DNA from: a virus
Length of the DNA stretch: 50,664 bases
Virus record (IMG/VR): IMGVR_UViG_3300035698_002915
Span: 1 to 50,664 of that record
Strand: one strand, 5' to 3'
Below the pieces are notes generated by a model. The model was given only the letters and a program-made list of their open reading frames with translations. It ran no database searches and was not told the DNA's origin. Below are positions 1 through 50,664 of this stretch, in pieces (position 1 is the first letter of the stretch; each line of letters starts with the position of its first letter). Made by a program: the position numbers and the translations under genes.

Positions 1-127
1 AGGGATAACACCTTCACCGTGAACAACGTGGCGCTCAACTAGCATCCTTGTAATCTGGTCATAGCTACCTTTCAGTAACGCGTGTTCAGCTTCAAGTTTG
101 GCCAGCCTTTTCTTGGTATCTTCTTGC
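1..127. repeat. 127-bp direct terminal overlap, left copy
   Basis: These 127 bases are identical to the last 127 bases of the window. The repeat lies inside a coding region (the two-helix membrane protein that crosses the junction), so it does not look like a biological terminal repeat flanking the genome. A length of 127 also equals a common maximum k-mer of short-read assemblers. The simplest reading is a circular contig of about 50,537 bp; the true physical ends, if any, cannot be read from this. Confidence 0.95.
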
Positions 128-294
128 CCAAACAGCTTCGGTAACGCTGTGGTTGCCGAAGTCATTAAACCACCGATAATCATAAGAACTACTTTCTCGC
201 TAGCTTCCGGTAGCGGAATAAAGACAAGAAATAGGACCATGCCTACTAGCAGCAACAAAAATACAAAAGCTGCTAGTTTCTCAAAAATCTGCAT
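1..294 (-). CDS. Two-helix membrane protein, holin-like (N-terminal 98 codons; continues at 50537)
   Basis: The gene starts at ATG 292-294 on the minus strand and runs off the left edge. Because the window is circular it continues in frame from 50537 to a TAA at 50502-50504, giving a protein of 109 residues. The N-terminus has a hydrophobic helix (about residues 8-28), a second hydrophobic stretch (about 37-57), then a charged, coiled-coil-like tail rich in Lys, Glu and Arg. That topology and its place among late virion genes suggest a holin or other lysis protein, but there is no sequence signature that proves it. Another small membrane protein at 8178-8393 is an alternative holin candidate. 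Confidence 0.75.
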   Translation of the reverse strand, partial: MQIFEKLAAFVFLLLLVGMVLFLVFIPLPEASEKVVLMIIGGLMTSATTALPKLFGQEDTKKRLAKLEAEHALLKGSYDQITRMLVERHVVHGEGVIP

Positions 295-308
295 ATCTAG
301 AAAACCTT

Positions 309-1205
309 TTATGTTGTGGCTAAGACAGTAACGTCTTTAATTGCTTCAAGAACTACTTGGCTCTCTGGGGCAGGGATTAGTGTTGCGACACGGTTATCGT
401 TATCAAACCACTCAAACACGTAAGAAGGATTTGTGATAGCTTCTACGTGGACGAAAGAACCTGCGTAGGTAGCACTTCCGTCGTAAGCCGTGGTTTGCTG
501 CATAACTAGCTCAGAGAAGGTAGCAATCTGGCCAGTGTTAACTTCCGTAACTCGTAAGCTAGGCTTAGACCAGTTGTTACTAACGCCTTCATCTGTAGCG
601 CGGAGGTTTAACGTAATACGAACACGGTCAACGTCACCAGTGTAGTCAAACGTGTTTGAAGTTCTAGACCAGCCTGCATCTAGCACATCAAGTGCTGTGA
701 ACAAAACAACTGAGCCGTTATTGTGAATATCAGAAGGCTCAAAGAAACTCTTAGCGTTAAATATTTGAGGCACTTTAACAAACGAAGCAGGGGCGGAAGC
801 CGCAACAAGATCAGTAATCAAGTCAATTTCTTGTGTAACGTACCAGCTAAAACCTATGTCAGAAAAAGTAGCAGCGCCGCCACCGTTATCGTCTTCGGTT
901 GTAACTACAATAAAACCGTTAGCCATTTTATTTTCAAAAGCAATCTTACGTTCGTCGTAGTCTGGCGCATCGCTTTGCGGTGTTAGCGCTATGGCATAGT
1001 TGTCTCCTTGAGGGTGGACATTGTCAAACGTAACTCGATAACGCCCAGCACTAAGCTTAGCTACGGTAGAACTAAACTGGTAAGAAGCATTTCCTAACGC
1101 GTCTGAATGCCCAGCAGCGTAACCGATTAGGCTAGCTGTCCGTAGAATACTTGCAGAGACAGGATCACTGTTAGCAGCAACTTTTTTGCAGCAAGGTTTA
1201 GCCAT
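309..1205 (-). CDS. Putative virion protein, 298 aa
   Basis: Unknown function. The start ATG has a good AGGAG ribosome site about nine bases upstream, inside the end of the preceding gene, so the two are translationally coupled. The protein opens with a short Cys-Cys-Lys-Lys motif (MAKPCCKK) like that of the 284-residue protein two genes upstream. The rest is rich in Thr, Ser, Asn, Val and alternating hydrophobics, typical of beta-sheet tail or spike proteins, with no visible enzyme motif. Its place in the late operon, between tail-fibre-type genes and the membrane protein, supports a structural role. This is inference. Confidence 0.65.
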   Translation of the reverse strand: MAKPCCKKVAANSDPVSASILRTASLIGYAAGHSDALGNASYQFSSTVAKLSAGRYRVTFDNVHPQGDNYAIALTPQSDAPDYDERKIAFENKMANGFIVVTTEDDNGGGAATFSDIGFSWYVTQEIDLITDLVAASAPASFVKVPQIFNAKSFFEPSDIHNNGSVVLFTALDVLDAGWSRTSNTFDYTGDVDRVRITLNLRATDEGVSNNWSKPSLRVTEVNTGQIATFSELVMQQTTAYDGSATYAGSFVHVEAITNPSYVFEWFDNDNRVATLIPAPESQVVLEAIKDVTVLATT

Positions 1206-1521
1206 TAGTTAGCACTCCTAGTTTGTCTGTCGGCCAAATCATTACTGCTTGTGTGTAGTGCTTGATTTGTTCAGATTGTACATAGATAGTATCAGCGTGA
1301 AGCGCATGGCTGTCACGAGGCCCCTTCATCCGAATAGGGCTAGTTGTAGATACTACGCAAATAAAATCCCAGTCGCTATCGTTACGAGCAGCTTTAACCC
1401 GACTAGGTGACCGGCTACCGTTAACATACACAGCGGTAATAAAATCTATCCCGCCCAAAAACTTTACATAGTTAGCAGCGTCATTAACTGCAACTGATAG
1501 ATCATTTCTTGGACGGGACAT
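1198..1521 (-). CDS. Small Pol-beta-like nucleotidyltransferase-fold protein (putative)
   Basis: A 107-residue protein. Residues 33-55 carry a Gly-Ser (G35, S36) followed eleven residues later by Asp-Ser-Asp-Trp-Asp (D48, D50, D52) and then a hydrophobic strand. This matches the GS-x(9-13)-D-x-D signature of Pol-beta-superfamily (minimal) nucleotidyltransferases, which transfer NMP groups to protein, RNA or small molecules. Length fits a minimal nucleotidyltransferase. No HEPN partner is adjacent, which argues against a standard toxin-antitoxin pair. It sits in a run of virion genes, overlapping the next gene by eight bases, an odd place for such an enzyme. The fold call is by motif only; substrate unknown. 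Confidence 0.6.
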   Translation of the reverse strand: MSRPRNDLSVAVNDAANYVKFLGGIDFITAVYVNGSRSPSRVKAARNDSDWDFICVVSTTSPIRMKGPRDSHALHADTIYVQSEQIKHYTQAVMIWPTDKLGVLTNG

Positions 1522-1535
1522 TACTATAGCCTAAC

Positions 1536-2390
1536 TTAACAAGCGTTGAAAGGGTCTGTACCAAACGGGTTACCGTTATCAGTAGCCGTCGTAGTCATGA
1601 CACCCAGAGCGTCAACAGCCATTGTGCGCAGATCGTTACCTTGGCGGATAACTAGCGTGCTAGGGCCAACACCGTCAAAATCAAATTGATAAAGGACACG
1701 GTTTCCAGAAGTTTGAACAGCGTCAGCAATTACCGTCATTGTCCAGCCAGCTTGAGCGTTAACCAATGCCGTGACTTGCGTGTACCAGCTTGACTTGTTA
1801 ACACCGTCAGTTTCAGCAGTGTAGTCTAGCGCGAGCAGACCTTGGCTAACACCGTCCACGGTAACTTCAAATACCGAGGTATCTCCGATAGCGAAGTCAG
1901 CAATCGCGTAGGTATCAAACCCAACCATTTGGATACAGGCTTGCACGTTTTCAGCACAGCAGCTAACAAAACCGTAAACACTGGTAGCGAGCGGACCCCA
2001 GAGCAAAGAACCGTCGGCACCGTTAATACCAACAACTGCCAGTTCAGTCTCGCCAGGGTTAGCAACGTCTGGGATGCAACCTTCTAGCAGTACCGTGGTC
2101 GGACGGATAGGGTTACATTCACCCCAAGGTCCAGTGTAGTTTTGGTCAGTGGTACCGTCTTCGTACATCGCGACAGCTTTAAATACGCTGACACCCGTAA
2201 GTTCATCGGTGACTTTGCAAGCAAGCACTTTACCAATAATCACGTCAGGTGTTAGTGGATCAGTACTAAAAATGCAACCAATTTCAGTCAGCGCCGTTTC
2301 AATTCCGATTGCTTCACACATTTGTACGAATAGCGGTTCAGCACACGAAGTGCCTATTGATACTGGTTTTTTGCATGGAACTTTAGCCAT
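1536..2390 (-). CDS. Cysteine-rich putative virion protein, 284 aa
   Basis: Unknown function. A ribosome site (AAGGAA) lies just upstream of the ATG. The protein starts with MAKVPCKK, similar to the N-terminus of the 298-residue protein downstream, and has roughly eleven cysteines, including a Cys-Cys pair near residue 143 and a C-terminal Cys. The sequence is otherwise beta-rich (many Val, Thr, Gly). It is in the late virion operon among other cysteine-rich products. A tail or spike component is likely but unproven. Confidence 0.65.
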   Translation of the reverse strand: MAKVPCKKPVSIGTSCAEPLFVQMCEAIGIETALTEIGCIFSTDPLTPDVIIGKVLACKVTDELTGVSVFKAVAMYEDGTTDQNYTGPWGECNPIRPTTVLLEGCIPDVANPGETELAVVGINGADGSLLWGPLATSVYGFVSCCAENVQACIQMVGFDTYAIADFAIGDTSVFEVTVDGVSQGLLALDYTAETDGVNKSSWYTQVTALVNAQAGWTMTVIADAVQTSGNRVLYQFDFDGVGPSTLVIRQGNDLRTMAVDALGVMTTTATDNGNPFGTDPFNAC

Positions 2391-2419
2391 TGCGGTTTCC
2401 TTTTTACTTTGTTTAGAGG

Positions 2420-2581
2420 TTACTTGTTGACTTTGACGGGGATGATTTTACCGGCGTTAAGACCAACCATCATACGAACGCCTTCTACCGCAACTTTTAC
2501 GGTTTCTTTAACGTTACCAGACTTAGCCGCATTCTTTAGCTTAGTCCGTTGTTTTGAACAATTTCCTGTACGGCAGGCCAT
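2420..2581 (-). CDS. Small basic protein, 53 aa
   Basis: Unknown function. It reads from ATG at 2581 to TAA at 2420-2422, with an AAGGAT ribosome site upstream. The product starts MACRTGNC and is Lys/Arg-rich (about 12 basic residues), with a hydrophobic centre. It has the same direction and tight spacing as its late neighbours, and a Cys near the N-terminus like them, which supports it being real. Possibly a minor virion or DNA-binding protein; I cannot say which. Confidence 0.6.
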   Translation of the reverse strand: MACRTGNCSKQRTKLKNAAKSGNVKETVKVAVEGVRMMVGLNAGKIIPVKVNK

Positions 2582-2591
2582 AGTATTATCC

Positions 2592-2792
2592 TTATTCTTT
2601 TAACTGACAAGTAGTACCTCGACCAACGCAAGGCGCTACATGTTTAGTGCAGCATCCTTGGGTATCGTACATGCCAGTAGGTTTAACGTCAACATTGACT
2701 TCGACGTTCGTAACGCGGTTAATGATCAGCGTAGCTGGCCGAGGATTAACGTTATCTTCTATGCAATCAGTATCAGTGGTATCGTGTGTCAT
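2592..2792 (-). CDS. Small cysteine-containing protein, 66 aa
   Basis: I place the start at ATG 2790-2792 because an AGGA ribosome site lies just upstream; a longer reading frame would run back through the hairpin at 2819-2837 and overlap the upstream gene. The product has five cysteines, including a Cys-Cys pair at 47-48. It shares a short block (INRVTNV) with the neighbouring 115-residue protein (VNRVSNV), suggesting the two are related by duplication. Function unknown; probably a minor virion protein. Confidence 0.6.
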   Translation of the reverse strand: MTHDTTDTDCIEDNVNPRPATLIINRVTNVEVNVDVKPTGMYDTQGCCTKHVAPCVGRGTTCQLKE

Positions 2793-2818
2793 GTTTTTTC
2801 CTAATTGCATAGAAGATA

Positions 2819-2837
2819 AGGAGGCCGAAGCCTCCCT
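2819..2837 (-). terminator. Intercistronic hairpin with a UUCG tetraloop
   Basis: On the minus strand the sequence reads GGAGGC-TTCG-GCCTCC, a six-base-pair stem closed by the extra-stable C(UUCG)G tetraloop. It lies between the 115-aa and 66-aa genes. No U-tract follows, so it may stabilise or process the mRNA rather than terminate transcription. Confidence 0.6.
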
Positions 2838-2841
2838 ACCG

Positions 2842-3189
2842 TTACGGACCGCTAGGGGCCTCAATTGTGATGCTAGTAACACCCTCAACGATAGAACCGT
2901 CTGAGAGCGTGTAGAGCAAAACACCGTTGCTAACTTCGGCGGCTACGATTGTAAGCGTCGTTGTTACTGGCGGTGTCTCTTCACAGCAAGGCGTGCTAGC
3001 AGCAGAAGCGCAAGACTTTACTTGGCCGTAGACAACGTTGCTGACGCGGTTAACGACAGAGACGTGTCCTTGTTCACTGTGCGTAGCGTTGCAGCAGCAA
3101 TGACCGTGGCACCCGCAGCTTCGTTGCTCAAAGCCGTGAAGGTTAACGACGATACCACCGCCGTTATTTGTGTTATCTGGATCAGGCAT
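2842..3189 (-). CDS. Cysteine- and histidine-rich small protein, 115 aa
   Basis: The N-terminal half is dense in Cys and His: C25, C27, C31, C32, C33, C60, C68 and C69, with His residues between them, so it could bind metal or form disulfides. The C-terminal half is a beta-like Thr/Val-rich segment. It carries the VNRVSNV block seen in its 66-aa neighbour. A GGAGG ribosome site precedes the ATG. It is in the late virion operon; a small tail, spike or head-decoration protein would fit, but there is no homology I recognise. Confidence 0.6.
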   Translation of the reverse strand: MPDPDNTNNGGGIVVNLHGFEQRSCGCHGHCCCNATHSEQGHVSVVNRVSNVVYGQVKSCASAASTPCCEETPPVTTTLTIVAAEVSNGVLLYTLSDGSIVEGVTSITIEAPSGP

Positions 3190-3199
3190 GTTAGCCTCC

Positions 3200-3628
3200 T
3201 TACTCAGAGACTTCTACATAGCGAATAGCTACAAAGCCTTTTTGCTGCAAGTTTTTATCGCTAACCAGAGTTAACTTATTTTCTTGCAGTTGCCAGTTTA
3301 CTAGCGGCATAGACATTCCATCCACGTAAGTTAGGGCACCCTCTACGCTCAAAACAAGATCATAGTCAGGGATAGCTAGCGTAACGTTAGTTTCACCCTT
3401 AGACGCAGTAGGAACTGGCGACTGGATAAAAAGCACAGTTTGGTCGTTAACGTAGCGCTTAAAACCTTTTGAAGCGTCGATAACGCCTTCTCGACAAAGT
3501 TTGGTAACCTCGTCGATATCAGAAGGCTTCAAAAAAGAACCGACGTTAAACTCGGCTTCGATTTTCTTCTTTACCGAAAGCTGCGCTTGGGTCTTAATGT
3601 CAGCGGAAAGCTTTTCTATCATATTCAT
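3200..3628 (-). CDS. Putative virion-associated protein, 142 aa
   Basis: Unknown function. The start is supported by AGGAGA six bases upstream of the ATG. The N-terminal 30 residues are a charged amphipathic helix; the rest looks beta-rich with an Asp-Tyr-Asp segment near residue 90. It directly follows the large tail-fibre-type gene, so it may be a fibre chaperone, fibre-tip protein or minor tail protein. This is inferred from position alone. Confidence 0.6.
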   Translation of the reverse strand: MNMIEKLSADIKTQAQLSVKKKIEAEFNVGSFLKPSDIDEVTKLCREGVIDASKGFKRYVNDQTVLFIQSPVPTASKGETNVTLAIPDYDLVLSVEGALTYVDGMSMPLVNWQLQENKLTLVSDKNLQQKGFVAIRYVEVSE

Positions 3629-3639
3629 AACGTATCTCC

Positions 3640-6045
3640 TTAACCTAAGTAAGCTGGCGAAATTGCCGTGCTGAGAGGGATGCCTGGCGTAGCGCCTAGC
3701 AAGCCCCAGACGACGCTACCATCATTAGAGTAACCAACACCAGCGCGGTTACCTTGAGAAGTCGGCGTAGTCGTTATGACAACAGCACCTCGTGTTGACA
3801 GGTCGTAAGGCGTTGATAACGCATAAGACCTTATGTCACCTGTAGGACCAATTCCGCGAAAATAGACAGTTAGTCCATCATCGGAGTAATCAATCATATC
3901 AGCACGATTGTCACCTAGTTCGCCGTATTCAACGTGGTTTGTCCACGATGTAATATCCCAAGGCGTTACCAAGTCAACTGTGTGAACAGAGGTGTCTGTT
4001 AGGACGCTAGCACCACCCGTTCCTGGAGTAGTATAGGTCATTTTAGTGCCATCTGGGCTGATAAAGACGCTAGATGTTCCACCAGCTAAGTTCGCGGCTG
4101 GACCAATCGGCAGGACGTTGTTAACAGAAGTCCAAGTGATCGTTGATGCATCAAAAGGTACTGTCATAGCACCCACGTAAAACTGGGATTGTGGGATAGG
4201 ACCTGTAAAGCCACCGCCGCCAACCACAGTTAGCCCATCTGGAGAAATCGAGTGACCCCGAATGTTAGCACCAGAAGCACTGCTTACCGGTACGGCTGAA
4301 GAAACTGTCCGCGTTGTTACCCCTCCCGGATTAGCCATTGCTGCTAGGTCATAGATGGAAAACGTGCCGCGACTAACACCACCAACAATCGCGCTCTCAG
4401 TGGTGGTCATTCTTACGTGATCATCGGGAACACGAATGGAAAATACTGTAGGAACAACAGACGCGTTGTAGCTAATTAAAGCTGGCGCTACCGCTGCAAT
4501 AGTACCGACGTACTGCTGCTCAACGAAGGTCGCCAAAGCGTCAGTAACGCGAATTGTAAAGTCGTAAGGACCGTCAACTGCTGGTGTCCCTGCAACTTCG
4601 CCAGTTGTAGTATTAAGTGTTAAACCCGCTGGAAGAGTCCCAGCTGAAACTGACCAGACTAGAGGAAACACTCCGCCAGTAACAGCTAGTGGCTGACTGA
4701 AAGCACCGCCTACTGTCATAGCTGGTAACGTTGCAGGTGTGATCGGAGTTAACGCTGCACAACAGTAGCCGCCAATAGCGTCCTGAACAGGAACTGAAGC
4801 GTTGATAAGAGACAGCAAGTAAGCTTCAAAGTCTGCTTCTTGGTCGATACCAGCGCTGTTTTCTTTCGGGATTGTATCACCAGCTAACCAAGTGCTGTTG
4901 TCAGGTAGTACGTCAATGTCAAACGAGACCGAAGCAAAAGCTGACAAGTTTAACACGTCGCCGTTAGCTAGTGTTAGCAAGTCGTCGCCGACAATGTAAG
5001 TATTACCGATGCTGTCTGTGCCAGCCGAAGTCGCGGAAGCAACAGCAGAATTAAGCGCCCAGAAAGGAACACAGTTTAATTCGCTTAGGTAATAAACGTT
5101 ACCGTCATTCGGATACGCAGGAACATCGCCGATATCTGAAAGATTTCCAGAGGCAAATAGCGTCGAGGCTAGCGCGGCTAACGGAATTGAACCAACAACG
5201 TTACCGACACCGTTCTCAGTCACAGTCACAATAAAGTTTGTTGCGTCCGTGGTTACTGTAACAGCCGAGATATCATCGTCGGCAGCGTTACCTGCTGTCC
5301 ATGATAGGTTGCCTAGCCCATCATTGGTTAGAAAACCATTAGCGTCAGCTGGGAAATAAGGGGCAACGATCGAGTTCAGCGGCACCGAAGAAGAAGACAG
5401 CACACCGTTAACGGTGCTTTCTAGCAGCAAGTTACCTCCAACGACTGCCGCGTTAAACACGTTAGCAATTGCGCCGATAGAAGTCGTTGCGATAGAACCA
5501 GCAGGGAACGCGCCTGCCAAGGCTGCTAGGTCTAAGAGACCAACCAGAGTGTTACCGTCTTCTGTAACGGTTACTTCTAGGTTATTTCCAGCGATTGAAA
5601 GCGTGATCGCTGAAACGTCAGTGTCCGTGTCTGGCAGAGCCGCTGCGATAATTGCGATATCAGCAGCAGACAACGCTGACCAGTTAACTAGCTCAGGGTC
5701 AATTGCGTCGTTAGCCAAAGCATTGATGATCAAAGCCGCTTCTGCCGCAGTAATAACGCCAAAGTTAACTTGGGTTGGGTCGATGCTGTTAGCTGGCATT
5801 GCTTGCGCAATCAGAGAAGCCGCTGCCGCTGAAAGAGCAGCCCAGTTCATCGTGCTAGGGTCAAGCCCTGCAATAATGTCAGCAGTTGATACGGCAACCA
5901 TGTTACCGTCGCTGTCTGTTAGCACCAGCGATTGGCCGATAACAGCAAGCTGGGTGTTAACGGTGTGCTGGTCAGCATCTTGTACTGGGAAAACCCAAGC
6001 ACATGCACCAGTAACGGTGTCTTTCGCTAAAATTTTATAAGCCAT
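3640..6045 (-). CDS. Tail fibre / receptor-binding protein with Ig-like and beta-propeller repeats
   Basis: An 801-residue adhesin-like protein. Residues about 50-150 hold three near-repeats of a 30-35 residue unit of the form IDP..NW.ALSAA...IIAAALP, followed by two related SAIT..-EVTVTEDG segments. Residues about 433-517 are a clear putative-Ig (He_PIG) domain, with the LPAGLTLNTTTGEVAGTP core. The C-terminal 280 residues carry four propeller-type repeats, with SPDG, SPDG, SDDG and SNDG turns near residues 601, 661, 720 and 770. Such mosaics are common in receptor-binding proteins. It lies downstream of the neck/tail genes in the late operon. Receptor unknown. Confidence 0.75.
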   Translation of the reverse strand: MAYKILAKDTVTGACAWVFPVQDADQHTVNTQLAVIGQSLVLTDSDGNMVAVSTADIIAGLDPSTMNWAALSAAAASLIAQAMPANSIDPTQVNFGVITAAEAALIINALANDAIDPELVNWSALSAADIAIIAAALPDTDTDVSAITLSIAGNNLEVTVTEDGNTLVGLLDLAALAGAFPAGSIATTSIGAIANVFNAAVVGGNLLLESTVNGVLSSSSVPLNSIVAPYFPADANGFLTNDGLGNLSWTAGNAADDDISAVTVTTDATNFIVTVTENGVGNVVGSIPLAALASTLFASGNLSDIGDVPAYPNDGNVYYLSELNCVPFWALNSAVASATSAGTDSIGNTYIVGDDLLTLANGDVLNLSAFASVSFDIDVLPDNSTWLAGDTIPKENSAGIDQEADFEAYLLSLINASVPVQDAIGGYCCAALTPITPATLPAMTVGGAFSQPLAVTGGVFPLVWSVSAGTLPAGLTLNTTTGEVAGTPAVDGPYDFTIRVTDALATFVEQQYVGTIAAVAPALISYNASVVPTVFSIRVPDDHVRMTTTESAIVGGVSRGTFSIYDLAAMANPGGVTTRTVSSAVPVSSASGANIRGHSISPDGLTVVGGGGFTGPIPQSQFYVGAMTVPFDASTITWTSVNNVLPIGPAANLAGGTSSVFISPDGTKMTYTTPGTGGASVLTDTSVHTVDLVTPWDITSWTNHVEYGELGDNRADMIDYSDDGLTVYFRGIGPTGDIRSYALSTPYDLSTRGAVVITTTPTSQGNRAGVGYSNDGSVVWGLLGATPGIPLSTAISPAYLG

Positions 6046-6092
6046 CTTAGTCCTCGTTTCAAGTAAGGTTGTTGCAGTCTGGTAGCAGCGGT

Positions 6093-6452
6093 TTAAACTG
6101 TTAAAACGCCACCGTCAGGAATTACATTCAGCGCGTCACACAGATCATCTGCGAGATCAACGCCTTCGATGATACCAGCATCAGGAAATTGGTCTAACGA
6201 ATTACACAGCAATTCCGCTGGAATGTCGCCACAAGGAACAGCCGCTACGGGAATCCCGCCGCACACGCTGTTACCGATATGTAGGTAAAGACTTGCAACC
6301 ATGCCTCCTTCGGCGGTAGCACATACACAAACATCAGCGACAAGTTCGCCTACGCTTCCGATGTACTTTTGCCGATCACGGGAGTTGTAGAAAACACGAC
6401 TGACCGCAATGATCGGGCCACCGTTTTTCTTAATTTGGTTTCTTGCAGACAT
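6093..6452 (-). CDS. Conserved-looking virion operon protein, 119 aa
   Basis: Unknown function. It lies between the tail protein and the tail fibre in the late operon, with an AAGGGG ribosome site. The protein has a basic N-terminus, then an Ala/Val/Cys-rich middle (six or seven Cys), and ends in an acidic, Asp-rich segment. A minor tail or fibre-attachment protein is the likely role by position only. Confidence 0.6.
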   Translation of the reverse strand: MSARNQIKKNGGPIIAVSRVFYNSRDRQKYIGSVGELVADVCVCATAEGGMVASLYLHIGNSVCGGIPVAAVPCGDIPAELLCNSLDQFPDAGIIEGVDLADDLCDALNVIPDGGVLTV

Positions 6453-6466
6453 GTTACTAGACCCCT

Positions 6467-8173
6467 TTAGGCTGTAGTTCCGTTTGCTAACAGCTTAACG
6501 TCAATACGCTTTAACGCATAGTAACCGCTGACCCCGTTAGCCTCTACAACTACAGTATGGTAAAGTGCGGTAGTCTGACAACTGTAAGTTTGCACAAACT
6601 GCGATGAGAAATCTGGTTCACAGCGTACTGCATCTACAGCGCTACCATGAGCGTAAGCATCGTGCGAACTGTAAGCGTAAACTTGTCCGTTAAACGGCGT
6701 CATAAGCTGATCTTGGTAGTTATCAGGTTCTAACGCAAGGTTGGGTTCGTTAGCGTCGGGTATATGTAGGTTCAGGAAAGGCCGCTGGTTCTCAGTGTAT
6801 AGCTTGATCTGTTGTAACTCACTTTCCAAATCAATATGTGTTTCGCTACCTAACGCAAATGGGCCTAACGCGATATACGAGTTAAGATCGTCAAACACTT
6901 TACTTCCGTCTGGTTTGTAGTGTTCATTCCCGTTAGCTTCGTTAAACCAGTGTAACGCCTTGTCTAGTCCGAAGAACCCCAGAGTGAAGTCGTACATCCT
7001 GTGGTGTGCCCCGTTGACTGGTCCGATAGCATAGTGTGGCTGATCAAAAGAAGACCACTTACGGTACTTCATGTTCAACACCAACGCGCGTGAGTACAAG
7101 TTAGGCTCAGCTTCTTGAGATAGGTGCGGGATCATACTAACAAATAGCTCTTGCGTTTCTTCGGCAAACGATAGCATCACTGCATGTTGGTTGTGCAAGT
7201 GGGCGTTACGGAATAACTCTTTCTCGCAAAGCCAGCTAGACATTTCAGGTTCAATGACAGCGAGTATTAACGTCTCACGATTAAGACTAGCCTGCATGAG
7301 ACCACGCTTGCTCAAGAACACTGTGTCCATGCCTTCACCGACGGTAGTAATTGCCCAAGGGTTTACTGGGAAGGTTAACAGTGAAGTCTGGCTATAACTG
7401 AATGCAGAAACGCTATCAATGTTCCGTGCTTGGATAATACCGTTTGAGGTAAAAGCTACGAACCCATTGCCTGTTTTACGGACACCTAGCGGACGACCAT
7501 ACCGTGCGATACTAGAGCTAACAAAGCCACCACCGCAGAATGGGTCACATTCGAGGTTACAACCGTCGTCGATAGCAGAGTGCCCGATAGTATCTCGTGA
7601 CATAACGACAAGACGGTTGCCCGCTTCCGCAATACCAAAGACAGGGTTAGCTTCAACGCAAGCGATGCTTTCAAAGTCATAGAAGCGCGGTTCGGTTGTA
7701 GCTACTTGAACGTCAGGGGATTCGCTATCACCTCCGCAGCAGTTTAACTGTACGCATTCCCAGCTAGCGTCGCAGTGTGAGAATTTAACGATACCGACTA
7801 ACGGGTGCGAGAAGAAATAATCATCACCGACGAACGCTGACGACCACGGATAATCGTGTTCATGGCAGCTAATGTTCGTTGCAGGTGTTAGAAGTTTAAC
7901 TAGCTCATAGCAGCCTGTCTCACAGTTCTGTTGGTAGATACCGTCAACAGTACACAGGATAGACTGATCATCTAGCGTAAACAAACCGTAGTACGGATAG
8001 CTAGAGAGCGGGAAACGTTGTGAAACGGTCTTGTTACCAAAACCTGAATAAGGACCATCAAAGTGCCAGCGAAAATTGCGTCCACGTAGAACACGGATAT
8101 TACCACTTTGTGCATGGTGGACTGACGGTAGCAAACCGCCAATATCATTTTGACGAGTTGCTACTGATGCCAT
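6467..8173 (-). CDS. Tail tube / nozzle-type structural protein, 568 aa
   Basis: A large, cysteine-containing, beta-rich protein with repeated short blades (for example YYGLFTLDDQSILCTVDGIYQQ near residue 60, and similar strands to about 430). This resembles the propeller-like tail nozzle proteins (T7 gp12 / P22 gp10 role) that close a podovirus tail. Position fits: it comes after the capsid and adaptor genes and before the tail fibre. The Cys content is unusually high for such a protein (clusters near residues 74-106 and 130-150). I do not recognise the family with certainty. Confidence 0.55.
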   Translation of the reverse strand: MASVATRQNDIGGLLPSVHHAQSGNIRVLRGRNFRWHFDGPYSGFGNKTVSQRFPLSSYPYYGLFTLDDQSILCTVDGIYQQNCETGCYELVKLLTPATNISCHEHDYPWSSAFVGDDYFFSHPLVGIVKFSHCDASWECVQLNCCGGDSESPDVQVATTEPRFYDFESIACVEANPVFGIAEAGNRLVVMSRDTIGHSAIDDGCNLECDPFCGGGFVSSSIARYGRPLGVRKTGNGFVAFTSNGIIQARNIDSVSAFSYSQTSLLTFPVNPWAITTVGEGMDTVFLSKRGLMQASLNRETLILAVIEPEMSSWLCEKELFRNAHLHNQHAVMLSFAEETQELFVSMIPHLSQEAEPNLYSRALVLNMKYRKWSSFDQPHYAIGPVNGAHHRMYDFTLGFFGLDKALHWFNEANGNEHYKPDGSKVFDDLNSYIALGPFALGSETHIDLESELQQIKLYTENQRPFLNLHIPDANEPNLALEPDNYQDQLMTPFNGQVYAYSSHDAYAHGSAVDAVRCEPDFSSQFVQTYSCQTTALYHTVVVEANGVSGYYALKRIDVKLLANGTTA

Positions 8174-8177
8174 GTTT

Positions 8178-8393
8178 TTAGTCCTTTTTAATACGTCCAG
8201 TAAAGCCTGAACGCAAGATAATAGTAACGATGGGCGTTACAATAATAAGCGTCTTTTCGATTTTGTCAGCAAGTTCGGGTGACGCTACGCCCCAGATAGT
8301 AATCAACGCAACTATAAGAGAAGCGATCTGTGTGGCGTTAATCTTAGAACCCAAGGGCGGGTTGATAACGTTGTCTTTTTCTTCTGGTGGCAT
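8178..8393 (-). CDS. Small two-helix membrane protein, holin candidate
   Basis: I choose the ATG at 8391-8393, because GGAG lies seven bases upstream and this ATG overlaps the TGA of the upstream gene by one base; a GTG one codon earlier is possible. The 71-residue product has a polar N-terminus, a hydrophobic helix around residues 22-38, a short charged loop, a second hydrophobic helix around 48-62, and a basic tail (GRIKKD). This is the usual look of a class II holin. It sits between neck/tail genes, where some podoviruses also encode membrane proteins of unknown role. Confidence 0.6.
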   Translation of the reverse strand: MPPEEKDNVINPPLGSKINATQIASLIVALITIWGVASPELADKIEKTLIIVTPIVTIILRSGFTGRIKKD

Positions 8394-9088
8394 CACTGCT
8401 CTCCTACGGTAAGGTCTTGATGGGCTTTTTTGATATCGTTAACGTCGTTGTTAAATAGCTGGAACAACCTAGCGCCACGATCTGTTTCACCCTTGGAATT
8501 GTACGCATGTGAAAGCGCACCGTTAGTTAACACCTCAGCATAACCTTTTGTGATCCAGTTAGTGTGTCGCTCAAAAGATTTAGCTTCGGCGTCCACTAGC
8601 AGATTGAGGTCATACCAGTCATTTGTTTGCGGGGCGCGATACTCATAAAGCGCATCTGATTCTGATAGCGTCGAACGCACTAGGCGATACTCGGCGGGGT
8701 AATACTTCATGTTTGGTGTTACACGATAGTAGGCTACATCAATCAAACGACTTGCACGACCAGAGATAATCAAGTACAATCCGCTCTCGTAGTAGAAAGA
8801 TCTAGCGTCAACCGTGACGGCTTGAACAAGACCTGGTAGCTTCCGCTTTGCGTAGAAAGCTTGATCGAGACGTACCGCTCTTGTCGTCCGATGATTGTGT
8901 GGCAAGCGTAGCGTGTGTTTTGTAGAGTGCTTAGTTAGAGCTGTACGCCACTCCACTAAGTCACTGTGATGGTGCATAGGCGTTAACCGTTTCATCGCAC
9001 GATTTACGTAGCCAACTACCGCCGGAATGTTTTGACGCATCCCTGCTGTTGTTGCTACCTCGTCTACGATTTCTGAAAAAGTTGTCAT
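8393..9088 (-). CDS. Head-tail adaptor-like protein, 231 aa (putative)
   Basis: The protein has a helical N-terminus (SEIVDEVATTAGM..VVGYVNRAMKRL), a beta-rich middle, and a helical C-terminus that includes KSFERHTNWITKGYAEVL. This arrangement resembles podovirus adaptor or tail-tubular proteins (P22 gp4 / T7 gp11 role), which bind the portal and start the tail. Its place, after the capsid gene and before the tail protein, fits. Overlaps the following membrane protein start. Family not proven. Confidence 0.5.
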   Translation of the reverse strand: MTTFSEIVDEVATTAGMRQNIPAVVGYVNRAMKRLTPMHHHSDLVEWRTALTKHSTKHTLRLPHNHRTTRAVRLDQAFYAKRKLPGLVQAVTVDARSFYYESGLYLIISGRASRLIDVAYYRVTPNMKYYPAEYRLVRSTLSESDALYEYRAPQTNDWYDLNLLVDAEAKSFERHTNWITKGYAEVLTNGALSHAYNSKGETDRGARLFQLFNNDVNDIKKAHQDLTVGEQ

Positions 9089-9104
9089 GGTTAACGCCTA
9101 TGCT

Positions 9105-9839
9105 TTAGTTGGCTGGAAACATTGAGGTTTTAGCCTCGCCGTTGCTAGATGATGACGACGCCGCAACTTTTGACTGCATCTCTAGCAACTGCTTTTTCAG
9201 CGCTTCGTTTTCAGCAACTAGCTCAGCGGCAGCTTTGCCACCTGTAGCTGGTTTGCTATCGCCCGTGTGAACCATAGAGCCGATGCCCTTGAGGTTCTGG
9301 TAAGAGCGCCCTTGATCAATGATCGAACGGTAGTGCGACACAGAGATTTCGCGAACCTGCGGTGAGATACCAGATTTGCGACGGATTGCTTTTTCGATAG
9401 CAGTACACAGTTGCACGTCATGCGTTGAAAAGACGCCTTTTTCAAAAACGATCGGTAGCGTCGAAGGACCGTCGGGTGTACGCGTACCGATGTAAAGCGT
9501 GAAGCCTTGACGGTGGCTGAGCTGTGCGTAATGACGCGGGTGCTGGTAAAGTGTCCCGTCAGCATTCTTTGCTTCCAGTAGCTCACGGACTTCGTCGGTA
9601 AGGTCAGGCTGGGAAGGCAACGAATTTTCGATGGCCGCTAGCATACCGCTGCGAACAGAAGACTGCGCTAACGTATGCAACGGGGCTGACTTCTGCGTGG
9701 TATCGTCGTAATCAGCAGTGCGCGACTCTGACGCTGCAATTTGGCCTGTTTCATCTTGGGTACGCTGGTTTTCGACAGAGAGCTTAGCCCCGCCGTCTTT
9801 TTCAACGCCCATAAACGACTGTAGTGATCCTGTGGTCAT
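9105..9839 (-). CDS. Putative head protein with C-terminal coiled coil, 244 aa
   Basis: Unknown function. The N-terminal 60 residues are low-complexity and polar, the middle (about 85-190) looks folded, and residues about 205-228 form a short leucine-zipper-like coiled coil (AELVAENEALKKQLLEM) followed by a Ser-rich tail. It is the first gene after the major capsid protein and is separated from it by a structured gap. A head completion, cement or neck protein is plausible. A GGAGAA ribosome site precedes the ATG. Confidence 0.6.
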   Translation of the reverse strand: MTTGSLQSFMGVEKDGGAKLSVENQRTQDETGQIAASESRTADYDDTTQKSAPLHTLAQSSVRSGMLAAIENSLPSQPDLTDEVRELLEAKNADGTLYQHPRHYAQLSHRQGFTLYIGTRTPDGPSTLPIVFEKGVFSTHDVQLCTAIEKAIRRKSGISPQVREISVSHYRSIIDQGRSYQNLKGIGSMVHTGDSKPATGGKAAAELVAENEALKKQLLEMQSKVAASSSSSNGEAKTSMFPAN

Positions 9840-9874
9840 GTTAATTCTCCGTAGCTGTGTTGGTTGTGTTTATT

Positions 9875-9948
9875 GAGAACTGGTAGCACAACACAACCGA
9901 ATGTGCCACCAGCCCTCTATTATCTCCTGTTAAGGAGATTTCGTTCTC
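9875..9948 (-). promoter_or_regulatory. Three-way-junction RNA structure downstream of the capsid gene
   Basis: The gap after the capsid gene folds as a closed three-way junction. GAGAAC (9875-9880) pairs with GTTCTC (9943-9948). Inside lie a ten-base arm CTGGTAGCAC (9880-9889) with GTGCCACCAG (9903-9912), one mismatch, and a perfect seven-base arm ATCTCCT (9922-9928) with AGGAGAT (9933-9939). There is no U-tract. It could be an mRNA 3'-end stabiliser or an attenuator that raises capsid over downstream proteins. Confidence 0.55.
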
Positions 9949-9951
9949 GCG

Positions 9952-11187
9952 TTAGCAACCAGGATTTGGAGAGCTAACGTGAGGATTTGCAAGGTAGAAC
10001 GGCTGGCTTTCACCAGCAACGTCGCATACGCCTGTCATGATACCACATGTTAGCTCACCTTTGAGACACATGGTCATTTCAGTAATAAGGCCGCCGATGT
10101 GCGCGTCAACGCCGTCGTTACCTTGTGCGCCCATGTGATCATGCTTACCTTCGTACAGATACTTGATCGAGATAGCATCTGGGTGAAGGATGATCAGGTC
10201 ATTCTTGTAGCCCGGAACTTCGGACAGAATGTCGTGGGGAACCAGCTCAATGGAACCGTGCGGTGTAACCCACTTGGTAACATCTTGGCCGTAGAAGTCT
10301 TGGGTGCCGTCTACCATGTACTGCGTGGACAAACGAGCCAAGCGGTTAACCAAGGTAATGAACCCACGACCACAGATTGCGATACGACGGTTTGACTTGC
10401 CTTCGATGGAACGCGAGAAGATACGCTCAAGGAAGTTGTCCAACATAGGCGCTGTTAGCACCCCGTCGTAAGGCGCTGCGATGTTAGTGCAGATTTGGCG
10501 ATACAGGCCGTCCATTGTACGCAAAGGCTGCGAGTTCTGGAAAGACATGGACTTAACGCCGAACAACATTGTCATTTCAATGTCACGAACGTGCATCATC
10601 ATGGCTTCTGTTTTCAAGCGTTGTACCAGACCACCTTCACGGTAGTTCAACTGCGCAGCGGTACGGGTAACAGCCCACGTGTTGCGGAAAATCTGGTTGT
10701 AGTTGAACTTCGTTGTGTGGTAGAACGATACTGGGTCAGGACGTTCAGAACCTTCTGGGAAGGCTGTACCAATACGCTGGATAACAACGTCAGACGCGTC
10801 GTTAGGCATCAGTGGTGCTTTTGTCGTATCGCCGAAGCCGCGTTCAACGGTAACAACGTTACCCTCGATACCGCGAACAAAGATGATTTCGCCAGTTTCG
10901 ATAACCATGAACAGAGTGTTCTCGGTAACCCAAGATGTGTCCGCAAAAGTCAGGACGCAGCCAGTCGGATCACCGTGGTTAAAGACAATGCCGTTAACGC
11001 CTGTGATGTGCTGCTTCTCGGACCATTCGATACGAACGTCGTTGTAGTTGCGATCTGCTTTCGCGCCTAACGCCGTAATGAGTGGGGCCATGTTGGCTGA
11101 TCCGTAGTGGATCATAGCGCCTTCAAAGCCTTTCTTTACGAGAGACGGGTCAGCATCGACCGTTGCGAAGATACCATGTTGTGCCAT
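9952..11187 (-). CDS. Major capsid protein, SU10/DUF5309-like
   Basis: A 411-residue protein that follows the scaffold and precedes neck genes, as expected for the major capsid protein. Its sequence has the features of the DUF5309 / SU10-type capsid family: an early ALGAKA..YNDVRIEWSEKQ segment, a beta-rich insertion (residues about 60-140), the FYHTTKFNYNQIFRNTWAVTRTA helix region (about 155-180), and a late HPDAISIKYLYEG strand. This family is an HK97-fold shell protein used by several podoviruses. No delta domain is evident at the N-terminus, consistent with a separate scaffold gene upstream. Confidence 0.8.
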   Translation of the reverse strand: MAQHGIFATVDADPSLVKKGFEGAMIHYGSANMAPLITALGAKADRNYNDVRIEWSEKQHITGVNGIVFNHGDPTGCVLTFADTSWVTENTLFMVIETGEIIFVRGIEGNVVTVERGFGDTTKAPLMPNDASDVVIQRIGTAFPEGSERPDPVSFYHTTKFNYNQIFRNTWAVTRTAAQLNYREGGLVQRLKTEAMMMHVRDIEMTMLFGVKSMSFQNSQPLRTMDGLYRQICTNIAAPYDGVLTAPMLDNFLERIFSRSIEGKSNRRIAICGRGFITLVNRLARLSTQYMVDGTQDFYGQDVTKWVTPHGSIELVPHDILSEVPGYKNDLIILHPDAISIKYLYEGKHDHMGAQGNDGVDAHIGGLITEMTMCLKGELTCGIMTGVCDVAGESQPFYLANPHVSSPNPGC

Positions 11188-11225
11188 TGAAAACTCCTTG
11201 GCTTGTTGCCGACCCGCCTAACTGC

Positions 11226-11978
11226 TTATGGTGCAGGTGCGTAGTCGTTAAGATCGAATGCTTCGCTACCAGAATCGGCAGTGAAGGGTTGTGCTTTGCT
11301 GGTAGCCTTCTTTTTAAGGTTACCAAAAATCATGTCTACCGCAGCAAACGCTTGGTCTTCGTTAGCACCGCCGTCAATCGCTTTTTGCAAGTGATCACGT
11401 ACCGTACCTTTGTGCGCCGCGTAGTCAGGATGCTGGGCTAAGAAGTTATCCCAGACTTTGTCGCTGGTATTCATATTACCAACTTGTTGCATAACGCGAG
11501 CTTCTGTTTGGCTAATGATCTCAGGGATGAGATCCAACACAGACGTTAGCGCGCGTTCCACTGCTTTGTTCGCCGTAGTACCCATAGCATCAACGATACC
11601 AGACAAGTCGCCGTTTTGCAACTTCTCGCCGATATCAGCCAGGTCAACGCCTTCGGTAATGGAATCCCCTTTGAAGCTCTGCATAAGCTGCGTTACAACT
11701 GCGTTAGCCTTTGGAGTACCGTCGGCGTTAGTGTCTGCGGTAGCTGTCGTTTGCGGTTGCGTACCGTTACCTTGCGATTGGTCCCCGCTAGAGTTTTGAT
11801 TATCACCGATTACAACGCCGCTTGTCAACTGGTGAACCAGTGTTTCAATGTTGTCATTTGGGTTGGTATTATTTGTGTTACCATCGGTATTCGTTGCAGA
11901 GGCGTTTCCAGTGTTATTGCTGGCGTCTCCTGCTGGTGTTGCGAAGATGTTACCGCCGGGTGTTGATGATGCAGACAT
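11226..11978 (-). CDS. Capsid scaffolding protein (putative)
   Basis: A 250-residue protein with a low-complexity N-terminus rich in Asn, Thr, Gly and Gln, a helical middle, and an acidic C-terminus (LNDYAPAP). It lies between portal and major capsid protein, the standard place for a scaffold in podoviruses, and its helical, polar composition fits. There is no protease domain. A ribosome site (AAGGAA) is eight bases before the ATG. The call rests mainly on synteny and composition. Confidence 0.65.
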   Translation of the reverse strand: MSASSTPGGNIFATPAGDASNNTGNASATNTDGNTNNTNPNDNIETLVHQLTSGVVIGDNQNSSGDQSQGNGTQPQTTATADTNADGTPKANAVVTQLMQSFKGDSITEGVDLADIGEKLQNGDLSGIVDAMGTTANKAVERALTSVLDLIPEIISQTEARVMQQVGNMNTSDKVWDNFLAQHPDYAAHKGTVRDHLQKAIDGGANEDQAFAAVDMIFGNLKKKATSKAQPFTADSGSEAFDLNDYAPAP

Positions 11979-12043
11979 AGCTTAGTTCCTTGTAGGCTGT
12001 GTTTAATTGAGGTAGTGTTGGGTGTTCTTATATAACAATTTAT

Positions 12044-12181
12044 CACGTGGAGCCTTCGAGATAAGTTGACAGGCAAGCTACCATCGGTCGGGTAAACCCT
12101 ACGGTCAGATCTGCGATCTGTCCTTGCGTCCATCCTTATCCCGATAGTAGTAAACCCGTAAACCCACCTCTTATCCCCGCG
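12044..12181 (+). ncRNA. Repeated structured element, copy 1 (family of at least five)
   Basis: Lies in the portal-scaffold gap, opposite in sense to the late mRNA. It opens with CACGTGGA (12044-12051), followed by the shared GGAGCCTTCG block, and closes with CCCACCT and TCCCCGCG (12174-12181), which pairs six of eight bases with the start. An inner stem joins CGAGATAAG (12057-12065) to CTTATCCCG (12135-12143), nine pairs with one G-U. Within it are the hairpin GGG-TAAA-CCC (12090-12099) and the hairpin CAGATC-TGC-GATCTG (12106-12120), which has the family's three-base loop. Which strand is the functional RNA is not known; the type is my inference. Confidence 0.6.
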
Positions 12182-12196
12182 AAAATTCTTATCGGG

Positions 12197-14341
12197 TTAG
12201 CGTGCGGGCTGTTGCGGGGCTGTACCTCCTTCTTGCCCTTCTTGCTCTGCCATGACCTGCTGTAACAACTGATAGGCCATGTTCTTTTCTTCTTGACCTA
12301 ACGCATCAAACGGTGTCTTGTACTTGAACGCGCCTAGGTCGATGTGTGCGCCTTCCATCTTCAACAAGTAACCAGTCATAGCCACGAGGTCAATCTGTTG
12401 CTGTATCTCCCGCGATTGGAAGCCGTACTGCAATAGCGTCTGCAAACGGTCAGCAATAGCAATAGTATCAATCCCACGTAGTCCATCGCTAACAGCAATG
12501 TCTAGTTCGAGGTTCTCAAATACCGTTGGGTCAATCGAGGTTACTTCCCCGTTACCGTCAAAGATACTGATAGCCTTCTGGTAGTTGATAATGTCTTGCG
12601 TGTGCATGAAAGAACTAGGCTCTACCAGTTCCTCATGAATAATCCGAGCTAGAACAAACACAGGCAAGTTCTGCTGTTGTGATACTGAACGCGATTGGTG
12701 CGTTACTGGGCGGTTCAAGTTAGCCAACGCGTCAACAGAGTTCGTCGGGAACACGTCTTGCATCTTAGCTTGAATGTGCTGGTCGGCCAGTAACGGGGCG
12801 TTGTTAACAGGATGCCCTTGAACGTTATGGATCAACTGCGAGATATGACGCTTCTCGTCCATGCTAGCAGCATCAACGCCAATGTGTCCAGAGCTAGGGT
12901 CAGCCATTTGATCAAGACTGATACGGGACTTATCGTAATACGTAACGCCTTTGTTTTTGTCACTGCGCGCTTGCTTCATAAAGATGTTCATCAAAGAAGA
13001 GCTAGCTTCTTGGAACGGCATCAGTAATTCAGCGATAGACAAGCTCAGTGTCTTGCTAAGCTCTGTCTTAGGACGCGTAATATTGCAAGGCAGCAACCCG
13101 TGTGATAGCGCGTCAGGCTGTGCGTATACGATATCATTGCCGTTAAGAATCTTAAAGCGCCAGATTTCCAGCATACCAGCATCGCCTGCAACACGACCAC
13201 CCGCACCAGCAGGTAGCCCAAAGTCAGCAGGATCAATGCGGATAGTTATCGTCAACAACTCGTTCGCAGCGTTAGCTTTTTCGTTAAGTGTGCTTGATCC
13301 GCTGTTAACGTATCTTTTCAGGTCAAAAGCACTGTCATTCTCAGGCACTTCGTTGTCGTTCGTGACCTTAGATAGCTGAGTTCGGAAGTCTGGACGGTGT
13401 GTATACAGCCCGACGGTAGCCCCATTGGCAATACCGAAGCGTTGTCCACGTTTACCAGCGTAGAAGTTGTTCTTGTTACCTGATAACGTCGGCTTACCCT
13501 GATCCACAACATACGTCCGTAGCGCGTCACGCATTTCCTTTGGTAGCAGAATCTCGCCACGTTCGCCCATACGGATAAGGTCAAACTCAGAGTGCATGTC
13601 AACTGTAGCATAGAACTGCGCGTCCATTGCATAGTCTTCGGTGTTAACGTTTGTATCAAGGATCGTGTTAAACAAATCCAAGTGGCGAATTTGTGTACCT
13701 TCTTTGATAACGGCACCACGCGTATTCGACGACATGTCCTGCGGGTTAGGGCGGACTTTACCACGGATACCAGTCACAGTCTTCCATGCGACTTCGTTGA
13801 TACCAAGGTTATAGGCGATAGCGTCGTGAATGATCCGGTAGTAATTGGTGTAGTGCTTGAACTGCTTTGCGTGAACGTTCATAACTTCTACAAACGCGCC
13901 AGTCTCTTTCTGCTTCTCAGGGTTAACTTCAACAGAACCGTACATCTGGCGGGCAGGGAATAGCACGTTCATCACGTTAACAGTAATGTCGTTAACATGT
14001 CCCAGTGTCTTTGGGTAGCGCAAGTCGCTAACGAAGTCGCTTTCACCTTTGGCGTAAGAAATCTCACGTTGCTTCTCTGCCCCAGAGTTTGCAGTAGCAG
14101 CGGCCATGTTGTAAAGCACGTTGGAGTAGTTAACAGTCCGGTTTTGATGCTCACAAACAGCGGGTGCTATCTTGGTCATTAAAGCATCAAGGATATCACC
14201 TACCTTCTTCTTTGTGACTTTCTTACCACCAAGATAGTAGTTGTCATCTTCGGTGATCCCAAACGCACTGTGGCCGTGTCCAATAACAGCCTTAGTGGTT
14301 ACTGGGTACGCGTTGTTCTTTTTCTTAGTACGACGTGCCAT
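12197..14341 (-). CDS. Portal protein, podovirus type
   Basis: A 714-residue protein directly after the large terminase (three-base gap), with a length close to the 725-residue P22 portal. It begins with a basic segment, then a mixed helical region. Segments typical of the portal core include the FPARQMYGSVEVNP and NYYRIIHDAIAYNLGINEVAWK region (residues about 125-190). It ends in a Gln/Glu-rich helical barrel-like tail (MAYQLLQQVMAEQEGQEG). It forms the dodecameric packaging and tail-attachment ring. I rely on order, length and these segments. Confidence 0.8.
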   Translation of the reverse strand: MARRTKKKNNAYPVTTKAVIGHGHSAFGITEDDNYYLGGKKVTKKKVGDILDALMTKIAPAVCEHQNRTVNYSNVLYNMAAATANSGAEKQREISYAKGESDFVSDLRYPKTLGHVNDITVNVMNVLFPARQMYGSVEVNPEKQKETGAFVEVMNVHAKQFKHYTNYYRIIHDAIAYNLGINEVAWKTVTGIRGKVRPNPQDMSSNTRGAVIKEGTQIRHLDLFNTILDTNVNTEDYAMDAQFYATVDMHSEFDLIRMGERGEILLPKEMRDALRTYVVDQGKPTLSGNKNNFYAGKRGQRFGIANGATVGLYTHRPDFRTQLSKVTNDNEVPENDSAFDLKRYVNSGSSTLNEKANAANELLTITIRIDPADFGLPAGAGGRVAGDAGMLEIWRFKILNGNDIVYAQPDALSHGLLPCNITRPKTELSKTLSLSIAELLMPFQEASSSLMNIFMKQARSDKNKGVTYYDKSRISLDQMADPSSGHIGVDAASMDEKRHISQLIHNVQGHPVNNAPLLADQHIQAKMQDVFPTNSVDALANLNRPVTHQSRSVSQQQNLPVFVLARIIHEELVEPSSFMHTQDIINYQKAISIFDGNGEVTSIDPTVFENLELDIAVSDGLRGIDTIAIADRLQTLLQYGFQSREIQQQIDLVAMTGYLLKMEGAHIDLGAFKYKTPFDALGQEEKNMAYQLLQQVMAEQEGQEGGTAPQQPAR

Positions 14342-14344
14342 GAT

Positions 14345-15970
14345 TTAATTCCTTGCGTGTAGTTGGTTAGCGTAAGCTTGGTCAGCCTCGCGTAGTTGTG
14401 TGCTTAGCTCAACGTCTACTAGCTCTGCCATTTCCATGACGTAACGTTCAATCATCTGTAGAACGTAAGCGCAGCAGTCAGGCCGATCGTCGTCGTTAGT
14501 CTTACTGTGGATATCGAACTTAATCATATCCTCAATAACGCCAAAGTCTTTCATGCTAAACCCGTACAAGCCAGACTTAACCATGTTAGCGAATGCGATA
14601 ATACGAGTAGCTTTAGCCTTCTTACCAGTAGTCAACGGCAAGAACTTCATACGACGGAGGCCAGCACGACCAGCTTCTACCTCGCAGACTTGTCTTAACG
14701 CTTCTTGGTAACCTTCAGTTTCAATGCCGACAGTTAGCACCTTCCACTTAGCCGCCATTTTCATGATCTCAGCATAAGTCTCAAAAGGCCCTTTACCCTT
14801 AAACGCTACTATCTCAGCTAACTGCCATGTGCTACCTTTGTACACGTGAACAGCCACAACGGCACTATCAGCATAGGCCATATTGGCAGTGATAGCAGGA
14901 TCGACAGTAATGCACCGTAGCATAATAAGCGGATCATCAGGTTGGACTTCCTCTACGAACTTAACATCTTGTGACTTTAAGATAGCGCTAGCCTCGCTAA
15001 GAGGCATGTTCATCATTTCGCACAACCATGTGTGCATCTTACGGTTTTCGATATACTCTAGCAGGTCAAGTCTTAGCTGCTGCAAACTCCAACGAGCAGG
15101 CCATAACGGCTTACCAGACTTAGTAATAGCGCTCAACTTTGTGCTAATCCAGTACTTACTGTGCAAGTTATCACCAAGGAGCGACTTGTTACTAACATAG
15201 TTCCCGATTTGAATAGTTTTGCTACGACGGCGATCCAACGCTTTACGCAAAGTCCCGTAGTACCACGTTGTGATACCAGCATAACCCATGCGGTTCTCTT
15301 CACCTTCTTCGGCAGACTCGATATCGTCTAAGATCAAGATATCAGGACGTTTGTTATTGATGTTCATACCACGCACAGACTGGCCTACACCCATAGCGCG
15401 GATAATGATAGTCTTAGCACACCATACTAGCGTGTACTCACCTTTAGCTTCACCGTTTTGACCGAACACAGCGTTACCGTATATCTGTTGGATCAACGGA
15501 CGGCGGATCATGTCAGCAATGTCTTTACACGCGTTAGCTGCCATAGTGTTAGTATGACAAACGTACAGTAAGAAACGATATGGAGTGTAGATCATCAGCC
15601 AGACACAAGCAATCTTAGCTAGCGTGGTCTTTGCGTGATCTCGTGGCCATGCGATAGCAAGCTGAAAGATATCTTCCGCTGTCATCTGCTTTAAGCCAAA
15701 AATATGAAAAGGAGGTACACCGTGTTCGATGCCTTCTTCCTCGTACAGGAACAAGTAAACAAAGCTCTCGAAGTCAACCTTTAACATCGCCTTCAACGTA
15801 TCAACATCGGTGTTAACAGGTATCGTCGAGTTGTAGTCGAGGACTTCTTGGCCTAGCTCTTTAGCTTCTGACTTCTGCTTGCGTAGCGCATCGGCTCTAA
15901 CTTGCTCAGAGATAAAACCACTAAGATCATTCTCTGTGCCAAATCCACCAGTGCTAGCAGTCGTGTCCAT
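14345..15970 (-). CDS. terL: Terminase large subunit
   Basis: A 541-residue DNA-packaging motor. The ATPase half has the Walker A-type segment WPRDHAKTT (residues 108-116), the conserved Arg-Gly (R200, G201), and Walker B ILILDDIE (211-218). The RNase H-like nuclease half has the acidic residues expected: D357 in VDPAI, E417/E419 in GIETEG, and the C-terminal Asp cluster DDDRPD near residue 500. It sits between the small terminase and portal. The nuclease cuts concatemers during packaging. This is one of the safest calls in the window. Confidence 0.95.
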   Translation of the reverse strand: MDTTASTGGFGTENDLSGFISEQVRADALRKQKSEAKELGQEVLDYNSTIPVNTDVDTLKAMLKVDFESFVYLFLYEEEGIEHGVPPFHIFGLKQMTAEDIFQLAIAWPRDHAKTTLAKIACVWLMIYTPYRFLLYVCHTNTMAANACKDIADMIRRPLIQQIYGNAVFGQNGEAKGEYTLVWCAKTIIIRAMGVGQSVRGMNINNKRPDILILDDIESAEEGEENRMGYAGITTWYYGTLRKALDRRRSKTIQIGNYVSNKSLLGDNLHSKYWISTKLSAITKSGKPLWPARWSLQQLRLDLLEYIENRKMHTWLCEMMNMPLSEASAILKSQDVKFVEEVQPDDPLIMLRCITVDPAITANMAYADSAVVAVHVYKGSTWQLAEIVAFKGKGPFETYAEIMKMAAKWKVLTVGIETEGYQEALRQVCEVEAGRAGLRRMKFLPLTTGKKAKATRIIAFANMVKSGLYGFSMKDFGVIEDMIKFDIHSKTNDDDRPDCCAYVLQMIERYVMEMAELVDVELSTQLREADQAYANQLHARN

Positions 15971-15974
15971 GATC

Positions 15975-16694
15975 CTAACCCGCAGATGTAGCGATACCAG
16001 CCGCAGCTAGTTCCGCATCTGTAGCGTCGTTCATGTTACCGTCTTCAAAGATAGTCCCTAGTACGCTGTCAACGCTTGCAACTTGGGCTACGTCTTCGTC
16101 TAGGTTAACATCAAAAATCTGCTGTACGTCTTCAAGATTAACGCTAGCCAAGTCCGTAGCTTCGAAGTTCTGCTGTGCGGCAGCTTCATGTTCAATGATC
16201 TTACCGCCAGAGTTACTGATCTCCTGCATACGGTTAACTAGCACAGTAGGCATCGAGATATTGATAACGTTCTGCCCACCAGCACCAACTTCCAGCACAC
16301 CATCACCAAAGCGCCCGTTCTTATTGCGTTCAGCTAGTATCCCGTGACGACGTTTCGCCATGTTAGACTGCTTAGCAATCGCTAGCTTTTCCATTGGTGA
16401 CATCCCGTCAACGTTATGCTGTAGATCAAACATCAAGTGGCCTAACGCCTTTAACTCGATATCTTGCCAAGCACTGTCCAAACCGATATCATCGACTTGT
16501 ATCTGTGATGTTAACTCACTAGCTAACGCTTTATAACGAGGGTCTTGCTTTAACAGAGCTATCTCTGCGACACCGATACCACAAGAGATAGCCACCGCAG
16601 CGTCAGTAACACCTTCGGCAAACAGTCTAGCTGCTGCACCGATCTGATCGTCGTTAAACTGATCCATGTTATCACTGATCGCTAAGGTACTCAT
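15975..16694 (-). CDS. terS: Terminase small subunit (putative)
   Basis: First gene of the leftward late block, four bases before the large terminase. I place the start at ATG 16692-16694 because AAGGAT lies just upstream; a longer frame would need a TTG at 16718 inside the leader stem region. The 239-residue product has an N-terminal helix-turn-helix-like segment (about residues 14-50, QIGAAARLFAEGVTDAAVA then a second helix), a helical middle for oligomerisation, and an acidic, low-complexity C-terminus. These fit a small terminase that binds pac/cos DNA and recruits the large subunit. Sequence identity of the family is not certain; order is. Confidence 0.75.
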   Translation of the reverse strand: MSTLAISDNMDQFNDDQIGAAARLFAEGVTDAAVAISCGIGVAEIALLKQDPRYKALASELTSQIQVDDIGLDSAWQDIELKALGHLMFDLQHNVDGMSPMEKLAIAKQSNMAKRRHGILAERNKNGRFGDGVLEVGAGGQNVINISMPTVLVNRMQEISNSGGKIIEHEAAAQQNFEATDLASVNLEDVQQIFDVNLDEDVAQVASVDSVLGTIFEDGNMNDATDAELAAAGIATSAG

Positions 16695-16720
16695 CTGGGC
16701 AATCCTTATCCTAGGCAAGA

Positions 16721-16794
16721 GCTAACGTCGTATCTCCAGCGTGATAGTAAAACTCAAAAAACCAACACACTGTCTACCGAGATACGACGTTAGC
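16721..16794 (-). promoter_or_regulatory. 16-bp perfect inverted repeat in the late-operon leader
   Basis: GCTAACGTCGTATCTC (16721-16736) is repeated in perfect inversion as GAGATACGACGTTAGC (16779-16794), with a 42-base loop containing T-runs on the late mRNA. The structure ends about 25 bases before the terminase start. It could be an operator at the DNA level or a leader stem-loop controlling the first late genes. Confidence 0.7.
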
Positions 16795-17148
16795 GACTTC
16801 GCCCGAAGCCGTGAGGAAGCTAGGACAGGCACCCTGCTCAACCTCACTCTTAGACACTACTCTGAACAGTAACACCCCACAACCCCTTAAATTACATTTT
16901 GCTAATTTATTTTTAAAACCCACCTCCCACACCCAAATTCCCCTCGCGCGTGTATAGTAGTCACTAACCCAAACCCTAGCACCTCTCTTTTTTTGTATAC
17001 CCTACCACCTCCCAATACCTCTCTCCCTATTCTCACATGCTAGCATACTACTATCAATCCCGTTATTGTATATTTTATTAGTATTTTTCGGGGGTAGTCT
17101 TTATATAGAACCCGCACCTCTGCACTCTTGGGGGAAGCATACCCCTTT

Positions 17149-17167
17149 GATAATGATTCGCATTCGC
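17149..17167. promoter_or_regulatory. Fur-box-like sequence
   Basis: GATAATGATTCGCATTCGC matches the 19-base Fur consensus (GATAATGATAATCATTATC) at 14 of 19 positions, with the first nine bases identical. It lies in the control region upstream of the rightward genes. Chance matches happen in AT-rich DNA and no iron-related gene is nearby, so the site is only suggestive. Confidence 0.3.
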
Positions 17168-17427
17168 ATATGGTGGTAGGTTCATGCTTTGTTCACCCTA
17201 TATATGAGAACATAATGGCAACTAAATCTCTCTCTCGTCCACCTCGTTAGCAGTCATCGCCCTATCCCCCACTGAGGTACACCACAGAGACCTGTATTAT
17301 GTTAAGTTCGTGCAAATTCCCGATGCTAGCGCCATACGTTCATAAGAGCATGTTCATAATGGTAGTAATATTGATGTATTTAGTTGATGTATTATTGTTT
17401 TATAGGTCATGTGACTGACATTAGCCC

Positions 17428-17455
17428 TTGTACTGTAATCAATAGCTTGTATACT
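17428..17455 (+). promoter_or_regulatory. Candidate early promoter (sigma-70-like)
   Basis: TATACT (17450-17455) is one base from the TATAAT consensus, with TTG (17428-17430) 16 bases before the box giving a weak -35 (TTGTAC). It precedes the first rightward gene by about 35 bases. The -10 is convincing, the -35 is not. Confidence 0.35.
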
Positions 17456-17491
17456 AAGTATAGAAGTTAACGTAGTAGATAGGAATTGAAT

Positions 17492-17725
17492 ATGGACATT
17501 GATAGCATAGTTTACAAGATCAACGTAGCGTTTAACGGTAAACACGACTTCACGCTGGTACTGGATACAAACAATCACGGCAACGTAGCGCAAGGTAGTG
17601 CAAAGTTTGTTGCCAAGCTGTTAGAAGGTGGGTTGAACCACGAAAGCCAAAATAGCGGCGGTGTTTACAGTGTTGATATGGTCGAAGTTGAAAAGACGGT
17701 AACGACAACAAAGGTTAGGTATTGA
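17492..17725 (+). CDS. First early protein, 77 aa, unknown function
   Basis: Start chosen at ATG 17492, with AGGA seven bases upstream; a TTG two codons earlier also opens the frame. The product is a small, likely alpha/beta protein with no motif I recognise. It is the first gene of the rightward block and is tightly coupled to the next gene (the stop and next start are one base apart). Early small genes of lytic phages often encode host-takeover proteins, but that is only position-based. Confidence 0.6.
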   Translation: MDIDSIVYKINVAFNGKHDFTLVLDTNNHGNVAQGSAKFVAKLLEGGLNHESQNSGGVYSVDMVEVEKTVTTTKVRY

Positions 17726-17726
17726 T

Positions 17727-17999
17727 ATGGGCAAGGGGGTTAGTAATAAGATGTTAGAAGCGCAAGTGACTAGGTTGAATTGGCTTGTTAGCGTGGGTGA
17801 TAGCAGTGACGGGGCTGGTGATTACAACACGTTTGAAGTTGTGCGGGATAACGGCGGGCAACGTGTTGTTAGTTGTTTGCACGGTGTTACTGTTGTTCCG
17901 CAGGATAGAATAGGGGTGGTATTTGACGGCGTGCAAACTTTGATTAGGGGCTATTGGGCTATTGAGGCCATGAATAAAGCGCAGGGGGTTAAGGTATGA
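17727..17999 (+). CDS. Early protein, 90 aa, unknown function
   Basis: Unknown. The product has a Gly/Asp-rich, alternating hydrophobic sequence suggesting a small beta fold and no enzyme signature. The stop overlaps the next gene's start as ATGA, so the four first genes are one translationally coupled early unit. Codon use matches neighbours. Confidence 0.6.
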   Translation: MGKGVSNKMLEAQVTRLNWLVSVGDSSDGAGDYNTFEVVRDNGGQRVVSCLHGVTVVPQDRIGVVFDGVQTLIRGYWAIEAMNKAQGVKV

Positions 18000-18319
18000 A
18001 GCGGTTTAAATTGAGTATGAGTAACGCAAGTGACACGCCGTCAAGTGTTAGCGATTGCCAGCGTTTGGGTTGGATTGAGTACACAGCAACACGTAGCTAT
18101 CAAGGTGGGCAAATTGTCAACGGTAGGTTTAGCGTTGCAAGCGGGCTAGGGTTAAATAATAGTGATTTGTTAGTATTCGATCACGATGAAAATGATTTGA
18201 TCACGATTGACGGCCTAGCGTGGGTTTGGGTCGAAGTGTTAACCGCTAGCTCTGGTGATTTTAATGGCGCGGTTGGTTTTCCAGCGTTTAAAAGTATCAG
18301 AGGCGGGCGTAGGACATGA
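17996..18319 (+). CDS. Early protein, 107 aa, unknown function
   Basis: Unknown. The start overlaps the previous stop (ATGA) and its stop overlaps the start of a 28-codon gene. The sequence has a Ser-rich N-terminus, an acidic centre (FDHDENDL), then a hydrophobic strand with three Val/Trp residues. No recognised domain. Member of the coupled early cluster. Confidence 0.6.
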   Translation: MKRFKLSMSNASDTPSSVSDCQRLGWIEYTATRSYQGGQIVNGRFSVASGLGLNNSDLLVFDHDENDLITIDGLAWVWVEVLTASSGDFNGAVGFPAFKSIRGGRRT

Positions 18320-18402
18320 TTAAGGTGTTAGCAGAGTTTGCGGTTTTAGTCGTGTTCTTTGGCGGGTGTGTGTTGTTGTTGTCGGTTAGGGTTGGAATGT
18401 AA
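18316..18402 (+). CDS. Tiny membrane peptide, 28 aa
   Basis: A 28-codon reading frame starting in an ATGA overlap with the previous gene's stop. It encodes one hydrophobic helix (about residues 4-25) with a basic end, so it would insert in the inner membrane. The overlap and the hydrophobic pattern support translation, but such short frames can occur by chance. Confidence 0.45.
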   Translation: MIKVLAEFAVLVVFFGGCVLLLSVRVGM

Positions 18403-18447
18403 AACGCCAACAACATAAAATGCAAATAATTACAATTAAGTTAGCAT

Positions 18448-18477
18448 AAGGGGTTTACATGGGTTAGAAGATAGAAT
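18448..18477 (+). promoter_or_regulatory. Weak promoter candidate
   Basis: A TTTACA-like box is followed about 17 bases later by TAGTAT, then a leader of some 90 bases to the next gene. It lies in the only sizeable gap of the early cluster and would drive the single gene that ends in a terminator. Weak matches, so low confidence. Confidence 0.25.
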
Positions 18478-18566
18478 AGTATAAACATACGCTAAGGGGT
18501 TAGGCGGCTGGCAAGGTGCTAGCGAATTGACCTAGAAAACTTAAAGCTTTGAAAGGCTAGAATAAC

Positions 18567-19391
18567 ATGAACGATGTAAACACAACAAACGAAAACACAT
18601 CAGACCAAGCGCAAAACGGTAACACCAACAATGAATACCCTGAGATTATCAGTGTACAAGATCTGAAGTCTGACCCGTCGGCGTTCATTGCTAACGTCTC
18701 TGAAGCGGGCGAAGGTATTCCAGATAATCGCCATTTCCGTAACTTCGATACGCCTGACCAGTTGCCGGATGATTTCCAAGTCGTTATTGATCCACGCGAT
18801 AGCGGTTCATTCAAAGATAAGCCAGCGTTGTTCACGTATGCTATGCCGACTTTTGAAAGCATCATGGCACTGGGTGATAAGGGCCAGAATTTTGTTGAAA
18901 GCTGTGTTGATAGTATCCTGACGCGCAAAGCTGCTGCATATGCTACGGCTGTTAACCGTGATAACGGCGCGTTCAATATGCCTTTGGAAGTTATGGCATG
19001 GCTTGAAACAGCAAAGCCAGCTAGCTCTGGTGTACGGGCGCTGTCTAAGAAGGGTTGGACTGCAATCAATGGCGCGATTGTGGACGCTATCAATTCGCTT
19101 TACAAAGGCAAAAACCACCCTTTGCGCATTAACAAGAAAGAGCTAACGCATTGTATGTCAGATGCAAAGTTTGCTGAGTTGTCGCACCCTGCGATTAAGA
19201 ATTGGGATAACATCTTTGCGCGGGCAGAGGCTTTGATTTTGGAAAAGGTGGCAACACCTGATTTGGACGGCGATAACAAGCCTATCGTTTTGGACGCGGT
19301 AAAAGATATCGCTATCTTGACCAAGTGGAAAGCAACGCGGGACCAGTCTAAAGATATGCCAGAGCTTGAAATTACTAGCTTGGACTTCTAA
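18567..19391 (+). CDS. Abundant early protein candidate, 274 aa, unknown function
   Basis: Unknown. The N-terminal 25 residues are low-complexity (Asn, Thr, Gln); the rest is mixed alpha/beta with helical stretches. The C-terminus ends in an acidic-then-hydrophobic peptide (MPELEITSLDF), a pattern seen in single-stranded DNA-binding protein tails, although the body shows no OB-fold motif I can identify. It is a single gene between a gap and a strong terminator, as expected for a highly expressed early protein. Better supported as coding than as any function. Confidence 0.6.
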   Translation: MNDVNTTNENTSDQAQNGNTNNEYPEIISVQDLKSDPSAFIANVSEAGEGIPDNRHFRNFDTPDQLPDDFQVVIDPRDSGSFKDKPALFTYAMPTFESIMALGDKGQNFVESCVDSILTRKAAAYATAVNRDNGAFNMPLEVMAWLETAKPASSGVRALSKKGWTAINGAIVDAINSLYKGKNHPLRINKKELTHCMSDAKFAELSHPAIKNWDNIFARAEALILEKVATPDLDGDNKPIVLDAVKDIAILTKWKATRDQSKDMPELEITSLDF

Positions 19392-19422
19392 GCTAGCGTT
19401 AAGTTAACACGATAACACAGTT

Positions 19423-19460
19423 TAAGACGTTAGGGTTTAAAAGCTCTAGCGTCTTTTTTT
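19423..19460 (+). terminator. Rho-independent terminator
   Basis: An imperfect stem (AAGACGTTAG / CTAGCGTCTT, one mismatch) with a 7-10 base loop, directly followed by seven T residues. It is the clearest intrinsic terminator in the window and closes the first early transcription unit. Confidence 0.8.
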
Positions 19461-19937
19461 ATGTCAAAAGTAAATCTAGGAATTACCAGTTACACCCAAA
19501 ACCCGCACCCTATGATCTGGATATCCTGCGTTTGAATTGTGCTAGCGTCGCGTTAGGTGTTATAAGAGGGCAGTAAAGGCGGTTTTAGGGTTCAAAGTAA
19601 ATAAAATAGTTAAGGTTAATCGAGGGGTTAACTATTCAACCCAGTGTCGGCCTACCATACTGTACTGCCTAGCAAGAGTTAATGAATTTGAGGGTTACCG
19701 TGATTAGTCGGTTAACTTTGGGACAAGATCACGGTGTTAGCTTAGATAATTGACAGAGGGGCCAAGATCATCGGGGGGACATTTTTGGAGTAGTGTTGTC
19801 TTGTTTGTTTATTCTTTGTAATTTAGGCCAGATTAGGCAAACTAATGCTTGCACGGTTTGTGGATTAGTCTAGGGTAGGTGGTAGATACTTTGAACAGTG
19901 CGGGACAGGCCCCGACGGATTAACAGGTGTGATATAT
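19461..19937. other. Gap of about 480 bases between early units, candidate promoter or origin region
   Basis: No gene seen. It holds a perfect nine-base inverted repeat, AATAGTTAA (19605-19613) with TTAACTATT (19628-19636), in AT-rich sequence, a TTGACA at 19749-19754 without a good -10, a run of six G near 19772, and T-rich DNA before the next gene. A second early/middle promoter is expected here because the preceding terminator would stop transcription. An origin is possible. Confidence 0.5.
19605..19636. repeat. Nine-base inverted repeat
   Basis: AATAGTTAA and TTAACTATT are separated by 14 bases. The arrangement would suit a dimeric protein operator or a small hairpin in the leader of the second early unit. 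No protein for it is identified. Confidence 0.45.
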
Positions 19938-21071
19938 ATGCAACAGTTAGACAAGACGTTAACGACCGATGAACAGAATGAAATTGCTAGGGTGTTAGAT
20001 GCTGAAAAGGTCATCAAGGACGCTGCGTTGGTAGCTAAATCCAAAGTGACTAAGCACGCCAAGAATGCAGAGACGTTAAAATCTTGGCGTGGTTACGGTG
20101 AGTTAACTAGGCGGGTTGCCTTTGACTTTGAAGGTTCGTTAGAAGTCGCAGCAGAACGTGCAAGCTATGCTAGTATTTTGCAGGACATTGGAAAGATTAA
20201 ATATTCTAGCGGTGTACAAAACACGTTAGAGATAAGTTATTGTAACAGGACGGGCCAGCCTATTGGGGTGGCGTTTGTTCCTAGCGACGGTTTGGCGTAT
20301 AGCTCAAGCATAGCGCCGCAATGGTTGCAAACTGGCCCCGATGCACTAGCAAACCATGTCAAGACTACGCCGCTAGCTTATACGGTTTATCTAATCAACA
20401 AGACATTGCCTAGCGTAGAATTAGACAATCATAGCGGCGTAGGTCAGATTGACACAGTGGAAGCTATCAACGAACGGGTTAAGATGCTAGCGGCGTTGTA
20501 TGCTGTACTAGGTGGTGACAGTGATAGCGAAACAGAAATTAACGATTGTGCAACGCTGGTTAACTCGCTTCAAACTGCCTTGTGGGTTAACAGTAAATTA
20601 GCTAAAGTCGCTATCAGTCACAAATTCGGTGTGATGTACCAGCGCAACACAGCGGATTTGTTAACACTTTGTAAGGCGCTAGTGGATCGTAACGTGTTAG
20701 AAAAGCTACATCTAGCCTTGACGGTAAAGCAATTTAAAGACGGGTTGAATATGTGGGTCGGTAACGTTTTAGGTCGGTTAACTGAAAGCCCTATGACACG
20801 AGGGGCTAGCGCGTTCGGTTCAATCACGTTATCGGATGCTGATACGTTAGAGCTAGCAGAGAATAAAATCGCTATCGCTATGAATGAAATTAGCTATGTG
20901 ACTGTTAATGGAAAGCAATCTATGCCATTAGGTAACGCGACGAATGCAGCGGCGTTTAGTAACATACCTAAAGAACGCAAGTCTAACGTTACAGGGTTTG
21001 CAAAGAACATGAAACGCGCGACTGAGACAAAAGTTAATGCCAGCGCGTTAGGGAATATCTTCGATGCCTAA
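19938..21071 (+). CDS. Early/middle protein, 377 aa, unknown function
   Basis: Unknown. I use ATG 19938, with AGGTG eight bases upstream; a GTG three codons earlier is also open. The protein is mostly helical with no recognised motif, and ends in the peptide SALGNIFDA. A very similar end (EALGDIF) closes the 239-residue protein at 26372-27091, so both may use it to dock on the same partner. It overlaps the start of the next gene by eight bases and is upstream of the helicase, so a replication role is possible. Confidence 0.6.
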   Translation: MQQLDKTLTTDEQNEIARVLDAEKVIKDAALVAKSKVTKHAKNAETLKSWRGYGELTRRVAFDFEGSLEVAAERASYASILQDIGKIKYSSGVQNTLEISYCNRTGQPIGVAFVPSDGLAYSSSIAPQWLQTGPDALANHVKTTPLAYTVYLINKTLPSVELDNHSGVGQIDTVEAINERVKMLAALYAVLGGDSDSETEINDCATLVNSLQTALWVNSKLAKVAISHKFGVMYQRNTADLLTLCKALVDRNVLEKLHLALTVKQFKDGLNMWVGNVLGRLTESPMTRGASAFGSITLSDADTLELAENKIAIAMNEISYVTVNGKQSMPLGNATNAAAFSNIPKERKSNVTGFAKNMKRATETKVNASALGNIFDA

Positions 21072-21372
21072 AGCTAACAATAACGGACAAGTCAAAAACC
21101 CTTTTATTGACGTTACAATGCCTTCAATGCAAGCCTATGATAGCTTGCCAGCGCCCTTGCGTAAAGTGCTAGGGAATGCGCCCTATGCTTATGCTAGTGA
21201 GGACACTTTGAACAATTGGATTGACTGGTGCGGGCGTTATCCTGAGTTACTAGCGCGTGGTAGTTTAGCTAATTTACTAGCTGACGCGCTCCAGACTGCG
21301 TATGATAAAGAACGGTTATCTAACGTGCCGCTATCTATCGCAATGGCCCCTTACAAGAAAATAGGATACTAA
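21064..21372 (+). CDS. Small protein upstream of helicase, 102 aa
   Basis: Unknown. It overlaps the previous gene and ends four bases before the helicase gene, so all three are cotranslated. The product is a soluble, helical, Pro/Leu-containing protein (PAPLRKVLGNAPYAYAS) without a recognised domain. A replication accessory protein is a guess from context. Confidence 0.6.
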   Translation: MPKANNNGQVKNPFIDVTMPSMQAYDSLPAPLRKVLGNAPYAYASEDTLNNWIDWCGRYPELLARGSLANLLADALQTAYDKERLSNVPLSIAMAPYKKIGY

Positions 21373-21376
21373 TACA

Positions 21377-23578
21377 ATGGCTAGTTTATTTGCAAAAATC
21401 GCAGAGCTTAACGACGCAAAAGCGGCGCAGAAAGCCAAGGACCACGCGGCGAAAATCAAGAACAAAGTTGATGACGCTATCGCGTTTTCGCTAGGACTTG
21501 ATCAAGAGACGCTAGCCCGTGCCGAATTGCTAGATAGTAATCTAGCTAGCCTTGAGGAAGTCGCAAACCGTTACCAAGGGGCTAGCGTAGACTGGGGTGA
21601 CGGTAACGCCGATGGCAATGGTGACCACGGGCCAAGTTTGATTGACGGTTACAAGGACACGGGCGCAGATACCCACGCGGCGCTGTACGCAGAACAAGCG
21701 GACCCTAGCCAGCCTGACGGTATCCCACAAATTGCACAACAGCCTGTTGAGGACGCTAAGGACAGCCTTTTCATTAAAGCTAAAGCGGAAGCTAAGGCCA
21801 CGCCAGCCCCATCACGTAAAGATGTTAAGCTTAACGTCAAACAGCAGCTTGCAATCACGACGGCGTTAACTAGCGCTTACAGCAATATCATTGGGTATGC
21901 TGGTAGCGGCAAGACAACTACTGTTATGGAATTGGTAGCGCAGTTGATTGACGGGGACAAAATTCAACGTATCTGTGACAGTGGTGTTGCGTTAGAGACA
22001 ATCCAGCATTTGATGATGAACAGCCAGCACTACAATTTTGCTATGTGTGCGTTTACTGGCCTAGCGGTTAAAGCGCTGCGTCGTTCTGTTCCTAACGAAT
22101 ACAAGTCTAACTGTTACACGATACACAAACTAATCGACTTTGGACCTGTTGAACGTGAGGTGTTACCGTCGGCAGAGGAAGTGCGTATTCGGGGTATTGA
22201 CCCTAACGTACCGATTAACAAAAAATTCTTTGAGCCTAGGAAGCATGGCGGACAGTGTGAACGCTGGGACGCTAAGAAGCGTAAAAACGTCGCTTGCTCA
22301 AAACATGCTCAAGGGGCTAACCCGACGGAAATTATCGCAGAGCTACCATTTGATTTTATTATCATCGACGAGGTTAGCATGTTAGGGACTAAGCTCTGGA
22401 CCATGTTACTAGATGCCTTGCCAGAGAATTGCCGTATTATTACCATCGGGGATATTGCGCAATTACCACCAGTAATGGACGTTCCTATTCAACCTTTGTT
22501 GCTAGCCCAATGGCCGACAACTGAGCTAACAGAGATTTACCGTCAGAAAGACGGCGATATGATTAGTAACGCTAACGCAATCCGCCAGTGTGAAAAGCCT
22601 ATACCGTCAGAGCATTTCAAATTGATGAAAATTGATACCGAAGAAAGTATCGCACAGAAACAGGTGTTAGAATACATTCAAAAAGAGTTTAAAGAAGGGC
22701 GCTATGACCCTGAGTTAGATATCTTGATTACGCCTATGAACGTGGGGTTGATCGGCCAAGAAATGATGAACGTGTTAACGCGTCAATTCGCTAACCCAAA
22801 TAATCCAACTGTTAACATCAAGACAATGCGTGGGCAGAAAAGACTAGCTAAGAACGACCGTGTGCTATGTATCAAGAACGATAATGAAATGGGTATCTAT
22901 AACGGGATGCTAGGCTGGGTTAGCGAGATATCGTTAAACGCTGGTATGGGTAAGTTTGTCTCTGGTTCACATGGCGCTGGCATAGATGAAGATGATTTTG
23001 ACGTTGGCGCTGCAATAGGTAACATGGCAGCTAACCAGAAAAAAGCCGCCGAAGCGCGTAAAGTTAACGCAATGTTTGGCGGTAACCTAGTTAGTCCTGA
23101 TTTGTTAGGCGCGGAAGGTAGCACCAAGGACGAGGAAGGAACAGGCCAGCGCCGTAGCTCGCACTGTGTTCACACGCAGTTTGACTATGAGGTAGAAGAC
23201 GACCCTACAGGCTCTAGCAGCTTTCATTCCTTGGGTACTAGCGGACAGATCGAGAATTTGATCCCTGCGTGGTGGATTACTATTCACAAGTCACAAGGTA
23301 GCGGGTTTAGGAATGTTTATATCTTGCTACATAACACGGCTGCGAAGATGTTGTGTAATGAGTTACTGTATACGGCGGTTACACGTTGCATTGAAAACGT
23401 TACTATCTTTACCACTAACTACGCGTTTAATAAATGCCTCAAGCATCAAAAGATCAAGGGCGCTACGTTAGATGAGAAAATTCAAAGCTACATTACTAGC
23501 TACATGGCGAAAGTCAAAGAGCAAGAGTTAGCAGAGATATTCATCCCACAAGCTAGCGATTACACGGGGAGTTTGTAA
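21377..23578 (+). CDS. SF1 DNA helicase, Dda/RecD-like
   Basis: A 733-residue superfamily 1B-type helicase (5'-3' unwinding in known relatives). Motif I is GYAGSGKT (173-180), motif II IIDEVSML (near 328), motif III GDIAQLPPV (near 357), motif V ITIHKSQGSGF (near 634) and motif VI LYTAVTR (near 664). The first 170 residues are an extra N-terminal region with an acidic, Gly/Asp-rich patch (WGDGNADGNGDHG), not part of the core. A low-complexity insert at about residues 530-620 lies between the RecA folds. It probably unwinds DNA at forks or origins, as T4 Dda does, in the same operon as the replication genes. Confidence 0.9.
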   Translation: MASLFAKIAELNDAKAAQKAKDHAAKIKNKVDDAIAFSLGLDQETLARAELLDSNLASLEEVANRYQGASVDWGDGNADGNGDHGPSLIDGYKDTGADTHAALYAEQADPSQPDGIPQIAQQPVEDAKDSLFIKAKAEAKATPAPSRKDVKLNVKQQLAITTALTSAYSNIIGYAGSGKTTTVMELVAQLIDGDKIQRICDSGVALETIQHLMMNSQHYNFAMCAFTGLAVKALRRSVPNEYKSNCYTIHKLIDFGPVEREVLPSAEEVRIRGIDPNVPINKKFFEPRKHGGQCERWDAKKRKNVACSKHAQGANPTEIIAELPFDFIIIDEVSMLGTKLWTMLLDALPENCRIITIGDIAQLPPVMDVPIQPLLLAQWPTTELTEIYRQKDGDMISNANAIRQCEKPIPSEHFKLMKIDTEESIAQKQVLEYIQKEFKEGRYDPELDILITPMNVGLIGQEMMNVLTRQFANPNNPTVNIKTMRGQKRLAKNDRVLCIKNDNEMGIYNGMLGWVSEISLNAGMGKFVSGSHGAGIDEDDFDVGAAIGNMAANQKKAAEARKVNAMFGGNLVSPDLLGAEGSTKDEEGTGQRRSSHCVHTQFDYEVEDDPTGSSSFHSLGTSGQIENLIPAWWITIHKSQGSGFRNVYILLHNTAAKMLCNELLYTAVTRCIENVTIFTTNYAFNKCLKHQKIKGATLDEKIQSYITSYMAKVKEQELAEIFIPQASDYTGSL

Positions 23579-23618
23579 GATGGGAATAGGTAGCATTCTT
23601 GGAAAAGGAGATTATTCA

Positions 23619-24044
23619 ATGGGAGATAACAGCTTGTCAAGCAATGAGGAAACGTGGGTAGGCGTTAACGTTTGCGATACTTGCGGTTTAAGATTTTGTG
23701 AGTGTTACGCAGTTGACATTGAGACGTACACGAAAGAAAACGTTAAAGTACTAGCCTTTGGCAACTCTGCGCAAGTTAATTATGAGTTACTAAGCGCGCT
23801 AGGGCCAGAGTGTGCGGTTATTATCGTTGACTCTATGACGGCGTTGGCAGAGGAACGGGTTAACTCTTATTTTGAGACAAGCGCGATATCTAAACAGCTA
23901 GACTTGAGCCGTCCTGAAATCTTTGCGATAGCCTACTCTGATCCTGTTACCGAGGACTTCCGACTACCTACGCATAAAAGTGAGCGACACGTAGCTTTCC
24001 AAGGTAACCCAACAAAACCTAGTAACAGGAAGAAAGGACGTTAA
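23619..24044 (+). CDS. Zn-binding-like small protein, 141 aa
   Basis: Two starts are possible: ATG 23580, and ATG 23619, which has AGGAG eight bases upstream; I choose the second. Near the N-terminus there are CDTCG and CEC Cys pairs (a Cys-x2-Cys and a Cys-x-Cys about ten residues apart) suggesting a metal-binding knuckle. The rest is alpha/beta with an acidic centre and a basic tail ending KPSNRKKGR. Function unknown. Confidence 0.55.
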   Translation: MGDNSLSSNEETWVGVNVCDTCGLRFCECYAVDIETYTKENVKVLAFGNSAQVNYELLSALGPECAVIIVDSMTALAEERVNSYFETSAISKQLDLSRPEIFAIAYSDPVTEDFRLPTHKSERHVAFQGNPTKPSNRKKGR

Positions 24045-24045
24045 C

Positions 24046-24411
24046 ATGGTTAATAAGATAGCTGGCATGAACCGCCCGTTAATAGGTGAAGTGCGTTTAG
24101 TCCGTGCTTTGAAAGATGCTCCCAAGAGCGAGGTAGCAGGGTTTATCTGGTACGTTAAGCAGTGCGTTGATAACAAAAGTTATAACGTAGGCTGGAAAAC
24201 GCTAGGGCGCTACGATGATAAAGAGGTCGCGATCAGACACGTTAGTTTATTGAACGGGCAGGAGCAAAATCCTGTTAAGGTAAAAGGAACAGCGCTGCAA
24301 GAGCTTTCCAAAGTTTCTTTTAAGCTGTCCGTTATCAGAGACTCTAACGTCCACAAAGTACGCCGACGGGCTAAAAGCAGTATCGAATGGATTCCTGAAT
24401 TGGAGTTCTAG
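24046..24411 (+). CDS. Small basic protein, 121 aa, unknown function
   Basis: Unknown. A basic, alpha/beta protein ending in an acidic-hydrophobic tail (WIPELEF), which echoes the C-terminus of the 274-residue early protein (ITSLDF). It is the last gene before the structured element at 24419. It uses a TAG stop. Confidence 0.6.
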   Translation: MVNKIAGMNRPLIGEVRLVRALKDAPKSEVAGFIWYVKQCVDNKSYNVGWKTLGRYDDKEVAIRHVSLLNGQEQNPVKVKGTALQELSKVSFKLSVIRDSNVHKVRRRAKSSIEWIPELEF

Positions 24412-24418
24412 CGGCTTT

Positions 24419-24558
24419 CGTGTGGAATGTGGTAGCGATTGACTTGTATTTCGCGGTGAGACAAGGGTGGCCAAAGGCAAGCCCGTAGGGTTTGTCGCAG
24501 GCTGTAAGCCGATCACCTCGAAACTTGAAGTCAATTGTTAACGCAAAGGTTCCACGCG
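24419..24558 (-). ncRNA. Repeated structured element, copy 2
   Basis: Best aligned with the other copies when read on the minus strand, opposite to the flanking genes. The closing stem joins CGTGTGGAA (24419-24427, plus strand) to TTCCACGCG (24550-24558), eight of nine pairs. An inner stem joins ATTGACTT (24438-24445) to AAGTCAAT (24528-24535), extended by TTTCG/CGAAA and GGTGA/TCACC. Inside are the hairpin GGCTGTAAGCC (24500-24510) and a CCC-GTA-GGG hairpin (24482-24490), the family's three-base-loop arm. Sequence outside the stems matches the copy at 49680-49809 closely. Functional strand unknown. Confidence 0.65.
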
Positions 24559-24627
24559 TAAAGACCAGCGGTAACATAAACTAACACATTAACTAAACAA
24601 AGTTCTACCACCCTGTAAATTAGATAT

Positions 24628-24657
24628 TGACAGTCAAGTTACAATCTGTCACTGTCA
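24628..24657. promoter_or_regulatory. Inverted repeat before the lysis genes, possible operator
   Basis: TGACAGT (24628-24634) and ACTGTCA (24651-24657) are perfect inverted arms 16 bases apart, overlapping a TTGACA (24627-24632). No -10 box is at the usual spacing. It precedes the 84-aa protein and amidase genes and could be an operator or a small leader hairpin. Confidence 0.4.
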
Positions 24658-24701
24658 TATTAACAGAGCAATTAAGCACTAGATGCTAGCTAAGGAATCA
24701 A

Positions 24702-24956
24702 ATGTCAAAAACGATAACAAGCACCATTCATTACATAGGAGGCGCAGTTACCGTCGATATCTCTGACACGTCCGAAGGGTTCTTTCATCGCGTCAATGAT
24801 AACGTCGCCAAGCTAACTGGCGAATGGTCAGGCTACGAATTTATTTCTGGTATCGGTAACTATGCCCATTGCACAGAATATTTCGCTGGCGTGCTACCAA
24901 CAGAAACTTTGTTTGCCGTTAAAGCCTACGAAGCAACCCCCGCCCAACAGGGCTAA
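24702..24956 (+). CDS. Small protein upstream of the amidase, 84 aa
   Basis: Unknown. It looks like a beta-rich small protein (alternating Thr/Val/Ile), ending in a Pro/Gln tail. It lies 15 bases before the amidase gene and probably shares its mRNA, so a role linked to lysis or to the amidase is possible but unproven. Confidence 0.55.
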   Translation: MSKTITSTIHYIGGAVTVDISDTSEGFFHRVNDNVAKLTGEWSGYEFISGIGNYAHCTEYFAGVLPTETLFAVKAYEATPAQQG

Positions 24957-24971
24957 CATAAGGACTTTACT

Positions 24972-25757
24972 ATGTCATTCTTTACCGATATTATCCGCAA
25001 ACACTTCTCACGTTCTCTAGCGCAAGCTTCTCAGGGTAACGAAAAGCTAGACGCTGCTTTGACCACTTTGTCGTCGCTGGCGTTAGAGCTAAAAGACATT
25101 GAAGACGACTTGCCAGAGCTAGCTGCTGAAATCATCGCTGACGCTGTGGGCGCTGAGTTAGGTGCCGCCCTTAGTCGTCCTGAGCCTATCAGGTTACAAC
25201 CAAAACCAATTGGCATTATCATCGGACACACGCGGGCTGACGGCGGTGCATTTTCACCAAGCCTAGACATCCAAGAATACAATTTCTGGAATTCGCTAGC
25301 ACCTCAACTTCGCGGTTTGCTGCTAAAGCAAGGTATCAAGATTATCGTTACTGATCGTAATTTCGGTACGGCAAAAGCTTACAAGCAGATCGACGACCAC
25401 AACCCGATGTTTACGTGTGAGCTACACTTTAACGCTAGCAGCAATCCGCAAGCGAATGGTTTTGAAACGCTATGCCTGTCTGGCTCAGTGCTAGGCCAGC
25501 AAGCCGCTAACGCTTTCAATCTCGCCTTCGATAACCACACTAACATCAAGATGCGTCGCCGTTCTGATAACGGTGTAAAAGAGATTTACAAAAGCGAAGA
25601 TCCTAACACTTCGCGAGGCATGTATTCGCTAACGCGTTCAAAGTTTCCTTCAATCATTACTGAGCCTTTCTTTGGTACAAACAACAAAGACGTGGCCGAC
25701 TTCGACCTAGAGCATTTCGCTATTGGGTTAGTCGCAGCGCACGAGGCGTTACGCTAA
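24972..25757 (+). CDS. N-acetylmuramoyl-L-alanine amidase (endolysin)
   Basis: A 261-residue zinc amidase of the Amidase_3 type, cleaving the bond between N-acetylmuramic acid and L-alanine of peptidoglycan. The family zinc ligands are visible as H86 (IGH), E102 (QEY) and H152 (ELHFNAS), and the catalytic Glu is E231 (ITEPFF). Residues 1-75 form a helical N-terminal region that may control or localise it. No signal peptide is evident, so it would need a holin. It is encoded with the early/middle genes on the plus strand, unlike most lysis genes, which are late. Confidence 0.85.
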   Translation: MSFFTDIIRKHFSRSLAQASQGNEKLDAALTTLSSLALELKDIEDDLPELAAEIIADAVGAELGAALSRPEPIRLQPKPIGIIIGHTRADGGAFSPSLDIQEYNFWNSLAPQLRGLLLKQGIKIIVTDRNFGTAKAYKQIDDHNPMFTCELHFNASSNPQANGFETLCLSGSVLGQQAANAFNLAFDNHTNIKMRRRSDNGVKEIYKSEDPNTSRGMYSLTRSKFPSIITEPFFGTNNKDVADFDLEHFAIGLVAAHEALR

Positions 25758-25774
25758 CGCAGGCTCATGGAACA

Positions 25775-25872
25775 CCACTAGGATATAACTTTTTCATTTA
25801 TTTGTCATTGTTGTTGGTAGAAACCTAGTGGAAGACGGGCGATAACGTGACCCTAAATCGAGGTCGCCCGTC
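25775..25872 (+). promoter_or_regulatory. Tandem hairpins after the amidase gene
   Basis: Two strong stems sit in this gap. CCACTAGG (25775-25782) pairs with CCTAGTGG (25824-25831) around a T-rich loop. Then GACGGGCGA (25834-25842) pairs with TCGCCCGTC (25864-25872), nine perfect pairs around a 21-base loop. Neither is followed by a clear U-tract. They may separate or process the amidase mRNA and the downstream replication mRNA. Confidence 0.55.
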
Positions 25873-25909
25873 GTTATTAACTAACACAACCAAAACTCGC
25901 GAGGCTACC

Positions 25910-26368
25910 ATGCGTCATTTAGACACAACACAAATCATCCAGCTATATCAGACGCGAGTACGTGAAGGGGAGTTCTTTACCCCCCAGCTAACGAACGCCA
26001 GCGATATCGTTAACTACTTTATCTACGTGGGAAACCAGCTAGCCCGTATCAATGAGGCTGAAAAATCTATGGACAAGGTTATCATCCGTTACGCTATGGT
26101 AGAGCCTAGCGATTTGTCATTTGATACCGAAGTCGAGGCTGCTATCAAAAAGCACCAGCAAGTTTTCCGCACGACGCTATCCCGCATTCGGGCCGACTAT
26201 GCCCAACAAGGTAAGCAACTGATTCAGTTTAAAGCGCTTGTTAGTGCAGCTTACCGTCTTTCACCAAACAACTCTACGTTAGTGTACGCTTGGGAGTTCA
26301 AGTTGAAATCAACTGTTAACAAAACTCTCGCGGCCTTTGGCGATGATACCTTAGTAATCGGAAAATAA
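25910..26368 (+). CDS. Helical protein, 152 aa, unknown function
   Basis: Start set at ATG 25910 because GAGG lies five bases upstream; a longer frame from 25847 would run through the hairpin at 25834-25872. The product is almost entirely helical with charged repeats. It starts the replication/recombination operon after the structured gap. No recognised domain. Confidence 0.6.
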   Translation: MRHLDTTQIIQLYQTRVREGEFFTPQLTNASDIVNYFIYVGNQLARINEAEKSMDKVIIRYAMVEPSDLSFDTEVEAAIKKHQQVFRTTLSRIRADYAQQGKQLIQFKALVSAAYRLSPNNSTLVYAWEFKLKSTVNKTLAAFGDDTLVIGK

Positions 26369-26371
26369 ACC

Positions 26372-27091
26372 ATGCCCAGTATGTTTGACGCAATCAACAA
26401 AGCAAAGCTAGGCACGGTAACGACGCCTGCTGAGGAAACCCCTTCGGAGACATTAACCAGTAAGCCACCGCTCACGGAAAAAACGGCTGCTACCTCAATG
26501 TTCTCCAAAGCACCTGCCGATATCGAAGTCGCTTCTGTCCCAGCTGATACACAGCTAGAAGCCAGCGAACCTGAAATTGAAAACGATGCTAACGTAAAAG
26601 ACGAAGAGGTAGTCGAAGCGGCTGCGTCTGGTCCCGTTTCATCGCTAGCACAACTAGGTTCGCGTCCGATATCGGCAGTCAATGATAACACCGGAGGCAT
26701 CAAGCCAAACTTCGGTCCCGTTACCAAGACAGTCGCAAAGAACAACGTGTTAGAAGGTGTCGAGCTACCACAGGCACCTGATGCAGACGCTACCCCTGCG
26801 GACATTACGTTGTATTATCTATCAAAGCTACAAGCTGTCACAGGACACGTTACGGCTGGTCGTGGCGTCCTCGCTGAGTTGCACGGACATTTGAAAGATA
26901 ACCCTGAAACGAAAGACTTGCTGTTGCCAGAACACTTGGGCGAGATAACTCGCGTTATGGGTAACCTAACCAAGCGGGCACACGGTAGCGCTCAAGCTAA
27001 GAAAGCTGTTCAACAGAAAAAGGTAGTCGTGCGAGAAGACAAAGCCTCCGCTGTTGATGCTAACGCCGAAGCTCTAGGAGATATCTTCTGA
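26372..27091 (+). CDS. Low-complexity-then-helical protein, 239 aa, unknown function
   Basis: The first 120 residues are low-complexity (Thr, Pro, Glu, Ala, Val), the rest is a helical domain. It ends in EALGDIF, nearly identical to the end (SALGNIF) of the 377-aa protein at 19938-21071. Both may bind one partner through this tail. Its stop overlaps the next ATG. Function unknown. Confidence 0.6.
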   Translation: MPSMFDAINKAKLGTVTTPAEETPSETLTSKPPLTEKTAATSMFSKAPADIEVASVPADTQLEASEPEIENDANVKDEEVVEAAASGPVSSLAQLGSRPISAVNDNTGGIKPNFGPVTKTVAKNNVLEGVELPQAPDADATPADITLYYLSKLQAVTGHVTAGRGVLAELHGHLKDNPETKDLLLPEHLGEITRVMGNLTKRAHGSAQAKKAVQQKKVVVREDKASAVDANAEALGDIF

Positions 27092-27387
27092 TGACTTGGA
27101 TATTACCCACAGAAAAGTTACCACAAGAGGACCAGCTAGTCCAAGTCCTTTGTGTTACCACTGATGAAAAACGTCCTACCGACAGGCTAATGCGGGCGCT
27201 TGACTGCACTGTTAGCATCGGTGACCACGGTGAAGGCGATGAATGGGTTAGCATAGGCTTTCTTAATCGTTACCCAGCAGAACAAGGCCAGTGGCAAGTC
27301 GCGGGTTATAACATGACCCAAGACTCTTTCTGGGACGCAAAGCATTACCGCGTAGTAGCGTGGCAACCTATGGCTGAGGTACAGTAA
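27091..27387 (+). CDS. DUF551-like small protein, 98 aa
   Basis: The layout fits the DUF551 family common in phages: an N-terminal Trp (TWILPTEKLP), a strand after it (VQVLCV), a Trp-rich centre, and a C-terminal VVAWQPM motif. Members are small proteins of unknown function, often encoded near replication genes. The start overlaps the previous stop, and the downstream nuclease follows after two bases. Confidence 0.55.
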   Translation: MTWILPTEKLPQEDQLVQVLCVTTDEKRPTDRLMRALDCTVSIGDHGEGDEWVSIGFLNRYPAEQGQWQVAGYNMTQDSFWDAKHYRVVAWQPMAEVQ

Positions 27388-27389
27388 TC

Positions 27390-28427
27390 ATGGAAGGCTT
27401 TGACAATCAACCAGTATCACCAATGCAAGCGTTGTTTGATACTAAACGTCCAGAATATGATATCCCCGCTTTGCCTGTTAGTGCTGACGGCAAGAAAATC
27501 ATTGAGCTTTCTTACTCTAGCGGTAAGGACGTGCATTCTTGCCCACGGCGTTATCAACTACGCAAGCGTTTTGCGCAACCTGAGTTCGCTTGGGACACTG
27601 GACTGCCTGCCGCTGGCGGTACTGCTATCCACGAATACTTGCAAGCTAAGGCTGTTGGTGCTAGCGACATGGAAGCTGAAATGGCTTTCTTCTACGGCTA
27701 CGACTTTTCAGTGGAGTCAACAGCTAGCGATACTAACATGAAAACACGGGCGTTTGAGGCTTGCCTATACTCTGCACAATACGCCGCTGAACAGCTAGCG
27801 TTTGACCCTGCGGAAGTTGCTATGATTATGGTAGAAGGTGACTTGCGCCCTGCTATTGAAGTCAAGTTTAACATCATCATATCGCACCCGTCTTTCAAAA
27901 ACGAATACCACTATCGCGGTGCGATTGACCTTGTGCGCTATCGTTTGTTCGGTAATCAGTTTATCGCTAGCGACTTTAAAACACACCGCAATTATCGTGA
28001 TGGTGGCGATGAAGACATGGAACACAAATACAAGTGGGACGACCAGCTTATCCCTTACGGGTTAGTGATCCAGCATTTACAAAACGGTGCGTTAACATCC
28101 TTTCAAAACACGTACTACTCACTGTTTGTTGATATCTGCCAACCAGTGTTAAAGGAATATTCTTTTAACCGCACCCGTGCTGACGTTGACGCTTGGCTAG
28201 AAAAGATGATGCTGCTCATAGGTAACTTAGAACAGTATTCTGACAATGAAGTTTGGCCCCGTACTGGTGTTGGTTGTGAGTTCTATGCTAACCGCTGCAA
28301 GTTCTATAAGCATTGTCATATTGACGACCCTGATATCTTACAGGATGCGTTACTAGGCAACCACGAACCGAAGCCTTATAAACCGTACCCACACTGGGTT
28401 GAAATTAAACTGGAGTTAGCTGAGTGA
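27390..28427 (+). CDS. PD-(D/E)XK nuclease with probable Fe-S cluster, Cas4/RecB-like
   Basis: A 345-residue member of the RecB/Cas4/AddB nuclease group. Seen in sequence: C51 in SCPRRYQL, a GTAIHEYLQ helix with H81, GAIDL with D180, and the DFKTH motif with D195 and K197 (nuclease core). The C-terminus has C296, C303 and C309. One N-terminal plus three C-terminal cysteines is the pattern that holds a [4Fe-4S] cluster in Cas4 and AddB. Its neighbours (ATPase, ssDNA-binding candidate, polymerase) suggest recombination or replication, perhaps end resection. Confidence 0.8.
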   Translation: MEGFDNQPVSPMQALFDTKRPEYDIPALPVSADGKKIIELSYSSGKDVHSCPRRYQLRKRFAQPEFAWDTGLPAAGGTAIHEYLQAKAVGASDMEAEMAFFYGYDFSVESTASDTNMKTRAFEACLYSAQYAAEQLAFDPAEVAMIMVEGDLRPAIEVKFNIIISHPSFKNEYHYRGAIDLVRYRLFGNQFIASDFKTHRNYRDGGDEDMEHKYKWDDQLIPYGLVIQHLQNGALTSFQNTYYSLFVDICQPVLKEYSFNRTRADVDAWLEKMMLLIGNLEQYSDNEVWPRTGVGCEFYANRCKFYKHCHIDDPDILQDALLGNHEPKPYKPYPHWVEIKLELAE

Positions 28428-28792
28428 AAATTGCAATGACTGTTCACACTTACCCGCACCTTTGTTCTGAGCATGGTATGCTAGACCTTCCCGCAGTCCA
28501 TGCTTTAATGGAGTATGCGCTAACGGCTGGCAAGCTTATCGAAGATCGCAACGCTACGTTAACTTACCAGCCAAAGAAAGACTACAACTGGCGTAACATC
28601 ATGCTGGGTATCTCTAAGGTACATGGTATCCAGCCAGAAGAAATGATCCAGCACTGGCCCGAAGTTGACCGTGTTCTTGCTGAGTTAAAGCTGCCCGCAC
28701 TAGACGGGATGAACGCGGGCGCTAACAGTAACGTTCGTATGTCTGGCAAGCTTCTCACTAGCTCAGGTAAAACTGCGCTGCAATTAAACTAG
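28424..28792 (+). CDS. Small protein following the nuclease, 122 aa
   Basis: Unknown. It starts with GTG in a four-base overlap with the nuclease stop, with GGAG eight bases upstream; an internal ATG four codons later is a less likely start. The product has a His-rich N-terminus and a helical body. Ends with TAG. The tight coupling suggests a partner of the nuclease. Confidence 0.6.
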   Translation: MKIAMTVHTYPHLCSEHGMLDLPAVHALMEYALTAGKLIEDRNATLTYQPKKDYNWRNIMLGISKVHGIQPEEMIQHWPEVDRVLAELKLPALDGMNAGANSNVRMSGKLLTSSGKTALQLN

Positions 28793-28801
28793 GAGACTAA
28801 C

Positions 28802-28933
28802 ATGAAAACCTTATCAGGAATTATCGTAGCTGTTGCTATCCTCGCGGCTTTCGCAGGTGCATGGCAATTTGCAGTAGGGCTAGCCGCTGGGGCGGTTATT
28901 GCTAACGTCGCGCTTATGGATGCCTCAAAATGA
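28802..28933 (+). CDS. Small membrane protein, 43 aa
   Basis: A 43-codon gene with a GGAG ribosome site. It encodes two closely spaced hydrophobic helices rich in Ala, Ile, Val and Gly (about 5-19 and 22-38), or one long one. Its stop overlaps the next ATG (ATGA). Candidate inner-membrane or holin/antiholin peptide; the operon is otherwise replicative. Confidence 0.55.
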   Translation: MKTLSGIIVAVAILAAFAGAWQFAVGLAAGAVIANVALMDASK

Positions 28934-29181
28934 GCATTGCCCCGATCCGCGCTGAATGCGTTAGCTGTCTTCAAGGCTACCGTTTTAAACGTAACAAGTC
29001 AGGCCGTACAATCCGCAACCTGCTACGCGGTGAATCCGTGGCTGTCTTTTCTTCGCAGTTAGCTAACGGTAAGATTGGCTGCATCTGTGCGCAGTGCTTT
29101 CCTGCTATGAGCAACCAAGAAAAAGAAGCTTACACCGCTGAACACGGCGAATTTACCGTCGGTACTAATCAGAAAGTTTAA
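28930..29181 (+). CDS. Putative zinc-ribbon protein, 83 aa
   Basis: Four to five cysteines in two clusters: CVSC near residues 10-13 and GCICAQC near residues 50-56. This is the usual spacing of a treble-clef or zinc-ribbon fold. A basic linker (RFKRNKSGRTIRN) separates them, suggesting nucleic-acid contact. It is in the replication operon between a membrane peptide and a coiled-coil membrane protein. Function unknown. Confidence 0.6.
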   Translation: MSIAPIRAECVSCLQGYRFKRNKSGRTIRNLLRGESVAVFSSQLANGKIGCICAQCFPAMSNQEKEAYTAEHGEFTVGTNQKV

Positions 29182-29185
29182 ACTC

Positions 29186-29605
29186 ATGTCTAATAATCTA
29201 CCAAAGCGTGATACGGTCCGCGTCCAGTTGTCAGAAAAAGAAATCGTTGAAATGCGCGAGCTACCGCCATATCAACAGCACAAGCTCAACCGCAAAGAGC
29301 TAACGTTAAACTTTAACGAGGTGCTATCAACGTGCAAGTGGCTATCGGGTGAAGTTAAACACTGGCGTCTAGCTGTAGACGCTGGCCAGCAGTCAATCCA
29401 CAGCGCTAACGAAACGTTAAGCAAAAGCTCTAAACAAGTTGAAAGTCTACGACTAGAGCTATCGCAGGCTTGTTCTAACAATCTACAAGAACACAAGTTG
29501 CGTCAAGACCTTGCTAGCGGTAACCGCAAGCGGGCGTTAGCATTTCTTGTTACCGCGTTCGTCTTGGGCGTTATCTGCGGTACGTTAATTGGGGGCTACC
29601 TTTAA
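29186..29605 (+). CDS. Tail-anchored membrane protein with coiled coil, 139 aa
   Basis: A cytoplasmic, charged N-terminus with a long coiled-coil region (about residues 55-115) is followed by one hydrophobic helix (about 117-137) at the very C-terminus, the pattern of a tail-anchored inner-membrane protein. Possible roles include membrane anchoring of replication or a lysis-related protein; i-spanins, in contrast, have an N-terminal helix. The stop and the next gene's start overlap (TAATG). Confidence 0.6.
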   Translation: MSNNLPKRDTVRVQLSEKEIVEMRELPPYQQHKLNRKELTLNFNEVLSTCKWLSGEVKHWRLAVDAGQQSIHSANETLSKSSKQVESLRLELSQACSNNLQEHKLRQDLASGNRKRALAFLVTAFVLGVICGTLIGGYL

Positions 29606-30624
29606 TGGATTACTCTAAGCTTAAATTGTCATACGCTGGCGATAATGTTAACGGTGGACAACAGCCGTTAGCAGAGCCAGCCCGTGTCATGCTTTACGGC
29701 AAAGCTAAAACCCGTAAAACATGGTGGGCTGGTACAGCAGGTGCTACCCATAACGTGACAATCCTTGACGGTGAAAACGGTACTGGTATTCTGCAACAAC
29801 TGCCGCAAAGCTACCTTGACAACATCAACCGCGTACCGTTGGCGACTGACCCTGATAGCTGCACGATGAGCATTTTCTTGACGTTACTGTTTCAAAAGAA
29901 AACGTTCTTGTTCAGCATGGAAAACCAACGCGACATTGAAATGCACTACATCCGTGGTGGCGTCGGTGAGGAAGATGAGCATAAGCTGTTTCTAGCGTGT
30001 GATCTGAGTTTGCTAACGTCTGACGACGTGCTAGTGTTCGATAGCTGGACTGCGATTGTTAAAGGTGTTACGCGCCAGTTCATCATCGAAAACAAGATCG
30101 ACCCGTTTGAAGGCAAGCTTATGGAAAAGGGCGGTAACAAGTACGCTTACTTTGCATACAGTAACCTCGTTTTAGATAATATTTTAGAGGGGTTGAATAA
30201 GCTTCCCTGCCATGTTATACTGATCGCCCACGAGGATCGTTACAACCATGAATATAAAGAGGGTATGCTAGTCAAGAAAGAAACCCGCTTGCAGGTGTTG
30301 TCTAGCTCTGGCAACCAAGCCTCTAAAATTCCTGGTACTGTCGGTGACATTCTATGGTGTACGCACAACTCTAGCCTAGACAAAACAATCTTGTCTGCAA
30401 AGCCTAGCAACATGCGTGACGGTGGCGCACGGCGAGTACCACCTATGGACTTTGAGTTCCCTAACTGGGAATGGAAAGACTACGCTGAGTTAGCTAAGCT
30501 ACCAGCGGTTAACAAATTACGAGGGCCTACAGAACGTCCTCCTATCTCGCTACTAACAGGCGCGATGGTAAAAGAATTGATGGAGGGGCCTAACAACTCT
30601 TCGTCTAACGTCATTAACGGTTAA
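29605..30624 (+). CDS. RecA-like ATPase (possible Sak4-type recombinase)
   Basis: A 339-residue P-loop ATPase. The Walker A region is GKAKTRKT (32-39): it has Arg where Gly is normally found before Lys. The Walker B strand is DVLVFDSW, with a second conserved segment HVILIAHEDRYNH downstream. Size and neighbours (nuclease, ssDNA-binding candidate, polymerase) suggest a Sak4-like annealing or recombination ATPase, or a helicase loader. Its 3' end forms an inverted repeat that includes the stop codon. Confidence 0.65.
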   Translation: MDYSKLKLSYAGDNVNGGQQPLAEPARVMLYGKAKTRKTWWAGTAGATHNVTILDGENGTGILQQLPQSYLDNINRVPLATDPDSCTMSIFLTLLFQKKTFLFSMENQRDIEMHYIRGGVGEEDEHKLFLACDLSLLTSDDVLVFDSWTAIVKGVTRQFIIENKIDPFEGKLMEKGGNKYAYFAYSNLVLDNILEGLNKLPCHVILIAHEDRYNHEYKEGMLVKKETRLQVLSSSGNQASKIPGTVGDILWCTHNSSLDKTILSAKPSNMRDGGARRVPPMDFEFPNWEWKDYAELAKLPAVNKLRGPTERPPISLLTGAMVKELMEGPNNSSSNVING

Positions 30625-30646
30625 TCCTAGGAACCTGACCGTTAAT
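30613..30646 (+). promoter_or_regulatory. Nine-base-pair hairpin overlapping the ATPase stop codon
   Basis: ATTAACGGT (30613-30621) pairs with ACCGTTAAT (30638-30646); the TAA stop is at the edge of the 5' arm. No U-tract. Ribosomes terminating at the stop would melt the stem, so it could couple translation of the two genes or protect the 3' end. Confidence 0.5.
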
Positions 30647-30707
30647 AATCGCTGGCAGAATGCTAGCACACACGGGGGACACCCCTTTAAACTCTATGGA
30701 GATAATT

Positions 30708-31310
30708 ATGTTTAACACTGGAAACGAAGCGGCTACAACAGCACCGACAGCGCAAGCAGGCGCAATGCTAACGATGGAAGAGTTGCTTGGTAAGAAAGTT
30801 ACCGACGCTGTTATCCTTGAAGGCGGGGCTAAGCCCAAAGGTACTTACGGCTTTATGCTTTCCGCTATCGACACTGGCGAATATGAAATCAAAAAAGAAG
30901 AACATGCCCGCGTCGGCGAAACGGCTATGATGCTAACGTTTACGTTGGACATTATCGCGGTGGACGACAAAGGCAAGTACATCGACGCGAAAGGTAAACG
31001 TGTTAGCGCCGAAGCTATGAAAGATCACGTTGGCAAACAGTTCAAAGAAAACGTGATGTTTGGTAACGACGGTTTGACCAAAGAAGACGGTTCGATCAAC
31101 AACTCCGGCTTTAACAAATTCATTACCATCTTGTCCAAAATTCTGGGCGAAGAAAAATACGCGGCGATGGAAGCGCAGGGTGCTACGACGGCGCAACTTA
31201 TCGAGGCATCACAGGGTGTTAAGTTCTTGGCGGATATCTCCCACAACAAATGGGACGATAACGTCAACGATCAGTTGGACTTGTTCGGCGACTTTATGAT
31301 CCTTGCATAA
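30708..31310 (+). CDS. Putative single-stranded DNA-binding protein, 200 aa
   Basis: Start set at ATG 30708 with GGAG about six bases upstream; an upstream frame from 30660 lacks a good site. The protein has an early beta-strand pattern (GTYGFMLSAIDTGEYEIKKEE..TLDIIAV) that could be an OB fold, a charged middle, and an acidic, hydrophobic end (DQLDLFGDFMIL). It lies directly between a recombination ATPase and the polymerase, the usual place for a phage single-stranded DNA-binding protein. No specific motif proves it. Confidence 0.5.
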   Translation: MFNTGNEAATTAPTAQAGAMLTMEELLGKKVTDAVILEGGAKPKGTYGFMLSAIDTGEYEIKKEEHARVGETAMMLTFTLDIIAVDDKGKYIDAKGKRVSAEAMKDHVGKQFKENVMFGNDGLTKEDGSINNSGFNKFITILSKILGEEKYAAMEAQGATTAQLIEASQGVKFLADISHNKWDDNVNDQLDLFGDFMILA

Positions 31311-31312
31311 AA

Positions 31313-31402
31313 TTTTCTACTAGGTTAGTAACGGTGAGCCACACCAAGAAAGCCTAATAGAAAAAGTGCGCGGTGTTTTTCCTCCCTGATATCACCGCGC
31401 AC
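31313..31402 (+). promoter_or_regulatory. Tandem hairpins before the 155-aa gene and the polymerase
   Basis: First stem: TTTTCTACTAGG (31313-31324) with CCTAATAGAAAA (31353-31364), eleven of twelve pairs, with an inner GGTG/CACC hairpin. Second stem: GTGCGCGGTG (31366-31375) with CACCGCGCAC (31393-31402), ten perfect pairs; its loop carries TTTTTCCTCCC, which is complementary to a ribosome binding site. Likely an mRNA processing, termination or attenuation site. Confidence 0.6.
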
Positions 31403-31429
31403 AATTATCAATCAATCGAAAGTGTTACC

Positions 31430-31897
31430 ATGCCCAAATCTGTAGACAAATCAAACGGCCCCGTATCTAAAGATCGTTGGGCTGGAACAGACAGAGCTTT
31501 AACAATCCGCTTAACAGGCTGGGTACGTTATGAAGTTAAAGCCAGTGCCCCGCGTCCTAAACCAGCCATGCGGATTGACGTTTCTGTTGTCTGTAACGCC
31601 GACAACGCTGAGACTTCTCCGCTGGATGCTAACTTCTTTAACTCTCTGAGAGACAGCCTCGTAGATCATTCACGTCAAATCACAGTACGAGATAACACAG
31701 TCTCCATTGCAACCTACGCAGACATCCGTAACGCCATTGATTTAATCGGCAAGCAATACACACTTGGCGAAGACTTGTCAGACGTTTGGGTGCTAACAAG
31801 TTTCTCTAACATGGGTATCAGTGACTCACGTATCCACCTGCACACAAATTGGAATGCTATCGAAATGAAAGATGAATCTGCTGAGGGTCAAAGCTAA
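31430..31897 (+). CDS. Protein preceding DNA polymerase, 155 aa
   Basis: Unknown. Start at ATG 31430, since the earlier frame from 31373 reads through the second hairpin. The product has alternating beta-like strands (LTIRLTGWVRYEVKA, MRIDVSVVCNA), then helices. The stop overlaps the polymerase ATG by one base (TAATG), so it is translated with it. A polymerase accessory factor is a guess from position. Confidence 0.55.
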   Translation: MPKSVDKSNGPVSKDRWAGTDRALTIRLTGWVRYEVKASAPRPKPAMRIDVSVVCNADNAETSPLDANFFNSLRDSLVDHSRQITVRDNTVSIATYADIRNAIDLIGKQYTLGEDLSDVWVLTSFSNMGISDSRIHLHTNWNAIEMKDESAEGQS

Positions 31898-34887
31898 TGG
31901 TTAATCTTTTTCGCCCGCATGAAGAATACCCCGCACACAATCCCGATGATCATAACATTGACGTAGACGCGAACACACTACCGCCGTTAACGCCACCCGC
32001 CCACGTGTTCAATGCTGAGGACTTCGCTAATATCGCAGGAAACCGCGTTAACAACACAGACATTCGTGTCGCTAAAGATCCTAGCGCAGGCTACATCTTG
32101 TGGCTGATAGGCCCGGGCGATAACGTCAAGCGTAAGAAGTATATCCTAGGTCGCTTGGAAGCTCTCGACGCGCTGATACCAAAGCGGATTAGGTTCGTAG
32201 ACTGTAACACTGTTCTGCACAAGATCATGGTGCCAAAGCCTAAGACTAAAGCAACTCAGATGGTGGAGCCTAACTATGAGCGTACAATTAACAACCAACT
32301 GGGAGGGCTTCTTGCTGGCGCTACTCTTGTGGTTATTAACGACTTTTCTGTTTGCGCTGCTCTTTTGGCTAGTAGCACTGGACACGGTAATAAAAAGACT
32401 TTGGCTAGCTTCCGCGGTAGCGTCTATGTTAACGATTTGTTTAATGGTATTCCTGCGCTTGTAGTTGAAGACGCTAGCAAATGCTACGTACCTACTTGGG
32501 GTACACTAGCCAAGAACGAAAACACGAAAGAACAAAACGTACAGTTCTTTGACTACGACCTGCAAAAGCTAAAGCGGTTATTCTACAACCCGTCTCGCGC
32601 TGTGTCTAACTTCGATGATAAGTTTCAAATCGTACAGTCAAGCTACGTCTCTGATCACATGCAATCAAACGGTACAAATGCGTATTCTTTGGCGGCAGAC
32701 AATCCGTTACAACCGTGGTTTAATAACTTCGAATACCTGCGCTGGTTAAAAAGACAGACATTGCTGGCGCTAGACTTTGAAATTAGCCTAGGCTTTATCA
32801 CTTGCTTTACCGTAACAGGTATCGAGAACCATGATCCTAGCACGATCCAAACGTGGTGCATACCGCACATTAACCCGACGCGGCACGATAACCAACACAT
32901 GACGTTTCCTGCTTTCTATTCATTGCTAGGTGAAACTCTTAACACAAACACGCCCAAAATCTGGCACAATGGTAACTTCGATCTAAGCTATTGCTTGAAG
33001 TACAACCTGCCACCTAACGGGCAACAGCACGACTCAATGCTAGCTTGGCATTCCTTATTCCCTAAGATGCCACAAGCGTTAGCTGCTGTGTCGTCAATCT
33101 TTAACGACGATTACTATTTCTGGAAAGACGAAATCAAAGGTGGCAGCGATGAAAAGAAAGCCAGTACCAAGTATGCAGTACCAACTACTCGTAACGGATT
33201 GCTTACCTACCTCCGTTACGCTGGTCTTGATACCCACCATACGATGCAAGCATTCCTTTCCCTTATGGCCAACGTCGGTAGCGACCCAAGAGCTTTGTAC
33301 AATTACGCTAAGGAATATGCCTTGGCACGAGGTCCGATCCTTGCAACTAACATGCGCGGTATTAGCGTTGATCGAAGAGAGTTTGACCGCCTACTCAACA
33401 ATGAGCGCGATGCTACCAGAGCTGGACTGCTTAACCTTCGAGAAGCTAGTAGCGGCCTCGTTAGAAGTGGCACAGACACAGAGTGTATCGCTTGGTTATA
33501 TAAGACTTTGGGGGCACCAGTACCGCCTAAGAAAGTTGGGAAGAAATCACTACTGTCCGTGGACCAGAAGCAACTGATCCTAGTAGCAGAAGCACACCCA
33601 ATCTTTGACCGTGCTATCGAAGTAATCCGTGGACACCGTGAGCATAAGAAACGTGTTGACATGTACTCGCCACCTAACCCTGACAAAGCTGGTGGTTTAA
33701 AACTTACTAACTTAGGCGAAGACAAAATCCGTTTCCGCCACAGCTATTCCTTGAAACCTTATACTGGCCGCTTGGCTTGTAGCGGGTCCGCGTTCTTTGA
33801 TGGTACTAACTCACAGAACATCCCCGCCAAAATGCGTAGCTTTCTAAAAGCTGACGCTGGCAAAGTACTAATTGATATCGACTACTCACAGGCTGACCTC
33901 TACCACTTTGCGATTGCATGTGAAGACGAAGCTATGATAGAAACAATCTTCGATGATCGCGACACTCACGCGGTACACGTTGAAATGATTTTACAGGTGC
34001 CTTACGAAGAAGTCATGGCAGGGAAACGCGCTGGTGATCCCTTTGTTGTTGATCCTATTAAAGGCGTTAGACAAATTATCAAAAAGCTTTCGCATGGTGG
34101 TAATTATGGTATGTCACCGCCAACAGCTTACGTTAATGCTGGTCGCGAAAGTCTTGAAGCGGCGGCAGACTATCTTGGAATCAATAGAACAGGGTGGACG
34201 CGCAGTAACTATTACGACTTTTGCGAAAGACTGCTAGTACCGTACTTCGAAAAGTATGCGCGGCAGAAAATCTGGCGTAAAGAACTTGTCGCAGAGTGTA
34301 TTGCTAACGAAGGTTATATGACTTGCTTCGGAGGGCTAACAGTTTACTTTGATGAATGGAAACGCCCGAAGGAACACCAGAGTCTCATGCGCGCTTTGCT
34401 AGCATTCTTTGGCCAAGGCGGCACTAGCGGAATGATTAACCAAGCCATGTATGACATGTATTATCGGAGTGATGTTGATGGGAATATCCGACCTATGGGC
34501 TGGGAAGAAAGTGGCGCTGCCAAGTCTTTTGGACATGGTAGGCTTGTTGACCGTTACACTGGTTTGGTTATTCCTGAGCGTGGTACACCCACAGACGAAA
34601 GAACCACTTTCCTCAACGCTAACAAAATCGAACTCTTGCTTCAAACCCACGATTCGTTAACATACCAGACACCGATTGAAACGATAGTGTCTAAGAATAT
34701 CTTAAATAAACTGTTGACAACGATGGAGTTACAGTGTAACTTTAAAGGCAGAGATTACGTAGTACCATGCGAGATTAACGTTGGGCACCGCTGGAGTAAA
34801 GCAATGCCTGAAATTAAACGGACTGCTACTGACACACAACTCGTAACGTCTCTCCTTGATAACTATTCCCAAGAAGGATTGATCTAA
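31897..34887 (+). CDS. polA: Family A DNA polymerase with UDG-like N-terminal region
   Basis: A 996-residue replicative polymerase. The 3'-5' exonuclease has D293/E295 (LDFEIS), D362 (NGNFD) and D445 (YAGLD). In the polymerase, motif A is DIDYSQAD (D662, with Asp where Glu is usual), motif B is KKLSHGGNYG (about 729-738), and motif C is THDS (H918, D919), lacking the usual HDE Glu. The first 230 residues resemble a uracil-DNA-glycosylase fold fused to some phage PolA proteins (VVIND..ALL..RGSVYV near 143-178, then PTWGTL near 199). The catalytic part of that domain is not clear, so it may be degenerate. Confidence 0.9.
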   Translation: MVNLFRPHEEYPAHNPDDHNIDVDANTLPPLTPPAHVFNAEDFANIAGNRVNNTDIRVAKDPSAGYILWLIGPGDNVKRKKYILGRLEALDALIPKRIRFVDCNTVLHKIMVPKPKTKATQMVEPNYERTINNQLGGLLAGATLVVINDFSVCAALLASSTGHGNKKTLASFRGSVYVNDLFNGIPALVVEDASKCYVPTWGTLAKNENTKEQNVQFFDYDLQKLKRLFYNPSRAVSNFDDKFQIVQSSYVSDHMQSNGTNAYSLAADNPLQPWFNNFEYLRWLKRQTLLALDFEISLGFITCFTVTGIENHDPSTIQTWCIPHINPTRHDNQHMTFPAFYSLLGETLNTNTPKIWHNGNFDLSYCLKYNLPPNGQQHDSMLAWHSLFPKMPQALAAVSSIFNDDYYFWKDEIKGGSDEKKASTKYAVPTTRNGLLTYLRYAGLDTHHTMQAFLSLMANVGSDPRALYNYAKEYALARGPILATNMRGISVDRREFDRLLNNERDATRAGLLNLREASSGLVRSGTDTECIAWLYKTLGAPVPPKKVGKKSLLSVDQKQLILVAEAHPIFDRAIEVIRGHREHKKRVDMYSPPNPDKAGGLKLTNLGEDKIRFRHSYSLKPYTGRLACSGSAFFDGTNSQNIPAKMRSFLKADAGKVLIDIDYSQADLYHFAIACEDEAMIETIFDDRDTHAVHVEMILQVPYEEVMAGKRAGDPFVVDPIKGVRQIIKKLSHGGNYGMSPPTAYVNAGRESLEAAADYLGINRTGWTRSNYYDFCERLLVPYFEKYARQKIWRKELVAECIANEGYMTCFGGLTVYFDEWKRPKEHQSLMRALLAFFGQGGTSGMINQAMYDMYYRSDVDGNIRPMGWEESGAAKSFGHGRLVDRYTGLVIPERGTPTDERTTFLNANKIELLLQTHDSLTYQTPIETIVSKNILNKLLTTMELQCNFKGRDYVVPCEINVGHRWSKAMPEIKRTATDTQLVTSLLDNYSQEGLI

Positions 34888-35552
34888 TGCCTAACACCGG
34901 ATGCTCAACTGAGCCAGTACAACAACCTTCGTGTGATACGTATTCACATGAGGTACTGTGCTGTGAACCTGTCAAGCACGTAGGGCGTAAAGTCTGTGCG
35001 ACAAAGTTCCCAGTACCAGCCTGTGTGCCTGACAACCGTAACGCTTGCGCACCTTGCGACTGCGTTCCTTGCTTTGACGAAAACTTGGCTATGACGCCAG
35101 AAGTTAAAGCTGCGGTAACAGACATGCTTCACGCTTTGCTGCAAACGCTATCACCTGTTGATCGTTGCGGTTGCAAGCAAATCTCGCAAGTGGGCCACGA
35201 CTTACCACTGAAACCACGCCAGTCGCAGAACCCTGCTACCGGAGCGTTCTTGTTTGAACAAACTGCGGCGAACGGTACTGTCACCACTGTTGAAACTGCT
35301 ATCAACGCAGCTACCGGTGCCATGAACCGCCCACTGTTTGACGACCTGTGCTGTTCTTCGGACTTGCAGCATTCGGCGTTTCTTAACAACGGGCAATCCA
35401 GCGTTCGTTTCAAAGGCGGTAATGCACCGTCTATCTTTGGCGGCTTGTCTACTGGTGTTAACTCTGCTGAGTTCCACCACTTGGTAGGTGAGTTGTTCTG
35501 CTGCGCTATCGACAAGGTAGCTGAAGCACCCGAATTGGTTGTTGTTCCGTAA
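34887..35552 (+). CDS. Cysteine-rich protein, 221 aa
   Basis: Unknown. Sixteen cysteines are visible, ten of them in the first 62 residues (for example CAPCDCVPC near residues 54-62) and two Cys-Cys pairs near the end. The C-terminal half looks like a beta-rich virion-type domain (TGAFLFEQTAANG, NNGQSSVRFKGGN). This composition resembles the Cys-rich late proteins at 1.5-3.2 kb more than its replication neighbours. Its start overlaps the polymerase stop. A virion or metal-binding protein is possible. Confidence 0.6.
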   Translation: MPNTGCSTEPVQQPSCDTYSHEVLCCEPVKHVGRKVCATKFPVPACVPDNRNACAPCDCVPCFDENLAMTPEVKAAVTDMLHALLQTLSPVDRCGCKQISQVGHDLPLKPRQSQNPATGAFLFEQTAANGTVTTVETAINAATGAMNRPLFDDLCCSSDLQHSAFLNNGQSSVRFKGGNAPSIFGGLSTGVNSAEFHHLVGELFCCAIDKVAEAPELVVVP

Positions 35553-35557
35553 CGGTT

Positions 35558-35652
35558 CCAAGTTCAGACAACACCATTGCACTGGGCGGTATGAGGGTAA
35601 AACCTTGTGCTGCCCTTTCGCAGTAGGAACCTTACGAACAAAATGAACTTGG
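35558..35652 (+). promoter_or_regulatory. Leader structure overlapping the nucleotide kinase ribosome site
   Basis: CCAAGTTCA (35558-35566) pairs with TGAACTTGG (35644-35652), nine perfect pairs. The last two G of the 3' arm are part of the GGAG ribosome site (35651-35654) of the kinase gene. Inside, GCAC-T-GGGC (35579-35587) can pair with GTGC-T-GCCC (35607-35615) in crossed order, i.e. a possible pseudoknot, and GGTTCC/GGAACC offers an alternative fold. This suggests regulated translation, perhaps riboswitch-like. Confidence 0.5.
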
Positions 35653-35662
35653 AGTTAACATC

Positions 35663-36274
35663 ATGCCCTTCCCTCAGAAACTTAATAACACCACAATCAC
35701 CACCAACGAAATTTACCCTGAGCTAACAGGTTGCCGCTTTCTTGTGCTTGGTCACGCTGGGCATGGCAAGGGAACAGTTTGCGATCTGATAACCAACGTG
35801 TACGGCATGACTGCTTGTAGCTCTAGCATGTTTGCTGTTGACGAGGTTGTTATGCCTGCGTTTGCCAGAGACGACAGCGGCAAGCACCCGACTTACTTCA
35901 GCGCAAAAGAATGCTACGAGGACCGTGATAACCATCGCACGTTTTGGTTCAACGCTATCGCTGACTACAACTTCGAAGACCCTGATCGGCTAGCTTGTTC
36001 ATTACTGGAAGAATACGATATCTACGATGGTATGCGTAACCCAGTTGAGTACGGCGCTTGCGTTGCTAGCAAGTTGTTTGACATGGTTATCTGGGTAGAC
36101 GCCCGGCATCGCGGCATTCCTAAGGAAGACCCTGCTAGCATGGGTATCATTCCCGACCAAACAATGAAGTGGCTAGACAATAGCTACGATATTGCGCGGA
36201 CCGAGCGTACGTTAGCTGCTATCATGGATAACTTTATTGATAGCCTAGCTAACACCGATCAAGGTCTACGCTAA
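35663..36274 (+). CDS. Deoxynucleoside monophosphate kinase-like protein
   Basis: A 203-residue P-loop kinase. The nucleotide-binding loop GHAGHGKGT (30-38) has the GxxxxGK[GS]T layout of phage dNMP or adenylate-type kinases. Later segments include a DAFARDDSG-like loop, a Trp-containing NMP-binding region (HRTFWFNAIADY) and a VIWVDARHRGIP strand that fits the LID side. It would turn dNMPs into dNDPs for replication. It starts after the 35558 leader structure and is followed by the DUF3987-like ATPase. Confidence 0.65.
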   Translation: MPFPQKLNNTTITTNEIYPELTGCRFLVLGHAGHGKGTVCDLITNVYGMTACSSSMFAVDEVVMPAFARDDSGKHPTYFSAKECYEDRDNHRTFWFNAIADYNFEDPDRLACSLLEEYDIYDGMRNPVEYGACVASKLFDMVIWVDARHRGIPKEDPASMGIIPDQTMKWLDNSYDIARTERTLAAIMDNFIDSLANTDQGLR

Positions 36275-36278
36275 GACC

Positions 36279-37715
36279 ATGATTGACGAGAGCAACCTCA
36301 ATAACAAGTTTGTTAAGGACTGGTTAGAATACTGCGGTGGTAGCGAATCACCGTTTCTATTCAATCTCTGGTCAGGCTTAACAACTGTGGCCGCATGTCT
36401 GGGTCGTAGAAGCTACGTGGAAGTAGGGCGGTTTAGCTACGTGCCTAACCTCTACGTGTTTCTTATTGGTCCAGCAGCGGTGCGCAAATCTTCGGCTGGT
36501 AGCATCGGGAAGAAACTGCTAAGCAAGTACACTGATATCAAATTCGGACCCACCGATACAGGTGGTAAGAAGCAAGGCTTGATCAGTAGTTATGTCCGCC
36601 ACTACCTACCGCCAGAAGACGACGTCTTAGACGCTAGCATTTTCAGTGAAAAAACTGATACCGCTGAAGATGCTATTGCCAATGCTTTTGCTGTTAACCG
36701 TGCAGCCTCCGCAAAAAAAGAAAAGAAGCCACCTCAAGAACTGTATATCTTTGCTGATGAGTTAACAGATTTTATTGGCTTGAACCAGATCGAGATGATA
36801 GGCATCCTGACGTCCTTGTACTACCCGCAAGATAAGTACGAGTACACGTTAAGTAAGTCTAGCAGCTTTATCTATAAGCCTTGTTTAAATCTGTTAGGCT
36901 GTACTACGCCGACTTCGCTAGCAGCACACTTACCACCTGCTTCTATCGGACAAGGTTTTACTTCGAGAGCTATCATGGTTTACGAAGGTAGTGCTAAAGA
37001 CAAAGTGTACCCTGCGCCACCGTTAGACGTCCGCCTTGAAACAAAGCTAGGTGAACAGCTAACGATTCTTCAAGACTGGGAGACACAGTTTAGTATCTCA
37101 GACGAAGCAGACCGTATGTTCAAGCACTTGTACTTTAACTATAAGCCGATTATTAACGACACACGCTTTCTGCATTATGAGCAACGGCGTCAGGACCACT
37201 TGACAAAGATAGCCATGATCTTAGCTGCCGCAGAAAACAGGGAAGAGATATCTGGTTACGACGTAGCCGACGCACACTTGATCCTAGAAGCTACCGAAGC
37301 TAACATGCCACATGCGTTAGGTGAAGTAGGTATGGACAGACTAACTATCGCTAAGCAAGCTATGAAAGAAATGATTGAAGCTAGCTGGCCGATGGGTGTT
37401 ACTGTCGCCACGCTACGTTCTAACATGCTACGTGATATGCAAGCCCGTGACTTTGACGCCACGTTGAACGAGTTTGTTAACAAAGGCATGTGCATTCAAA
37501 CACAAAAGGAAGTAGTAGTTAACGGTAAATCAGTAGGGGTCGGTATTATTTTGCCCGCAATGCCAGACCATAAGAAACCTGCTAGCTCACAAAAGAGTAG
37601 TCGTCGTGTACTAGACACGCTCTTAGACTTGAGCGATACAAGTAATAACAAAGCTGCGGTAGGTTCTGCTTTTGAAGCCCAGCGTAACAGGAAAGAAACT
37701 CACAATGGACATTAA
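36279..37715 (+). CDS. DUF3987-like ATPase, possible primase-helicase or replication factor
   Basis: A 478-residue protein with the layout of DUF3987-type RecA-like ATPases common in phages: an N-terminal helical part, a P-loop GPAAVRKSS (64-72) with Arg instead of Gly before the Lys, an acidic strand (YIFADEL near residue 155), and further helical parts to the C-terminal DNA-binding-like basic tail. No zinc finger or primase acidic motif is visible, so it is not a standard T7-type primase-helicase. In this position it could be the replicative helicase or loader. Its end overlaps the next gene. Confidence 0.55.
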   Translation: MIDESNLNNKFVKDWLEYCGGSESPFLFNLWSGLTTVAACLGRRSYVEVGRFSYVPNLYVFLIGPAAVRKSSAGSIGKKLLSKYTDIKFGPTDTGGKKQGLISSYVRHYLPPEDDVLDASIFSEKTDTAEDAIANAFAVNRAASAKKEKKPPQELYIFADELTDFIGLNQIEMIGILTSLYYPQDKYEYTLSKSSSFIYKPCLNLLGCTTPTSLAAHLPPASIGQGFTSRAIMVYEGSAKDKVYPAPPLDVRLETKLGEQLTILQDWETQFSISDEADRMFKHLYFNYKPIINDTRFLHYEQRRQDHLTKIAMILAAAENREEISGYDVADAHLILEATEANMPHALGEVGMDRLTIAKQAMKEMIEASWPMGVTVATLRSNMLRDMQARDFDATLNEFVNKGMCIQTQKEVVVNGKSVGVGIILPAMPDHKKPASSQKSSRRVLDTLLDLSDTSNNKAAVGSAFEAQRNRKETHNGH

Positions 37716-38196
37716 CGATATCCCTATGCAGACTTACAATGACGCATGGACGCTAGAAGAAGTTGACATGTCAATGAACGTGGACGGGGTACTCCATACC
37801 TCTGATAAGCTACGTGCTTCGCTAACAGTCATTCACCAGAGTAACGTTAAGGCTACCATCTACAAAAGAGTGAACTCTGTCGTTGATCTGATGAATAGAT
37901 TAGCGGCTAAGGCCCGTGATGAAACGCCGTCAGGGCAGGATTTATACCACACAATTCTAGTATCACCGCACACACACATGATGATGCTTATGGTATTCCC
38001 AGGATTGCCTTCTCTGAGTGTCGCTGGTGTTAGCATCCGACCAACGATTATATTTGGCGGAGAGATAGCCCGCGTCCAGTATGCGCTGGTAACTAATAGC
38101 GTAGTAGCCAGCCTTGAAACTGCTGGGTTTATGTGTGATGTTATCGCACCCGCTTGGTTCGGCGGACAATCACTGGCAATAACGGACCAATCGTAA
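37705..38196 (+). CDS. Small protein after the DUF3987-like ATPase, 163 aa
   Basis: Unknown. I place the start at ATG 37705, eleven codons into a longer frame; AGGAAAG lies some 12 bases upstream. It is a mixed alpha/beta protein with a hydrophobic central stretch (residues about 91-117, MMMLMVFPGLPSLSV..IRPTIIFGG), which could be a buried strand-helix or a membrane-associated segment. Its start overlaps the ATPase gene end by 11 bases, so it may be a partner. Confidence 0.55.
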   Translation: MDINDIPMQTYNDAWTLEEVDMSMNVDGVLHTSDKLRASLTVIHQSNVKATIYKRVNSVVDLMNRLAAKARDETPSGQDLYHTILVSPHTHMMMLMVFPGLPSLSVAGVSIRPTIIFGGEIARVQYALVTNSVVASLETAGFMCDVIAPAWFGGQSLAITDQS

Positions 38197-38199
38197 ATC

Positions 38200-38336
38200 A
38201 CGCGGAACCTTTGTGCTAGAACTGGACACCAAGTTTAGTCGCAGAAGGTTTACAACCTGCGGGAAGCCTACGGCTACCCTTCGGTCCACCTTTGTTCTGC
38301 GACAAAATCCGCGTCAAGCACTACCACCTTTCCACA
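38200..38336 (+). ncRNA. Repeated structured element, copy 3
   Basis: Same strand as the flanking genes, unlike the other copies. It starts ACGCGGAACCTTTG and ends CTACCACCTTTCCAC, with GGAA (38204-38207) pairing TTCC (38330-38333) and GTGCT (38213-38217) pairing AGCAC (38317-38321). Inner stem TCGCAGAA (38239-38246) with TTCTGCGA (38295-38302) is perfect. Inside are the hairpin GGT-TTACA-ACC (38247-38257) and hairpin AGCC-TAC-GGCT (38265-38275), flanked by GGG/CCC. An alternative stem ACGCGGA/TCCGCGT can also close it, hinting at two folds. Functional strand unknown. Confidence 0.65.
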
Positions 38337-38364
38337 TTATTTAGCTAACATAAGGAGATAAGCA

Positions 38365-38622
38365 ATGTCTGAGTTAGGACTTGTTACCATGATCGAGTTT
38401 AAAGAGACACCCAAGGCACACGGTTGTGTTAAACCTGACGACTGGGTAGCATACTGTGAGGCTACACCCAGTGAAGAAAAGCGTTATCAGTACTGGATAC
38501 CTAAGTCACAAATCAGCGGGTTAGAGCAGGAGTTCAGTGAAGAGTACGCGGCATTCACTATCACGTTCTTAGCCCCACTCTGGTTGCTTGATCGTAACGC
38601 CATCCCGTACACGCCAAGCTAA
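38365..38622 (+). CDS. Small protein, 85 aa, unknown function
   Basis: Unknown. A GGAGAT ribosome site precedes the ATG. The product is acidic with Trp and Tyr (KPDDWVAYCEAT..YQYWIPKSQ) and a hydrophobic stretch at the C-terminal side. It lies between element copy 3 and the exonuclease gene. No recognised domain. Confidence 0.55.
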   Translation: MSELGLVTMIEFKETPKAHGCVKPDDWVAYCEATPSEEKRYQYWIPKSQISGLEQEFSEEYAAFTITFLAPLWLLDRNAIPYTPS

Positions 38623-38635
38623 CTGGAGAATTACC

Positions 38636-39172
38636 ATGAAAAACGAACAAGTAATACAAGCCTACGTCGATATCGAAACAGTCGGCACTGAGGCTGGCGC
38701 TGGCATCTGGGAGGTTGGGGCGTTAATTACTAACAACAATACTGGCGACCAGTTTCAAGTTAGCACGCTTTGTATTCCGCAAGGTCGCGTATGTTCGGAG
38801 ACTATCAAGTGGCTAAAAGAAAAACCAGCCGTCTGGAACCGCTATGAGCTAGCATTAGAAAGCGGTGTAACGCAGACGGAAGCGTTAGAACACCTTGCTT
38901 TGCAAATACAAAAAGCAGGTGGTATCCAATGCCGCGCTACTGAAAGCTTTTATTCATGGGGTACGTTTGATTTCCCGATACTAAAAGAAGCGTACAGCCG
39001 TTTACTACGAGGTAAGACCCCTTGGCACTACGGTAGCGAATGTGATCTGCGTAGCGTAGCTAAGTTTCTGAACACCGACATTCGGCCAGACACTAGCAGC
39101 CACGAAGCCTATAAAGATGCAGTAGCTTTACGCACAGCCCACTACCAAATGCTTGATGCTATCGACACCTAA
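38636..39172 (+). CDS. DnaQ-like 3'-5' exonuclease (DEDDh type)
   Basis: A 178-residue exonuclease of the RNase H/DnaQ fold, similar to phage DexA/DUF5051 types. The start at ATG 38636 has GGAGAATT upstream. Motif I DIET has D12 and E14, motif II WGTFDF has D112, and motif III HEAYKDA has H156 and D161, so the DEDDh set is complete. It likely degrades ssDNA or trims ends during replication, and is the last gene of the rightward block. Confidence 0.8.
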   Translation: MKNEQVIQAYVDIETVGTEAGAGIWEVGALITNNNTGDQFQVSTLCIPQGRVCSETIKWLKEKPAVWNRYELALESGVTQTEALEHLALQIQKAGGIQCRATESFYSWGTFDFPILKEAYSRLLRGKTPWHYGSECDLRSVAKFLNTDIRPDTSSHEAYKDAVALRTAHYQMLDAIDT

Positions 39173-39203
39173 GAACGTGGTCGCTAACAACATAAGATAT
39201 TTT

Positions 39204-39341
39204 TGGGCGGGATAAGGTGGGCGTTTACTCACGGATTGTATGTCGGAACAAGCAGACGATAGGATGCGCAGAGCGCTTCCGTTAGCGTTAGCGACCGACA
39301 TTCAACTTGGTTAGTCAACATTCACCGAAGGCTCCCGCCCA
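39204..39341 (-). ncRNA. Repeated structured element, copy 4, at the convergence of the two blocks
   Basis: Closing stem TGGGCGGGA (39204-39212) with TCCCGCCCA (39333-39341), nine perfect pairs, extended by T/A runs. Inner stem ATGTCGG (39240-39246) with CCGACAT (39295-39301). On the minus strand it begins GGGAGCCTTCGG, carries CCAAGTT and GCTAACGCTAACG blocks, and a hairpin GCGC-AGA-GCGC (plus 39266-39276) with a three-base loop. It aligns well with copies 1 and 5. Lying between the ends of the two blocks, it may also act as a two-way terminator, although no U-tract is seen. Confidence 0.65.
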
Positions 39342-39354
39342 TAAAAAATCGTTA

Positions 39355-42300
39355 CTATTCCTCGTCAATATTAAGATACCGCATTAGGTGCGCGCCCTCG
39401 GTACTAGCGCGCAACTTCTTAACTAGCTCACGATCAAACTTACTGATCTGAGCTTTCAGTACCCTGTTCTTTAACCACCTCTTAGCACCGCGTTGGCTAC
39501 CACCTGTTGCTAGATACTGGTTAACGATATCAGCGACAGCTTCCCCGTCAAAATTACCAGACCTCACCAGAGCTTCAACGCTGCGTCCTAAGCGACGTTG
39601 GGCGGTTCGGTGTGCGACCTCCGTTTGTTTGTCGCGCCACATGACAGCCGATTTTTCAGCATCACGAACGGATTTTAAGCCCGCAGCATGGACAGCCCCG
39701 CCCCAGAAGTTCTGTAACTCATCGTTAATTACGTCACCATTTTTATTGGTACTATACCCTTGCGCGACTTCTAAGATACCTCGTAGCGGACGATTAGGAA
39801 CGGCATAGATCGCGGCTTCCCGTAGCGCATATCCACCTCCGATACCAGCGTTGCTTTTAGCAGCACCGAAACCTTGCTTCAATGCGTGAGCGGTTCTACC
39901 TAACATGCTAAAGAAAGGCGTGTCAAAGATCGTTAACGGCGTGATGTTCTTAGGTACTTCCATGCTACCACGAGTGTGTAAGGCGAGACCGTTATCAGCA
40001 CCCATGATCATTGGCAACGTGCTAGGTACGCCGTAAAGCATAAGCTGGCCTAGCTTCTCATTCTTAAATCCTTCGCGGAACAAATCCTCTGGACGCTCTG
40101 TTGCATCCCAGTTACCTAGAATTGTCTCGTTAAACAAATCATAACCTGGTAGCGAGCTGCCTCCAAACGTTGCTGCCTGAGTACCAGCTTGAACCAGTGC
40201 AGTCCCCCAAGCTTTGTTCTCTACCGCGCTAGCGATGCGCTGAAAGTAGTTAATGCTAAAAGTCTGGAACATAGCAAGCGGAATACCCGCAGTACCTTTG
40301 AACAACTCAGCGCGTTGGTGTGGGCGGTAGTCTGCGATAGCTTTGTTGGCAATATCGTTAGCCGCTGCCATGCTTACTTTGTGACCCTGCTTACCGACGT
40401 TCTTATAAAATTCGTAGCCAGTTAGAAATGCAACTTCCCTTGCCCATTTTTCACTAGACATACTTGCAAGGCCGCTGTACTTGTCAGCAGCTAGCACCAT
40501 GTTCTCTAGTTTGCCTCCACGTTTAGCAGTCATTTCTGTCATAAACTCTGCAACGTTAGCGTCGGTGTAGCCAAGTCTTGCAGCGTCGGCGAGTACGTCT
40601 TTATATTCACCACGAAAATACTTCATGCTGGTAGCCAGTGTCAGCTTTGTTGTACTAGGCATGGCATCGCTATCGCCTAGCAAGTCTGCCGCCCAGCCTA
40701 CGCGAGTCTTAAAATCTTCAGGGCTTTCGTTATCTAGCCTGCCCATAAAACGTACAGCATGTGGTGTGGTAGTAACAATGCTTGCCGTGGTTAGCATCGC
40801 GTGGCCTACTTCTCCCCACTTCAAAGCCAAAGCCTGTGTGATGCCAGCTAGCTTACGAACAACATCAGCGCCTTTAGGTAGCGTGCGTCCTGCGACAGCC
40901 TTGTCTGCAAAGTCCGCTGCGAAGTTGACAGGATCAAAGCCATGTTCGCTAGCAAGTTCGTTGCTGATCTTTGTCATTTGCTTACTAGACATAGGTGAAC
41001 GCCCAGCTTTAGCTAGTAAATCAAAAGCACCGTTCCAAGCGGCACCTAGCGTAGTCTCAGCTAGCACTCCGACACCACCATACAAGCTACCTAGATTACG
41101 ACTGCTTGTGTTAGTGAGCTGATCTGCCATTCCTTTATAAACAGAGGTAAAGCTATCGCCTTGGTTGCCAGCAGGATCACGGAACAAGCCCTTGTTTTCA
41201 ACCTTACCAGCAACTTCCATCTGGCGCAAGTTTTCCAATTCGTTAGCAAATCGACTTGTCGTGTACTGCTTACCCATGCTTTGAAACATGCCGTGGACTT
41301 CTTCTAGCATGTCGTCAATATAACGTGCATCTACGATTTCAGTAGTACGCCCACCACGTGCCTGCGTTGCAACACCAGCGTTAGTGAAGTGCAGTGCATC
41401 CGCTGTAACCATCTGGTTGTTAGCAGTCTTGTACTCTTCAACGCTGTCTTTAGTAATCAAACCAAAGCCACCACTCTTACCTTCTGTACGAGCTTTTTTC
41501 TGCAAGCCTAGGCGTACCTTCTCAGCAGCCTGCTTAGCCTGTGCGATGCTGTTACCTGTTACGTAGTCAATGATACGACCGTCAGGACCAGTGATATAGA
41601 TACGGTTATCCCAGTTAGTCGGACGCAGTGTGTGGCCTAGACGGTAGCTTAGACCTTTACGCCCGATGCTTTTACTGATAATGTTTTGCGCGTTCCACTG
41701 TAGGTCGCTAGCAAGACGTGCTTCGGCAATAGCAGCCGCCGCGATATCATCAACAATCAAAGGTGCTGTGCCGTCACCTAGAACAGAAGGCATAAACTCA
41801 GGTACTTTACCTTTAAGCCCACTGTGCGCATGGCCTGCGATCTTAGCATTCCGTGTGCTATCAGGGTCTAACCGAAACATACCGCTAGGTGTAGGTACGT
41901 CGTCCAGCAAGTCCCAGCCAAGCCGTTCGCTACTAATAAAGTTCAAGAACCGTTGTGCGCTAACTTCGTTACCTTTGAGCCGCAGCTTTTGAATGTTAGT
42001 GGTGTTCTCTTTCAAGAACCTCTCAGCTTGCTTGCGCATAAACCGTTGGGTAGTATCAGCGTAGTCACTGAAAGCTTGTGCGCCTTCTACCCCACGAAGG
42101 TTAAAAATCTGAGAGAATGGTGACACCTGCCCCCACTGAGGCATTAACGGATTCATACCTTGACCTTGTGTGGCGCGCTTAGCCCCTTCCGTAACAGCCT
42201 CAGTCATTTGTGGTATCTGATCAACAAAATCAGCAAGCGCACCAAGGTTATCTTCTGTGTACGGGTTTGTTCTTAGAGCAGTAGCTAGGGTAACTTGACG

Positions 42301-44493
42301 ACGTTGCTCAAAATCTTTCACGATATCCTGCAACCCGCGCAAGTCAATAGCATCGCTAGCGTGTGTTGGGTTTTCGACAAAGATCGTAACAGGCTGGTTG
42401 TTCTGGTTTAGCTTGTTAATGTAGTCTACTTCCAACAGGTCGTCGTAGATTTTAACGCCCAAGTCATTGCGAATCTTTGCAGCAACACGGTCACCAGCGC
42501 CTACCGCAAACCCACGGCCAAAGTCTTCGAGTGCGGTAGCGTAATCATCACCGACACTTTTAGTGCCACCAATGTACAAATCGCTAAACCATTGCATACC
42601 GTAGTTAGCTGACCCGTGATCGTCGCTGAACTTTAGCATTAGCTTTCCACCAAGTTCTTCAGCGAAGTTCTCAATGCTAGCGCCTTCTTTATGCGCAGCT
42701 TTCCAAGCATCCATTTCAACACGGAAGCGGTCATACTTTGCCTGCAAGCTAGCGTGCTTTAAGTCATTCAAATCTTTAAAGCCTGACAAATCCATGACTT
42801 TGCCTAACGCCGCTAGGTTCTGCTCTGGACCACCGTAGGCTTTAACAGCCTGTATAACGTAGTCCAAAGTTTCGTGAGCTGCTGTACGTCCAATAACAGA
42901 CGGCACCATCTTAGTACCAACTTGAGTGTTGTCTTCCAGCACTCTGCCTAGCTCTTTCAAAGCTTTTGGTTGTGCGGCGTACATCATTTCTGAATTGCGC
43001 CGTGTCATGCCAAATGTGTTAGCGCGTTTCTTTTTGTTTGCCCAGATCGTGCCGTCAATACTCATACCCTGTTTGAAAGGATCGTCAGCGTTGTTAACAT
43101 AAAAGATTGTTTTACCTTTATCAGAGTTAACAACGTCTTGCTTTTGGTAGCTGATCTTAACGTGCCGTTCAACAAACAAGCTAGGCGTGCTAACGTCAGA
43201 GCTAAGCTGGCCCAATGAGTTAATACGCACAGGAGAGATACTGTTCAAGTCAGTAAGCTGCTTATCAACCGCAGCAATTTGATCTTGGTACATGATAGCT
43301 TTTGAGCCTGTCGCGGCAGCTTCTAGCTTGATAAGATCAAGACGTTGTTTTTCGTACTTCTTGGTTAGCTTAGAACCTTCGGTATAAAACCGTTCTAACG
43401 CCGCAGGTTTGTCAAAGCTAACAGCCGATGCCATTAACCGTGCGTTAGTCTTGGAGACTTCTTTCAGTGTTGCCATAGTACCGCCGTCAATTAACCCGCC
43501 AATAGACGAGGTGATACCGGGCAATGGATTTGCTTCGCCAAGATTGAAGCCAGCTTTCTGTGCCTGTTGGATAGCTTGCGCTTTGCTAGCAGCAAACTGA
43601 TTGTCGGCGTCACCAAACTGCGATACAGCTTCTTGCTTTAATGGGCTAGTAACAAGTTCATCTTCAAGACTCGTAGCCATGACAAAGTTTGTGCTGTCAC
43701 GCTGAGACAACTCGTCCCCTCTGGCAGCCTTAGCTTTACCACCTTGACCAGCCGCTTTCTTGAGAGCAGGTGCTAGAAGCATTTGTCCCAGACCAGCGCC
43801 AAACAGTAGCCCAGCCCCAGACATAATAGCCATGTCGTTAAAGCTTTGCCCTTCTGGAAAGAATAGCTCGCTTTCACTTTGTGCCGTTAAGATGAACGCT
43901 TCCGCTGCGATACCTTCTTTAAGATCAAGCCCAAACTGCTTGGCTTTAACAGCACGCTTAGACGCTTGCATTCCAGCGATGTTAACAGTGTTCGTGACGC
44001 CAGTACGTCCCAGCGCAGCCGACTGCTTTCCAATCATGGCTACCATCTGGTCTACTTGTGAAGTATCAGAACGAATAATTTTCATCGCAAAGTCAGCGCG
44101 GCCACCAGTTACTTTACTAGCCTTGGCACCAAACCCGCTAGCTTTAGTTAAAGCAGTAGTGCTACGCATGACTTTAGTGATTGCGCCAACGCCAGCAAAC
44201 ATTGTACCGATATCGCCAAGAACACGGTAGCCTGCTTTGTTGTCACCGTAGATTTCGCCAGCGCTTTCGTTTAAACTGCTAACACCTTTTTCAAGGCTGT
44301 CTTCATCAAGGATACCAAAGCTTTGCCCAACGGTATCAACAGCGCCTAACGTCGCCCCAATAGGAGAGAAAACAAAAGCCTTTAACCCGTCAAAGCGTTC
44401 TTCGTCACTAACTTCGCGCTCAAACTCAGCCACAGTTCCAGTAGCTTTTCTTGAAGCTGACGCAGTGTTCTCAGTGCCTAGCAAAATACCCAT
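39355..44493 (-). CDS. Giant internal virion protein, 1712 aa
   Basis: The largest gene. It is almost wholly helical, with Ala/Gly-rich hydrophobic helices (for example SGAGLLFGAGLGQMLLAPAL near residues 225-250) and long polar helical stretches, as in podovirus ejection proteins (T7 gp16 role) that form a DNA-ejection channel through the cell envelope. It shows no lysozyme motif itself; a lysozyme-like domain is in the 239-aa gene two genes upstream. Start overlaps the previous stop by one base. Last gene of the late block; basic helix near the end. Confidence 0.75.
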   Translation of the reverse strand: MGILLGTENTASASRKATGTVAEFEREVSDEERFDGLKAFVFSPIGATLGAVDTVGQSFGILDEDSLEKGVSSLNESAGEIYGDNKAGYRVLGDIGTMFAGVGAITKVMRSTTALTKASGFGAKASKVTGGRADFAMKIIRSDTSQVDQMVAMIGKQSAALGRTGVTNTVNIAGMQASKRAVKAKQFGLDLKEGIAAEAFILTAQSESELFFPEGQSFNDMAIMSGAGLLFGAGLGQMLLAPALKKAAGQGGKAKAARGDELSQRDSTNFVMATSLEDELVTSPLKQEAVSQFGDADNQFAASKAQAIQQAQKAGFNLGEANPLPGITSSIGGLIDGGTMATLKEVSKTNARLMASAVSFDKPAALERFYTEGSKLTKKYEKQRLDLIKLEAAATGSKAIMYQDQIAAVDKQLTDLNSISPVRINSLGQLSSDVSTPSLFVERHVKISYQKQDVVNSDKGKTIFYVNNADDPFKQGMSIDGTIWANKKKRANTFGMTRRNSEMMYAAQPKALKELGRVLEDNTQVGTKMVPSVIGRTAAHETLDYVIQAVKAYGGPEQNLAALGKVMDLSGFKDLNDLKHASLQAKYDRFRVEMDAWKAAHKEGASIENFAEELGGKLMLKFSDDHGSANYGMQWFSDLYIGGTKSVGDDYATALEDFGRGFAVGAGDRVAAKIRNDLGVKIYDDLLEVDYINKLNQNNQPVTIFVENPTHASDAIDLRGLQDIVKDFEQRRQVTLATALRTNPYTEDNLGALADFVDQIPQMTEAVTEGAKRATQGQGMNPLMPQWGQVSPFSQIFNLRGVEGAQAFSDYADTTQRFMRKQAERFLKENTTNIQKLRLKGNEVSAQRFLNFISSERLGWDLLDDVPTPSGMFRLDPDSTRNAKIAGHAHSGLKGKVPEFMPSVLGDGTAPLIVDDIAAAAIAEARLASDLQWNAQNIISKSIGRKGLSYRLGHTLRPTNWDNRIYITGPDGRIIDYVTGNSIAQAKQAAEKVRLGLQKKARTEGKSGGFGLITKDSVEEYKTANNQMVTADALHFTNAGVATQARGGRTTEIVDARYIDDMLEEVHGMFQSMGKQYTTSRFANELENLRQMEVAGKVENKGLFRDPAGNQGDSFTSVYKGMADQLTNTSSRNLGSLYGGVGVLAETTLGAAWNGAFDLLAKAGRSPMSSKQMTKISNELASEHGFDPVNFAADFADKAVAGRTLPKGADVVRKLAGITQALALKWGEVGHAMLTTASIVTTTPHAVRFMGRLDNESPEDFKTRVGWAADLLGDSDAMPSTTKLTLATSMKYFRGEYKDVLADAARLGYTDANVAEFMTEMTAKRGGKLENMVLAADKYSGLASMSSEKWAREVAFLTGYEFYKNVGKQGHKVSMAAANDIANKAIADYRPHQRAELFKGTAGIPLAMFQTFSINYFQRIASAVENKAWGTALVQAGTQAATFGGSSLPGYDLFNETILGNWDATERPEDLFREGFKNEKLGQLMLYGVPSTLPMIMGADNGLALHTRGSMEVPKNITPLTIFDTPFFSMLGRTAHALKQGFGAAKSNAGIGGGYALREAAIYAVPNRPLRGILEVAQGYSTNKNGDVINDELQNFWGGAVHAAGLKSVRDAEKSAVMWRDKQTEVAHRTAQRRLGRSVEALVRSGNFDGEAVADIVNQYLATGGSQRGAKRWLKNRVLKAQISKFDRELVKKLRASTEGAHLMRYLNIDEE

Positions 44494-46967
44494 TAGTTTG
44501 TTCCCTGTGAAGCCGTTTGTGCTGCGATAACATCTTGCATAGATATCATCCCACTAGCCACAAGCGCCTCAACGCTCATGTTACGAATTTCGTTTTCGGT
44601 ACGCATTAAAATAGACATACCTTCGGCTGAACCTGCCGCAGTAGTGTTAACGGCCAACCGTTCTGCGACTGTGCTTTGAACCAGCGTAGCTCTCGCAGTC
44701 CGCACAAGCATGTCTAAGTCTAAGTCTTTAACCTTAGCCTCTTTAACAATTGTACTATCGTTGATCAACTTTGTTCGGTCGATCTGAGACTCCCGCTGAA
44801 ATGTTTTCCAGCCATTAGTAACGACTTGTTCAATCATGTCTTCAGGGTTAGCCAAAGGGTTCTGTTGCCCAAATATAGTACCTAGCGTAAACAACTCATG
44901 CTCAGCGCCGTTAACAGGTACGTTGTTTGCAGCAACTCTTGACGCCGCTTTAGAAACATCACCTTGCAGGAAAGCGTTAGCAAGACTTTCGCCTTCATAG
45001 CCACCCTCAGCTAGAGAGGTATCCAACCGTGCCAAGACGCTCATAACAAACTCTGGGCTAGTCTCAGTGTATTCAAGGTCAGTACCGTCTTGACGTTTGA
45101 TAATACGTTCGCTGCCGTCAGCGTCTCGTACAACGACAGGAGAAAGCGTTACTAACCCCGGAGAATACTTAGGTGAAAAGCGTGAAGGGGCTTCCGTTAA
45201 ATCACCAAAGAATAGCTGCTGACCTTGCGCTACAGTCTGGTTAATTAACTCACCAATCTCAGGGTTAGCCATCAAAAACTCTTCGTTAAGTGAATCAGCT
45301 AGCAGATTTTCTAAAACCTCTTGAACACGAATTACCTGAAATTCTTCATTCATGTCGCCGATAGCAACTTCGTTCATTACGCGAACAACTTGAGGGTCAC
45401 TAAGTATCCGCGTTGTGCGGTCAGCTTCGTTTTCTGCTTTGGTGTTGCCTTGGACAAGGCTATTCAGTAACGCTTGGCCTTGGTCAGCTTCGTCGTCGCT
45501 ATCGTCGCCTTCAAACCCACTGAGCAACTGGTAAGACAACGCAGCCATACCGCTGTAGAGTTCGCTACCAGCAACTTGAGACATGACGTCTTGAGGGTTT
45601 TTAGAACCAAAGCTTAACACAGCAGTTCCTTGCGAGTTACGACCATTTAACGCCCGTTCACGGACAGCGGTTAACTGCGCACTATCAGGTACAGTTTTCT
45701 CGTGAGCTGTTACAAAAGCTTCGGAAGTCTTGATAACGTCCTCTAACGCTTCATCGCTTTCTTGCGAAGTTCTGGCGTTAAACAATTTCTTAGATGCTAC
45801 TTGGAAAGCAACTGCGGCTGGTGAGTCCATGCTAACAAGATTAGACTGTGCATACTCACTAAAAGAGCGTGTGTAGCTAGTACCCAAAACACGATTATCG
45901 TTAACTGTCTTAGCGCCAAACTTATCGTTAGCAGCTACAACTTCATTGCGAACTAGCTTAGCATCACGGATAGCCGCCAACGGGAATGACTGGTTAGTTC
46001 CTGGTAGCTTCGCGCTGCCTGTTAGGTCGCCTGCTTCTAGCGCCGCAATCCCAATCAGTTCCATTTGTTCAACTACTTCAAGGCTTAGACCAGCTAGGAA
46101 GTTAGTCATGCTTTCTGCGCTGGTTTTGTCGATAGCTGCCAAGTTCTTAACAGAAGTCGAGCGCTCAGTAATACGTTGTGAAAGTTCAGTGAAAAGCTGA
46201 CCATGTGATACACCGTCAATTTTTGTCCCGTTAGCGACTGCGTCAGACATTTCTTGCTCAGTCATGTCCGCTAGCGTGTCCGCAGCTTGCTGGTCTGCGC
46301 GAGCCATACTATCATCGTTAACAGCTTTAGCGTAGTCGTAACGAGCTTTGTCTAGTTCAACTTTAGACTTTGCGGTATTGTTTTCTTTCTTCTTAAAATC
46401 AAGACGGTCTTCGGCTGTTTGAACATCAAGCGTTAGCTCATTAAGCTGCTTTAAGATCGCATTTTCTTGTGCTGCAATAACACGAGCGTCAAGAGATTTG
46501 TTACCTTGACCAATCATCTGAACACGGACAGTATCGTCCATAGCAGCGACACTTGCCGCGTGAGCCGTTAAGTTGTCCAGTTGGTCTAACAAAGCAGCCA
46601 CAGGTGCAGGCATCTTTTTGCTTTGAACAGCGTAAGTGTTAGCCAACCCAGCAGCCGCAGCATGGCGACCGTTAACAGTCTGTCTTGCGATAGACTTTGA
46701 ATTTTTGTTACTGCCTGTAATAGCAGCAAGGTAACGTCCAAAGTCTTGACCAACCGCAGATACGTTAGGGTCAGTCTTATCGCCGACGCTGCGCTGGAAA
46801 GCTTTCATGTAGTTAGGAGGCGCGGTGTTATCAGCAGCCGTTGAAACTTTTGCGGCAGGCTTAGCAGGCCCCTTATCCTTGGCAGGAATGGTAGCAGTGA
46901 GCGGCGCAACAGGTTTACCTACAGGATACTTAGCGTCATTTTTTTCTGCTTGTGTTGGATCAGCCAT
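44493..46967 (-). CDS. Internal virion protein, 824 aa
   Basis: A long, mostly helical, Ala/Gln/Asp-rich protein with no enzyme motif, starting with a Lys/Ala/Pro-rich segment. It lies between the lysozyme-like protein and the giant ejection protein, overlapping both neighbours by a few bases, so the three are probably made together and act together in DNA ejection (T7 gp15-like role). Family not recognised; role by context. Confidence 0.7.
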   Translation of the reverse strand: MADPTQAEKNDAKYPVGKPVAPLTATIPAKDKGPAKPAAKVSTAADNTAPPNYMKAFQRSVGDKTDPNVSAVGQDFGRYLAAITGSNKNSKSIARQTVNGRHAAAAGLANTYAVQSKKMPAPVAALLDQLDNLTAHAASVAAMDDTVRVQMIGQGNKSLDARVIAAQENAILKQLNELTLDVQTAEDRLDFKKKENNTAKSKVELDKARYDYAKAVNDDSMARADQQAADTLADMTEQEMSDAVANGTKIDGVSHGQLFTELSQRITERSTSVKNLAAIDKTSAESMTNFLAGLSLEVVEQMELIGIAALEAGDLTGSAKLPGTNQSFPLAAIRDAKLVRNEVVAANDKFGAKTVNDNRVLGTSYTRSFSEYAQSNLVSMDSPAAVAFQVASKKLFNARTSQESDEALEDVIKTSEAFVTAHEKTVPDSAQLTAVRERALNGRNSQGTAVLSFGSKNPQDVMSQVAGSELYSGMAALSYQLLSGFEGDDSDDEADQGQALLNSLVQGNTKAENEADRTTRILSDPQVVRVMNEVAIGDMNEEFQVIRVQEVLENLLADSLNEEFLMANPEIGELINQTVAQGQQLFFGDLTEAPSRFSPKYSPGLVTLSPVVVRDADGSERIIKRQDGTDLEYTETSPEFVMSVLARLDTSLAEGGYEGESLANAFLQGDVSKAASRVAANNVPVNGAEHELFTLGTIFGQQNPLANPEDMIEQVVTNGWKTFQRESQIDRTKLINDSTIVKEAKVKDLDLDMLVRTARATLVQSTVAERLAVNTTAAGSAEGMSILMRTENEIRNMSVEALVASGMISMQDVIAAQTASQGTN

Positions 46968-47679
46968 TTTCTTTTCCGCCTATAGTAAAATCAATTTCTT
47001 CGGGCAAAGGCGCTAGGGAGTTAGCCTTCAGTTCTTCAAGGGTTTGGTTGTGTTGTGCTAACACATATTCACCAAAGCCGTTATCGTTAAGGGTAGACGT
47101 TGGCCGCTGTCCTAAAAAAGCAGCGAGAAAGTCTGGCTTAGAGCTACCACTAAACACAGGATCGTTAACGCCAGCAGGCCCACCGCCGCCTTCACCAGTG
47201 CTACGTCTGCGTGGCGAGCGGTTGCTGGGTTTTTTTACCACATCAATACCAGCACGTCCAAGATTGCGCAGGTACTTCTTCCCGTAGTTGCCAATGCTAG
47301 TACCAAGGACGTCTTTGCCTCCGGTGTTACCAACGTTACCAGCCCCACCAAACCAAGCCTGAGCAGCACCTTCTTCGCCAAAGCGTTTAACGTAGCCCCC
47401 AAACCGATGGTCAAAAACAGCGTCTTGTATCTTGTCGCTAGCCGCAAACTCTTTGCTAGAAACTCTACGACCGATAGCAGCCTTAGACCAATTTCCAATG
47501 TTAGCTTCCATGACTTGGTAGCGACCAATGGGATAGCCGTACTTTTTGTTGTGTACACCGCGAGCGCGATAATCCCCAGAGCCGTCACTCTCAATCAGTG
47601 CGATAGCATTTCGACGCGCAACAACCCGATTACGGACTGCGGCAGGCTTACTGTCTAGCTTAGGATCAAACGTACCCAT
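46960..47679 (-). CDS. Virion lysozyme-like / transglycosylase protein
   Basis: A 239-residue protein. Residues about 16-120 look like a lysozyme-fold domain: a helix with the probable catalytic Glu (E30 in ALIESDGSGDY), a GYPIGRYQVM segment typical of soluble lytic transglycosylases, then helices and a Trp-containing loop (AQAWFGGAG). It likely opens the peptidoglycan during DNA entry, as does the lysozyme domain of T7 gp16. A Gly/Arg-rich linker and helical tail follow. It overlaps the previous stop by one base and the next start by eight. Confidence 0.7.
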   Translation of the reverse strand: MGTFDPKLDSKPAAVRNRVVARRNAIALIESDGSGDYRARGVHNKKYGYPIGRYQVMEANIGNWSKAAIGRRVSSKEFAASDKIQDAVFDHRFGGYVKRFGEEGAAQAWFGGAGNVGNTGGKDVLGTSIGNYGKKYLRNLGRAGIDVVKKPSNRSPRRRSTGEGGGGPAGVNDPVFSGSSKPDFLAAFLGQRPTSTLNDNGFGEYVLAQHNQTLEELKANSLAPLPEEIDFTIGGKENG

Positions 47680-48344
47680 TACAGATATCCACCAAAACGA
47701 CGTTGCGCTAGAGACATGCCATTATTGGGCTTACTCCGGTCGCTAACAAAGTCTTTCAAGGAACCCTCTTCTTTTGTGAGGCTAGGCAAGTTACTCTGGT
47801 TAGGTTTAAACCCGTCCAGAAACCCACGCACGATATCACCAAAGCCGTCAGCAGTTGAACGCGAGCCATTCTTACCGCTATCAGTGCTACCAAAAGGCTG
47901 TCTTTGGTTACCGTTGCTACCAAGCATCTTAGTTAGCATGGCAGATAGCTCACTGCTAGCGCTACTTTCGCCGCCGTCTTTACCGCTTTGGCTAAGCAAC
48001 TTTTGAAGATCAGAGACAGAGCTACCTGCGCTAATACCTGCGCCAGAAAGCTTTGAAAACATTTCTTGGCGGTTGTCTTCGTCAAAAGCTAGCAAAGAAC
48101 TATTGGCTGTATTAGGTGCATTACGGCTAACACCGTTAAAGAACCCCGACGGGATTTGACCAGTAGTAGCTTGAAGCGCTTTAGCAGCACCTAACTGGCC
48201 ACCGTTAGCCCTGTGCTGTTCAAACAAGATACCTTTGTCGCTAATCTCCAAAACTTTTGTGTTGAAGTAGTCATCCAGCACCGCGTTTTTTAAGTCACGG
48301 TTATCGCGGCTACGACCGAGCAATAGATCATCAAGTACGCCCAT
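47679..48344 (-). CDS. Internal or minor virion protein, 221 aa
   Basis: Unknown. The first 90 residues are helical, the middle is low-complexity (Ser/Gly/Asn-rich, about residues 95-160), and the end is short polar helices with a QRRFGGYL terminus. It lies among the ejection-protein genes and overlaps the lysozyme-like gene start. A minor internal virion protein is likely. Confidence 0.6.
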   Translation of the reverse strand: MGVLDDLLLGRSRDNRDLKNAVLDDYFNTKVLEISDKGILFEQHRANGGQLGAAKALQATTGQIPSGFFNGVSRNAPNTANSSLLAFDEDNRQEMFSKLSGAGISAGSSVSDLQKLLSQSGKDGGESSASSELSAMLTKMLGSNGNQRQPFGSTDSGKNGSRSTADGFGDIVRGFLDGFKPNQSNLPSLTKEEGSLKDFVSDRSKPNNGMSLAQRRFGGYL

Positions 48345-48358
48345 AGTAATATTCCTTG

Positions 48359-49117
48359 TTACAGTGCCGCGCCAGCAGCTATAATAGATGCTTGGTCCGC
48401 AACGTATGTGTCAGAGGTATCGCTGATATCACCAGCAGTCCGGTTATACTGACCGTTTAATGCCAATGTATTAACGTCACGAGAAATGTTGTCGTCAACA
48501 GTTTCATCGACAGTAGCGCCTCGAAGTAGCTGCAAGGCTGTCATGTACTTGTTGAAGTCTGCATTGTCGCCCTCAATGAACGCTTGGTAGCTTCTTGCAA
48601 AAGCAGCGTCAATTGTAGCAGCTTCCAACTGTCGGGCTGAGATGTTAGCCTGAGACTTCAAGTTCGCAAGTGCGATAGAGTTTTCACTCAGCGTTTTACC
48701 GATAACGACTTGCGCAAAACAAGAACGCGTTGTGCCACCGATGCTGTTTAACGTCGTAACGCGAGAGCATAACGCTTCTTCTAACTTGCGGCGTTCGTCG
48801 TCAATAATATTATCAGTCTCAGCGTACATCAAGTCGTAAAGTTCTTCTTTGGCGTACGTCCAGAAACAGGTAGCCCGATCACGGATTTCTTCGCGATTAC
48901 TGACAGTAATCATTGTGTCGAAGTGCTGATAGTAGTCTGAGACAATGTCTTCGAGGTTAGCAGTTTGCCCCGCTGACAGCAACGACTGGTTAGTTACTGT
49001 GTTGCGGTCGGTATCGTCATCAACGTTTGTGTTGTTTACACCGATGCCTAGCGAATAGGTTCTGTGCGAACTGTTTTTCCACTGGAAGGCGTCACCACCA
49101 ATTAAACCATCTGCCAT
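48359..49117 (-). CDS. Internal virion protein candidate, 252 aa
   Basis: Unknown. Predominantly long helices (residues about 50-205), with a polar N-terminus and an Ala-rich end. Composition resembles podovirus internal core proteins (T7 gp14 position, before gp15/16). Order in the operon supports this; there is no specific motif. Confidence 0.6.
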   Translation of the reverse strand: MADGLIGGDAFQWKNSSHRTYSLGIGVNNTNVDDDTDRNTVTNQSLLSAGQTANLEDIVSDYYQHFDTMITVSNREEIRDRATCFWTYAKEELYDLMYAETDNIIDDERRKLEEALCSRVTTLNSIGGTTRSCFAQVVIGKTLSENSIALANLKSQANISARQLEAATIDAAFARSYQAFIEGDNADFNKYMTALQLLRGATVDETVDDNISRDVNTLALNGQYNRTAGDISDTSDTYVADQASIIAAGAAL

Positions 49118-49139
49118 GTTACTACTCCAAAGCTATCGC

Positions 49140-49640
49140 TTACTTTATGTTAAAATTGTAGTCGGGTTTGAACAAGTTGTCAACAAAGGTAATGTTAGCC
49201 ATACCCTGTAATTTAGAGTCTTTGTTGCGTAGTAACGTCATCATTTCCGCAGGGTCTTCAAAAGGGCTGGAGAACATTGTAAAGAAAGGTTTATCACCAG
49301 ACTTAAATTCAATCGGAGCTAACGGACGAATGTTGTTTGCTCTTAACACAGCAGTAGAAGGTGAGAACATGCCCCAGCATAAGACTGCTAACGGTTGCAT
49401 TAAAGGTTCGCCGTTTTGCTGGCCAACTTGACGCGCAGCAACAGAGTAGAACCCGTGCATGACAGAGCAATAAATATCGTTAATAACGTTAGAGAAAGGT
49501 GCGTCGCGGAAACGTTGATCGAAGCTTAATAGAAAAGAGATAGTTCCGATAGCTTCTTTTGTTGTGTTAAAGGTAACTGGGTTAACTTCGTCATACCAGC
49601 TAGGTTTTGCATTCGAGTTGCTAGAGCCTTGAAATTCCAT
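49140..49640 (-). CDS. Putative virion protein, 166 aa
   Basis: Unknown. The start is placed at ATG 49638-49640, with AAGGAA seven bases upstream. A longer frame (to 49754) would read through the structured element, so I reject it. The product is alpha/beta with an NVINDIYCSVMHGF segment. It is the first gene after the junction-side terminator and precedes the internal virion proteins. Confidence 0.6.
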   Translation of the reverse strand: MEFQGSSNSNAKPSWYDEVNPVTFNTTKEAIGTISFLLSFDQRFRDAPFSNVINDIYCSVMHGFYSVAARQVGQQNGEPLMQPLAVLCWGMFSPSTAVLRANNIRPLAPIEFKSGDKPFFTMFSSPFEDPAEMMTLLRNKDSKLQGMANITFVDNLFKPDYNFNIK

Positions 49641-49679
49641 GGTTGTGTTCCTTAGTTGTGTATCATTCGTATTTTGCGC

Positions 49680-49809
49680 TTGGAACCTTGTACTAACAGT
49701 TGACTTCAAGTTCTGGACCAGACGGCTAACGCCTACGCCGAAGCTACGCTTCAACTACGTCTCACCTTTATCTGCCCCCGAATACAAGTCAACCGCTAGC
49801 CCTTTCCAA
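49680..49809 (+). ncRNA. Repeated structured element, copy 5
   Basis: Located in the gap before the 166-aa gene, opposite in sense to the late mRNA. Closing stem TTGGAA (49680-49685) with TTCCAA (49804-49809). Inner stem GTTGACTT (49699-49706) with AAGTCAAC (49786-49793), perfect. Inside: CGGC-TAAC-GCC hairpin region (49723-49733) and the hairpin GAAGC-TAC-GCTTC (49740-49752), five pairs with a three-base loop. Shares TTGACTTCAAGTT and ACAAGTCAA with copy 2, although the two are about 25 kb apart. Functional strand unknown. Confidence 0.65.
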
Positions 49810-49813
49810 ACAA

Positions 49814-49857
49814 AAATAGCTACCCTATCATTACAACAGGATAGCTATCAGTTTAAA
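49814..49857 (-). terminator. Rho-independent terminator
   Basis: On the minus strand, ATAGCTA arms (outer pairs) and a CTATC/GATAG-type inner pairing form a stem with a roughly ten-base loop, followed by TTTTTG. It lies just downstream of the 194-aa gene, within the late operon, so it probably reduces rather than stops read-through into the internal virion genes. Confidence 0.6.
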
Positions 49858-49869
49858 ACTTACTGCGTG

Positions 49870-50454
49870 TTAGCAGGTTGGATCAGGCAAAGGCCCAGAA
49901 GCGTACGTCAACGCACCAGCATAGGCAGAAGGCGGACCTGCTACCCAGTAATGGTTGTTGCTGTCAATGACAGGCTGTGTCGCAGAACATACCGCATATA
50001 CATTCCAGCCGTTAATGCCAGACCCAGCTTGAGCGCCAGCAGGGTGTACGTTAGGGTTCAGACTACCTGTGCCCAGTACACCAATCTGTTGGAAGTTGTC
50101 ACCAAAGTTGATACCAGCCGCCGTTTGACCAGCTTCGTTAATTTTTGAGAACAGCGTCCAAACTGGAAGTCGGTTGTTACCACCCGAATTACCATCATCA
50201 CCGTCAGCGGCAGCGTCAAGCAAATCATACAGTGGGCCGAAATTAGTACCAGGTGCAAACAACGGGAAATGCGCAGCACCACCACAAGTTTTACCATCGT
50301 GAACAGCACCACGCATGTTACCTGCGCAAACCAAAAACGACAGAGCGCCGTGTGGTAGGACAGCGTTGTTAAAGCTGTTTGGATTACGAAACATTGCGTT
50401 CCGATGCGACTTGTTTGCGCCGCGAGCGGGATTACCGCCAGTAAAGTTAGACAT
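49870..50454 (-). CDS. Putative virion protein, 194 aa
   Basis: Start set at ATG 50452-50454 with GGAGTG six bases upstream; a GTG three codons earlier overlaps that ribosome site. The product is Gly/Asn/Ala-rich, with a C-terminal Cys and no recognised domain. The composition fits a capsid decoration, tail or spike protein. It is followed by a terminator, which may make its expression distinct from the downstream genes. Confidence 0.55.
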   Translation of the reverse strand: MSNFTGGNPARGANKSHRNAMFRNPNSFNNAVLPHGALSFLVCAGNMRGAVHDGKTCGGAAHFPLFAPGTNFGPLYDLLDAAADGDDGNSGGNNRLPVWTLFSKINEAGQTAAGINFGDNFQQIGVLGTGSLNPNVHPAGAQAGSGINGWNVYAVCSATQPVIDSNNHYWVAGPPSAYAGALTYASGPLPDPTC

Positions 50455-50501
50455 AGCTAACACTCCATTTAGGGACAGGGTAGAAAAAGCACGGTGTCCC
50501 G

Positions 50502-50664
50502 TTACGCGCTTTTATCTTCGAGACGCTTTAAAGTCTTAGGGATAACACCTTCACCGTGAACAACGTGGCGCTCAACTAGCATCCTTGTAATCTGGTCATA
50601 GCTACCTTTCAGTAACGCGTGTTCAGCTTCAAGTTTGGCCAGCCTTTTCTTGGTATCTTCTTGC
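50502..50664 (-). CDS. Two-helix membrane protein, C-terminal part (same gene as 1-294)
   Basis: This is the 3' end of the gene whose start is at 294. Codons overlapping 50538-50664 repeat those at 1-127; the unique end is 11 codons plus TAA, with the sequence KTLKRLEDKSA. The whole protein is 109 residues. The split is only an effect of where the circle was opened. Confidence 0.75.
   Translation of the reverse strand, partial: QEDTKKRLAKLEAEHALLKGSYDQITRMLVERHVVHGEGVIPKTLKRLEDKSA
50538..50664. repeat. 127-bp direct terminal overlap, right copy
   Basis: Identical to bases 1-127. Removing one copy gives a circular map of 50,537 bp, in which the late operon is continuous across the junction. 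Confidence 0.95.

Follow-up and report, generated by a model that had tools for sequence, protein, structure and literature searches.

In phage T7, polycistronic mRNA is processed at RNase III sites, which are stems in the gaps between co-directional genes and occur several times per genome. The put RNA of phage HK022 is about 70 nt long, consists of two stem-loops and lies downstream of the early promoters (PMC9378689); it is a protein-free, nascent structured RNA present in two copies in its phage (PMC9378689). Its activity, the suppression of termination and pausing, works through the beta' zinc-binding domain. Furthermore, the manA and wcaG motifs are candidate structured RNAs that comparative genomics has placed in cyanophage 5' UTRs (PMC2864571).

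Here we describe an RNA element of approximately 150 nt that occurs five times in the window, by which we mean the whole stretch of DNA analysed, 50,664 bases of the tailed phage record IMGVR_UViG_3300035698_002915 of IMG/VR. Much like the T7 RNase III sites, it places stems between co-directional genes, multiple times per genome, but the T7 sites are far shorter and simpler, as the element is a rod of about 45 bp with a conserved bulge, an internal loop and a two-hairpin tip, and three of its copies are reversed. Like the put RNA it is structured, found in more than one copy per phage and in untranslated leaders, and may act in cis (PMC9378689), yet it is a rod with a branched tip rather than some 70 nt of two adjacent stem-loops, and it has no upstream promoter signal. 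Like manA and wcaG, it was detected through covariation and lies in possible 5' UTRs of phage genes; it differs from them in its many copies per genome, its varied downstream genes and the lack of any Rfam 15 match reaching the gathering score.

Results

The window carries genes for a terminase, a major head protein, a DNA polymerase, a primase and a helicase, and its DNA polymerase and terminase are only about 25% identical to those of the nearest isolated phages (Polaromonas phage Tiera, Aeromonas P5, EBPR podovirus 3 and PaP2). The original prediction had described a pair of small hairpins repeated five times, in which a three-base loop closes the second. All five triloop hairpins occur at the places and with the letters given:

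12106: triloop hairpin CAGATC-TGC-GATCTG
24482, minus sense: triloop hairpin CCC-TAC-GGG
38265: triloop hairpin AGCC-TAC-GGCT
39266, minus sense: triloop hairpin GCGC-TCT-GCGC
49740: triloop hairpin GAAGC-TAC-GCTTC

Each is preceded by the other small hairpin (GGT-TTACA-ACC, GGC-TTACA-GCC, GGC-TAAC-GCC and GGG-TAAA-CCC), which is reduced to GC-TAAC-GC in the copy at 39266. The hairpin pair is thus real, but it forms part of a larger element, and the strand that folds is the reverse complement of the one on which it was written. On that earlier strand the extent first aligned was about 136 bases, starting with GGARCCTT and ending with TTCC or TCCC. The five copies, with the strand of the folding RNA, are as follows:

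12032-12192, minus strand: copy c12; stop codon of gene 12197-14341 16 nt before, ATG of gene 11226-11978, which precedes the major head protein gene, 65 nt after
24415-24563, plus strand: copy c24; stop codon of gene 24046-24411 8 nt before, ATG of gene 24702-24956 143 nt after
38194-38343, minus strand: copy c38; RNA strand reversed relative to both flanking plus-strand genes; contains the originally predicted 38247-38275 as its P5/P6 tip
39193-39354, plus strand: copy c39; in a convergent gap, 33 nt past the stop codon of gene 38588-39172
49670-49818, minus strand: copy c49; between gene 49870-50463 and the HlyC-like gene 49140-49640, whose ATG lies 36 nt downstream

A covariance model (R1) search found these five places in the window and none elsewhere there, with scores of 72-94 bits and the next match at an E value of 0.3; R1 was built from these five, so that the high scores follow by construction and it is the absence of further places that is informative. 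An apparent sixth copy, a GGAACCTT site at 35626, was rejected as it has neither the fold nor an R1 match. Two of the neighbouring genes deserve mention in their own right. Gene 38588-39172, between c38 and c39, is 3'-5' exoribonuclease-like (Rv2179c-like, PF16473), and gene 49140-49640 resembles HlyC of the RTX toxin acyltransferase family (PF02794; its 24.9 bits narrowly miss the cut-off of 25); the latter lies in the phage structural region and has orthologues in the same place in both relatives described below.

Nine further copies came from two relatives in IMG/VR. G002 (IMGVR_UViG_3300001202_000003, 51,356 bases) is colinear with the window in gene order, with protein identities of about 30-70%, and carries five copies (g9, g23, g35, g48 and g49), the first of which was found by a sequence pattern for the terminal motifs. 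With filters off, R1 matches four of them, at 43, 32, 28 and 18 bits; the remaining copy was located as a GGAACCTT site and by eye. A second pattern led to G003 (IMGVR_UViG_3300009073_000006, 54,180 bases), the second colinear relative, with four copies (h1, h18, h29 and h45). The comparison therefore covers 14 copies from three phages, all uncultured, and most of the nine copies in the relatives were first detected by short terminal sequence motifs and not by structure. R1 had no match in Tiera, Aeromonas P5, EBPR podovirus 3, PaP2 or a Desulfofustis phage, nor in a further IMG/VR relative (L002/G001). Pattern scans of viral contigs gave many matches in other phages that were rejected as false, all being without the fold, and one scan of bacterial and archaeal genomes with a strict pattern returned no copies.

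The strand first written is not the one that folds; its reverse complement is. This reverse-complement strand folds better in 14 of 14 copies, with a summed energy of -806 compared to -637 kcal/mol (for c49, -60.6 compared to -31.0). To guard against bias, both arms of each copy were also aligned with their flanks in a strand-neutral way, counting only Watson-Crick matches. On the reverse-complement strand the mismatches comprised 38 G.U and 4 A.C (p about 3e-8, a value that overstates independence because copies at the same site are related, although the direction is clear), and the arm positions over the 14 copies gave 560 Watson-Crick and 38 G.U pairs of 685. This surplus of G.U over A.C points to selection on RNA.

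On this strand the element forms a rod of about 45 bp whose tip combines a purine-rich strand, itself conserved, with the small hairpins P5 and P6. The AU-rich outer helix P0, revealed by the strand-neutral alignment, changes its letters in concert (g23 AUAAUUAUU/AAUAAUUAU, h29 AAGUU/AACUU, c24 CUUU/AAAG). Next come the GC-rich P1, whose inner end reads GGA/UCC, a bulge on the 3' strand with the conserved letters AAGG, a P2/P3 helix of 14-18 bp containing GUCAA, and a GNA/CUUG internal loop in 11 of the 14 copies, the exceptions being a three-copy subfamily of G002. P4 has 10-12 pairs with a one-by-one mismatch, or 5-6 pairs in that subfamily, and past it come a strand resembling AARRGUGRNCCGNAGG, then P6, CGYAG and P5 before the return to P4. 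In c38 the inner features are:

38222-38227, minus strand: 3' strand of P3, paired with 38313-38318; GTCCAG on the RNA strand, family consensus GTCAA
38234-38244, minus strand: 3' strand of P4 with its one-by-one mismatch; partner strand approximately 38297-38307
38247-38257, minus strand: P5 small hairpin, GGTT-GTA-AACC on the RNA strand; GGC-GUUA-GCC type elsewhere
38265-38275, minus strand: P6 triloop hairpin, AGCC-GUA-GGCU on the RNA strand

The stem of P6 is paired in all 14 copies (79 of 79 cells) and its loop varies: the caps are GUA, GUA, GUA, AGA and GCA in the window, GUA, CUUG, GCCA, GUCA and CUUG in G002, and GCA, GCAA, GUA and AUC in G003. The three-base loop, originally taken as the conserved feature, does not hold across the family, in which GNRA-like or CUUG caps can take the place of GNA triloops, and the P6 loops look like interchangeable stable caps. 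P5 is likewise paired in 14 of 14 copies (42 of 42 cells). In many minimum-energy folds the purine-rich strand pairs with P5 instead, an arrangement that we did not adopt because P5 is paired in every copy; the modelled folds leave room for a possible switch between the two pairings.

Covariation was assessed first for the five window cores, which were pinned at TTGAC...GTMAA and aligned with plain MAFFT, not fitted to the structure, and scored on a four-helix structure. Here 88% of pair cells were paired compared to 69.5% after shuffling, 15 of 27 pairs showed a double change (shuffle mean 7.5), and the covariation score was 0.57 compared to 0.21, reached by none of 500 shuffles; sliding the partners by 1-3 columns destroyed the signal. 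For all 14 copies a hand structural alignment was used because MAFFT misaligns P4 in full-length copies. As this alignment is fitted to the structure, its counts were checked against shuffles and against pairing across copies. In P3-P6, 94% of 345 cells are paired (64% in shuffles) and 22 of 31 pairs are double-changed (14.6 in shuffles), with 99 double-change cells compared to 26, which none of 2000 shuffles attained. The counts on a model-fitted alignment are in agreement (20 of 27 pairs; 97 double-change cells compared to 25.5), the 14 rows of that alignment including one spurious wrong-strand match, which was counted, and lacking g35. P4 covaries most freely of all helices, with double changes at 12 of 12 positions, and its arms pair at 93% within a copy compared to 47% between copies; for P6 these values are 100% and 59%.

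Homologues that break the stems, which would have spoken against the predicted selection on structure, were sought, and all nine new copies keep the stems with changed letters. It is near certain that the structure is real, and selection for it is supported: the letters differ greatly while the fold is kept, so it is the shape that evolution preserves. The G002 copies g35, g48 and g49 form a subfamily, being 42-59% alike compared to mostly 20-40% with the others, which indicates that copying or conversion within a genome happens.

With respect to gene context, 10 of the 14 copies are flanked by a pair of co-directional genes, to both of which their RNA strand is sense. In all ten a start codon follows 24-143 nt downstream, in most cases with a ribosome-binding-like AAGGA or AGGAG ahead of the ATG, and in nine the upstream stop codon is 7-62 nt before; in g48 it is 239 nt away, with g49 intervening. 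G002:C1:48890-49202 holds g48 and g49 back to back in opposite orientation within this one intergenic gap. Copy c39 has one gene upstream and a convergent gene at its end, and c38, g49 and h45 are antisense to both neighbours. Counted by independent site, five are sense and three reversed, a bias that is not significant. Some copies belong to late units (head, HlyC-like, lysis), others to the early operon, and the downstream genes, which include the one preceding the major head protein gene, the HlyC-like acyltransferase gene and a small gene before the endolysin gene, are varied and mutually unrelated. Two sites are common to all three phages (c12/g9/h1 and c49/g23/h18) and two to a pair of them (c24/g48 and c39/h29); c38, g35, g49 and h45 are lineage-specific. 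At shared sites the identity of the element falls to 34-59% with the structure intact, in phages with protein identities of about 30-70%.

Comparison with known families marks this well-supported RNA family as new, previously undescribed and absent from Rfam. None of the 4227 families of Rfam 15 matched the window at gathering score, and with E values up to 10 the 14 copies gave only SNORD48, in one copy, on the wrong strand and at 15 bits compared to a gathering score of 36. Literature searches found no description of such an element. A tRNA identity was rejected, none being found, and so was a terminator, as there is no U run past the 3' end. The sigma-70 promoter signal is no higher than in shuffles on either side of the element (upstream score 7.86 compared to 7.76, where the host's own promoters may differ from the sigma-70 type), and a promoter element was rejected on this ground.

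Discussion

A long duplex that is free in sequence but fixed in its bulges, set between co-directional genes, is best matched by a module for mRNA processing or stability. Our tentative preference, held at somewhat less than an even chance, is that the element is a new intercistronic module of mRNA that acts in cis, probably as a site of processing or stability. Each copy would be carried inside phage transcripts as a folded RNA of about 150 nt, shortly after a stop codon and before the ribosome-binding site that follows, and would act in cis within the polycistronic mRNA; the missing promoter signal on either side fits an element embedded in longer transcripts. Most likely it would serve double-strand-dependent processing and stability, with a putative cut of the host RNase III type leaving structured ends, while the conserved bulge, loop and tip would position the cut or bind a protein, and expression of the adjacent genes may be affected. 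The roughly two turns of double-stranded RNA on a transcribed strand typical of an RNase III site are provided by the 14-18 pairs of P2/P3 together with P1 and P4, and helices with free letters and fixed geometry are as expected of recognition by duplex shape. Two observations speak against this reading: c38, g49 and h45 are antisense to both neighbours yet keep the fold, and a simple RNase III site would not require anything as elaborate as the conserved bulge, internal loop and purine-rich tip strand.

The reversed copies, together with an orientation by site of only 5:3, keep alive the possibility that the copies are independent trans-acting noncoding RNAs, for example a decoy titrating a host RNA-binding protein or ribonuclease, either cut from longer transcripts or expressed alone. 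Several copies would raise the dose, and the four to five copies per genome, the conserved elaborate tip and the retention of the reverse-complement fold in all three reversed copies are consistent with this. However, neither an upstream promoter signal nor a terminator-like U run past the 3' end is seen; the snug intercistronic fit with ribosome-binding sites downstream also argues against it, and we consider it doubtful. It is possible, though not what we would expect, that the elements make up a new class of phage RNA that has its own activity: they would either recruit a protein and control transcription elongation in cis, or act in trans as a decoy made from many loci, with four to five copies per genome that diverge in sequence and resemble each other in structure.

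Less probable still is a cis antiterminator or anti-pausing leader that, by analogy to put, would load onto host RNA polymerase where transcription units begin. The put RNA is a protein-free, nascent structured cis element occurring twice in its phage (PMC9378689), the element sits in several leaders of one phage, and at the c49 site a terminator-like hairpin with a U run lies immediately upstream in the window and in G003. But put, with its two stem-loops in about 70 nt, follows early promoters (PMC9378689), whereas the element is twice as long, rod-like and set within gene series, and one copy ends at a convergent junction.

A DNA-level role is improbable, whether a cruciform or single-strand hairpin were used as a primosome site, for recombination or, like the hairpins of N4, as a promoter. 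The near-perfect inverted arms rank among the top ones in each genome and occur in multiple copies and both orientations, and C-G closes the triloops. Yet on one strand G.U outnumbers A.C by 38 to 4, and the same strand bears the GNRA- and CUUG-type caps, both of which point to selection on RNA; promoter-like sequence is absent, and the three-base loop that an N4-type promoter hairpin would have is not kept in the relatives. No RNA polymerase family was seen among the scanned proteins, many of which had no family match at all. An integron attC site was rejected by sequence inspection, as the core boxes are oriented incorrectly and the structure is one of RNA. A non-autonomous repeat, mobile or selfish and of no use to the phage, is very improbable, for despite copies on both strands and the within-genome copying or conversion seen in the g35/g48/g49 subfamily, the same sites are kept in three diverged phages with the structure intact, unlike decaying insertions, and no associated transposase was seen among the scanned proteins.

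The 14 copies amount to a natural covariation experiment, in which one fold is kept at fixed intercistronic sites with nearly free sequence. The consensus, strand and placement given here make the partitioning of polycistronic mRNA in these phages testable. Furthermore, comparing G.U with A.C counts can reverse the strand first assigned to a hairpin family.

Other inverted repeats are present in these genomes. At 16721-16797 of the window, where the leftward gene set is separated from the rightward one, a loop of about 45 nt is enclosed by a perfect inverted repeat of 16 bp, GCTAACGTCGTATCTC...GAGATACGACGTTAGC, which differs in sequence type from the RNA element. A large AT-rich inverted repeat, with a score above shuffles, lies near the same divergent region in the second relative (G003:C1:47323-47492). 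At 2752-2837 of the window a long inverted repeat, TTATCTTCTATGCAAT.../...ATTGCATAGAAGATAA, is followed by a GGAGGC/GCCTCC hairpin.
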